Below, piece after piece: positions 1-64,000 of a stretch of 64,000 nt of DNA (position 1 is its first letter; each line of letters starts with the position of its first letter). A program made the translations under genes and the position numbers. Under the pieces are notes generated by a model, which saw only the letters and a program-made list of their open reading frames with translations, had not been told where the DNA came from and made no database searches. Origin of the DNA: Pneumocystis sp. 'macacae' (lineage: Eukaryota > Ascomycota > Pneumocystomycetes > Pneumocystales > Pneumocystaceae); assembly GCA_018127085.1 (NCBI GenBank), contig CM030733.1:124001-188000 (forward strand). The letters run 5' to 3'.

Positions 1-107
1 TTTACAGTGTATATAGGCTGCTTTAAAGTATATATACAGTGTGAATCGATATAGTTTTATATCTTCCGGGACTTATTTTTATTTCTTGCATCAGCATATC
101 TGATTTC

Positions 108-1641
108 ATGGCATCGCTGACACATAGTCTTCATTCTTCTAATGTCATCGGTGCTCATTATCGAGTCAAAAAGAAGATTGGTGAGGGTTCGTTTGGTGTC
201 ATTTTTGAAGGGTTCGACGTGCTCAATAGTCAACAAGTAGCTATTAAATTTGTAACAAAGAATACAGAAAGGGTTTTGGAAGCATGTTCTTATATCTTTA
301 GGAACCCAGGAAGAGTGATGCACCTCAATTACGTGACGAGTATAGAACATACAAATTATTAGCAGGATGCCGTATAATTACCTTATTTAAACATAAAAAG
401 TTTTCACAAGTGTATAGCTGGTATACCTCATGTATATTATTTTGGCCAAGAAGGGTTGCATAATATTTTAGTTATTGATTTATTAGGACCGAGTTTAGAA
501 GATCTTTTCGACTGGTGCGGAAGACGTTTTACGACAAAAACTGTTGTCATGATTGCTAAGCAGATGGTATAGTTTTTTTTTCTTTGTGTTTGTTAAAATT
601 TGTAGTTGACACGTGTTCAAACTATTCATGAGAAAAATCTTATTTATCGTGATATTAAGCCAGATAATTTCCTTATTGGAAGGCCTGGTACTAGTGTTTC
701 TAATTTGATTCATGTCGTTGATTTCGGTATGGCGAAGCAATATCGGGATCCTAAAACAAAACAACATATTCCATACAGAGAACGTAAAAGTCTTTCTGGC
801 ACTGCAAGATATATGAGCATCAATACACATCTTGGTAGAGAACAGTCACGAAGAGATGATCTAGAAGCGTTGGGTCATGTATTTATGTATTTTCTTCGAG
901 GCGGCTTGCCTTGGCAAGGCTTAAAGGCTGTGACTAATAGACAAAAATATGAAAAAATAGGGGAAAAGAAACAATCTACTTTAATCGAGGAGCTATGTGA
1001 GGGATTTCCTGGTATGCTTTGTATGTTTTTTAGCAGGAGGTTTATGTTTCTTTTATAGATGAGTTTAGTCAGTATATTTCATATGTTCGTGGTCTTGGAT
1101 TTGAAGATACGCCTGATTATGATTATCTTCGTGGTCTTTTTACTAGTGTAATAAAGAAAATTGGTGAAACAGAAGATGGTCAGTATGATTGGATGCTTCT
1201 TAATAATGGAAAGGGATGGGAAGCTAGTTATGTATGATTTCTAAAACGACGTTTTTTTAATTTCTAATTATTTTTAAGAAACATGTTTCTTCAAACCATC
1301 ATGCTATTGTTTCTAATGCTGCAATTAAATCAACGTCTGCTATCGATTTAAAGCATTTATCATCATCCAAGACAGGACAACATGTGTCATCTAATCGATT
1401 AAATCCGTCTCAACCCATCTCTCCAGCTATATTATTTCATAATGGACCGAAACCCAATAAAGAATGGTTAAATGATGTTAAGAATGGGTCTGGGAATGAA
1501 AAAGAGATATCTAATCTTAGTGCTCAAGCTCAACAAGAATTTCAGCAACAATCTCGTTTATCTCAAGTTTGTGCGACAGTCCCAAATAAAAAATCAAAAA
1601 GTTTTTGGAGAAAGTTTATGAACTGCTGTAGTAGCAACTAA
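108..1641 (+). CDS. cki1: Casein kinase 1, membrane-anchored type (Cki1/Cki2/Yck-like)
   Basis: This is a serine/threonine protein kinase of the CK1 family, acting in membrane trafficking, morphology and nutrient signalling. Six exons are visible, with the first intron at 252-301. The glycine loop IGEGSFG, the catalytic loop [12 protein letters not shown], the DFG motif ([12 protein letters not shown]) and the CK1 signature [16 protein letters not shown] are all present. After the kinase domain comes a Gln/Ser-rich tail ending [10 protein letters not shown] cysteine pair near the C-terminus is the palmitoylation anchor of Yck1/Yck2 and fission-yeast Cki1/Cki2, which argues for a plasma or vacuolar membrane form rather than nuclear Hrr25. 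The start ATG at 108 gives the usual short N-terminus. Exon joins were inferred from splice signals and family conservation. Confidence 0.93.
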
Positions 1642-1860
1642 AATGGATCTTGGTTTTACTTGGAGAAATTAGAATTACATAGACTTGTATAATTATTTTT
1701 TAAAAATTTTAATTTCAATATGAACATTATTTTTATTGTTTTAATTTAGATGATTATAGAATGAGGATGCTTATACCAGTCATAGAAATAATTATGATAT
1801 TTAAATACTCTGTCTATTATACAATAGGATATATAGAATTGTGCAAGGTAATATTTTTAC

Positions 1861-3128
<1,268 letters not shown>

Positions 3129-3359
3129 CGGAATCTATGATGTTGCTTGTTGCCTGAGTAACAACATGCTTGTTCTGGCAACTTTTCGAGGATTGACATG
3201 AAAACGTTAAAAAAAAAGGTTATTAGTAGAATGTCAAAAGAGGGCTAAAGAGACTGAAATTTGAAAAATTATTCTTTAAGTGTTACAGTTTTCTTTTTTC
3301 ATATAGATATTTAAAACTACTTTTTTTTCTCTAAGAATTATTCCAAAATACCTGTTTAA

Positions 3360-4023
3360 ATGAATCTAAGAATTGCAAGTATTGCAGTGATTGGAAAGCA
3401 GGTTTGTTGAGTTAGATATATGTTTATATTAATATTTTAAAGAATATTAATCTTTATACAAGAGTTTTTTCCAAGAAAGAAACTGATTTGACATATCATT
3501 TTATGATTCATACTGCATGTGATGAGTTGGAGGGTTAAATGAAATGTAGATATGAAAATAAAAGCTTATATTTCTAGCTGCACAAGCAAGGTATGTTTTA
3601 GAAGATAATTCTCAAAGTCAGACGCAATTGGCCCTTGAAACGAATTCTGCTTCAAAGCTGAACGAGCATTCTCAAAAAACAGTAGAATCTAATCATAGAT
3701 CTTCTGATATGTATCTTGGTCTTTTGCATTCACGAGAAACAGCAGCAGTTTATGGTTCAATAACAAATACACAAATTAAGTTTATTGTGGTATTAGATGA
3801 TTCAGAAATGGTTATCACAGATGCCGATATGAAATTAGTGTGTTTATGATCGATATTTTCACCTTATTAATCTTAGTCTTAGGTTTTTAAAGCAATCCAC
3901 TCAGCATATATTGCACATGTATGCAATCCGTTTTATGCATTTGATGATAAGACACCTATTCAAAGTCGGAAATTTGATAAAATGATTGAGCAGATTGTGG
4001 AATCCTGGGCTCCTAATGGGTAA
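3360..4023 (+). CDS. tca17: TRAPP complex subunit, TRAPPC2L/Tca17 family
   Basis: This is a small longin-fold (sedlin-like) subunit of the TRAPP tethering complex, which acts in Golgi and endosome traffic. The reading begins MNLRIASIAVIGKQ and is spliced to NINLYTRVFSKKETDLTYHFMI, followed by the segments DMYLGLLHSRETAAVYGSIT, IKFIVVLDD and HSAYIAHVCNPFYAF, ending QSRKFDKMIEQIVESWAPNG. The motif order (IAVI, LYxR, HxMIHTxxD, YLGLL, VYGxxTN, KFIVV, CNPF, QSRxFD) matches TRAPPC2L rather than TRAPPC2. A Gln/Ser-rich insertion of about 35 residues lies before the YLGLL block. Introns lie near 3401-3440, 3537-3579, 3591-3601 (very short, so that join is uncertain) and 3840-3890. Confidence 0.85.
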
Positions 4024-4336
4024 GGTAGAGTGCAAAAAGACAATAGCATGATGCACAATATTCCAATGTATATGAATAATGTTGTGCAATGCATTACTGA
4101 TCATTTATGATTTATTATTGAGTATATTTCTATTAATGCCCATATATAACATTCATTTATGCTAGAAAACACTATAAAGAGTATATTCAGTTAGTTGAAG
4201 GGTACCCAATGGAAATTTTTTGTTGAGATATTTTATACAGAGTCTGGTTTTAACATGATCAACCAATATATAATAGTATGTTAATCCTAAATTCTATCCT
4301 TTAAAGTAGAAATGATCCCTATTTTATGATTTTTTG
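4024..4336. other. Convergent AT-rich spacer
   Basis: This stretch lies between the 3' ends of the TRAPP gene and Dre2. I see only AT-rich, stop-filled sequence and no conserved element. Confidence 0.6.
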
Positions 4337-5292
4337 TTATTCCGAGCTATTTAGTTGTAGCTCAACATTTTTTCCTGGTTTAAAAGCAGGCATTCCAAAG
4401 TAAGGGCATCTGCTACACCTAAAAGCATCACTAAGATAGCAGTTTCCACAACTGCTGATTGGTATATTTTGTTGTTTAAAATCAACGTCTTTTAATTCGT
4501 TTGTGTCTAATAAACGTATTGTCATTTGATTCATTTTTTCTGTTATTTCTGTTTCTTGAAATTTGAGACCACATGAGCAGTTTTTGCATGCTTTTCTTTT
4601 TTGTGTTGAAGGGCCACAGGGATTAGCTTTAAATGTTGGGGTGATTAGATCAGAAGGCTCTAGGAGGCTATCTTCGTCAATTAATTCGATTGTGTCATCA
4701 AATTTTATATTATATTGATTTTTCTTAATATTTGTTTTTTTTCTTATAAGAGGAACTGTATTTTGAATCATTATTGGTCGCGTAAGTATCATCTGTATTT
4801 ATTAATACACAATTAATATAGAATGAAGAAGAATACATTTTCGTTCTGGTAATCTATACACCAGCCTTGTAAAATGGCTTCTTGATGAATGTTCCGCCTT
4901 TTTTGCAAGTCAGTTACACGAAGACGTCCTCCTTTCCCTTGTTTCATTGATATAAAAAGCAAGTGGAGTGTTAGAATAAATTGATCAAGGTTTTCTGGTT
5001 CTGTGGATACAAGAAAAAAGTAATCATATTCTTCTTTTGGAAGCACTACTGAACCTGTAGATATTTCGCTTAGATGGTATATGTCTAGTTTACATAGACT
5101 TTTTTGTTGTTTTAATTGTGTTTTTGATTTAAAACTAGTCGGTAAGAGTATTAAAATATTGCCTTCAAAGGTATTATTATAAACTAATAGAAAATCCGGA
5201 TTTTCCATCAGAAAAATTTCGTTTAAAAAGGACAGGTTATCTTCAGGTACATTAAATAATTCTTTGCTTTGTTTTTGAAGACAGGATTTCAT
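4337..5292 (-). CDS. dre2: Anamorsin/Dre2, cytosolic Fe-S cluster assembly factor
   Basis: Dre2 accepts electrons from Tah18 and feeds the cytosolic iron-sulfur assembly machinery. Two exons are joined by a 45-bp intron at roughly 4787-4831, where QNEN runs into MILTRPIM. The N-terminal part (about 155 residues) is the degenerate methyltransferase-like domain. The C-terminal part carries the Fe-S motif with CKNCSCG and then the twin CX2C motif (CGNC and CSRC) followed by PYFGMPAFKPG, the invariant end of the family. Length, about 297 residues, fits. The start at 5292 is the first in-frame ATG before the conserved region. Confidence 0.93.
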
Positions 5293-6683
5293 TTGAATAT
5301 TTAATAATTTATTTTTAATTTTTTTTTCACTTAAATGATGAGATTTGATCGATGTTTTTGATAGGCATTTTTGATGTTAAACTAAATATATAATAAGATA
5401 TATATATAAGTTTTTTTTCATATATAGTGTATTTACTTTTTGAATATAAGGTTTTGTCTATATCGATTATTTTACTAGATGAATATGATGAATATTCTTG
5501 TATCAAAATATTGAACATTTTTTAAATAGAGAATAAATTATTTACAGTAACTTGTCTCTATATGGAGAGTTTTTGAATTTTTTAGGAATTGTATATGATT
5601 TTCATTCTATTTAAATTGTTCTATTTGATTCTATTATTTGCGAAAAGTTGTTAATGATAAAAAAATTAACTATTCATGCTATAATATGTTTAAAGTAGAT
5701 AGTTTTCAATTTAATAATGAATAATAGAATAGCGTTTTTTGTAATTTTTATGATTTGCTTGAAGGATTATTAATCTGAAATATAAATCTGATATTTTTAC
5801 TTTGATAAAATATATACATTTGTTTGAAAAAAATAAATAAATAAATATGTATTCATATTTATTTTATTTAATAGTTATTTATTTTTTTATGAAAATGCTT
5901 TTTAGTGGATTGTTTCATCAGAGAATTTTATACTAAATAAGAAAAGTAATGATAGTATATTATACTTGTCTAGGATTTTACTTTATATTATTTATAGATT
6001 GTATTAGGCTCAAAAGTTTTATTTTCTGTAGAAAGTATAGATATTATGTTCTTATAATTATTACCAAAAATTCATCAAGTATTTATTTACATTAATTTAG
6101 TTCAAAATACATATGACATTAATTCGATAGGCATTTATGATCTACAAACATGAAATTTTAAATCTAAATATAAAAATTTTTTAAAGAAAAATCAAATGGT
6201 TTTATAAAAATAAATATATGATTTATATATTGAATTCAATGAATATTCTTATTCCGCATTTATATTTAAATGTCTATAATTTTTATTAGTTTTTAGTGGG
6301 TTTTACTCACTAATATACTTATAATATATATTTTGGATTTTTTAAGGTTTATTTAAATATGTTTGAATTTATTTATTAATGTTCCTATAAAATTTTCAAA
6401 AGAAATTATATAAAATATAACAAAAATATAAATAACTAAAAAATATTTTGTTTTAATTAATCGGATTATGGGTTTTTTTATTTATTATATTAGAATGATT
6501 GCTATGGAAACTCCATTACTTGAGATCTTTAAAATTTAACTTAAAAAATATATTGAAGGTTAAGGGGTTATTGGGAAAATATTTCTAGGTTTTTATAGAT
6601 TGTTTTTATTTTTTATATTTTTATGATATTTAACTTTTTCTTTAGAAAAAAAGAAATTTTTTTTTCATTAAATTTAAAAAATA
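5293..6683. other. Long AT-rich divergent intergenic region
   Basis: This is the longest spacer in the window at about 1.4 kb, between divergently transcribed dre2 and pab2. It is made of A- and T-runs with very few C/G bases. It holds the promoters of both genes (TATA-like stretches are everywhere and not diagnostic). No ORF with coding character, tRNA-like B box or repeat array was seen. It could hold an untranslated exon, a non-coding RNA or a replication origin of the AT-rich fission-yeast type, but nothing in the sequence proves this. Confidence 0.5.
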
Positions 6684-7278
6684 ATGACAGATGACTGGGA
6701 TGTAAAACAACGAGAAGACGGTGATCCTGAAGCTGAGGAACAGGTATGAATATTTTTTTATGCTCGATGTGTATCTATTCTTTTTTATACTAAGCTTGTG
6801 TTTTTAGGAACTACAGGCAATGAAACAACGTGTTGCTGAGATGGAAGCCGAAGCAGAGAAGCTACGTGAGATTCAGGCAAAACTCGATAGAGAAAACACA
6901 CAGCTTATTGAAAATAAAGAAGATGTAGACTCCCGCAGTGTATATGTTGGAAATGTTGATTATGGTGCAACACCTGAAGAAATACAAGCTCACTTTCAAA
7001 CATGTGGGACAATTAATCGAGTTACAATCCTTTGCGACCGCTATTCCGGGCATCCAAAGGGGTTTGCTTATATCGAGTTTTCTGAGCCTGGTCTTGTTCC
7101 ACATGCTTTAGTTTTAAATGAAAGTTTGTTTCGGGGTCGTTTGCTTAAAGTTGTACCGAAACGCACAAATCTCCCTGGAATGTCGCGTGGAAGAGGGCGA
7201 GGACGTGGACGTGGGTATCGTGGACGCTATGGATATCGTGGTGGCTATCGTGGTTCTTACCGAAGTGTACCATATTGA
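6684..7278 (+). CDS. pab2: Nuclear poly(A)-binding protein (Pab2/PABPN1)
   Basis: Pab2 binds nascent poly(A) tails and links nuclear RNA to the exosome. Exon 1 ([20 protein letters not shown]) is followed by an intron at 6744-6807 and then an acidic coiled coil ([20 protein letters not shown]). A single RRM follows with RNP2 VYVGNV and RNP1 KGFAYIEF. The tail is an RGG/RGR-rich stretch ([17 protein letters not shown]), the arginine-methylation region of the family. The domain order coiled coil-RRM-RGG is the PABPN1 arrangement. About 170 residues, as in fission yeast. Confidence 0.92.
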
Positions 7279-7672
7279 TTTTTACGTAAAAAAGACTGTA
7301 TTTAATTATCTTATCGTTACTTAATATATTTTTTCTTCCAAATGCTCAAATGTTATTTGTTTTGTTTAGTAGAACATATTTTCTTGTTTTTATGTCCTTA
7401 TATTTATACATTTTTATTTTACTTGTTCATCTGTGTTCGATCTTAGAAAAAGTTGAGGATACGAACATTGTAAAAAATTAAGAATTTTAGAAAAGATATT
7501 TGATTAATATTTATTAGAAAAGAGGGAAGAAAGTATATATATCCATGAATTTTTAAATATATTTTCTAATGATGCTTTTTAGGAGTATTTTTAAAAAGAA
7601 AAAAAAAACAGTTTTTGAATAAGTTTTTATAATAAATAAAAAAGTGTTATATGTATAAAAAGAAAATGAGAA
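7279..7672. other. Tandem intergenic spacer
   Basis: AT-rich sequence between pab2 and the HECT ligase. It presumably carries the pab2 terminator and the promoter of the ligase gene. No distinct element was recognised. Confidence 0.5.
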
Positions 7673-10577
<2,905 letters not shown>

Positions 10578-11244
10578 ATTTGTATGTCTGTTTTTGAGAG
10601 ATTTTAAAGTTATAAATATTTGTTTATCTTAAGAGTATAACTGTCAACTACATACCTTTGTACTTTATTTGGTAATGCTGATAATTTTTTATATTAGTTT
10701 TTTTATAGGGTTATTTATATAAACTTTAATTTGTATCTATAATTTTTAATTTTTTTAACCCTTTTTTTTTGTTTTGTCTTATAATTTATAATTGCCTACT
10801 AAATAATATTGTTTATTTACTAAAAAAGATATAACAAAATATTTTTGTTTATATATTGTTTTAAAGATAGAATTTTTGTTTTTCATGATATTTTTTTATA
10901 TTTAATGTTCTTTGTTTTTAATTGTTAAAATATTAGACTTTTTTAGGATCCAATATATTTAGATATTTATAAATTAATCATGATATATAGTATATCTAAA
11001 AATTTTAAAAAATATCTTTTTTAACTATATTTAAATGTTATTTTATTTCATATAATTTTTAAATATTACAAAAAATATTTTAGAAAAAAATAACACATTT
11101 AATGATTAAACGTTTTTTTCATATAAAAATATCGTTGTTTTGATAATACATGGAAGATAATGTTGATATCTATGTTAATAATGCATAAGATAATTCCTTT
11201 CGGTTTTTATCGTTTTGTTTATCTTCTAAAATAATTAGAAAATA
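10578..11244. other. Convergent AT-rich spacer
   Basis: This lies between the 3' ends of the HECT ligase and vps20 and is dominated by T and A runs; a hand count of 10741-10800 gives 10 G+C in 60 bases. No gene or repeat was seen. Confidence 0.6.
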
Positions 11245-11944
11245 TTATATTTTGTAGTAAATCAGACCTTCTACAGTCTTAACTTCATCTTGTATTTTTT
11301 TATTAGGAGCATGAGGAAATATATAAAGCTAATATATTTAATGAATAAAATTTTTGTTTGAAAAAAAAGTATGTTACTTGTAATTCTTCAAATTCTTTTG
11401 AATAATCTTCATTTTTATGTTCTAAATCACCAGAAAGTATATGATCTATATCCTTTATATATTTTTAGATATTAATGTTGCTAAATAAAAGTCACATACA
11501 TTTTGATAAATAAGGTTCTCTTTTGTTTGATCCATAAGTTTTAAAACAGATTCAAATGACATTTCCTTTTGAATATCTTTCAGTAAACAAGAACTTTGCT
11601 TGAGTATGTATATGACATCTTCTTCAATTAATGCAAACTCGATAGTTGATATCTGAAGTAAATAAAGATACAAATGACTCAAAAAATGGAAATACCAAAT
11701 TTTCTACCGTTTCTATATGAGCACATGCCCTTGTAAAAAGCTCTTGATAATTTTTTTTTTGTTTTAAAAGATAAAGAGCTTTTTGTTTATCCCCTTGTAC
11801 AAGAGATTTTTTTACTGCTTCTTTTGTATATAAAGCAAGATTTTCCATATTCTTTTGATACCTATATAGTTTATCCCTTTGTAGCTTTAGTTCTAGCATA
11901 ATATAATCTTTTTTTGTAACTTTTTTACTATAAAAAATACCCAT
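11245..11944 (-). CDS. vps20: ESCRT-III subunit Vps20/CHMP6
   Basis: Vps20 nucleates ESCRT-III on endosomes after binding ESCRT-II. The protein begins MGIFYSKK, a likely N-myristoylation signal as in Vps20/CHMP6. The basic helix-rich Snf7 domain follows (YIMLELKLQRDKLYRYQKN, KSLVQGDKQKALYLLKQKK). After an intron near 11648-11690 the acidic helix IEEDVIYILKQSSCLLKDI continues. Another short intron follows QNV. The C-terminal acidic and LQALYIFPHAPNK-like end is split by an intron around 11320-11380, and the exact junction is uncertain. The gene diverges from rix7 with about 194 bp between the starts. Confidence 0.88.
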
Positions 11945-12138
11945 TACTTGATTCTGCTAAATGTCATTTATTTTCTGCTAAATATATGTTTTAAGTTTAA
12001 AAAAAGTATTTAATAAATTATTTGTTTTAATTTTTAGTGTACAAAAGAACTCTTTATCTTTTTAAATAACCTAATTTTGAGATCTTTTTTAAATTTATGA
12101 GATTGTATTTATCGATTACTTAATTTACGAACTAAATA

Positions 12139-14938
<2,800 letters not shown>

Positions 14939-15411
14939 AATGTTTATTTTTATTATAGGTTTTTAAAAATAAAGGTCAGTATTAATGAATATATTTGGTT
15001 TCAGGTACTCTTTTTTATTTAACGAGGATTGTATTCTTCTTATTAAATATCAGACTATATATTATTTTACGTATTTTTAATCAGATTTTTGCAGGGTTTC
15101 ATTAAGAATCATAATTTTAGAAAGTTTTATTTGTTTCTATACAAAAATCTTTTAAATTTTTGTATTTTTATTATCTTATCAATCTACTTATTACTTAGTT
15201 TGAGAAATAACTTGACCAATCACAATTTGAGTTTAGAGCATATTTCCATTTTTGGTATATGAAAGGACACATACGTGTTCTGGTTACTGCATTTGTATAT
15301 TCTATTACATGATTGACCGATTTGGAGATAAGATCACATGACCTTTAAAAAAATAAAATATATAAAGACAGCGACTACCTCTTCTTGAAATCAAAAGAAC
15401 CAAAAAAAGCA
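14939..15411. other. Intergenic region upstream of the Stf2-like gene
   Basis: AT-rich sequence with a TATA-like stretch (AATATATAAAG) at about 15356-15367, some 50 bp before the start codon of the next gene. This is a reasonable core-promoter candidate. Nothing else was recognised. Confidence 0.45.
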
Positions 15412-15761
15412 ATGACACGATCGGTTAAAGCACACCCGGAGTCAGGGCGCTATTTCTCTAAGTTCGTGTGTTTGATGAAAGGAGGCATGTTTATAATTGA
15501 TTTTTAGGCATGGGTTTGAAGGAACAGCACCAAATGGAACAAAAAAGAATGGTGCTGGAAAGGCAAATTGGTATGTCTTGTCTTGGATTAGTCATGTTAA
15601 CGTGTTTTAGGGGTACAGAGGGTTCAGAAATTGATCTATCAGAGTTTATGGAAAGATCACGTCGACCGTCTAACCCTCAATCAACTAGTAATAAGTGGTT
15701 GGATCTAGAAAAGTTTAGCAGAGAAGATATTCCCTTGGATGTAGTTGAAGTAGATGATTAA
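15412..15761 (+). CDS. Small Stf2/Tma10-family protein (HABP4/PAI-RBP1-like)
   Basis: Splicing three exons gives a protein of about 88 residues that begins MTRSVKAHPESGRYFSKHGF and continues GTKKNGAGKANWGTEGSEID. The first intron follows TCTAA at about 15463 and ends at 15508; the second is at about 15571-15610. The pattern MTRxxK...YFS..G...P..KKxGxGKxNWGxxGxEID is that of yeast Stf2 and Tma10, small ribosome-associated proteins also described as F1Fo-ATPase stabilising factors. The C-terminal part is polar and probably disordered (SRRPSNPQSTSNKW). The gene is invisible unless spliced. Confidence 0.8.
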
Positions 15762-16253
15762 TATGAAGGGCAATGGATGCCCATAACCGAACAAAGGATA
15801 AAGAGTATTGTATATAAAGAAAAAATCAATCGAGATATTGTCGGGGAATGAAAAAATACAATGGGCAAAGAGTTGTTTCTTTACTAATGCGGTATATTAT
15901 ATAATCTAGCAGTTCTAAGATAACGTTTTTAAAACATTGGGTATTGTGTGGTTGCTGAGGGTAGTAATTATGTTGTGAATGTAGCATTATGTATCGAATC
16001 TAAACATAAGATTGAAGCAAGAAATCAAGCAAGAGTTGTGTTGTAAGCTAGAAACACAAACAGTTGTTTGGTTTAAAAATAATATAAAGCAAGAACTGAT
16101 TCGATCTATAACGATTTTTGGATTAGTGATACTGTAGTGCTAGAATAGTTGATTCATCAATTTACGCTTGTTTTCTTGATCAGCCTTGTTGCATTTCTAT
16201 TTATTTGTTAATATCCAAGCTGAACAGAGCTATGCAGTGTTGCAAATGATTGT
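15762..16253. other. Convergent spacer
   Basis: AT-rich sequence between two 3' ends, with no recognised element. Confidence 0.5.
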
Positions 16254-17052
16254 CTAGCAATACTGCTGTTTATTGCTTGTTTGAGGGCTTACCTGCATCG
16301 AATCTTTCATTTTATGTAGATACTTGTCTGTAAGCATGTTTACTTGTTCTAAAAGTGCTTCAGCATCCGTCCATGTATCATCTGCAAGCTCGAAGGGTCC
16401 AGTTGGAAGAAGAAGGGTTTGAATTTCTGTTTGAATTTTTTTTGCTTCTTTAATATATGTTTCCAAACAAATCTAAAAAATCAGATAAAAAATTAAATAA
16501 AAATATTGAGAAAAAGGCATACGGAAAGACGCTTCTGTGCTTGTTGAAGTGTTTGTTCTTGATTTAGTATGAAAGTACGGTCAAGTTGCGCATTTTCAAG
16601 TTCATGTTGCATATGTTGGCTTAATAGATCAGTTGGAGAAAAAATAGTAATGGCGGATATACAATACAGGATCAACAGACGTTGTTGAAATATTTTGAAT
16701 AGTTTCTTCTGAAAGTGAGAAAATATCGTTTTTGTAGCGCTCATGAGTAGTACGTTGCAGATCGTGAAAATGGTTGTTGAGCATTTCAAGAAGTTTTTGA
16801 GAGTGTAAGTCTTGAAGCATATGAAGAGATGGTTTTGATATATCCATAGTGGTACAATTATCTTTTTGAGGGCTTTCGGTGTGTACAAGCTTGTTTTTTT
16901 TTGCTATTAATACAGGTTTGGTTGGTTGTGATGTTCGGCTAGTATAAAGGTTAATTGCTATAGAAAAATAGAGAAAAAGAAACATACCGCATAGATCGTC
17001 TTCTTCTATTTTGTTTCTTTGGAATATGTGAAATATTTGATATAGAAGTCAT
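16254..17052 (-). CDS. Unrecognised basic/coiled-coil protein
   Basis: I do not recognise this gene. Spliced reading: exon 1 MTSISNISHIPKKQNRRRR (17052), an intron near 16940-16987, then a long helical segment containing SLHMLQDLHSQKLLEMLNNH. After an intron near 16640-16670 comes SPTDLLSQHMQHELENAQLD and a heptad-rich stretch to QKRLS. The last exon (16254-16470) encodes LETYIKEAKKIQTEIQTLLL and TWTDAEALLEQVNMLTDKYL. A short arginine-rich N-terminus followed by about 200 residues of predicted coiled coil resembles constitutive kinetochore proteins (CENP-Q/Fta7, Nsl1) in architecture only. I give no function. Confidence 0.6.
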
Positions 17053-17710
17053 ATTTTAAAGAAATAAAATGGTATTTCTTGACAATACTTTTAACAGAAA
17101 AACTTTTTCAGGAAAAAAAAAGTTTTTGAAAAATATATATATTTTTAATAATGCGAGTTCTTATTTGAAAAACACGTTTTTCTATGAAAAATGTTTTTTT
17201 TCATAAAAAATATTACGCAGATTGTGTTTAAGTGTGGGTTCTTAATCGCTGCGGTAATAGTATAGATTTGGTTGTCATAGCGATTTCTTCGATCTTGTTA
17301 CGTCAAAAAAGACAAATATTTATTTCAGAGAATATTTAAAAGCAGTTTTCGAGGCTTAACAGGTTTTATATACCTCTTTATATATAAGAAAATGAAAGTA
17401 ATACTTTTTTGATCTTTTTAGTGTCTTTCTACTTTGATTTTTGTTTATTTTTCTACTTTTTTTGATTAATTTTTATACAAATTTTAACACTTAATTTACT
17501 GTTTCAATAAGTGTTTTAATAAGGATTTGTTAGGCTATATTGTATACTATTTTTGTATTTCCACATATTCATTGATTTTTTTATTAGATACGTTTATACC
17601 AGGCAATCAAGTGTTAAGCAGATAAATCTTGATTTAACTAAATACTCAAAACATTTATTGTTATATAAGACATTAATAGCAATAACTGTTTTTGTGTAGA
17701 AAAATAAGCA
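17053..17710. other. Divergent intergenic region
   Basis: Shared 5' region of the coiled-coil gene (-) and the complex I gene (+). It is A/T-run rich with no recognised element. Confidence 0.5.
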
Positions 17711-18287
17711 ATGACACATCGTTTTGTCAAACTCACTGCAGAAAATAAAACAGGTTTTTGGCATTGGCTGCGTCAGTGGCTAGTAATTGACCCGAACCGT
17801 TCTTCGGGACTTACACGTAATAATCAATTTCGGAAGCCGTCTCCTGGGACACCGGCAAAGCCGTACGTTGGTCCATTAAATCTTCCCGCATCCGATATTG
17901 CAGAAAATCCGTATTGGAAACGAGATACTCTTCGTAATTATCCTCGGCTTAGTGTAATTACTCAGGAAACACTTGCTGAATTACTTCTATTGGGAAATCC
18001 TAAGTGTCCAGCGTAGTATTTTGTATCTGAACATACCATAATGTTGATGTTTTATCAGAATAGATGAAGCATCTGAGACATCAGAAACAAATATTGAGTC
18101 TGTTGCAAATCGTTCATTATCAATCGTTCTTCAACATGTCCCATCTGTTGAGGTTCAAAACATGATGCTTACTGAGAAAGGTATTGCACCTCTCCCCGGT
18201 AAGCCATATCATTGGTTATTAGATCAGCAGGGTGGTTATCCTTCAAGTAAGTTAATTTTTTATGCAGTGTTTTGGAAAAAAAAATAG
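17711..18287 (+). CDS. NADH:ubiquinone oxidoreductase 21-kDa accessory subunit
   Basis: This is a mitochondrial complex I accessory subunit of the fungal 21.3-kDa type. The start MTHRFVKLTAENKTGFWHWL leads into the family hallmark IDPNRSSGL, QFRKPSPGTPAKPY and ASDIAENPYWKRDTLRNYP, followed by RLSVITQ. An intron lies at about 18003-18058 and a second exon continues to the stop near 18285. The last 15 residues are less certain because a further splice could replace them. The gene indicates that this organism retains proton-pumping complex I, unlike fission yeast. Confidence 0.82.
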
Positions 18288-18498
18288 AAAGACAGCAAAG
18301 TAATTATTTAAATCCATCAATTGGTAAAAAATAATCAGAAACTGAAACTTCTTGGTAAAAATATTGTTGAAATTGTCAAAAAAATATTTTATGGTTTTAT
18401 CACTGCTGCAATTTTATTAAATTTTGATAAATAGCTAACAAAAAAAGATTATTCAGTTCGTACATTTCGTTAGTCTTTAAAATAGGATTTTCGATTCT

Positions 18499-19811
18499 TC
18501 AAAGTAATACATTTATTCCTGCTTCTGTTGTTTCTTTTGAAAATGAATAAAGATGATCGAGTTCTTTTCGGATCGCTTTTCGTGCATAAACTTCCATCTC
18601 TTTTGCTATTGTCTCGAGAATTTTCTTTACTTTATGGTCTACTTTGTAAAATGTCTCAATAAATCGGTTATAGCCTTCACTTGACGATATAAAATTCGTC
18701 ATCACTGTATATGTTTCACGTAACAAATCACATAAAGCAAGTATTGTTTGTGTGTATGATGGTGTAAATGGTAAATGTGGTAGAACCAATGGTTTTCCTT
18801 CTTCAAATGCCCATCCTTCAATCCCTAAGCTACTTTTTCTAAAACCTCGTGCACTGAAAAATGCCTTCATACGAGGTGTCCATGTCCCAATGTCACGTGT
18901 TATTGCTGCTTCCCAGTTATTAAGGATAGAAAGATAGTTTTTTAAATATTCATCAAGCACATCTGGTGTTGGTGGTGGTACTAGAGATGATAGTGCATGT
19001 CCAAGCACATGATATGTATAAATTCTACTGTAATCAATAAAATATATGCCATGTTTCTGAAGTATACTTATGTTGAAATGTCTTTTTGTTAAAATATTCG
19101 TCTATTTCGCTTTTTTCCAGGAAAACGGTGTTTAACCAGTACACATCTCCATCATGCCTGGTATTGTTAGAATATTAAGCAGAGAATGATAGACTGCGAA
19201 ATATTGCAGATGCGCATACGGAGAAACAGGGTATAATTGTGTATGTAGAAGATATCCATTTTGCATATAATGGATACAGAAAGTATATATACGCATATAT
19301 ACGCGTATAATATGCATATAACTCTGTTAAGTAGAGGTATAATGCATATAATGTACACATAATGTATATAGAATGTGTAACACATTATGTATGTGCTGCG
19401 TATATATAGTACATATAATATATATAATACGCATATAACATATATATTATACATATATCTGGTATGTTGTGTATATATTGCACATATAGTAGACATACAG
19501 TTCACAAATACTGAGTGTTCTGTGTTTTTTACACATGTCATTGTCTGTTTTTGTTTACGTATACTCTTATTAGTTTTGTAGTTATATTTTTAGTGCCTAG
19601 ATGCATATAGCTATTTTTTTATTTATATATCCTATATTTGTTGTACATTTTATACTTTAATGATTTTATATGTTTTTATTCTGTATCCTGCACACAGTCT
19701 TTTTTTTGTTTTAACTGTTACTTACATTTGTGTAATATGTTGAATCAGTCGGAACCGTCGTGCTGTAATCTCAGTAATTTCGCGAATAAGAATTTGCAGT
19801 TGTAACGGCAT
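18499..19811 (-). CDS. Conserved fungal protein of unknown function
   Basis: Three exons can be joined. Exon 1 (19726-19811) starts MPLQLQILIREITEITARRF. Exon 2 begins at about 19157 with HDGDVYWLNTVFLEKSEIDE. Exon 3 encodes RIYTYHVLGHALSSLVPPP and then the most conserved-looking part, KAFFSARGFRKSSLGIEGWA, KPLVLPHLPFTPSY, VDHKVKKILETIAKEMEVYA. From memory, similar GxEGWxF...KPxxLPxLPYTPNY proteins occur in filamentous ascomycetes without assigned function. It looks all-helical, with no signal peptide or membrane segment. Intron 1 is 568 bp (19158-19725), more than ten times the local norm, and holds the TATATGCG-rich sequence described separately. Confidence 0.68.
19158..19725 (-). other. 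Enlarged intron (568 bp) with alternating purine-pyrimidine repeats
   Basis: The donor GTAAGT follows ...HITQ. The acceptor is preceded by TTCTAACAATACCAG, a good branch point and 3' site. The interior (about 19230-19520) is packed with ATATATGCATATA/TACGCATATA words, including a 27-base perfectly alternating run at 19283-19309 that contains the palindrome TATACGCGTATA. Ordinary introns in the window are 37-60 bp. Confidence 0.75.
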
Positions 19812-19892
19812 CGTTTTTGGTATACTTTCGTTCGATCTTGTTATGTATAAAATAATGTAGAGAAAAATATACAGCAATAAATGCAGTATATA

Positions 19893-20898
19893 TCAATATG
19901 TTTTAAAAAATACTTGATTATTTTCTTTCTTTGCTCTTTCAAGCATTTGTGCTGCCTTTTCTATAATCTCGCTAACTCCCATCATACCTCCCATTCCAAT
20001 GTCACCACATGCAAGCCGTTTTTCAATGGGTCCAATCCATTCAATCCATGTAAATATGTCATGTATTAATGCAATATGACGTTGTGTTAGCGGATGATGC
20101 CACATATATGTATTCATTGCTGGTGCAGCGAGGATTGGCCGACTTGGGTCCCATGCACGCAATATAGATGTTAGTAGATTATCACAGAGTCCGTTTGCCA
20201 TTTTTGCTAATGTATTCGCTGTTAAAGGTGCCAATATAAATATGTCTGCCCAGCGCCGCAGTTTAATATGAAGTATTGGGCTAGAGAGTTCTTGCCATAG
20301 CTGTATATAATTAGTACATTAATAGATGTATAGAGATGGATGCAAAGTATAGACTTTTCATGTATACGCTCGAAAATTCTGCATATATTCTCAAAGTATA
20401 GTGTATATGCGTTAAACCATTGTATATATGCGTCAAAATACCATATATGCACATATAATGTTCCGCATATATGCTCATAATCACTGTCATATATGCATTG
20501 CATTAACGTATACATAGACACCATATATATGTGCAGAAATACTCAGTATATGTATAAAATTATATGTATGCATCAAGTTTCTGAGTATATGTATTTTGGT
20601 TTCAAGTATCTAGGTTTTAGTCCTAAATACATGCGCACTTATGCGCTATGTCTTTGCTTCATCCTCAATACCATACATCCCACTCATCCCCATCTGTCCA
20701 CAGAGAAACACCGCTTTGGCTCAATTTTGTACTGCAGAAGAATCTTTTTGCTGCGGATGTATATACAACTTGCACTTCTCCGAGAGTTTGTAATCCCGTA
20801 ACAAGTTCTAATAGTTTTGTTGCTGCTACTGATCCTGTAACTCCAACTAAAATATGCCTTTGATGGATAGTATGTCCGCTATATGTATTTGACTGCAT
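19893..20898 (-). CDS. Phosphopantothenoylcysteine decarboxylase (Hal3/Coab type)
   Basis: This flavin-dependent enzyme decarboxylates 4'-phosphopantothenoylcysteine in CoA synthesis. Fungal relatives (Hal3/Sis2, Vhs3, Cab3) may also inhibit Ppz1 phosphatase. Exon 1 starts at 20898 and contains HILVGVTGSVAATKLLELV and ends at LWTDGDEWD. Exon 2 resumes LWQELSSPILHIKLRRWADI, with the family histidine, followed by FILAPLTANTLAKM, APAMNTYMWHHPLT and ACGDIGMGGMMGV (flavin and substrate-clamp motifs). No long acidic tail is visible after FFKTY, so a plain enzyme is more likely than a Ppz1 inhibitor. The start is only 89 bp from that of the divergent Sld3-like gene. Confidence 0.9.
20301..20676 (-). 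other. Enlarged intron (376 bp) with ATATATGC repeats
   Basis: The intron is fixed by the conserved protein on either side (DGDEWD to LWQELSS), with donor GTATGG and acceptor TATACAG. Inside are at least eight copies of ATATATGC or close variants (for example TATATATGCGTC, CATATATGCACATATA, CCGCATATATGC). It has the same motif family as the intron at 19158-19725. Confidence 0.8.
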
Positions 20899-20987
20899 AC
20901 TGTAATGACTGACGCGTGGGCACGTGAATAGAGCGCGTCGTGTAACATCTGTTTAGACGCGTCGCGCGCTTGAAACGTACTGTGTGC

Positions 20988-23164
20988 ATGAACGAGTATG
21001 CAAAACAGACAGAGCAGAAACCAATAGATGTTATTATACACGTAAGGCTCGTGCAATAGCAACGCATTACACTGTTTTTTGGGCAAATACTGATGTTGTT
21101 AGCCGATTTCAAGGCTAGATACGTTGCATGCAACGCTTTTTGAGCGTGTTCCGCGTGATACAGTGCCTAGACATTGTATTGCATGTGATGCACCGCTCTT
21201 TTTTCGTTGCATTATATTGGATGAATTATTATCTTCTGGAAGCGTGTTTATCGCAAAACTTGGAGAAAATCAGCCTGAAACACGTGTAATACATGGGCTG
21301 ATTGAGCGTGTTGGGCGTAGAATATACGCATTTTGTAGGTTTATGGTGCACGTGACATATGTCGAGAAGTGGCTAGATAGGATGGGAAGTATAATAGAGG
21401 ATTATGAAAAAAATACAGCAATAGTACCGGTTCTTAAGGGAAGTGATGGAATAGATTCGAATGTTTCTGAATGTGATGAAATAATATTAGATGTTGCGCT
21501 GATTGGTAGTATGAAAGACATATCTGTGCAGCAAACAATTCAATCGGATATTAGAAGTCTCTCTGGTTTCCATGACAATACTGATCATGCTGGTAATACT
21601 ATGAAAGATATGGCTAAGTTAGAAGAAAAAGAGATACATATTAAAGATATACAAAAACAGTTGAAACAACAGTATTTTGAAATATTGTATAATTCAAAGG
21701 TGAAAGATGATTTGTTTTGTGTATTTTTGGTGTTCTTATTATAGTAGGTTTCTCTTGCATATTTTGCAAAAATTGCTTTAACAAAAGCAAGAACACAGTG
21801 TCAGACGAATGAAGAAATGCTTTTAGAAATGTCTGCATTCATTGAGTCATCTTTATTGCAAACGCCTATGCAATTGGAAACTAAATTTAAAAAATGGTTA
21901 CCGATGATAATGTCAATAGAAATATGGCAGAAAGGAGACACAAATGAGCGAAAATGGCCAGATGAAGTATCCGAATGGCTTGTGTACGAAGATGAGCAAT
22001 CATTTATTATGCGTTGGTGTGGCTATAATGAGAAAGAACGATTTTCATCATACCAAAACAATGTGGATAAGAAAATTGAAGCGTTGAAAATTCGAGAGTA
22101 GAGTATTGGAAGCGCTAGATATATATTTATCTGTATAGGTTTCAGCTGCAGATAATTTTGGTGCTAGAAGTGCTTTCGTTGCGACGTGAAATAGGTAATG
22201 TAACACAAGATCCGTTAGGAAAACCAAAGAATAAACCTAAGAGTGAATCGATTAGTATTGAGCAGTATTTAGATGTATTGGTTGACAGATTGTGTATTTG
22301 GCAAGCATTGGGAGATACACAGTTATTAGATGACAAGAATACTGGTTTGGAACTGGATAATGATCAACTAAAGCAGTTTTGTGCAGAAGTTGTTATGCCT
22401 TTGTAAGTATTCTATGTTTTAATTGACTACTAATGTATTTAGTTATGCATCTAAGCTTCCTGATGTATGTAATATGTTATTTGTCAAATGCGGTGGACTA
22501 AGTTTTCCTCATCATATTCTACGGAAACGCACTAAAAGGCCCCAATTGTCAGCCAAAAGAAAATCAAATGCATGTTTGGCTAGTTCATCGGTCAGTTCCT
22601 CAGAGTTATTTACAGGTTCTTTAAAAACACCTGTTAGCGCTACAGTTTGCCCTGTAACGGCACTAGTCGACAAAAAGATCAAACCAATAGTCGCCTCTAC
22701 TACATTACGCTTCCCTTCTACTGATAAACATATTAAGGGCATTTCTCGAGACGGTATTTTGAATTCTAAACAGTCTCTTGAGCACCGTGAAATAAAAATG
22801 CCTTTGAAACCAACAGTGAAGAAGGGATCAGATAGGACAGATGATATTTCATTACATGCATCATCTGTATCGCTGCCTTCGCTACAGTTCCGCTGCACTG
22901 ATGAGGTACGCCGGACTCGAGTGAAACGTAAAAATATGTTTTTTACCTGAAAACTTGCTAATGTTATAAGAAAATACAGCCAAAATCCAAATTCAAGTGC
23001 TAGAAACTCCGCAAAAGAGCCGGATAGTGCACAACGCTGCCGATCTAGTAAGCGAGAATGGCAAGCAGACTATAGGCACACCAACTGACAGTGAGCTTAT
23101 TAGATCTTCAATCAAAAAGTGTAAGAAAATAGAATGTGTTACAGAAACACCCCTTCGAAAATAA
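20988..23164 (+). CDS. sld3: Sld3/Treslin-like DNA replication initiation factor
   Basis: Sld3 loads Cdc45 at licensed origins under DDK/CDK control. The reading starts MNEYAKQTEQKPIDVIIH (20988) and is spliced in phase to PISRLDTLHATLFERVPRDT. The Sld3-domain (STD) features are VSLAYFAKIALTKARTQ, LKIRE joined to a helix reading LQIILVLEVLSLRREIG, YLDVLVDRLCIWQAL and FCAEVVMPLYASKLPDVCN, then CGGLSFP. The C-terminal third is basic and Ser/Thr-rich, and the last exon (from 22971) encodes QVLETPQKSR and ends TETPLRK; the SP/TP sites fit CDK regulation. Introns lie near 21033-21102, 21699-21750, 22099-22150, 22405-22440 and 22928-22970. Identification rests on remembered family motifs. Confidence 0.72.
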
Positions 23165-23507
23165 TCCATCAAACACTTAGTTAAAATAAGTTAATAGTAA
23201 CTTAACGACCTATAATAATAAGATGCATTAATGGTTATGTAATTTAAAAATTGCGATATGTAAGAAATATATCCATTATAATAATAAACATATATTGTTA
23301 AAGATAACGATGCAAAATTAGAAATGATAATACGAATGTATTTAAAATATAGTAAACACTTGTCAATCATATATTAATGATGCATTAATTATCACGACAG
23401 ACATGTAAAGACTAAAAATAAAAACAACCATAGAAGAAAAATTCAAGCATATTAGTGACTTTCCATGCATTGTTTTTATATAATATGCAATATAACATTT
23501 TTTGTAT
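23165..23507. other. Convergent AT-rich spacer
   Basis: This is AT-rich sequence between the 3' ends of the Sld3-like gene and the dynein light chain gene. The flanking exons are notably less AT-rich than this spacer. Confidence 0.6.
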
Positions 23508-24085
23508 CTAGAGGTGAATCCATGACAGTCCAAGCACCACACGCATTCGAGTGTTTGACCATTCGTGCAACAGCATTCCTGCGATATGTAAGCTGCAAAA
23601 AATAAAGCACAGCCATAAGAGCCTCAATTATACATAGAATCCAGTATATTCGTGCTTTAATTGTGTCTCAATAGCATTTCATGGTGCCATGGCTGCACTT
23701 TTATCTTTCCCTCACTACAATTCACTTACCATCTTTTTCACAATTCCAATAGGCGCCTTGAGCAGCATGTATTCCACGCTTTGTATCGGACACGATCTCG
23801 ATAATTGTACTTGTTAAGATCCACTTATACTGTGGCGTAAGTGGTGTTAGGACCGTTAATACATTGTTCTGCTCACTGATTAACTTCTACATGTCTCATA
23901 TTCCTTGTTTTAACTATGATTTCTGTATTCCACTCATGAACCTTAGATTGTGTGTAGTTTGAGTCCCCTAAAAGCTGCGTCAACTGTTGATCGCATAGCT
24001 CTGTCAGTGTTGTATGTGCAAGCGGCTATCTCTGTAAGTAAATGCAGAACCCCCTTAATAAACGCACACAGTTTGTTTGTGACAT
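23508..24085 (-). CDS. dlc1: Tctex-1-type dynein light chain
   Basis: This is a light chain of cytoplasmic dynein. No single ORF covers it. Spliced exons read TELCDQQLTQLLGDSNYTQS-KVHEWNTEII (about 23935-24025), then NNVLTVLTPLTPQYKWILTS followed by TIIEIVSDTKRGIHAAQGAY and WNCEKD. The last exon ends RMRVVLGLSWIHL with its stop at 23508-23510. The pattern LGDxxYxxSKVxxWN, QYKWIxxSTIxE, G.HxAxxxxWxxxxDG and W.N..M.VVL is that of the family. The first exon (MSQTNC, 24085) is tentative because it needs a GTGCGT donor and a TAG acceptor. Introns of about 150 bp or less are inferred. Confidence 0.78.
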
Positions 24086-24580
24086 TCTACTCTCTTGACT
24101 CCCCACAAATCTCTTGTTTAAAAACACTGTCTTTTCCTGTTTCTGTTGTTGCTGCTACTGTTCCGTGTAAACAGCCCAACGTATCCCGAATACCTGTGAT
24201 AGATATTCACTTTGCACTGTCCTAATTGTATGCGTAAAACCCGAGTATATGCTGTGTATATGCACAAAAACCGCTTCTATGCGTTTTTTGCCCTGCTGCA
24301 CCCGCCAAATCGCTGTATATATGCGCCTCTTTGAGCTTCAGCTGTTCTCGTGTGTGCCGATTGCATTTATTGCATTTATCCGGCCTTCGATGTCTCCTCG
24401 ATGTGCCCATATCGTTCAGCTACACTGTTGTATCTTCCGACCTCCGTTTTTCCGTGTATATGCATGGTCTATGCACTGTGTGTCCCTTATATGCATTCTT
24501 TTCCTTGCTATATGCATCCTGTATCTTCCTCCTGTGTCCATTGTGCTTTTTTTCGCTTCTAACCGTGCACCCCGTGTAAC
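24086..24580. other. Divergent region at the left shoulder of the GC island
   Basis: Between the dynein light chain (-) and COQ2 (+), base composition changes. From about 24235 the + strand becomes strongly pyrimidine-rich and less AT-rich. The sequence holds TATATGCG-type motifs (TATATGCTGTGTATATGCAC, TATATATGCGCC, ATATGCATGG). Open frames on both strands here look like by-products of composition, not genes. Confidence 0.55.
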
Positions 24581-25973
24581 ATGCGCCAAATCTCTTGCTG
24601 CCACCGGCTTGCGCTTCTGCCCCATAGTATACAGCAAAAGATACTGCCTGTGCTTTTCCTTAAGTCCTCTTTAACTACCCCGTTCAGGGCTTCTTTCCGG
24701 CCTGTCTATTCACCACTCAACCTATCTTCTTTCCATTTATCTTCTCTTGTTTACTATACACGGCTTGCTCGTTGGGATCGCCTCATTGGCGCATGGCTCT
24801 TATATTTGCCGGCAACATGGTCGATAGGAATGGCTGCATATGCTGAGAGTGTGTCTCCTTATGAGACGATACGGATGCTTGTCTTGTTTGGAGCAGGAGC
24901 AGTGTTGATGCGTGGTGCCGGATGCACAGTAAACGACTGGTGCGACCGGAAAATTGATGCACGGGTGGCACGCACGGCACAGCGGCCACTTGCTGCCGGC
25001 ATGCTTAGTACCAGGGATGCAGGTGTTTTTCTTGTGGCACAGCTTGCTGCTGCTGCACTGGTTCTTGCACAGCTCAACTATAGCTGGTGAGTCGGTGGAA
25101 CGCGCATATACCGCGCATATACCGCGCATACATTGCGCATATATGGTGTTTTATGCATACATGCGGCGTCTTGTCATCTATAGTCAGCGCATATATGCAC
25201 AGCATTCGCACGTGTGTGCACCGCGTCTGTATGCGTATGCTGCTTCTGCGTGTATATGCGTAGACCCCTGTTCTGCATGTTGACCTGCCAGCTGGTTGCT
25301 AGGGGCAACGTCCCTCCTGCCGGTCGCAATCTACCCGTTTATGAAGCGCATCACCTGGTATCCACAGGTTGTCCTCGGTAGTGTGCACTTTATACAGCAA
25401 CCTCCTGACCGCACAGGCTTTACATTCAATTGGGGCATCCTAATGGGCTGGCCTGCCCTTGTGGGCTGGGACAAGGTCGTCTGGGCAGCGTGTCTGCCGT
25501 TGTATCTCTCGGGTGTTCTCTGGACAATTGTCTACGACACGGTCTATGCTCATCAGGTAAGGCGCGTCGCTGCCGTTCGACACGGACACACCGCTGTCCT
25601 CGGTATCCGTTTCACCGGACACACTGTCACTGTTGTGTCACGTGCTGATCACGTGCAGGACAAGCTCGACGACGCCTCGTCTGCAGTATACTCGATGGCG
25701 CTGCTGCTCGGGAAACACACAAAGCCGTGTCTCTCGGTGCTCTCTGCTGCACAGGTGGGTGCACTTGCTCTGGCGGGGTACATGAATGGGCAGACCGCCC
25801 TGTTCTATGTGCTCAGCTGCGGAACAAGCGTCTGCTACGCGCTCTGGATGCTCCGTGCCGTCGACCTCGACCAGCCCCAGAGCTGCTGGCGCTGGTTCCT
25901 GCGCAGCAAATATCCCGGCCTCCTCGTTGCCATCGGCCCCCTTCTCGACTGGACACTCCGTCTCTCGGCATAG
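24581..25973 (+). CDS. coq2: 4-hydroxybenzoate polyprenyltransferase, ubiquinone biosynthesis
   Basis: COQ2 attaches the polyprenyl tail to 4-hydroxybenzoate in the mitochondrial inner membrane. The N-terminal about 55 residues (basic, Ser/Leu-rich, no acids) look like a mitochondrial presequence. The UbiA motifs are complete: GAGCTVNDWCDRKIDARVAR (first Asp-rich motif) and YDTVYAHQ joined across an intron at about 25557-25660 to DKLDDASSAVYSMALLLGK (second Asp-rich motif). Hydrophobic helices fill the remainder. A 205-bp intron (25087-25291) splits LNYS and WLLGATSLLP and is full of CGCGCATATA units. The stop is 52 bp before the RPS26 start. Base composition is GC-rich, unlike genes outside the island. 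Confidence 0.94.
25087..25291 (+). repeat. COQ2 intron with tandem CGCGCATATAC units
   Basis: The intron begins GTGAGT and ends CTGCCAG. At about 25098-25150 it has three to four tandem copies of CGCGCATATAC, degenerating to ATTGCGCATATATGG, followed by scattered GCGCATATATGCAC and TGTATATGCG. The motif is shared with the enlarged introns at 19158-19725 and 20301-20676. Confidence 0.7.
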
Positions 25974-26025
25974 TCACGTGCCCCGGATGAATAGCCGGCC
26001 CGATTTTTTCGGCAGCGACAAACAC

Positions 26026-26532
26026 ATGGTGAGTCCTGTGGCGCGGGCGCCAGATACGCCCACTCTGCCTCCAGCACTGACTCCCCCAGACATTCAAGCG
26101 CAGAAACAACGGGCGCAACAAGCACGGCCGTGGACATACAAAGCCTGTGCGCTGCTCCAACTGTGCACGCTGTGTCCCCAAGGACAAGGCAATCAAGCGC
26201 TTCACCGTCCGTAAGTCTCCACCCCCCTCCCCCCACTCCTCACCCCCCAGGGAACATCGTCGAGTCTGCCGCCATCCGCGACATCTCCGACGCCAGCGTC
26301 TACCAGGAGTATGCCCTTCCCAAGCTCTACATCAAGCTCCACTACTGTGTCTCCTGCGCCATCCACAGCCACATCGTCCGTGTCCGCTCCCGTGAGGGCC
26401 GCCGCATCCGTATCCTGCCGCTGCGCCAGCGCTACTCCAAGGTTCTCTCTCCCTGTCGGCTGCTCACTGCTGACTCTCCAGGACGGACGCAAACTCAATC
26501 CCGTGAGTGCCGCAAAGGCTCTCCTTATATAG
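26026..26532 (+). CDS. rps26: Ribosomal protein eS26 (RPS26)
   Basis: This is a small-subunit protein at the mRNA exit channel. Exon 1 is just the ATG (26026-26028), followed directly by GTGAGT. Intron 1 (26029-26089) ends CCCCCAG. Exon 2 reads [20 protein letters not shown] and [19 protein letters not shown], with the first zinc CX2C. After a C-rich intron (about 26212-26250) come [32 protein letters not shown] (second CX2C) and [15 protein letters not shown]. The last exon is [16 protein letters not shown]. Length and motif order fit eS26. The ATG-only first exon is supported because no other upstream ATG gives the conserved [13 protein letters not shown]-terminus. Confidence 0.95.
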
Positions 26533-27010
26533 CGTCCAACACGCCCAACACACCGTCTGTCTCCGCTGTCCCAGCGCCCAATACTTTCCCCAACACCGCT
26601 GGTCGCTGCCCCTTCTGCCCTCTTTCCCGCCCTAACCCTGCCCTATCCCCATCCCACCCGATCCAAGCACACCCATTGCAGCCCATCGTACTTCCCCCAT
26701 ATCCCTTCCCATCCCCTATTCTTCCCTTCCGTCCCCTAACCCTAACACAGCCCCGCCCTGTCTTCTTGACCTGCCCTAACCCTCTTCCCTGGCAACGTGA
26801 CCTAACCCTAACCGCCATCCGGACCCTGACCTGCTTGTTATGACCCTAACCATGCCCTACTTCTGTCCAACCCTAACCCTATCCTCATACGCACACGCCA
26901 ACCCTAGCCCCGCCCTAGCCCTACTGTGTGTGCGGACACCCGGGCACCCACGGGGGCAACGCCTAATGCGCCCTTCGCAACCGCGACCGCTGCGCCCCTC
27001 CCGCGCAGCA
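26533..27010. repeat. C-rich spacer with clustered telomere-like CCCTAA units
   Basis: Between RPS26 and SmD1 the + strand is extremely C-rich (hand count 26641-26700: 31 C, 5 G). It contains CCCTAA words at about 26630-26638, 26734-26746, 26774-26783, 26800-26813, 26843-26851 and 26869-26880, several in tandem pairs (CCCTAACCCTAA). The fungal telomere unit TTAGGG is the complement. These could be an interstitial telomeric remnant, binding sites for a Tbf1-type factor in the SmD1 promoter, or a chance result of C-rich composition. No protein-coding gene is present. Confidence 0.7.
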
Positions 27011-27439
27011 ATGAAGCTCGTAAGGTGTGTTGCCGCCCACGCACCGCCGCTGACCACACAGGTTCCTCATGAAGCTGACGAACGAGACGGTCTCTGTCGA
27101 GCTCAAGAACGGTATGTCTGTGTCTGCCGCCCCGCTGACGCCCCAGGAACCATCGTCTGTGGCACCATCACCTCCGTCGACATGCTCATGAACACCCACA
27201 TCCGCAACGCAAAAATGACCGTCCATGCCCGCTCCCCCGTCAGCCTCGAGACCCTCAGCATCCGCGGCAGCAACATCCGCTACTTCATCCTCCCCGACTC
27301 CCTTCCCCTCGACACACTGCTTATTGACGACGCCCCTAAGCCCAAGCAGAAGAAGAAGGATGCGCTTGTTGCCCGTGGCCGTGGCCGCGGCCGCGGGCGT
27401 GGCGGCCCGCGCAGGGCGCGCGCTGCACGCGCGTTCTAG
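27011..27439 (+). CDS. smd1: Core spliceosomal protein Sm D1
   Basis: SmD1 is part of the heptameric Sm ring on U1, U2, U4 and U5 snRNAs. Exon 1 is 14 bp (MKLVR, 27011-27024), with an intron at 27025-27061. Exon 2 continues [17 protein letters not shown], and after a second intron (about 27112-27147) [20 protein letters not shown], the Sm1 motif. [20 protein letters not shown] is the Sm2 motif. The C-terminus is the RG-rich tail ([19 protein letters not shown]) that is arginine-methylated and bound by SMN-type factors. It lies 67 bp before the CLASP gene on the same strand. Confidence 0.95.
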
Positions 27440-27506
27440 CTGTATGTAGTTATCTATGTTTATGCGCGGGAGGCGCAGCATGTGCATATCTGTCCGCGCC
27501 GCCCGA

Positions 27507-30500
27507 TGCTCGACATGTCTGCAAAAGATGCTTTTGCGCTCCACGAGGCACTGCGGACTGCCCCGCACGACCGCAAGCTCGATGTGCTTGTGCAGCTGCG
27601 CCGCTTTGTCAAGCGCAACGACGTGGCGGTGCGTCTCCGCCTCCTGTCTGTGCTGATCCGTGCAGCTCGACGCCGTCCCAGCACTCGTCGATGCCCTGCG
27701 CACAGGGCTTGCTGCAGGCAGCCCGGCACTGAGTGCCGAGTCTGTTGTCTGTCTTGCACACCTTGTCAAGCGCGTTGCACTCCAGGACGCTGCTCGCCTG
27801 CGCACCGCTGCGCCTGTGCTCGGCCCGCTGCTTGTTGAGCGCCTGGGCGACCTCCGCGACCGGCCGCGCGACGCCGCACACAGCGCGCTCGCTGTGCTGT
27901 GGCGCTCTGCGCCCTCCGACATCGAGCGCTGCATCCGCGACCACGGCTTTGCTGCCCGCAGCTCGCACGTCCGCGAACAGGCCGTCCGCTGGGCCCAGCG
28001 CATGCATGCCCAGGCAGCACTCCCCCTGCGCTGCTGCGCCGGCATCGTCCGCCTCCTCGAGGACGCAAACGACGCCGTCCGCGACGCTGCAAAGGCCGCT
28101 GTCCTCGATCTCTACAGGTGCGTCTCCGTCCAGGGCCCGCTGACCCTCCAGAGACGCGCCCCCCCACGCACGCGCCGAGCTGCGCCGCGAACTGGCCGAC
28201 CACCGCGTCCGCAAAAAGACCGCTGCCTACATCACCGACCTCCTCGACGACTCCGCCTCCCGCAGCGACGACTGCTCCCACGACGACCCGCCCCGCAGAC
28301 TCTGCACCGAGACCACTGTCTGTCCCGGCGCGCCTGCTGTCTCTCCCTGCCTCGACCACATGGATCCCGCATGGGTGCGTCTGCTGCCGCCCTGTCCTGC
28401 TGACAGCACAGGTCCACTCGGCCAGAGAGCTCGAGACCGAGATCCACGACATCGCCGCCGCCTTTGAGGGCAGAGAAACCGACACCAACTGGGTCGTCCG
28501 CGAGCGGCACATTGCCCGCCTGCGCGCACTGCTGCGCGGCAATGCCTGCCGCGACCACGCAGGCGTTGTCGCCTGGGCGCTGCGGCTGCTCACCGACGGC
28601 ATTGTCAGGGCGGTAGGTGCTCTGTGCAGCAGCAGTGCTGACGGCAGATCGGGTCGCTGCGGACAACACTGAGTCTTGCTGGGCTGCAGCTTGTCAAGGA
28701 CGCAGCACTTGTTGGGGCCGGACTGGACCAGCCAGCAGAGGCGCTGCTTGGAAGCCTTGTCCGGGCAAGCGGGCAGACGAAGAAGATTGTTGCTCGGGCA
28801 GCACAGGTGGTGGGCGGAGTGCTGGTGGGGAGTGTGTCGTACCAGGCGAGGATTGTGCAGCAGGTGGTGGGGGCAGCACAGGACAAGAATGCATCGACGA
28901 GACAGTGTGCAGCGGGGTGGCTGCGGGTGCTGCTTGAGACACACAGAGACGCAAAGGCACAGATAGAGGCGTCTGGCGGGACAGAGGCAGTGGAGCGGGC
29001 GATACGGAGCGGGGTGTCGGATGCACACAGCGGGGTCCGGACGGAGATGCGGGAGGTGCTGCGGTGTTTCCGGGAGCTGTGGCCAGAGAGGGCACAGAGG
29101 CAGGTGGAGGGGGTGTGGGGCGTGCTGACGGGGGCAGTCTGGTCGAGGGGCTTGATGCGGTTGCGCGGCGGCAGCTGGAGAGGGCGCTGCAGGGCCTGAG
29201 CATGGGGGGGCAGACGGGGCAGACGGGACAGGCAGGGAGAGTGGGGAAGGGGACGGGTGTGGCGAGGCGGGAAGAGGGGATGCAGGGGGGGCTGCAGTCG
29301 GGGGCGGTGCGGCAGGGCGTTGGGCGGCGGGGGGAGGGTGGGGAGCAGAGGGGGGGGCGGGGGGGGCGGGGGTCGCCGCGGAAGCTGACGGTGGGGGAGC
29401 AGCTTGTGCATGGGGACTGGCGGGTGCGTGTGGAGGGCATTGTGACGGTGGCGTGTCTGCTGGCAAAGAAGGAGCCGCCGGGGTATGAGGGGCGGCGGGT
29501 GCCGAGTCTGCCGGGGAACGAGGTTCTGGGGGGGGCGCTGCAGAAGCTGCTGAATGATCCGCAGGAGGAGGTGGTGAACCACCTGATGGCGCCGGAGGTA
29601 ATTGTGGAGGTGGCGAAGGTGGTGCCGCTTGAGCAGATTGTGCCGAGGATTGTGCTGCTGAGTGAGAGAGAGGAGAGTGGGCGGGGACACGACATAGTGG
29701 GGGCGTGTCTGCCGGCAGTGAAGAAGCTGGTTAGTGAGGGGGAGGGGGCAGAGGTGCTGGTGAGGGTTTTGACGGCGATGGGGCAGTCGGGGGTGGTGCC
29801 GAAGAAGCTTTCAGCAGCGGTGTTTACGACGTCGGAGAAGCGGAAGATCATGCACGGGGTTCTTGAGTGGATGGGGGAGCTGGTGGAGCAGCATGTTGAG
29901 AGCAGGGGGAGGGGGGAGGAGGGGAATGGGTACTTCAACGAGGTGTCGAATCTGAAGTTCTGTGTGAACCGGCTGGTGCCTATGATCAGCAGCATGCGGC
30001 CAGGGTCGGAGAACTATGGGCCGTTGGCGGGGCTGCTCAAGTCGCTGCGGGGGGTGAACGAGGAGGTCTTCGACAAGGTTCTGCAGACGTTTGAAAAGGG
30101 GACGGTGAATGCACTGAAGAATGCGTGGGGGATAGTTGTTGAGGAGGAAGTGCAGGAGGAGGAGAAGGTGGCGTGTATTGAGGAGGTCCTTGGAAGTGTG
30201 CCGGTGGTTGGGTGTGCGAGGGCAGAGGGGGGTGAGCAGTATTCGCTGTCGCCGGCGGGGTCGCAGTCTGCGAGGTATTCAGATGTGTTTGTGGACCCGT
30301 TTGAGGAGAACTCGGCAGGACAGATGAATTTTGAGGACATGACGATGATCCAGATACCGAAGCTCCAGACGCGTGTTCTGAACAGCAAGGTCTGCAGGGA
30401 CATGCCCGTTTCTGGTCCGCCGGGCTCTGTCGGAGTGGATTCTGCGTTGGCTGCCCAGGACGCAGCCAGGGCGGGCGATCTGGGGGCTTTGGATGACAAG

Positions 30501-31510
30501 GCAGGCCAGACGGAGCAGGGGTCTCCTGTGCGCCCTTCCCAAGTCCCATTGGCATCGGACCCGGGGAAGCAGGAAAGCCGGGATGCGTCAATGAAGGACG
30601 AAGACTTCTCTAAAGACTCGGGTCTGTGGTTCCGCAAATATATGAAGAAGATTCCGACTACTCCACTCCCGAGAAACATAGATGATAGCATTAGGCTGCT
30701 AAGCAGTCTCGTTGAAAGGCTTGAAAACCATGATATGGATTCCTATGCCTTTAAGAAACTAATATGTATTTCGAAGGAGCATTCTCTTGAGTCGGATGCG
30801 GAAAACCATGATGATGCCGCTGATAGTTCTAAAAAGGGGGATATCTGGGTTTCAGGGAGCTTATTCAGTTCTTTGCTAAATGCTTTGCTTGATTTTATGA
30901 CGAAAGATTCTGTTTTGGAATTGAAGATTCAGGGACTTTTGCTTTTAAAGTATCTTTTTGATTATCAAAAGCTATATTTTAATAACCATGTATTGAATGT
31001 GTTTGATTATCTTCTCAAGCTTCGTTCAGAGGACTCTAATAATAGCCGTATTATATGTGCAGTAGAAGAGATAATATTTGAGATAGTGTCCTATTTCGAA
31101 CCACTCAAAGGGATTTCTGTATTTTTGTCGTATTTGGAGCCGTACATTTCTGATGATGACGACGAATCAAAGAAATATCTTTTGAAACAGCCAAATATTG
31201 TTATATGTTTGTCATCTTTAGCGATATTTATTAAGAAGCTGGGGAAACCAGAATTAGACCAATATCTCCAAAGAATCCCGTCGCTGGTTATTAAGGTGTG
31301 TTAGGTGCTTTTTCTTTTCCGATTCATTGGTTTTAGGCAATAAATGACAGAAACCCGGAGATTCGAAAAGAGTGCGTAACTGTATGTATATCAATAAATA
31401 GTGTTATCAAGAATTCCATGGAAATATTTGATTTGTTACAAGGGCTTACACACGGTCAGCAAAATTTATTGGTTTATTATTTTACAAAAAGCGGTGGAAA
31501 AGATATGTAA
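27507..31510 (+). CDS. CLASP-family microtubule-stabilising protein (Peg1/Stu1-like)
   Basis: CLASP proteins bind microtubules through TOG domains and promote rescue at the spindle midzone and kinetochores. The start is MLDMSAKDAF at 27507 (or the second Met at 27516). TOG-like HEAT repeats are seen in ALSAESVVCLAHLVKRVAL, PLLVERLGDLRDRPRDAAHS and DAAKAAVLDLYRDAPPHARA. A CLASP_N-type domain runs from about 28420 (WVVRERHIARLRALLRG, LQLVKDAALVGAGLDQPAEA, VRTEMREVLRCFRELWPERA). An RG-rich linker (29190-29390), a middle segment and a C-terminal HEAT region to the stop at 31508-31510 follow. About six introns of 35-45 bp occur, one with a GC donor at 29100. Composition changes within the gene: C-rich, then G-rich, then AT-rich after about 30650. 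Confidence 0.85.
29190..29395 (+). repeat. G-rich low-complexity tract in CLASP linker, G-quadruplex candidate
   Basis: This stretch encodes a Gly/Arg/Gln-rich linker (GGQTGQTGQAGRVGKGTG, RRGEGGEQRGGRGGRG). At about 29331-29372 there are at least five consecutive runs of four or more G on the + strand. A hand count of 29341-29400 gives 40 G and 10 C. Confidence 0.75.
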
Positions 31511-31686
31511 AATAAGCTTTATATTATAGGTGCACTAAAAGATGCTTGTTAAATATATTTTTCAACATGATAAATAAGAATCGTTTGAATATATGAAAGT
31601 TTTATGTAATGAATTATGACTTTGTTTCTTTTAGTTGTTTGCACCACTACATTTTGTTTCAGTAAGTCTTAGTTTAGTTTATTTTT

Positions 31687-32094
31687 CTATTGGATTACCA
31701 TCGAAGAAGGAATCCATCCTGATGGTTGACGGTGTCTCCATTCTTTTTTTGCGCTAATATTCCAAATCCAGAGAACAAGAAGTGACATCCCTGTAATACA
31801 AATAGCTGTATTTGATTTCCTAGAAATAAAATAAAATATAGAATATTTACTGAGAACTCCAAACCATTTTTTAGGATAGCACCACCATCCTAGATGTGTT
31901 GGAGAAAGAAAACATTATTTTGGAAAAAATGTTATTTATTACCTCCTGAAGGTGACCTATAAAAGTTAATAAATTATTAATTAAAAAGGCTTTGTAGAAA
32001 CATGCCATACGTCTTTAGGAAAAGGATAATGATGATTTCCCTTTATTTTTATTAATTATTTTTTCAAGTTAGTTTTTTTAGTAAAATATACCAT
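31687..32094 (-). CDS. Small single-span membrane protein, complex I accessory subunit candidate
   Basis: This is a short gene assembled from small exons. The ATG at 32094 is followed at once by an intron (GTATATTTTACT...AATAAAG). Exon 2 gives GNHHYPFPKDVW, and later exons read SPSGGWWCYPKKWFGVLS and NTAICITGMSLLVLWIWNIS followed by AKKEWRHRQPSGWIPSSM. One transmembrane helix with a positively charged, RHRxP-containing end is characteristic of small fungal complex I subunits, but I cannot name the subunit. The join between VW and SPSGG is uncertain. It diverges from the mL44 gene with about 194 bp between the starts. Confidence 0.5.
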
Positions 32095-32288
32095 AAGATA
32101 TCTTTTTTTGAGATTCGATGTCAAGAAAATTAAACATAAAAATATGTATAAAAATGAGGGAAAAGAGAATTTTCACTTGTTTGTTTTCTCTATTGAATAT
32201 GAATAGTAGGAATGGTATTTATGTTGCCTTTTGTTTTTAAGAATTTTTAATTGTTTTTTAAACAGGATTTGTATTTCAAAAAAGATAT

Positions 32289-33342
32289 ATGGTAAATGTT
32301 AGCTCAGCAGATAAGATAAATAAAAAGGATATAGAAGTGGACATTTTTAAGCTTGAAAACGAAATTTCACCGAAGTTATTTGCTCTTCATGCTCGGCTAA
32401 AATTGGGATTGCAATTTTCTAAATCTACTCTTGTTCGAGCGTTTATTGATTCTCGAATTACATCTGGCATAAAGTTTGCACCAAATAATGAGAGTCTTTC
32501 TACTCTTGGAGCATGTATTATGAAATATTATGTATCAGAGTATTTGGTTTCTCGTTGGCCTCGTTTACCATACAATATTCTTAGGGCAGCTATGTGGGGA
32601 TATTGTGGATCTAAAGCTTTAGCAAGAGTTGGCAGAGAATGGGGTATTGAGATGAGTGACAAAGAGGTTAGGATACTTCATGAATCGTCAGAAAGCGAGC
32701 TTCGTGGCACTGTTTCCGAGATTCTATCAGAAGCGAAAAAAGGGATGCTTGTATTTAAAAGAACGGGATGGATACCAAATTATAATTCGTTTCTAAAAGA
32801 TCGTTTTGATGAGGTTGCTGTTTCCGGAGTAGTGAAGTCGATTATTGGGGGTGTTTATTTGCATTGTGTAAGTTTAATACAGGTAATATTTGTTTTGTTA
32901 ATTTTTAGGGTCTTCATGATGTTAGGATTTTTATTAATGATCACATAATTTCAAGACATCTTTCTATTCCTTCTTTATTTTCGTTTGATCAGCCTACTCG
33001 AGAATTGTCTATGCTTTGTTCTCGTCAGAAGTTAAAACCTCCTGTATCACGGTTAATTGCGGAGACTGGTCGACGTAGTAGTTCGCCTTTATTTATAGTA
33101 GGTGTATATTCTGGGCATGAAAAATTAGGAGAAGGACATGGGTCCAGTTTGAAAGAAGCTAAACATATTGTAGCGTAAGATATTATCTTGAATCTCTAAT
33201 ATTGTTGTAGGCATCAATTGATGCTCTTAAAGCATGGTATTTGTACGAGTCAAAAGGGTTTGATCGTCCTAGTAAAAGTCTTGAGAATAATAAAGAAATA
33301 TATACTCCTGTGCATATAGATTGTGGAGAAGTTATAGTGTAA
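32289..33342 (+). CDS. mrpl3: Mitochondrial large-subunit ribosomal protein mL44 (Mrpl3)
   Basis: mL44 is an RNase III-fold protein that has lost catalysis and forms part of the mitoribosomal exit-tunnel rim. The segments [40 protein letters not shown] and [18 protein letters not shown] match the RNase III-like domain. After an intron near 32867-32909 the double-stranded-RNA-binding part follows ([48 protein letters not shown]). A last intron lies near 33176-33212 and the C-terminus ends DCGEVIV. The acidic catalytic motif of active RNase III is not apparent. Alternative: a mitochondrial RNase III, less likely. Confidence 0.82.
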
Positions 33343-33789
33343 AGTGACTATGAAAATAACTGAATGGTATTCGTTCTATACATTAAGTGTTATGTTAAAT
33401 TGTTTTAATTTGATATTTTTTTATGACAGTCAGGTTTTATTAGAATCCTTTTATTTTGAAAAAATATTCAGAAACTTGTAATATTTGGGAATATTTACAT
33501 GCTTCCGTATAAAAACTAAGGCGTTTTGTATATTTCTGAATGATTTGAAATTAATGGTGCAAAATAATAGCATCTTGATTGTTTTGATTTCTTACCGAAA
33601 AATGGGTTTAAAATTAGTTTTAAGAATTTTATAAAAGACTAAGTTTAAATATGTTGTTTTTGGAGCAACCGTACAGTATTATATTGAGATAAAGTTGCAA
33701 ATTATTAAAGTATAATACGTTTTATATTGCTTAATTTTATTAATACACATTAGTTATAAAATAGTGTCGTTTATTTTAGTACAATTTTT
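33343..33789. other. Convergent AT-rich spacer
   Basis: No gene or repeat was recognised between the mL44 and Ctk2-like genes. Confidence 0.55.
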
Positions 33790-35033
33790 TTATTTTTTCG
33801 CATTTTTAGTTTTAGATGTTTCTGATTCATTTTTCTCACGTTGATGATCTAAAATGAAACGTACTGTTCCTTTATCACTAATAATTCCAATTCGAAAGGG
33901 AAGTGATGAAAATTCTATGTCAGTTGTTGCATTTTTTAAAGATATTTCGGAAGATTTATGAAATTTATTAAGAGAAATTTGGATAATCATAAATTTACTA
34001 ACGTCAGTATTATGACCTACAATAGTAACCTGTCGATGATGAATATATAAATCAAGAATATCACATAAAGCATCTATTAAATGTTTAAAGAAATAGAAAA
34101 AATTTAAAAAAATACTAACTAATGAGTGTTTCTTTTTTTACAAAGAATTTTTCATATGCATCTTCAAAAGGCTGCTCAAGTAGTATTGATGAAAGAACAA
34201 GTGCCATTAAAGCAATGCAGTGTGGAGGAAATTTAAGAGGCGAAAACGTTTTATATGAATCAATGCTTATATCCCATGCTTTTTGAGCTATCTCTTTAGA
34301 AACTATTGTAAATGAGTACTTATTTGGCTAAAAGAGTATATTACGTTTTAAATATCGTGCGAATTTGATGATATAGGGTTGTGGATGACGTTGTCTAAAA
34401 TCAAAACAAGATGTTTCTAAAACCATTCTTTCCAAACCAATAATTCTCTTTTTTTGTTCTTCTATTGTCTTATGAAAATTATTTAGCTTTGTATTTATAT
34501 ACAGAAATAAATACTTGACTTTTAAATGATATATCCGGTCCATTTGGGTGTTTTAAGTTGTAGCTAGCTATAAGAATATCTTTCAATTTTTTAGATGTAT
34601 CTTCCATTTTACATGCTACAAACAGACATGCTGCTGCTGTGTCCTGTTGATATTAATTATTTTTTGATTTACAGACATATTATTACGATATATGAAAACT
34701 CTGACATAGGATTGAATAAGTGAAATCGATGATATATTATCATTGCACTTCCGATGGTTCGTATAGGACTATTAAACTATATTAGTATCTAATTTAATCA
34801 AAAAAAAAATCCATAACGAACAATCTCATCTGTTTCCCGACAATATGCATCCATGCACATGCTTGAAACTTGATCTGAGTTTCTTTACTCTCAGAAAGTG
34901 AAGGTGACCGGGAACTGGCTGACAATGATGCAATTTGTTTTGTAGAAAAATATGGCCATGAAAGATGTACTGCAACTGGATACTTGTCATCACTAAAATG
35001 AAATTTTTGCGTATTTGGTGCAGAATAATCCAT
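33790..35033 (-). CDS. ctk2: CTD kinase cyclin subunit (Ctk2/Lsc1-like)
   Basis: This is a cyclin partner of the CTDK-I kinase that phosphorylates Ser2 of the RNA polymerase II tail. Exons from 35033 read MDYSAPNTQKFHFSDDKYPV and then the cyclin box: KFQACAWMHIVGKQMRLF, DTAAACLFVACKMEDTSKKL followed by KDILIASYNLKHPNGPDI, and RIIGLERMVLETSCFDFRQR continuing HPQPYIIKFARYL. The HPQPYIIKFAR element is characteristic of Ctk2. The second cyclin fold follows (SPLKFPPHCIALMALVLSSI). A long C-terminal exon (33790-33990) ends SETSKTKNAKK. About six introns are present. It shares a 308-bp divergent promoter with the thioesterase gene. Confidence 0.85.
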
Positions 35034-35341
35034 TTTTTAAAATATTTAATAAATGTTTTATTCAAATTGTTATTTTTGTTTTAAAAATAGAATTTCTGTT
35101 AAAAAGGCATTTAAAAACTATATAGTATATAGTCATATAGAGGAAATATTTTTATTGTTTACTTCGCATTTCTTTTACCTTAATATGTAAATATATGAAT
35201 AAAAAAAGATACCTTATTATATATAATACAAAAAAAATAATGTTTATCGTGATTGTTTTTAATCTTGAAAAAATATATATTTATTCAGAATATGAATTAA
35301 TGTCAGATTTTTATAAGAATAATTTTTTTCTTTGTATTAGG
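35034..35341. promoter_or_regulatory. Divergent promoter region of ctk2 and the thioesterase gene
   Basis: 308 bp of AT-rich sequence separates the two start codons. An in-frame upstream extension of the + gene from 35195 is open, so part of this region could be coding if an earlier ATG is used. Confidence 0.4.
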
Positions 35342-36565
35342 ATGCTTTTTTGTTTTTTTTTTGCTTTTTTCTTTTCTGTTTCTTCTTTTTTACAAAATAT
35401 ACAAAATACACAAGATATGCGGAAAACAGGGCTTCCTGTTGTCATATGGCATGGATTGGGTGATAGTTATAATTCAGAAGCAATGCAAGAAATTGTTGAT
35501 ATTCTGTCTGAATTGCTGAATACGTATGTTCATTCAGTTTATCTAGATGAATATTCACTGAATGATAAAAATGACGGTTTTTTTGGAAATGTTAATAGTC
35601 AGGTATTAATAAGTATTGTTAGTTAAATATGAATTTCTAAAAATGATTAAAGATTGATTTCGTGTCGCAGCAATTATTGAGTATTGAAGAATTGAAAAAT
35701 GGATTTAATGCTATTGGATTTAGTCAAGTATATCTTTTTGTATGAATCTAAGTGTAACTGAGTTTAGTAGGGCGGGCTGTTTTTGAGGTTTTTTTTGTTA
35801 GATTTGTTGCATATTTAATTTTTTAGAGCGTATATTGAACGTTATAATTTGCCTCCAGTTGTTAATTTTATCACGTTTGGTACACCGCATAACGGAATAT
35901 CAGATTTTTACTGTCCCTCTGGTGTTTATATTTGTAAAGCAGTGAATTATTTAATTAAACATGGTTTATGGTCATATTGGCTAAGAAATAATATTGTTCC
36001 TATACAATATTATAGAGTAAGTTTTTCAATTTTGATGGACATAATAAGCTGATACTTTTTTTAGGATCCTGAAAATATGGATGATTATTTTGCACATAAT
36101 TTTTTTCTAGCTGATATTAATAATGAAAAAGAAACGAAAAATGTTACATACGCTAAAAATTTGGCTTCATTGAGAAGTTTTGTCATGGTTGAATTTGAGC
36201 AGGATTCCCTAGTTATACCAAAAGAAAGTTGTGTACTAACAATGTTATTTCATTTCTAGTTGTTAATTTAAATAGGGTTTTAATGATTATAATAGTTTAA
36301 CGAATGAAATTATATACTTAAGAGATAGACCGATATATAAAGAGGATTGGATAGGCCTTAAATTGCTTGATGAAAAAAATGCACTTATTCATATAACCAT
36401 TCCTGGGAAACATGTATATATAATATTCGATGTATTATTTTAAAGACTAATTTGTTTAAGATGGAATTGGATTATAAAGTCCTTATACATATTGTCAAAA
36501 AGTATTTTATAGAATCTACTGAACCTGAAAATATCATTCAATGGCAATCAGAAGATATGTATTAA
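35342..36565 (+). CDS. ppt1: Palmitoyl-protein thioesterase
   Basis: This is a lysosomal/vacuolar enzyme that removes thioester-linked fatty acids from proteins. I chose the ATG at 35342 because it begins a signal peptide (MLFCFFFAFFFSVSSFLQ). The domain continues GLPVVIWHGLGDSYNSEAMQ. Across two introns (about 35727-35768 and 35787-35826) the spliced reading is GFSQGGLFLRAYIERYNLPP, with the nucleophile serine, then VNFITFGTPHNGISDFY, IPKESC and a last exon ending IIQWQSEDMY. A downstream Asp (DYFAHNFFLADINNE) and the His of PGKHM are candidates for the remaining triad. Fission yeast fuses this enzyme to dolichyl pyrophosphate phosphatase; here the gene stops without such a fusion. Confidence 0.87.
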
Positions 36566-36659
36566 AAGAATTAGATTGCTTTTGAAATAATATTTAATAG
36601 CACCTTAATGATCAGCATTATGTTTCTCTATTAATATAAATATTTAGGATATGATATAT

Positions 36660-37765
36660 TTAATATTTTGTTTCTATGAAACATCCTTTTGCATTATTTT
36701 TTTGTTTTTTATTCTTTTTTAAATTATTATTTAACATATTTTCATTATACTTTTTTTTTTGTATATTTTGTATGGAATGAGAGTCTGAGCTTTTTTCTGT
36801 TTCAGAATCCTCTTTATTTGAATCATCAAGTTTTCTTTTTTTGTTCTCTGTAGCTATTAAGGGTGTTTCTTTAATTTTATCGACGTCTGGATCAAAAATC
36901 TTTTCATTAAGCCATATGGGTAAGGCAATACTTTCACATGTTTTAATGTGAAATCCTTTTATGCCTTTCCACTTACTTTTAACGAATTTTTCAGCAAGCG
37001 TGGTTGTAATGATTTGAATGTTTTCTGCAATTTGCTCTGGTGTCTGGCAAATTGAACCGCATTTTACACTTGTACATGTTCCAGGGGACAAATGAAGATA
37101 TGTTGAGTTGTATGCTTTCTCTACTTCTTTAAAAAGGTGTTCAGATGTAGATTTTGTTGCTAAATCAATTGGAATTGGTTGTCGTTTTTTTTCATAAAAT
37201 GTTTTTCCCAAAAGTTTTGGAAGTAATGGAACTACTCGGTCATCTGCTAAAAAGAGGTCATAGGAATCCCGAAGCACCCTTCTTTGTTCATAAGACTTGA
37301 ATTTTTTCCGCAATTTAGATACACCAATTACTTTTGTAACACGTGCATCTAACTTTGCAGATGCAACCAAATCCTTATAAAATCTTTGAGGATCTTTTAC
37401 GATTAAGCAGCACTCGCTATCTGGGCTAATAATAGGGTGTTTTAAGATACTATAATTTTGAATAAGAAAAAATATAGAAAAATTATTTGATGTACATTTT
37501 TGATGGTTTAAGTTTTTTTCTGTCAACAATAAATGTTTTTGTAGTCAAAATAACCCATACTGATAACGAATATCTTAAATCTGATTTGTCTAGAGTCAAA
37601 AGGTCCTGTTTTTGTTTTTTTTCCTTTTTTTTTTCTACTGATTTAACATATTTTAAAAGCACTCTACATGCATTTTCTGCCTAGAAAACATATAATGTTA
37701 TAAAATGGATATAGATAAATGAAAGAATGCACTTGTGATCTAATAAATTCTTTTTGGTCTTCCAT
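36660..37765 (-). CDS. Ribosomal L1-domain ribosome biogenesis factor (Utp30/Cic1-like)
   Basis: The first exon MEDQKEFIRSQ (37765) is spliced to AENACRVLLKYVKSVEKKK and VWVILTTKTFIVDRKKLKP. The L1 fold continues CCLIVKDPQRFYKDLVAS, VTKVIGVSKLRKKFKSYEQR and LFLADDRVVPLLPKLLGKTF. The segment CTSVKCGSICQTPEQIAENI matches the L1-domain RNA-binding end. The C-terminus is a Lys/Asn-rich nucleolar-type tail (KKNKKQKNNAKG). These features mark RSL1D1/Utp30/Cic1 proteins of pre-60S or pre-90S particles rather than a ribosomal uL1. I cannot choose between Utp30 and Cic1. Confidence 0.85.
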
Positions 37766-38201
37766 TTTTATAAAATCTTTTTTTGAAAATTTGGAGATAG
37801 TTGATCGGATTGAATCTAGGACGGTTCAAGATTAGCTTATTCGATAATGTTGATTAAGATGTTAAGGTTTGAATAAGGATTTGAGATTTCTAACATGCAA
37901 AAGTGTATAAAATAATAGAAATATGGTTTTACATTGGCCTTTTATATATGTTTTTTTTGTTTTTTAAAAAAAGAAAAAAAAAATTAATTTTTAAATATCT
38001 TCAAAAAAATTTTATATAGAAGAAATGTTTAAATTGTATTAATAGTTATAGAGTTTGAATATTTCTTTATATTTATTTCTATTGAAAACGTATTAGTTTT
38101 TCGTTTTAAAGAATAAATAGAGCTCTGTAAGCTTATAATTATCTTTTTATAAAATGGATTTATTGTTACGAGATACGATTTTTATTTTCTGAAATAAGAT
38201 A
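37766..38201. other. Divergent AT-rich spacer
   Basis: Promoter region for the L1-domain gene and the PTEN gene. No discrete element was seen. Confidence 0.5.
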
Positions 38202-39277
38202 ATGGGATTATTTGACTTAATTTTCCAAAGTATTCGTTTGAAAGTCTCGTTTCCTAGGATAGCGTTTTATGATGAAAGGAATTCGCTTTTTTTAGATCTC
38301 GCGTATATTACAGATAATGTTATTGTGATGTCTCTTCCTGCTTTATCATTCCCAAAGAAAATATATAGGAATAATCTTAAAGATGTTCTTCGGTTTTTGG
38401 AGCAAAGACATTCTGGACATTGGGCAATCTTTGAATTTTGCAAAGAAGGTACAGGATATACTGATAAAGATTTTCTTTTTAAAGGTTTTCTGTTTATACT
38501 TCTATTATTTTTGATTAATAGTCTTTAGTTTTTCATTATCCCTTGTATTCTAGTTTCATTTCAATATATTTACTAATGAAACATAGTCCTGATCATCAGC
38601 CTCCTCCCTTTCGAGTAATATTAGAAATTATTGATTTTTTATCAAAATACATACAGAATTCAGAAAGCAATGTTGCAGTTCTTCACTGTAAAGCTGGGAA
38701 AGGAAGATCTGGTATGATTGCATGCTGTTATTTGGTTTCAGAAGATAATTTAACGGTCAATTCTGCGTTGTCTCGCTTTACACAAGCTCGTATTCAGAAG
38801 GGGCATGGAGACGGTGTTACTATTTTGTCTCAAAAACGATATGTTTCTTATGTCGAAAAATGGGTTGTAATGGGAAGAAAATATCAGGAGTTGGATGTTG
38901 CTATCTTATGGCTTAAAATTTTGGGTGTAAATAAGAAAATAGGTTGTAAAATTTATGGATATAAAAATGATAATACAATAGAATGCCTTTATGAATTTTT
39001 GTCACCAGAAATGGTAAATAATACAGAAATGGTTTACACACCAACAGTAAAACTTGTTTGTAAGGCAGATATTTGTCTTGAAATTTATTATCAGTATAAA
39101 TTTAGGAGAACCATTTTCAAAGTTCGTTGTTGGTTTAATGTTTTTTTTGAAAAATTAATAGATGAAAATGACGGATTTTTTTCAATTGAATTTCAAGATT
39201 GTGATTATTTAAATAAAGCTTATAAAGATGAATTAAAATTGTTTGATAAGCTTATTTTAAAATGGAAAATTTTATAA
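38202..39277 (+). CDS. ptn1: PTEN-type phosphatidylinositol 3,4,5-trisphosphate 3-phosphatase
   Basis: The enzyme dephosphorylates the D3 position of phosphoinositides. The N-terminal segment LDLAYITDNVIVMSLPA and LEQRHSGHWAIFEFC is followed by two introns. The spliced WPD-loop region reads FHYPFPDHQPPPF, with the conserved Asp. The P-loop is HCKAGKGRSGM, which keeps the two lysines typical of PTEN, with Ser where human PTEN has Thr. After the phosphatase domain a C2-like region follows (LDVAILWLKILGVNKKIG to FKVRCWFNVFFEKL) and the protein ends at LILKWKIL. It lacks the long acidic tail and PDZ ligand of animal PTEN. About 340 residues. Confidence 0.9.
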
Positions 39278-39580
39278 ATTTATTTTATAAGATATTATTA
39301 TAATATCTTTTTATTTTAAAGGTTTGAAGTTAGAGTGACGTAAAACTGGTTTATATAAGGATTTGTTTTTTATTTAAAAATTAAAATTTATTTTACGTGT
39401 TTAATAAAAAACGCGAATATCTAATCGAGGTTTAAGAAAAAAATAAGAAAAAAATAGTAGACAAGATTAATATTGACTTATTTTTATTATTTTTTATAAA
39501 TTGTCAATTGGTGCTTTTAATTTATAACGAGTTTTCTGAATTGAATAGATCGTTTAAGAGATAGTATTATCGTTCTAGAT
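39278..39580. other. Tandem intergenic spacer
   Basis: 303 bp, AT-rich, with no recognised element. Confidence 0.5.
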
Positions 39581-42350
39581 ATGATGCCTGATCTATTATC
39601 ATTGACTTTAGCAACTGATGATATGTATAATGGTGATTTTCCCGGTATTACTAAATCTATGGTGGAGGAAGAGGCGACAATGATTCAATCTTCTATTGAT
39701 GAGGTTCGAAAACAGCGAGTAAGTATTTGTTTTTGTAAGTATTTTAGATTATAATTATGATTATAGGAAAGTATGGAAACAGGAATAGTGATTGATGATA
39801 AAAATATTGCTCGTTTGAAATTTCTTTTGGAGAAATCTAAGATTTATGCTTCAATTCTTAGCGAAAAATTACAAAAACAGCAAGTTTTGCGTAATGAAGT
39901 ACAAAAAATGCTAAAATGTTCGGAAAAAAAAATAGATCAAATAAGTATTAGACTTTCTGATTTTAATTTATTGAATTGTTCAGTGACTTACAAGAAACAA
40001 GAAGAAAATATTGTGAAATTTACTAAGAAGAACTCTTTAGCAAAAAACAAAAAAATTGTTGATAAATCTAAGTCTACTTGTGGGAATTATAGTATTACTG
40101 ATTATTTTACTAAAAAGGTTTGGATTATATATAGATTATTTGTTTTAATATATAAATAGGAAATAGATAATATTGTTTTAGCAAAGCCAGTGACAGAAGT
40201 ATTATATGAAACTAAGATGAAAAATAGTAAATCTGGAAATGATTCTAATGTAAATTCTTTTGGAATATCGCCTGTTTTTATTTCCCAGCCAAAATTGGTT
40301 ACTGGATGTGTTTTGCGCGATTATCAGCTTGTGGGTGTAGAATGGTTGGCATCACTTTATGAAAATGGTTTGAATGGAATCCTTGCCGATGAAATGGGTT
40401 TAGGGAAGACGCTTCAAACTATTTCTTTTTTGGCTTTTTTACGTGAAAAAGGAACTTATGGACCTTTTTTAATTGCTACACCTTTGTCTACTATTAGTAA
40501 TTGGATCTCTGAGTTTGAAAGGTATTTATCTATTTTAAATAGAAAGGTTTCTTGTTTTTTAGGTTTACTCCGGAAATCCCTGTTCTTTTATATCATGGAT
40601 CTAAACAGGAACGTTCTGATCTTCGAAAAAACAAAATGGGGACAATACATCCTGATTTTCCAGTTATTGTAACTTCTTATGAAATAGTTATGAATGATAG
40701 GCAGTATTTGAAGCGCTATCAATGGAAGTATATTGTAGTTGATGAAGGACATCGTATTAAAAATTTAAATTGTAGATTGATTCGTGAACTTAAAGGCTAT
40801 GATTCTGCAAATAGATTACTTTTAACAGGAACTCCTCTTCAGAATAATTTAACAGAACTTTGGAGTTTACTTAATTTTCTTTTGCCTGATATTTTTGATG
40901 ACTTAGACTCGTTTCAGAGTTGGTTTGATTTTTCTGTGTTTCAAGACAAGAATAAAGATATATTATTCTATGATATGGATATAATATCTACTCTCCACTG
41001 TATTTTGAAACCATTTCTTTTACGTCGCTTAAAGACTGATGGTTTATATTGAAATGTTTTTTATAAAAGTTAATATATTATAGTGGAATACTCTGTTTCA
41101 AAAAAGAGAGAATATGTTCTTTATATACCTATGACTGTTTATCAGAATGAGCTTTATAATGCCATTTTAAATGAAAATATCCAAAATAAATCAATCCAAA
41201 AGAATTTTAGTGGTTTTACTGATAATTTGTCTTTAAATTCTGATGGAGAGGATTCATCTATTCAAAATTGTTATCCTTCGAAATATGTTAAAGTTGGCCG
41301 ACTTGTTCCTCGTAGAACTCGGTCTAAGATTTCATATTGTGAACTAAGAGATGATGAGTGTTTTGATCGATTGGATAGATTCGTATCTAGGAAGAATGTA
41401 ATTAAGCACGAGCCTTTACATAAACAGAAATACGGTATTTGTTTTTTTTATTATTATTTTTAATGATTTCAGAAAATCATATCTCTCAATTAAAATTTCA
41501 GAATCTTGTTATGCAATTGAGAAAAGCTTGTAATCATCCTGTAGGTATTTATTTTTCTATGAGTATTTTTTTATCTTCATTAGTATATGATAGATTTTCC
41601 TACTCATCCTAATACAAACGAATTCTTGATTGATGAAAATATTGTAAATATGTCAGGGAAAATGCTGTTATTGAAACGTCTTCTTGTTGCTCTTTTTGAA
41701 GATGATCATAAAGTTTTGGTTTTTAGTCAATTTTCAAAAATGCTTGATATTATTGAGTTATGGGCTGTTGATATACAAAAGTGGAAAATATGCAGAATAG
41801 ATGGTCTTACTAAGCGAAACGAGAGGAAAGAGCAGATAGAAAGGTTTTATAAAGATCCAGATATAAAATTGTTTTTGTTATCTACTAGAGCAGGAGGGTT
41901 AGGTATTAATCTTACAGCAGCTGATACAGTGATTATTTTTGATTCTGATTGGAATCCGCAGCAGGACCTTCAAGCTCAGGATCGAGTTCATCGTATTGGT
42001 CAAACTAAGGTAATTGGTTTTATTTATTTAAATTACTGATTATTTAGCCTGTTATTGTATATCGTTTAGTTTCTGAAGATACTATTGAGAACAAGATATT
42101 AGAAAAGGCTAACGAAAAACGACGCCTTGAAGAACTTGTTATTCGAAAAGATAAATTTAAGTCGTTTATTTCGATTTCATCTCCTAAGGATAATATAGAA
42201 CTATCTTCAATGCTTTTATCAGAAGACCCGAAAAAAATTGTTTTAAAGGGAGGAAATAATGAGATTCTTTCAAATGAAGATTTAGAAAGTCTTTTGGATA
42301 GAAGTGATGAGGCATATTTGGGTCTAGAAAAAAAAAGGTTTTATGTATAA
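39581..42350 (+). CDS. irc5: SNF2-family chromatin remodelling ATPase, Lsh/HELLS/Irc5 type
   Basis: Irc5/HELLS translocases act in cohesin loading, repair and heterochromatin. The N-terminal coiled coil (about 39581-40100) is followed by the helicase core: [20 protein letters not shown] (motif Q), [15 protein letters not shown] (Walker A), [10 protein letters not shown] (the DEGH box, which distinguishes HELLS/Irc5 and INO80-group enzymes from DEAH proteins), [73 protein letters not shown] and [14 protein letters not shown] Ser/Arg insertion at 41200-41430 separates the two lobes. About eight introns are present. The start is the first of two adjacent ATGs. Confidence 0.9.
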
Positions 42351-42420
42351 ATTATAGATTCGTAAATTAGGAGTCTAGAATGATATGTATTGTATATCTA
42401 TTTAAGAATATGTTTATATT

Positions 42421-44136
42421 TCAATTTGTGCAAATTGAATCATGATTAGTATTTAGTGTTCTTAATTCGTGTCTAAGCATGTTGTAAAAGCTTTCGAAAA
42501 TTACTTTATTAATTCCTTTGATCCACATAACTTTTAAAGATGTTGCATTTTTTTTGTTGTTTTTAGATATTATTTCTAAACGGAATTTAAAATTTGTACA
42601 CGATGAATTTTTTGTAATTATTTTAGAATTTTGTCTTCTAGCAAATCTTGACCATATATTTCCAGGTGTTTCTCCGTTTCCAATATATTCATTATTCCAT
42701 GTAAAATCAATGTTAAATTTATTCATAATATATGTAATTTTTTGTTTTAAAGTTTCGATCTTAATATCTAGTTTAATATTTACCATTGTTAATGAAGAAC
42801 TTAAATGTACTAGTGATTTTGCTGATGGACGAGCATAATGCTAAAAAAATTAGTTGTAATCAGTAATGATGATAAAAAACATTAGGTGCTCTTAGATCCA
42901 TAAATGACCATCCTATAACCCAGCGACGTGTATTGCCACCAACGGGCAATTCACTTAAAACATAGTTATCTATCTGGTATTTTTTGGAAATATATAATTA
43001 TAAATTACTTAGTGTTACCTGCATTTCTTTAAATAATTCTATAATTTTTATAACACTCGAAAGCTTCCCTAACATACTAGTATACCAATTTACACGTTCT
43101 TTGAGGAAATAACTTTCTTTTATTATTTTTTTAACAAAAGCAATTTCTCCTCCTGGAGTAACCATTTCTGTTAATGAGCCTGTACATGACTATAATAAGT
43201 TATAAATTAATTATAAATTTGGAAGAAATACGCTGAATGGTTTTTTTGATTTGCGTAGAGAAGATGCTATCATTTCTTCTTTTGAACTGTAAAATGGAGG
43301 ATTACACATACAAAAATTTATACTAATAAATATAAGATACGTTTTAAGTATAAGATAATAATAACTTTGGTATATTTAATTCATCTAGTGGTATTAAAGT
43401 TAAATATTCTGCTGAATCAATTATTTTTATTCGATCTTCTAAACCGTTTCTTGTAACATTTTCCTGTGCTAATTGTAATGAGAATTTATCAATATCTAAA
43501 GATAAATTTTTAAATTTATAATAATTTTAATAATAAGAAAAATACCTGTTGCATAAAAAAACCAGTTTGGCCTTTGAGAACACCCCAAGAGAGGGTATAT
43601 ACATGTAGAACCTGTACCTCTATACATAAATATATTTAAAATGATTATAGAATATTTACATATCGAATGCGAAAACTTTTTGTTTTGGGTCATAATTAAC
43701 AAAATCAATTAATTCTTGGATCCATAAAATATATGCAAATCTTCTAGCATTTATATATAGGAATTTGAAAAGTATATAAAAAAACCTGTTAGGAATCTAA
43801 TTTTTGTTATTATTATTATTATTTAAATTACTTTATTTACAGGAGGACATAAACGTTCTTCATGTAAAAGGATGTTAATTTTAAAGTCTTTTTTTAATAA
43901 ACATTTTGTAACCTCTCTAATAAATTGTTATTATTTTCTATTTTAGTATTCATATTATAAAAACCTTAATGCTGCTGGATTTCTGAAATTGATACGAGAT
44001 TGATTATCAACACTAATTTTTAAGGTAAAAATAGATATTAAAATATTTTTACTTACAAAGGCTTTAAAGATGGATAATCTTTTGCTAATTCTGTAAAATT
44101 AGGTGGTTTATCAATATAGAAATTATGATATTTCAT
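42421..44136 (-). CDS. mtl16: METTL16-type RNA N6-adenosine methyltransferase
   Basis: Homologues methylate U6 snRNA within the ACAGA box. The start MKYHNFYIDKPPNF (44136) leads to LAKDYPSLKP, then KISVDNQSRINFRNPAALR, LLKKDFKINILLHEERLCPP, an SAM-binding region (CSGTGSTCIYPLLGC), DKFSLQLAQENVTRNGL and the catalytic motif in NFCMCNPPFYSSKEEM. After VTPGGEIAFVKKIIKES comes NWYTSMLGKLSS and WVIGWSFMDLRAP. A C-terminal exon (42421-42786) forms the vertebrate-conserved-region-like extension. At least seven introns are inferred. The first Cys in CSGTGST sits where many homologues have IG or TG; functional meaning is unknown. Confidence 0.88.
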
Positions 44137-44495
44137 TGGTATTGTATCGAAAATTGGTTTAAGTAAAATAAAAAGTTATATATTTATGATCTATTAGAAA
44201 ATATAATAAATATTACTGAGTCTTGTCGCTTTATCATTTATGTACTTTATACAAAATTTGTTAAATATTAAATGTGTTGAAAAAGTAGAATGTATTTGGT
44301 TTATTAAAATAATGAATAATGATTTTGTTAAAAAGTAGATATATTTAAATTTTTACAATAATGTCATGAATACATTCCGGAGGTAGAAATAGGTGATAGA
44401 TATTGATCTAGGCATTAATTTAAGCACTAATGAGGATATAAGATAGATATAATAACAGGGATATTTGAAAAATAGAAAACATATAATACATAAGT
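44137..44495. other. Tandem AT-rich spacer on the - strand
   Basis: Between eIF3b (3' end) and METTL16 (5' end). No recognised element. Confidence 0.5.
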
Positions 44496-47071
44496 TTAGT
44501 CGATGACTTCTTCTATTTCTTCAGATATAATACTAATAAATGTAAAAAAAAACGAAATGATATAGTTTAAAGAAAAACTTACACTTCAATAATTTTTTCT
44601 ATATATTTTTCCTTTTTCTCGTCTTTTGTATCTGTAATGATTCCGTACTTTTTCTTTTCTTTTTCTAAATTAGCGACTACTTTGCTTCTCCATGTATTCC
44701 ATTCTTCAAGCAGTCGTTTGCGATGAGCAATAAGCTCTTTATTGGCTGTACTTTGTTCCTGCATATCTTCTTCTTCAAATTCACGAGAATATTCTCTTAG
44801 TTTTTTTCGAATCTTTTTCTGCTGTTCTTTTGATAAGAGAGTTGGAGGACGAGGACGCCATAAAAGCTGCTTAAATCCTTCAATATGCTCTTCACGAAGT
44901 AATAAACCCTTAAAATCCCAAAGACAATAGCCATTTTCCATCTAAAAGAAAAGGTTATGTATTAAAAATTATAAAATATAGTTAAACATACTCTATGACG
45001 CCAGGTAGAGGCACTCGTAACTACATATCTTCCAGATGGATCCCATTCGATATCTGTTACACCATAATGTTCAGCTGTCCCCATTAGCTGTAAATTAGCA
45101 TTTAGATCTTTATCTATATCTTTTTTTTCGCCTTCATAATTTAAGTCCCAAAATTCTAGATCAAAACTAGTGGCATTTCCCAAAGTTGCTGTTAGAATAA
45201 AACGACCGTGAGGTGCCCAATAAAGGCCATTGCATGTTTTTTTATCAAAAGTTCCTAGATTTTATTTAGTAGGTTTCATAAATCATGGATTTGCTCACTA
45301 AGTAGTTTAAAATTTCCACTGGATCCTTTTGATTTTTCTGTACAATAAAATGATAGTGAATTTTTGGTATTGGTTAACGGTCCTTGACCAAAATTGGGGT
45401 CATTTGTTGTAATCAAAGCAAAACGATCTCCATTAGGTTCCCATGCAAAATTGATAACCATATCCTTGATTTCAATCACCTCGACTGGAATATTTTTTTC
45501 GTTAATTCGAAATATTTCAAGATTGGTAAATGTAGATTTTTTCGTCTTTGTATGTCGATCTACTTTCACACATAAAAGTTCACCCCGTGATTGCCAATGA
45601 AGTTTGCAATCGGAAACATTAAATAGGTTTTTTGTCCTAATTGTTTTTTTTGAAGGAATGCTTAATAAGCCTGTACGTGCGGGTTGGTTATTAATTTCGG
45701 GAGTCCAGTAACATAATAAATGTTCTTGGTCTTCTTTATCATCTGCCTTTGAAGGGGACCATTCAAAGTCAACAACACCTTCAATCTTTATACTTTTTTT
45801 TCCAATAAGTGTCATGTTTGGTGTTTCGTAAATAGAAATTTGTTGTCTTGGAGTTACTTTTGCAAAGTAACGATCATCGGATGACCATTTATATATAGGC
45901 CATGTTATTTTCCTGGGATGTTCATCTGTATCCATGCTAGAGATTGTTGTACTAAAGGATTTTAATAGTGCTCCAGTTTTTATATCCCATATTATAATGC
46001 ATTTTCCTTCATCTTCTGATTCAAAAGTAAGTTTTCCTGGATGACCTTCAGGATATGAAGGAATAGGATCATTTGACCATGTTACAAGGTATTTTTCGCA
46101 TGGACTAAAATCTATAAGTTTAACTGAAGGATGAGGAAAGCGTGCAATTTTTCCCCATGATTCACCACCCCAAAGCTGGATTCCAGGACGATGAAATGAT
46201 GCTAGATATGTTCCAAGAGGAGACCATTGAACATAAGTTTCTGTCCAGTTCTAAAAAAATTAAGAAGAAATATGCATTATAATGGGAATACTATGCGATT
46301 AATAATTGGCTCTGGAGCTTCTGATTTTTGGTTCCAGTAAACGCCAACATCTTCTCCTTTATACATGACCCATTGGTCCCTGGCTTTTGGATCAATAAGC
46401 CAGCTTTGAAGGTTTTTCTAAATAAAATTATTAGAAAATGTAGAATAAAAAATAAAAAAAATCACATCTTTACATGTTTTTTCTTCCGGAATTTCCTTAT
46501 ATTCTTCGTCAAAAGCTAAGGCTTTTTCGATATCCGTAAATTTGTTTACAAGAAATGTATGTGTTTTGTCTAGTTTTTTTCCATTAAAGGTCTTGACAGC
46601 TGTATCTGCTTGTTGTGGATTTTCATATTCCATGAAAAGATACCTTGAAAAATATAAGATAAATTGTTTCAGAAAATATATGTGGTACCCTTTAGAAAAA
46701 AATGTGCCGTTTCTGTCTTCCATAGGCATAAAAATCCCATTATCTTTAATCTTTCCTATACTTGAGAACTGCCTTTCTAAAATCTTAAGGAGTGCTTCCC
46801 TTTTTTCTTCTGGAATCTGAGGAATTCCATCTACTACAATCAATGATCTGAAATCTTGTTCAAATGTAATGGTGTATTTTGCTTCCAAGTCAGAAAAATC
46901 AATTACATCACCAATAGATGAATCTGTTTTATCTTTTTTGGTTTCTGTATCCTCAGTTTCGTTGCTTTCTATGTCATTACTAATATTTTCTGTGTTAGAA
47001 ACACTTTTATTAAAATTAAATAATGGTTGGTTTATATCATTTTGTTCTTTTTGGAAAACAGATAGATTCAT
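44496..47071 (-). CDS. tif32b: Translation initiation factor 3 subunit b (eIF3b/Prt1)
   Basis: eIF3b is the scaffold of eIF3. From 47071 an acidic N-terminus leads into an RRM (FRSLIVVDGIPQIPEEKREA, YLFMEYENPQQADTAVKTFN) and KLDKTHTFLVNKFTDIEKAL. The beta-propeller follows: WVMYKGEDVGVYW (around 46330-46370), TETYVQWSPLGTYLASFHRP, ITWPIYKWSSDDRYFAKVTP, QISIYETPNMTLIGKKSIKI, KLHWQSRGELLCVKVDRHTK and VINFAWEPNGDRFALITTND. The C-terminal part has GLLLREEHIEGFKQLLWRPR and a Lys/Glu-rich helix that binds other eIF3 subunits. The final exon is IISEEIEEVID with stop at 44496-44498. The symbol follows common Prt1 usage only loosely. Confidence 0.93.
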
Positions 47072-47471
47072 TTTATTCGTTGTAGTTTTTCACCACCTAC
47101 GTCCTATGCGTAGAATGAATGCTTTTCTGTTTCAAAAACCTTTTTTTATTGTTGGTTAAAAAGCGTCTTTAATCTTCACGTTTACCTGACTAGATGTCCT
47201 TATACTTGTTTGTTAGGGTTAAGATGTATTATACTAGGGGGTTAGGTTTAATTAAATGTTGAGCAGTAACGTTAGAAAGAAAAACGTTGATTTTTAAAAA
47301 AAGGTTTTTTTATTTTTAGAGTTAAGTTTTATAATATTTGATCTGATTTATTTTTAACTTATTAGATTTATTTTTACTACGATATTTTTTTTTGAAGTGA
47401 AACTGGGTTTTAAGAGTTTATATAAATTTTTTGATCTATAAAAAGTTTTTATTCTAGTTTTTGTCTGAAAA
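47072..47471. promoter_or_regulatory. Divergent eIF3b/RPS28 promoter region with TTAGGG-like sites
   Basis: Two telomere-like words lie about 225-260 bp before the RPS28 start: TTAGGGTTA at 47213-47221 and GGGGGTTAGG at 47237-47246. They stand out in an otherwise AT-rich region. TTAGGG is the recognition sequence of Tbf1-type factors, which in Candida and some other ascomycetes bind ribosomal-protein promoters. A regulatory role is inference. Confidence 0.45.
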
Positions 47472-47767
47472 ATGGATAATAAACAGCCTGTAAAACTGGC
47501 AAAGGTAACTAAAGTATTAGGTCGTACAGGAAGGTATAATACTCTTGAATATGAAGAGATGACTGATTAAGGCAGTCGTGGTGGTGTGACTCAAGTACGT
47601 GTTGAGTTTATGGATGATACGACAAGAAGTATTATTCGGAACGTTAAGGCAAGTGCTGTATATTAAGTAGTAATGCAGTTTACTTGACAGAGGAATAGGG
47701 ACCTGTTAGAGAAGATGATATACTATGTTTATTAGAATCTGAAAGAGAAGCACGTAGATTAAGATAA
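47472..47767 (+). CDS. rps28: Ribosomal protein eS28 (RPS28)
   Basis: This is a small-subunit protein near the mRNA exit and decoding region. Three exons: [20 protein letters not shown], then [20 protein letters not shown] followed by IRNVK, then [20 protein letters not shown] ending LR. Intron 1 is 47534-47575. Intron 2 is 47649-47698 and begins GCAAGT directly after the AAG lysine codon, so it is a GC-AG intron. The invariant RNVKGPVRE junction fixes it. The spliced protein is about 67 residues, as in the family. Its frame is broken by stops in both introns, so ORF scans miss it. Confidence 0.95.
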
Positions 47768-47940
47768 GTGGGATGGATATGGCATTGTGAGTATAAAATA
47801 GCAAGTGCTACTATTTCGCAAGTATAAGAATGAAGAGATTAAGATATGTTGATAGCTTATAAGTTTTTTCCAAAAAAAAATATAATTATATTTGATGTTT
47901 TGAAGATATTTTTGTAGTTTCTTGCATCTGTTTGAATATT

Positions 47941-48942
47941 TTACTCCTGCTTACATCCATTGGTGGATAACCAATATCGTAGAAGCTGATCGCCATATTG
48001 CTGCATTTCTTTTAGTGGAATCATAAGTCGAAAATCATTCATTAATAGGAATTGTAGTTCAAGATGATTAAGTTCAGATAAAGGTAACCCGCCAACCTGT
48101 AATACATAAGGATGCTATATATATGGATGAATACGACATTTCACCTTTGCATATCGGGAATTTGTATAAAAAATATCACTAAAGAATTTAGAAGCAACTG
48201 TGATACCAGCAATAATTAGCCGATGAATATTATAACTATCAATAGCAAAAGTAGGAATTGGCTCATTCCTTGAAGAAATCCGAGACAGTTTGCTGTTAGA
48301 TTGCTTACTCATACGGTCAAAGTAAACAAGAAGACTAAGAAAAACTTCATTGGTTGTTGGACAATATTTCAGAATACGAATAAGATAAGCATGGATTGAT
48401 ATTGACGGTATATTTCTTGCATGAAATGAAAGCAAAAGAATAGAATTAGGTGATTGTGAAGTAGATAATCGATAACTATGAATATGATGAAGATGATCAT
48501 TTGATTGTGTAATTTTGTGAAGAAGAGATGAAAGCATTTGAAGGACACTCTGAATAGGATGATTAGCGATATCTAGGTGATGTGTAACTCTCGGAAACAT
48601 CGATGGTAAAGAAATTTTAGATGTAGCCGTAAGATGTAATGGAGTTGTTTCTACTGTGCTAGGTTGTGCTATTATTGATGGGTATTTTGTGACAAAACGA
48701 TGTGTTTGTTCATGATGTACTGAATGAGATCTCTCATGCTGTTCTTCATTGTTTGTAAATGATGTTAAATGAAGAAGTTCTGTATTTGCATGATGTAGTA
48801 CATCTACATTGGTTGAATGTCGCATCATAAGAGTTGTTGGTTTGGCATTTTTTTTCACAAATTTTGAGCATGCCTCCCCCTGATGACGTTTTATATATGG
48901 ATAATTCACTTTGGGGGATTTTGAATCAATAATCGTGGTCAT
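47941..48942 (-). CDS. Pho80/Pcl-type cyclin
   Basis: This is a cyclin partner for a Pho85-type kinase, probably in phosphate or nutrient signalling. A long His/Ser/Thr-rich N-terminus (about 115 residues) precedes the cyclin box: SVLQMLSSLLHKITQSND, SFHARNIPSISIHAYLIRIL, YCPTTNEVFLSLLVYFDRMS, FAIDSYNIHRLIIAGITVAS and KFFSDIFYTNSRYAKV. After a short intron (about 48098-48133) the end is GGLPLSELNHLELQFLLMND followed by FRLMIPLKEMQQYGDQLLRY. IDSYNIHRLIxxxxxVASKFxSDxFYxNxxYAKVGGLxxxELNxLE is the Pho80/Pcl6-7 signature. Confidence 0.9.
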
Positions 48943-49408
48943 ATAAAATTGACCGTTTTACGTTCTTTTGATAGTTAGAAAATCATGTTTTTTTGTCTAA
49001 AATGGTTATTTTCTTTAGAAGAAAAAGGCATATTGTTTTAATATACATATTCAATAAAAAATATTGGCAATAACACTTGGTTATTTGCTTTTCAGTGTTA
49101 CAATTTCAATTTTTTATCTTTGGCTTCGTTGACTGCTTCGGATCAACCCTATATCGAATTCATTCTTTTAAAGAATATACACATATTAAGGTGAACAAAA
49201 AAAATATATGAAATAGGCTATATGTGTTGGTAGTAATAATATAATCTTCAATTTTTTTGGTTATAGTGTTTTTAAGAAAAATATGATTCTAGTATATTTC
49301 AAGTAGAGTTAGATTATTTGAGAATTGTTAAAGTGAAGTACGTTAAAGATAGAAGATAAAATAATGGTATAATAATAGAAAATACATTTATATCTAAGTG
49401 ACATTTCT
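48943..49408. other. Tandem AT-rich spacer
   Basis: Between the beta1 proteasome gene (3') and the Pho80-like gene (5'), both on the - strand. No proteasome-associated control element (GGTGGCAAA) was seen here. Confidence 0.5.
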
Positions 49409-50244
49409 TTAAAGATTCGGTATAGTATTGTTTTCTTGAGAAAAGAAAAGACGTTCTACATTATCTTTTGTAATAACAATCATTCGAATAACCCCTCTGA
49501 AGATAAAATAAGTATAAACATGGCTTAAATAAGTGAAATTACCCGCTACTTCCATCTCTTTTTATAGCAAGAGATACAGCTATGGTTGTGAACATGGAAA
49601 AATAATTTTATTATAAATACCTTCTTTAAGAAATTCAATTCCTTCTTCTTTAGACATATTGAGAGTAAAGTTTTTGTCGCAAAATCCATATATATACTAA
49701 TAAATTAAGTAAAAGGACGTAAGAAAAAGGTATCTGTACACTAGATCCCGATCCACCAATAGCAATATTTTGTTGATGAATACTACCTCCCAGTGGAATT
49801 GAATATACTTCCCCTCCTTTCTTTTGATCGTATCCAGCAATAATAAGGCCTGCAGAAAGAAAATTCTTATTTTGATAGCAAATTTCTGATGCAAGATTCG
49901 CTGCTATTTGGACAGTGGGTACTCGGTTATTTTGGATCCTAGAAAATATTATTTAATGGGAAATTTGTGCATTTCTGTACGCATAAAGAGACAGATGGTA
50001 ACGTAGTACATCAGCAATGGCTTGTGTGTCTAATATAATAAGTAGAGTAATGGAATGAAAAATTGTTTTTACCTGCTGCTGAACCCGAGCGACAGCACCA
50101 AATTTTGTCGTATAGTTTTGTAAGTTTATCTGATACTCTATTTACAATCATTTGGCCTATTGTCGTGCGAGAGTCTGCTGCAATAATTACACCTTCAGAA
50201 AATTTGATAGCTGTAATTGTTGTTCCCAATTGAATTTCTTCCAT
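49409..50244 (-). CDS. pre3: 20S proteasome subunit beta1 (Pre3), caspase-like activity
   Basis: This is the catalytic beta1 subunit. The start [20 protein letters not shown] gives a very short leader of seven residues before the catalytic Thr of GTT, shorter than the 19-residue yeast Pre3 propeptide. It continues [20 protein letters not shown] and [20 protein letters not shown], with the S1-pocket and Lys33-type residues. Later exons read [40 protein letters not shown] followed by [26 protein letters not shown] and [20 protein letters not shown]. The protein ends [11 protein letters not shown]. Six small introns are present, some near 40 bp. A further upstream exon could lengthen the leader. 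Confidence 0.92.
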
Positions 50245-51434
50245 CTAAATAAATTAGAGACTGTAAATATACTGCTATTTTACTTTCGAGTTATTTGTGT
50301 TTGTTTTTAAGCTTGACATGGTTTTTTATAGATTTTAGCAGTATCGCATGTCTTCGTCGTATATTAGAAAAGTAGAAATAATAGTTTTAAATTTTTTAGA
50401 AATATACAAAAGTTGATAGAATAGGAATTCTAATTAATGAATTTTTATGAATTTTTTTTAAGTTATGGAATCTTTGGTTTATATTTTTATATATGAATCA
50501 TATTTTAATAGAATGAAGTTTGTATGTTTATGTTACTTTAAAATAATAGAAATGACTTTTATTAGTTTATTTTGTTTATTATATTAATTATATGATTAAT
50601 TATGTATAAACTTTTATGAATTTTACTTGATTGTGATATAGATTTTTTCTAAAAATAAGAAAATTAAATATAAGTTTTTGTTGAAAATTAGTTTTAAATA
50701 TAAAATTATGTTTATTTGAATTTTGTTTATTTGTTTTTATGATTTATTTTTTTTAATATTAAAAAATTAGAAAATAATTTATATTTGGTTTATGAAAATT
50801 TAATTTTATAAACGTAGCAATATATCTATATTTTATGTTTTTTTATTTATTTTTAGACTTTTTTGTTAACTTTAAACTATTTTAAATGAATAATTTAGAT
50901 ATTGAATAAATATATATTTGTTTTATTGCTTAGAAAATATTTTATTATTTTTTGACAAGTAAAAATATAGAAATTTTTTTTTTGTATATTCTAAAAATTA
51001 TTTTTAAAAGTATTGAATATTTTGAATTATTATATATTTAATTATTTAATTTTATATGATTTTATAATTTAAAAAGGAAATTATTAAAATTATTAGAATA
51101 TTTCTTGTATGAGTATAGTTTTTTGTTAAATATGATTATATAAATTCTCATTTTTATGTTTAAATATTAACTCTAAATTTTACAGTTTTATAATAACATG
51201 CAAAAAGTAGTTGTTGTGATTATTTTATAGATTTATTTTAGATCAACATAAAAATTCTATTAAGTTATTTTAAATCCATTAAAATTTATGTTTTCGTGTT
51301 TTTTTCAATGAAAAAACATTTTGATAAATAAAGACGTTTGTTTATGGCGGATATATCGAATTAAATTATATTTGTATTTTATTAGAGTTATTTTAACGTA
51401 TAAATGAGCTCATAATGATCAGTTATTTTACAAG
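50245..51434. other. Long AT-rich divergent intergenic region
   Basis: About 1.2 kb of extremely AT-rich DNA between the proteasome gene (-) and the hydrolase gene (+), resembling the spacer at 5293-6683. It contains promoters of both genes. No coding segment, repeat array or RNA gene was recognised. Confidence 0.55.
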
Positions 51435-52561
51435 ATGGATTTTTTAAAAATATCTATTACTTTTTTAATAGGAAGTAAGTTTATTTGGTTGTGCAAATTG
51501 ATTTATTTTGCAGTTATAACTTTTACTATTATTGTTATTTATTGTCTACAAGCTCGTTTGATTTATCTATCATGGGTTCCTTTGAATTCTCGTAGCTGGG
51601 TAGGGAGACCGGATTCTTATCAGATTCCGTATGAAGATCTTACACTTTCTACTCCCGACGGTGTCTCTCTTCATGCATATCTTTCTATTTATGACAATTC
51701 ACATTGTACTTTCATTTATTTTCATGCTAATGCGGGCAATATGGTTTTTTTTTTTGTAATTATTTTTAGTCTGATTGTTAATAAAGGGACATCGTCTTCC
51801 TATAGTTAAACGTCTTTATTATGATCTTCAATGCAATGTTTTGATATTTTCTTATCGAGGGTTTTTTCTTTAGATTTTGATCTATCTTATTTATGATTTT
51901 AGATATGGATACAGTACTGGAACTCCTTCTGAAAATGGTATTATAATTGATTCTATGACTGTTCTTGATTATGTTTCCCGACATCCAATACTTTCAAAAA
52001 CTCCAATTGTTGCATATGGTCAATCTCTTGGTGGTGCAGCTGCCATACAAAGTGTTTTTACTAGTCAGGAGAAAGTTATATTATATATAGATATGTTCAA
52101 TAATTAATTTTTATATAGTATTCGGCACTTATTCTTGAAAATACATTTCTTTCTATACCTAAGCTTATGTTAGAGTAATATGCTTCTTTTATTTTTTTCG
52201 TTTATTTAATTTAACAGCACAATGCCTTATATGGCTTTATTCAGAGGGCTTTGTCATCAACGTTGGCCATCACAAGATAGGATTTCTTTTATTAAAAGCA
52301 TTCCTATTCTTTTTTTGTCTGGCCAAAAAGATGAAGTTGTACCTTTTCATCATATGCATACTCTTTATTGTCTTTCTTCAGCAAAAAAGGTTTTTAAAGT
52401 TTTTCAAAATGGAAAACATAATGATACGGTTTTTTTTCTATTTTATGTATTTTTTCTTATTTTTTCAGGTTATTCAGCCTGGTTATTTTGAAACAATTGC
52501 ACAGTTTTTAAGAGAAAATGGTTTATCGCATGTTGTTTCTTTAAACGATAATTTCCATTAA
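51435..52561 (+). CDS. bem46: Bem46/ABHD13-type alpha/beta hydrolase
   Basis: This is a membrane-anchored serine hydrolase of unknown substrate. The N-terminus has a transmembrane helix (LIYFAVITFTIIVIYCLQAR) and then the family opening LIYLSWVPLNSRSW. FIYFHANAGNMGHRLPI spans an intron at about 51741-51784 and carries the oxyanion-hole HANAGN motif. FSYRGYGYSTGTPSENGI is followed by the nucleophile elbow AYGQSLGGAAAI. Later exons give LENTFLSIPKLM, PILFLSGQKDEVVPFHHM (Asp) and FQNGKHNDT (His). The protein ends LNDNFH. Introns lie near 51860-51900, 52080-52125 and 52425-52470. Confidence 0.9.
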
Positions 52562-52756
52562 ATATATTTTTATGTACATTCTGCATAATTTTTGTTTTTG
52601 TATAGCATTATTTGATTTTTTCTATATCTATTCATTTATTTATAAAAATTACGCACTTTTTTTTAACTTTTTAAATATTATTTTTTTTTTTATTTTTATT
52701 TTTTTTTGCTATCTTTTTGTTAAAGATAATTGTCTCGCATCCGTTAATAATACGAA

Positions 52757-54580
52757 ATGTCTGAAGATATTCAAAATACATTGAGTTTGCATAAGCAAAT
52801 CGATGAAAAAGTAGCAAGTCATTCTGGCAAGAAGAATGTTTTTAAAAGATATTTTTCTACGAATAATTCTGATGATATACCATTAGCAAGCTTCTTGTAT
52901 GTGATATCTAGATAAATTCATGTTTTGACAAAATTTAGATCATCGACAATGAATTTACTTAATACGATTATTAGTAATTTCTCTTTTTTTTTCTGTTTTT
53001 ATTACTAATGTTTGATAGGTGCTGGTGTATTGGGTAAGGTTATATTTTTGTTAAAGTTAGCAACTTATATTTTGATTAGCCATGCCTTATGCCATGTCTT
53101 TAACGGGGGTTGTTGCAGGTGTTTTTATTATTGTTCTTTCTGGTTTTACAAATGCTTTGGGTCTTTATTTCCTTTCATGTTCTGCTGCAAAATTAGAGCG
53201 TGGAAAGGCCTCGTTTAATAGTCTAGCGGTTATGACGTTTCCTTCACTTGCCGTTTTAGTATGTATTTGGATATTTGTTGATAGTTTCTGACTTTCCAGT
53301 TTGATTTCGCAATTGGAATTCAATGTTTTGGTGTTTGTGTGAGTTATTTGATCTTGATTGGTGATGTTATGCCGCAAGTTGTGGAAACGTTCGGTGGCAA
53401 TTTATTAAAGACGTCATATCTGCTTAGTCGACATTTATGGATTAGTGTTTTTATGTATTTTTTTCTAATCTTGATATTTGTAACTAAAATGATAGATTCA
53501 TTGTGATGCCATTTACATTTTTCCGTCGATTGGATTCTCTTCATTATATATCTACTGTCGCCATGGTTTCTATTGGTTATATGGTCATAATTATTATTGT
53601 ATATTTTTTTCGGCAAAATATTTGGAATACAGATATTGAGGCTTATTTTTTTAAAGGAAAAGGAGTTAGTGCATTTTTTTCTTCTATATCAGTTTTTACA
53701 TTTGCTTTTACTTGTCAACAAAATGTAAGATTTTAAGATTTTTGATGTTCATAATTTTTTTAGATATTTACTGTCGTTAATGAAATTCGCGATAATAGTC
53801 ATAAGAGACTTTTACTGCTTTCTACTATTTCCATTGGAATATCTGGTTTTATATATCTTATTGTAGCTGTTTTAGGTTATCTTTCTTTCGGTATTTTTTG
53901 TAGATTTTGGGTTTATAGTACTTATTTTATTTTAGGTGTTAATGTCCCTGGAAATATAATTTTAGCATGTTTTTTTCTTAAATTCTTAGTTTTTTTTTAT
54001 AACCATAATTAGACAAGTATTCTATTCCTGTTACTATTGCAAGAATTGCAATTGTCGTTTTAATTACATTTTCTTATCCTCTTCAAGTTTATCCATCTCG
54101 TGTGAGTCTTGATAAAGTTTTATTGTGGCGTCCCAGATCTCGTGAAATTAACGATAAATCGTCAGCTTTTAGGTTTTTTATTCTCTCATATAAAGTGTTA
54201 ACATTTTTAGTGTTTTGCGATTTAATATTCTTACTTGTTTTATTCTTGTGTTTTCGTATATTTTAGCCATGACCATAAGTTCTTTTGAAAAAGTTTTAGC
54301 GTATATTGGATCTGTGGGCTCGACTATAATTGCCTTTATTCTTCCTGGGTTATTTTATGCTAAGTTAGCATATAAACCTGATGTTCTATATAATAAAAAC
54401 ACTCAGTGTGATCAAGAAACTCAGCATAATCTGCGCTTTTTATTAAATAAAAGATTTACTAGAGCTTGGTATTTAAAAAAGGCTGCATTATTATTGTTTA
54501 TTTATGGAGTTTTTATCATGATAATATGTTTGATATCGAATATAATTCATAATGTTCAGGATTCGAAAAAAAATATATAG
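52757..54580 (+). CDS. Vacuolar amino-acid transporter (AVT/SLC38 type)
   Basis: This is an AAAP-family transporter that probably moves amino acids across the vacuolar membrane. The soluble N-terminus (MSEDIQNTLSLHKQIDEKVA) ends in SSTMNLLNTIIG, which continues after an intron as AGVLAMPYAMSLTGVVAGVF. About ten hydrophobic helices follow, including FDFAIGIQCFGVCVSYLILI, WISVFM with FIVMPFTFFRRLDSLHYIST, FTVVNEIRDNSHKRLLLLST and VLGYLSFG. The last exon (54215-54580) has LAMTISSFEKVLAYIGSVGS and a final helix before DSKKNI. The Asn-Thr-Ile-Ile-Gly-Ala-Gly start and FxxxNE segment place it in the Avt5/6/7 group. About ten introns are inferred. Confidence 0.87.
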
Positions 54581-54741
54581 TAATTAGTTTTATTATTTTC
54601 AATATAATTATTTTTATAGAAATATGTTATACAGCTAAGAATTTAGAATAAATTATTGCGCTATTAATTACTGTGCACAATTGTTAATTATATAATATTG
54701 TATTTATTTTAAAGGATTTTTATATATGATAATCACTGGTA

Positions 54742-57700
54742 TTAAACCATTTGGTATGTACGTTTTCGAATCCCTGATTTAAATTCGTTTTCACTACCAT
54801 CTAGAGTATTTCTTGATACTTTTGTTTCTATATTAGATATTTTTTCGTTTGAATTGGATTGTGTTTCAGCATTTAAGTTACTAGATGTTTTTTCTTTTGT
54901 AACTTCATTTTTTGGTTCTTCAGATCCTGAATGCTTAAAATTTGAAACACAAACTACATTTGTGTCAATTTCTGAAAGAGGTATTTTCCGTAATTGTTTA
55001 AGTATTTCCTCATGAGGTTTTGTAAGTTTCCATGATGCCGGATATTCATAACTACATTTTTTTGGAGTTTTGCCTGTTAAAATGTCTTTTTTTATCGGTG
55101 TTGATAAGATTTTATCATGGGTAGTTATTATTTGAGAAACAATAGAATCTTTATGAAGATTATTTTTTGATTTTTGATTTTGAGTTAAATCGATAATAAA
55201 ATGAGAATGCATATCGATATTTTCCTTGATACTATTTACTTCTGTTTTTAATTTTTGATAAGAACTTTTAATATAATTAGATATAGAGTCATTATCTTTG
55301 ATATATGTATTATAATGAAGAGAATTTTGTGATTGTGCTAAACCAAATATCAATGTATGAGATTTTTTGTTTAAATTATTACCTTTGGTGAGAGAGTCAC
55401 TGAAGACTTGTATTTGGGTATTCGTTTCTTGTACTTGAGCATCAATTAATTGGAGAATTTCTGAATAGATTGTTTGAGTATTAGTTTGAATAGTGGTTCC
55501 TTTATTATCGACATTCTAAATTTATTAGTATTGATCTCGTTTGCATCTTAAGAATACTTTTGCTGTTGATATGACATTATTTTTAATGTCATCTTTTGAG
55601 CTTATTAATTTTTTAATAAAAAGATTCTCTTTTGCAGCCCAAATATCGATTTTTCCGGAAAAACTAGAAACCAATTCATCGATTTTATTAGAAATGTTGT
55701 TTATATTTGATTGGGAATAATTAATCTGAGCAGTGTATCGCTTATCGTGGTCTTCAAAAAGATTATTAATAAGACAAGATATATGAGTTATCAATTTTTC
55801 TTTTTCTTTTGAACTTTTTTCTTGTTCTTGAGATAACAATTGTTCAAGGTGATTTGATGCATGAGATATTTCATCTTTGATATATTGGGATGATGTCAAA
55901 AATTCTAATTTTAAATTCTGGATTTCTGTAACTTGTGTTGTAATATGTTTTTGAGTATCATCAAAGAGAGATTTTATATCGTGTCCTAATTGATTATATG
56001 AATTATGAATCTGTTTTTGTCAATAATAAAATTTAGTACATATGTATATATAACCTGCTGCTGAAATTTTATTATTCCTTCAAAAATTTCTTCTGAAATT
56101 TTTTTTGTTGTTTTATTAAGATTTTTAAATCCGTCGTTAAGTCTTGATTTGATATTTTCTTTGAATATTTTGATTTCTTCTAAAGAATTATTTGTTTCCC
56201 TCTTTCCTAAATCTATTCGATTGGAGATTTCGATGTGTTTGTTTTCAAAACTTGAAAGTTGTTGATCTATAAATTGAAAATTATCATTGATATGTTTTAT
56301 TTCTTTAGTAATAAATTCTGCAATTTTATTTTCTAGTTCATTGTAATATTCTAGTTGAGATAAATGATATTTAGTCATATCATTGTTAAGATTTTCTGTA
56401 AATGCAGTTATATGAGATTTTATTTCATTCCATAATATAATATTTGAAGATTCTATTTCTGTCTTACGTTCTAATAAAAAATAAGTTTTATTTGTATATT
56501 CTATTGATTACTAACCAATTTTTTCATGTAAACTATTAATATCGAGAATTGTCTTTTTAAGTGTGGAATGAAGTTCATTTGCTATAATGTCAAGTTCCCA
56601 TTCTGTAGTCTGATGAGCTTTTCGGATAATAGTTTCTTCGTTTAGATATTGTTTAGTATCGATAAGATCAAGTTCAGTTTTTTTTAGTATATTTTCTGTA
56701 TCTTCTAATGTTTTCTAACTTTTGTTAGATATGATAATAAAAATAAAATATTTACTGAAGTTTTTTCTAGATCTTTTTTAGTTTGTATGAAAAGCTTCAT
56801 ATTCTGTTCGAATTGTTCTCTGATTGATTTAAGTGATAACTCTAAAGCATCTATTTTGCGTTGCTGTTCTTCTACTAAAGTTTTATTGGAATGATTTTCT
56901 CCTGTGAGTTCTTTGTATGAGCTTTCTGAGAGATAAATGCCTGTTTTTTGACGACATGCCTGTAAAATATTAAAAACAAATTATTACTTTCTGACAAACT
57001 ACATTTAAATCATTTTTCAATCGTTCTATATCTTGAATATATTCCTTAATAAGTGTTTTTTTTGTCATCATTTGATTGATTTGAGGTTTGTTTTTAATGC
57101 TTTTTGCTCTATTTGCATATTCTAAAGTACTTATCGTTTCTTCTAAATTATTTTTTTCTGGACTTATAGTTGCAATAATACATGTTTTAGTTTTTCCACC
57201 TAATGAATCTTGCAAAAGACGAGTAAGTTTTGATTCACTGAGGCATTTAGATTAATAAAAATAAATTTGATAATATTACCGATACGGAATGTGCTGCGAT
57301 TTATCAACCAAGGCGTTTATTACTCTTCCTAATGTTAAAAGACTTTGGTTGATCATCCCTGCTTCTCGTGCACGTTTGTTTTCTGCACCTGATCGTCCAA
57401 TATTTTCTGAACCAGCAAGATCTACTAAATTAAGTTTCCCTAGTTTCAAAAGATCTTCTCCAACTTCTGCTGCTTCTTTAATATGGACAGTAATTGTAAA
57501 AATTGAATGTGAACGACTTGAAAGATCATTACATTTTGTTGCAGCAACTTGGCGCTTATGACTTCCCATTTCAAGAAGTTTTATTCCATCCCAAGAATTT
57601 GCAATAGGAATATCTTCCATTCCGTTGATTACCACACCTTTTTTCATTGTATCTTCAAAAATTTTTACCTTTTTATCCTCAATAGATAATAAATCACGAA

Positions 57701-58455
57701 GTTCTTCATTATAAAGTTCAATAAATGAGCATTTAACAGAATATTCTGTATTTTCTGCTTCAAGGATGTTGAATAAGCGATAAAGTGTTCTTGGTATTAT
57801 TCCGGATGAATTTGAAAATGTATTGTAGTCACCGGACATATCTCCAGTCATAGTATAGCTAAAAAAATTAATTATTTTAATACACTTAAAAAATGTTTAC
57901 GTTTTCCCTGTTCCAGTCTGTCCATAGGCAAATATAGTACAATTGTATCCATTCAAGACCTAGTTAATTTTTAGATATGTATTCAAAGGGTCAATTTAAA
58001 ATAACCTCTCCAAGTATTGGAAGAACAACATCATCAAATATCATCACTTGGTCAGCTTCTGGTCCAAAAACACGATCAAATGTATATGTTCTTGTATTCA
58101 TTTGAGACAGAGGGCTTGTATGAATGCATACTTCTTTTCCACGAGGCCCTTGTGTTGTAATGATGCTATAACTGTTCTCTCGCATTTCTCGTTGACTTCG
58201 CCCACGGCATCTTACTACTACTTGAATATTCGCCTCGCTATTATTCGTTTCATTGCTATATTCATAATGTTTTTTCTTTCCTATAATAGATGTTGATTCT
58301 GAAGAATGGTGTTGAAATGTTTTTTTTCCAAGTATCTTGTGATTTGGTGGAGATAATGATTCATTATTTATTGTTGATAGAGAATTTGAGAAAGATTGCA
58401 TAGACAATGAAGATCCCCTTTGAGAAATAAGTGGTTTTGCATTTTTCCCACTCAT
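54742..58455 (-). CDS. cut7: Kinesin-5 mitotic motor (BimC/Cut7/Eg5)
   Basis: This is a plus-end homotetrameric motor that pushes spindle poles apart. The N-terminal extension precedes the motor domain: [27 protein letters not shown], an ATP loop [11 protein letters not shown] at an exon joint near 57900, [19 protein letters not shown] (switch I), [20 protein letters not shown] (switch II), [20 protein letters not shown] and [21 protein letters not shown] long coiled coil occupies about 55400-57100. The C-terminal BimC box is recognisable as [17 protein letters not shown], the Cdk1 site that localises kinesin-5. About ten introns are present. The tail ends RKRTYQMV. Confidence 0.94.
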
Positions 58456-59056
58456 TTCTTTTATTTGTTTCTAGGATATATTGAAGTTTTCGTATATTTT
58501 AAATAAAAATAAACAGATGTTGCTATGGTAATTTTTATCAAAAATAGTTTTTATTCCTTAGTAATTGAAATTGTTTGAAAATTAATATTAAAAAATGAAT
58601 TAATTTTAAAGAATATTTAAATTAAGAATTTAAGCTATCTAATTTTTTAATTATAGTTAGTTTTTTATTTTTAAAGTTTTCTATTGTAAATATAGAGTAT
58701 TAGACTATTAAAAATAAGTTTGTATATTTTAAAAAAACTGTTTTTGATTTAAATTTTGAATTATTAATAGATTTATATTATTGATAAATAAAAAATAAGT
58801 TTTTATGAAAAAAAATTGATATTCTAATTACTTTTAAAAGTTTAATTAGAAATAGTTAAATTTTGAAATAATTGATTATTTATAAATATATTCGTTTTTT
58901 TCCTATGTGATAATATATAATTAGTTTTTTTATCATTAGTAATTTAGAAGTTTTTCGAATATCTTTAAAAAACGCGATTACGATTTTAGGAAAAATCATT
59001 CAAGTTAAATATTTTTAGTATTGTATTTAAAGTATATACTTGGATGATAAATATTT
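58456..59056. other. Divergent AT-rich spacer
   Basis: 601 bp between kinesin-5 and the putative axis protein. No element was recognised. Confidence 0.5.
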
Positions 59057-62000
59057 ATGAAGGATATGAATTTTAAAATTTCGGAATTTATTGAAACATT
59101 AGTGTATTATTTTTCTATATTCAATGAAGATTTAAAAAACAAGGGATTAAAAGAAATTAGAAAATTTAAGTTTAGATTTTATTTCTTTTATACGCATATA
59201 TTAATATTTTAGGAAATTTAAGTTTGATCTTAATGATTTAGAATTTTTTTTAAGTGATTTGGATGTTATAGATCGATTTTCTGAGAAAATAGTATTAGTA
59301 ATTGATTTACGGTATTGGCGTTATTTTTGAAATTTGTGTAGGATTTTACTCAATTCATTGATGACCTTGAATGTTTTCTTATAAAAGTTTATAAAAACAA
59401 AGTAACATTGGATTTGGATTTTGTTTTTTTAGAAACAGTTATTATTATAGCATGTAAAATTGGCAGTTATTGTTTGAAATTGAAATCTCTTAGGATTCTT
59501 TTGGTATGATCTGCATATTTTTCTGTCTTTGTAATTTATATAGATATGGCTACGTAATAATTCTGGTTATTTTTATATTAATTATATAATTAAATTTTAT
59601 TAAGAATTCAAACAGGTTTAGGAAATTATGCTCATCCGAATTTTATTGTAAATCTTTTGAATATTTCCTTTAATGTTTTAGAAAATGTTTGTTTAAGAAG
59701 AGTTGTAAGTATTTTGAAAAAAAGAAAAAAAGTTTAGTATTTTAGGCACTATTTATTATTAATTATTTAGTTAAAGGAAATGTCGAAAATAAAAAGACAA
59801 TTATAGATAAAAATGAATTTTTCGATTTGTGATTATCTTTTTTTTTAGATTATATTCTTACTAGTAATAGAAAAGAAATTGGGAAATCTATTATGGTTTC
59901 TGATGATTTTAAAGTGCAAGAGCTTTGTGTGGAACTTATTTATGAACTTTTGCCTCCAAAGGATTCTCCAACAGAGTGTTATAATAGAATATTTGATTTA
60001 TTTTTTCCTTTAAATACTCTTTCTCAAGATTTAAGAAACGAGTTTCTTGATATGCAAAATTTGGGTTGGACATACCCTCCTAAATGGTTAATATCCCTAA
60101 ATATTGAAAGAAATTGTGAATCTGCGTAGTATTTAGTTTATTTATAGATTTTTTCTAATTATTGCTAGACCTTTGACATTTAAATGTCTTTATTTAAAAC
60201 TAGGGGGAAACGTATTTAGTCCTGTTTTTAATGATGGTGTATTGTTTGTACATGTTTCAAAGGAATTTCTCTCTAGTGTTGTTTATAATTCAGAAAATAA
60301 GATGAATTTATTAGATATAGCTTTAAAAGATGTGGAAGAAATTATTGAATCTGATAATCAAATTATGTTAAGACTTAAAGAGAATATTGATGGTCAATCT
60401 AGTATAGGTGATGACTTGGGTTTTTTTAATTCGGTAATGTTTTGTTTTGATAGTAACTCTGAAACAAAAATAATAATCCAAAAAATTTCTCAGAGAATAA
60501 AAAAGAATATGGATTTAGGTATTAACATTAAGTGCAGTATTATAGAATGTCCTATTAGCTTGAAATTTAAAGATGGTAATAATTCTAATTTTAATAATTC
60601 TTTTTCTCAACATAGAACAATTCTAGTGAATATGGATAAAAGTCATGGTTTCGTTGTTGAAAATTTAATTCGGAAAAATGAACTTGAAGGTTCAAAGTTT
60701 TTAGATATTTTTTTGGAAGAAAATATTAAAAAGGATGTTAGTAATTATTTATAATTGGATTTATATTTTTATTTTTTAGGAAAAACTATCTTCTGTTGAT
60801 CGCAATGAAATTAAGGAAGTTGAATCTCAATTCAATGATTTTCGTTATCCTTCTGATAATAATTGTTTGTCTTATATAAATTCTAGTTCTGAGAATTGTA
60901 AAAAAGATGAAGAAAAGTCTCTTTTGCGAGTCCCTGCGCAGGTTCAGGATTTATTTTCTTTGGTTATTTTAGAAAATGATGACGCCTCAAAAAATATTAA
61001 ACTTTCTGAAAAAATGAAAAAAAAACATGAAAGTTTAGAAGAATTGACAAATAACTTCTCTTTAGATGAAGCTTTAACATTAAATGAGAATAACGATTTT
61101 ATTATAAAACAGAAAAATAATGATAAAAATTTTAATAATGAGAATATATATGGCTTTTCTTCTGATAATATATCTTATTTTAATAAGTCACGGGCTAGTA
61201 GATTAAGATCTAAGAAAAAATATGTATTAAAATCTAGTCTTCCTACATATACTTTACAGAAAAAAAATAAAAACAAATTGCAAAGTAAAAAACATTATTC
61301 AAATAAAGACTTTATTAAAAATGGTTATTCATCTGCTACTGATTATGATACTTTACCTAACGATTTGTTATCGAATAGTGATATTGTTAACTCAATTAAA
61401 AAAGATAAAGTTAAAATTAGAAAAAGATCTTTTTCAAATAAAAATTCCAGTCGTAAAGAAATTTTAAATAAAGTAGAATCACTTCAATCAAAAAAATGTT
61501 CTTTGAAGCTCTATAAAAAAGTACATAAGAATATTAATTGTGATTCAGATATATTATTGAGTTCTGATAATATTAATATAAAACCAAGATTAAAAAAAAA
61601 AGAAATTGTGTTATCAACTGATAAGGCTTATTCTTTGCAACTTGGGGAAAATCTTGATGATAATTATGAACAGTCTTTTGTTAAAAATTTGTATTTTGAA
61701 AAACAAAATAAATCTATTTTAAATGATGAATTATCGCAAAAAAATAATAATGAAATGAGTGTTGATATTAACATAGAAGAAAAAATTGATGTTGATCCTA
61801 TAGATGAATGTTATGCATGCAAACCTCAAGTTGTAACATGGAGTAAGGATAATTCTTTAAATAATACATGTAAAATATTTGTTTTGATAAAAAAATAAAT
61901 AATTTATTTGCAGATATATCTGAGAATAATGCTTTATCTATTTCTGAAACTGTTTTAAAATTATCTATGACTAATGAAACTATAAAAGACGATAAGGTAA

Positions 62001-62954
62001 CATTAATTTTTATTTATATTTATGTTGAAAAAATGAAATAGAAATATTTATACTCCGATGTAAAACTTTTTATTATTAAATGTTGAAATCTTATGATTTT
62101 AGGATTCTATTGTAGTTGAAAATATAATGAAAATTGAGAAAGATTCTGAAAAGGATATATATAATGATTTTGAAAAAGATACATGTGGAAAATTTAATAA
62201 TATTTCTATTTTTACAAATGATGAGTTAATGGAGCATAGTAATGCCAATAGTTCTATTAACCCTCTGAATATATACAAGAAAAATGATAATTTTAGTAAA
62301 GATGGTAAGTTGTTTTGAAATTTTATAGAATAATTCATAATTTTAGTAAATTTTAACAATTTTCCTAATAATTTTTATAATATCCTGAATGCGTATGGTT
62401 TATTACCAACAATAAAAATAGATAATGTTAATGGCATTTCCTCAGTAGACCTAGATAAAACTTTGTTTAATTCTAATTCTACAGAACGATTTTCTGAATT
62501 TTCATGTTTGGATGATTATGACTCTCAGTTAAATCTCTCTGATATAGAATGCAATGGTGATATTTATAGTAAATATTTTTATAAATTAAAATGGAGAAAA
62601 GGCTTGCCTGAGTATCATAGAAAAACTTTAAATTTATTAGTTGATATTATTCAAATAATTATAAATAAGCTAGTAGCTTGTGAATTGAATATTAATGATC
62701 ATATGCTAAATTTTAAGGATAATATAAATAAAATTATAGAAGTATTGAATATGGTTCGTCGTGATAAAAGGTTTAACATTGAAAAACACTTTTTTTTTCG
62801 AGATAACTATAATAAACAGTTTGTTAATCACTTAAATAGAATTGAAAAACATAAAAATGCTTCAGAAAAGATTAAATTAAGTATGAAAAAAGTATATTTA
62901 GCTCAAAAAAAAATAATTGATGATTTCTGCCATAATATTTCAAATATTTGTTGA
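59057..62954 (+). CDS. Probable meiotic chromosome axis protein (SYCP2/Red1/Rec10-like)
   Basis: Spliced exons begin MKDMNFKISEFIETLVYYFS. A helical N-terminal region (59057-60130) includes DDFKVQELCVELIYELLPPK and NEFLDMQNLGWTYPPKWLIS. A PH-like beta-rich domain (about 60175-60600) reads VFSPVFNDGVLFVHVSKEFL, DIALKDVEEIIESDNQIMLR and FNSVMFCFDSNSETKIIIQK. A long Lys/Asn/Ser-rich disordered centre follows, and then a C-terminal coiled coil (62600-62940; KLVACELNINDHMLNFKDNI). ARM-like + PH-like N-terminus, disorder and C-terminal coiled coil is the plan of vertebrate SYCP2 and yeast Red1/Rec10. Identification is by architecture and a weak N-terminal resemblance to SYCP2. Two adjacent genes cannot be ruled out. 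Confidence 0.5.
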
Positions 62955-63075
62955 TTTCGAATTATATGTTTCATTTAATACTTATTCTATTTACTTTGTT
63001 ATTCATATTTATTGGATAAATAATATAGTACATGGCTTTTAAATAATATCTTTTATTATTTTAGCGTATTAATAA

Positions 63076-64000
63076 CTATTGCAATTTATTGCATTCATTA
63101 ATTAAAATAGAGATATTGAAATTTTTTCCGCTATTAAATTCTTCTAAAAGTTTTAGTTTTAATAAGTCTTCTTGATTATCTTCGGTTGCAGAAAAAAAAG
63201 ATTCAATCTGGAATACTATTGTTTTAATGTCATTTATTGTTATTCCTCTATCTTTCTCAAGTTCACATCTCATTAAAACTATATTTTTATTTAAAGATAG
63301 ATCTGTATGATAAGATAAAAATGTATGGGGTCTTGCAAATTCTCCTTTAATTTTGTATTCTAGAAGTGAAGTAATAAGTATATACTTAGTGAATTTATTT
63401 GTAATGAACCACTGAAGAAAATGCATTTCGATTCCTTCTGGGCGATTTATAGGAAGAATAAACTAAATAAATTAATTAAAAATAAATATATAATTACGCA
63501 CCATATTGTATTTTTTTGCATTTTTTTCTATTATATCAAATTTTAATGAAGATATTACTCCACAATGATTATATTCATTTTGAATGTGGCGAGCTTTCCA
63601 TATTAACTCTATTTCTTTAATATTATGCAATTGCAGTTTTTCTACGTTAATATATGATGATAAAGCTCTAATATAATTCTTTTTATTATTATTTAATATT
63701 TTAGTGTTATTTTGAATTGTGTTTTGATTTTTTTGTATAAAGTAGGATGTTGATAGTGTTTGTGAAGTGTCTTTATCTGATTTTACAGTATATTTTTTAA
63801 AAAGTTCTTGAATAGATGAAAGACCTTCTCTTTTTGTTTTTTTGTTAGCAAAAATATTGAAAAAATACTTTATACTTTGTCATTTTTTGTTCTAATTTTT
63901 TTCTATATCTATTTATAAATTCGTTTGGAGTATTTTTAGTTGTAAAATGAGATTGTCTAATTTTATAAATTTTTTGCCATGTTTTTTTCTTTGTAAATAA
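63076..64000 (-). CDS. atp11: F1-ATPase assembly chaperone Atp11 (5' end beyond the window)
   Basis: Atp11 binds free F1 beta subunits in the mitochondrial matrix. The last exon reads MHFLQWFITNKFTKYILITS, LLEYKIKGEFARPHTFLSYH and TDLSLNKNIVLMRCELEKD, which is the conserved core (QW, TSLxEYKxxGEFARPHTxLxxHTDL, GIVLMRGE). Upstream exons contain IQELFKKYTVKSDKDTSQTL, HNIKEIELIWKARHIQ and ILPINRPEGIE. A further exon near the edge (TPNEFINRYRKKLEQK) fits the family N-terminal helix. The start codon was not identified and the gene runs off the right edge. Stop codon at 63076-63078. Confidence 0.9.

Follow-up and report, generated by a model that had tools for sequence, protein, structure and literature searches.

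A strand-composition switch inside the CLASP gene

Why should one strand of a chromosome turn abruptly from C-rich to G-rich in the middle of a gene? This question is raised by a stretch of 64,000 nucleotides (the window) on contig C14 of Pneumocystis macacae, a lung fungus of monkeys. GC content reaches 0.62 in an island within the window, as against 0.311 at 1-23,000 and 0.269 at 32,001-64,000. The features of the island are as follows.

24290..30635, no strand: skewed GC island (GC 0.62; maximum-scoring GC segment)
24290..28557, no strand: C-rich left half (GC skew about -0.24 over the 2 kb preceding the switch; fourfold sites)
28551..28711, best 28,598, no strand: switch point (change-point likelihood)
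28558..30635, no strand: G-rich right half (GC skew about +0.41; fourfold sites)
24701..25973, + strand: COQ2-type prenyltransferase gene of the UbiA family, upstream limit putative (Pfam UbiA, relatives, frames)
26090..26490, + strand: main exons of a gene which we take to be RPS26-like (frames)
26560..26940, + strand: spacer whose C-rich strand has numerous CCCTAA-like words (sequence)
27011..27437, + strand: LSM-domain gene, presumably SmD1-like (Pfam LSM, frames)
27506..31507, + strand: CLASP gene, spanning the switch (Pfam CLASP_N, match to PMAC_001127, exon map)

The initial annotation had counted C and G by hand along the + strand, and a recount reproduced its figures exactly, both on the left (C:G of 31:5 at 26641-26700, 29:10 at 28201-28260 and 21:17 at 28441-28500) and on the right (17:25 at 28561-28620, 11:27 at 28861-28920 and 10:40 at 29341-29400). 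Its statement that all four genes of the island run rightward was borne out by their reading frames, with Pfam hits for all but the RPS26-like gene. A minimum of cumulative skew, which it had placed at about 28.5 kb, was found within the island at 28,558, but the switch itself lies nearer 28.6 kb: the maximum-likelihood change point of G versus C is at 28,598 (support 28,551-28,711, log-likelihood gain 155), and analysis of a narrower stretch gave a support of 28,551-28,616. The exon map puts the switch at the short intron separating CLASP exons 4 and 5. It divides the island unequally, into a weaker left half of 4.3 kb and a right half of 2.1 kb. The contrast in skew (±2 kb) was 0.65 at 28,500, against a top value of 0.38 (SD 0.13) in the rest of the window, outside 23.5-33.5 kb.

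Fourfold sites of the CLASP gene show the annotated switch as well, passing from 73% C to 73% G. Left of the switch the frequencies are C 0.73 and G 0.11 in exon 3 and C 0.68 and G 0.25 in exon 4; right of it they are C 0.07 and G 0.59 in exon 5 and C 0.07 and G 0.73 in exon 6, after which the last exon has no skew at these sites. The ratio of C to G at third positions was 167:43 over six left-hand exon segments and 15:247 over exon 5 plus the greater part of exon 6 of CLASP (Fisher p ~1e-66, a nominal value, as neighboring sites are not independent). Codon choice flips accordingly for glycine (GGC 14 and GGG 2 on the left, GGC 6 and GGG 59 on the right) and for arginine (CGC 43 and CGG 2, then CGC 0 and CGG 27). 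The COQ2b, RPS26b and SmD1b exons remain C-rich, with skews of -0.25, -0.78 and -0.74.

PMAC_001127 of Pneumocystis 'macacae' matches the CLASP frame with 99% identity. Within the G-rich part, at about 29,100-29,200, the frame that matches relatives shifts without a recognized intron, and the database CLASP model takes residues ~413-470 in a different frame; this change of frame is probably an assembly or annotation problem.

Both flanks of the window (1-23,000 and 32,001-64,000) carry a long-range excess of G and T on the + strand. Their GC skew has the same sign on the left (+0.133) and on the right (+0.151), and their AT skew is -0.06 and -0.10, respectively. This skew, of G with T, is chemically different from that of the island, which concerns C and G only. 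A strong + strand T excess (AT skew -0.20 to -0.34) occupies 52,001-57,000, and a leftward kinesin-type frame (54,742-55,515) lies inside this zone. No structural RNA or tRNA was found within the window; ARAGORN was used with the bacterial code.

The island belongs to a genome-wide class

The P. macacae genome (8.27 Mb in 19 contigs) was scanned for loci through a telomere-like word and through strand-neutral G/C runs, contig ends being excluded by eye. Allowing up to 2 mismatches, the word occurred at 251 places and the same word read backwards at 10. The scan yielded at least 45 candidate position clusters away from contig ends, two of which are mere poly-C runs. Sequence was obtained and read for 29 of these clusters, namely 28 loci (L009-L036) and the window. 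As splitting an island at its cumulative-skew minimum presets the sign of the two halves, the midpoint of the island as defined by GC content alone served as the unbiased split.

With this split, skew was higher in the right half than in the left in 29 of 29 islands, a genome-wide class of uniform polarity that the initial annotation had missed. The two halves had opposite signs in 28 of the 29, the exception being L009 (-0.14 and -0.05). Among 46 overlapping control windows from the flanks of our window, 22 had the same polarity. All five loci known solely from G/C runs showed it. We conclude that the islands are a real, strong and genome-wide feature of P. macacae.

Averaged over 25 loci, GC content is 0.28-0.33 at 3.5-4.5 kb on each side, ~0.45 near 2.1 kb and 0.63 at the center, so that a background of ~0.30 doubles and is regained within ~3 kb. 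In the left half C climbs to 0.42 whilst G does not exceed 0.20 until roughly 750 bases from the center, with the mirror image on the right; A and T thus both yield almost wholly to C on the left, and G hardly rises. Support intervals for the switch were 20-627 bases wide (22 loci), and the two ways of placing it disagreed by 530 bases in L013 and 1,092 in L029. The jump in skew over ±1 kb had a mean of 0.61 (range 0.32-0.94) in the 28 loci scored, L017 being left out as below the GC limit. The C-to-G contrast exceeded the G-to-C contrast in 26 of these 28, and did not in L025 and L029. AT skew was nearly nil (left -0.043, right +0.003; 25 loci), although it was higher on the right in 19 of 25 loci (p 0.02), the same direction as GC skew. 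Because AT skew is almost absent, the asymmetry concerns C and G specifically, and a general purine bias does not explain it.

The islands vary in strength and width. L009, L017 and L023 are weak, and wider islands (e.g., L024, L025, L030) have a low-skew middle, as though several centers overlapped. At ~1-2,000 of L031 and ~4,500-7,000 of L029, a few kb away from strong islands, there are weak ones with the same polarity, perhaps old or minor centers. Candidate islands (at least 45 clusters) are spaced tens to hundreds of kb apart, and at least five lie on contig C14. A search for a motif shared by the centers gave a best z of 6.4, against 8.8 and 7.0 at control offsets (22 of 25 loci, three short or weak ones having been dropped). 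Among the open-license papers listed by literature searches, none, judged by title, described skewed GC islands of Pneumocystis. Reversal of skew is known in kind, from recombination hotspots and Candida centromeres; what is new here is its extent, number and setting.

Skew follows the side of the switch

The initial annotation had argued that transcription or coding strand could not cause the reversal, and genes of both orientations at the islands supported this. From 40 chosen open frames at 20 loci, 18 Pfam-anchored stretches were counted, the window being excluded. Fourfold sites of left-hand + genes had C 0.78 and G 0.04 (n = 167), whereas the coding strand of left-hand - genes had G 0.52 and C 0.22 (n = 250). 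To the right of the switch, + genes had G 0.61 and C 0.16 (n = 1022) and the single - stretch had C 0.62 and G 0.19 (n = 21). Skew therefore tracks the side of the switch and not the strand of the gene. There were two exceptions to this rule: the left part of the radical-SAM gene of L025 has next to no skew (+0.02), and in L029 the second MetRS frame, on the right side, has -0.26. Near the latter another island seems to begin. Skew of the transcriptional or R-loop (CpG-island) type was rejected, as left-hand + genes are C-rich and left-hand - genes G-rich on the coding strand.

Ten of 11 right-hand genes, with the window counted, are on the + strand, so genes pointing outward may be over-represented. 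Such an excess does not create the skew; it may hint that the centers began near promoters.

A skew bound to the gene itself would look the same within CLASP alone. In many unicellular fungi the coding strand is C-rich toward the 5' end and G-rich toward the 3' end, at fourfold sites too, according to the available part of the source (PMC3315797), and one such gene in either orientation gives a + strand with C on the left and G on the right. The COQ2b, RPS26b and SmD1b exons, however, do not turn at their own 3' ends, and the last CLASP exon is unskewed. In other islands left-hand + genes are C-rich throughout and right-hand + genes G-rich throughout. Island skew thus extends over several genes and ignores gene ends, and it comes with a doubling of GC content that is foreign to the fungal pattern. 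We rejected this explanation, which is highly improbable.

Protein change across the switch

In P. macacae most of the CLASP protein, to about residue 950, is GC-type in its amino-acid make-up. In P. jirovecii and P. oryctolagi the make-up is GC-type near the N-terminus only (over approximately the first 200 alignment columns in P. jirovecii; the P. oryctolagi start looks mispredicted), and the CLASPs of P. carinii, P. wakefieldiae and one further relative are without it. The frame at 28,938-31,304 is 50-62% identical to these other Pneumocystis CLASPs (P. jirovecii, P. oryctolagi, P. carinii, P. wakefieldiae and one further). This kinship, together with last exons that are AT-rich and slow-evolving, makes contamination or transfer unlikely as an origin of the island.

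Conserved columns were defined as those with at least three other rows present and unanimous, and residues 413-479 of P0001, where the reading is unreliable, were excluded from these and the following counts. P. macacae CLASP departs from the consensus at 44 of 120 conserved columns left of the switch, at 16 of 57 and 70 of 273 to its right, and at just 7 of 145 beyond the island. Exchange between the two acidic residues is polar. Compared with P. jirovecii, Asp replaces Glu 9 to 0 on the left and Glu replaces Asp 12 to 0 on the right; comparison with P. carinii gave corresponding counts of 9 to 1 and 11 to 2, and that with P. wakefieldiae 9 to 2 and 10 to 1.

The CLASP of P. jirovecii departs at 29 of 78 conserved columns in residues 41-190, and at 15 of 109 and 43 of 434 in the later parts, an excess which suggests that a GC-rich stretch probably lies there too. 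Asp/Glu counts between P. jirovecii and P. carinii in this GC-type N-terminal part were 4 and 3, with no polarity. Comparison of COQ2 within Pneumocystis (P. macacae, P. murina, P. carinii and one further row) added little. The LSD1-like gene of L019 has a frame that matches PMAC_002240 with 100% identity across 68% of the frame. This gene looks GC-type in P. macacae and weakly so in a partial P. jirovecii row, and is not GC-type in P. canis, P. wakefieldiae or two further rows.

Proposed break and repair at the island centers

The initial annotation had offered two causes for the reversal, a fixed bidirectional replication start or a fixed double-strand-break site with strand-biased repair on each side. 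The islands are indeed best described by a fixed point flanked by a strand-biased process to either side, and a break site appears to fit it better than an origin; in this respect its interpretation was partly supported. Our preferred explanation, to which we would give an even chance, is that the islands are fixed double-strand-break sites whose repair is both GC-biased and strand-biased.

On both sides of the switch the C-enriched strand is the one with its 3' end toward the center (the + strand on the left, the - strand on the right), and the gain in GC and the skew affect not only fourfold sites but also amino acids that are conserved elsewhere. Resection at a break exposes a 3'-ended strand, which is used for invasion. 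Each island center would be a recurrent break site, probably meiotic, used over evolutionary time. Once the break had been resected, the 3'-ended strand would invade the homolog, so that to either side of the break the strand polarity of the heteroduplex would be fixed. If mismatch repair of the heteroduplex were biased, placing C into the 3'-ended strand and G into its partner, repeated conversion would raise GC along the length of the conversion tract and leave opposite skew on the two sides. Deamination of cytosine in the overhang would give the opposite polarity (less C), and is thus not the driver. A conversion bias for C in the invading strand, a step that we infer, fits the sign of the skew, its kilobase reach and the overridden constraint. 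The changes at conserved CLASP columns and the polar Asp/Glu swaps are as biased conversion overriding constraint would give, and the mean decay of GC from the center (25 loci) has a reach like that of conversion tracts. A Spo11-type gene is present in the genome (TP6A_N, with one exon over the cut-off at E 4e-13 and another weaker).

Meiotic hotspots offer a parallel. The nucleotide skew of mouse hotspots, reportedly described by Smagulova in 2011, is said to switch polarity at the center, as in the islands, although the rise in GC and the skew of the islands are far larger than those known for mammals. A further difference is that no central motif was found among the 22 loci searched. Hotspots with GC-biased conversion share the gain in GC around the center, as reported for the dog in the available part of the source (PMC3861134).

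Several observations count against break and repair. A central motif shared by the loci does not stand out. The center in the window lies in a gene body and not in a promoter, where most yeast hotspots are found. On the left both A and T are replaced by C, which is more than repair of G:T mismatches on one strand alone would give. AT skew is near-absent, and stretches of L025 and L029 fall off the side rule. Furthermore, the closest published pattern is that of Candida albicans centromeres.

Candida centromeres and alternative explanations

According to the available parts of two sources (PMC2924309; PMC3459929), the centromeres of C. albicans and C. dubliniensis have the same negative-to-positive GC skew on the + strand. 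The C. albicans jump is 74% over 3 kb (PMC3459929, in part), as compared with the island mean of 0.61, and in both cases GC is raised and background is regained in ~3 kb. The two differ in that Candida has one jump per chromosome, at the centromere, whereas at least five islands share one contig and lie within and across genes. Candida centromeres also have an opposite AT skew of lower size, where the islands have almost none.

This likeness underlies an explanation in which the islands are linked to kinetochores. Each chromosome would have several GC islands occupied by the outer kinetochore protein Mis12, and whatever process acts at C. albicans centromeres, e.g., fork stalling and homologous repair beneath kinetochore chromatin, would produce the skew; this could be one phenomenon with break sites. 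In the same species, Mis12 ChIP-seq gave 4-6 peaks per chromosome that tended to fall in GC-rich regions, for a reason not clear to its authors (PMC10327204, from the parts available), much as the islands are several to a contig. The authors, however, call these peaks possible artefacts, and accept as centromere one peak per chromosome, flanked by H3K9me2; in P. murina and P. carinii, centromeric GC lies on average 3.9% below that of the genome (same source and extent). The available portion of this centromere preprint makes no mention of skew. The single regional centromere of the species is itself a misfit with five or more islands on C14, and the nearly nil AT skew of the islands is unlike that of Candida, which opposes the GC skew. 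Because of the Candida pattern, the GC-rich Mis12 peaks and the five islands on the contig, we leave a small but real probability to a kinetochore link, while regarding it as rather unlikely. A joint form is quite unlikely, in which P. macacae chromosomes carry several Candida-centromere-like sites where the outer kinetochore protein, breakage, strand-asymmetric conversion and skew are one phenomenon; if it were true, present, spare or former centromeres could be read from sequence alone.

Constitutive bidirectional origins, at whose centers leading and lagging strands swap, would also produce a minimum of cumulative skew and a polarity uniform across islands, and the Candida pattern was read as replication by Koren (2010) in the part of that paper available (PMC2924309). 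The reach of only ~3 kb is hard to reconcile with candidate islands lying tens to hundreds of kb apart. Moreover, the long flanks of the window show no change of sign, and they have G with T, whereas the right side of the islands has G excess without T excess. At S. cerevisiae origins the jump is 9% and decays over ~20 kb (Marsolier-Kergoat, 2012; PMC3459929, in part), far below the island mean, and GC content in the islands doubles. The same paper rejects a replication cause for the Candida jump on the same grounds. Given flanks of one sign and a jump far above the replication type, the fixed replication start of the initial annotation is a poor fit, and we consider a plain origin improbable. 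Strand-biased mutation in place of conversion is the remaining alternative; new C on one strand would come from damage near a fixed site or from error-prone synthesis there. It would account for the left side, where A and T turn almost entirely into C with little gain in G, a change larger than simple G:T repair predicts. Changes at otherwise invariant amino acids nonetheless fit a drive to fixation at least as well, and a C-inserting polymerase on the strand resynthesized after resection should leave the opposite polarity. We regard strand-biased mutation as unlikely.

A sharp-centered, two-sided island is a record of the place and strand of an event over evolutionary time. Here there are dozens of copies, lying in genes, with a bias so strong that it has exchanged Asp and Glu one way on the left and the other way on the right. 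The islands make it testable why heteroduplex repair would favor one strand. They may explain the unexplained GC-rich Mis12 peaks of P. macacae, and they bear on the dispute about skew at Candida centromeres. Fast protein change in island genes need not signal selection.

Telomere-like words in the islands

On the C-rich strand of 25 islands, the six rotations of CCCTAA were the six commonest of the 60 arrangements (144-205 occurrences each; median over all 60, 46). Telomere-like words numbered 961 on the C strand and 105 on the other; of 50 halves, 41 had more on the C strand, 5 had fewer there and 4 had equal numbers. The left half of the island in the window had 22 of them, all on the C strand. 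As loci were picked by the telomere-like word or by G/C runs, this enrichment is partly built in; and as most were picked by the word, and loci known only from G/C runs hold few, the word is not universal to the islands. Such words are a known by-product of break repair, for which they would speak here, and can be used by telomere-binding proteins.

A GC-only word of 18 bases was seen near several contig ends, pointing toward the end (C3:307, C4:553,170, C8:480,288, C13:6,510, C16:10,594 and C16:338,687), and also at C10:472,865 and C15:374,632. It is a subtelomeric repeat, separate from the islands.
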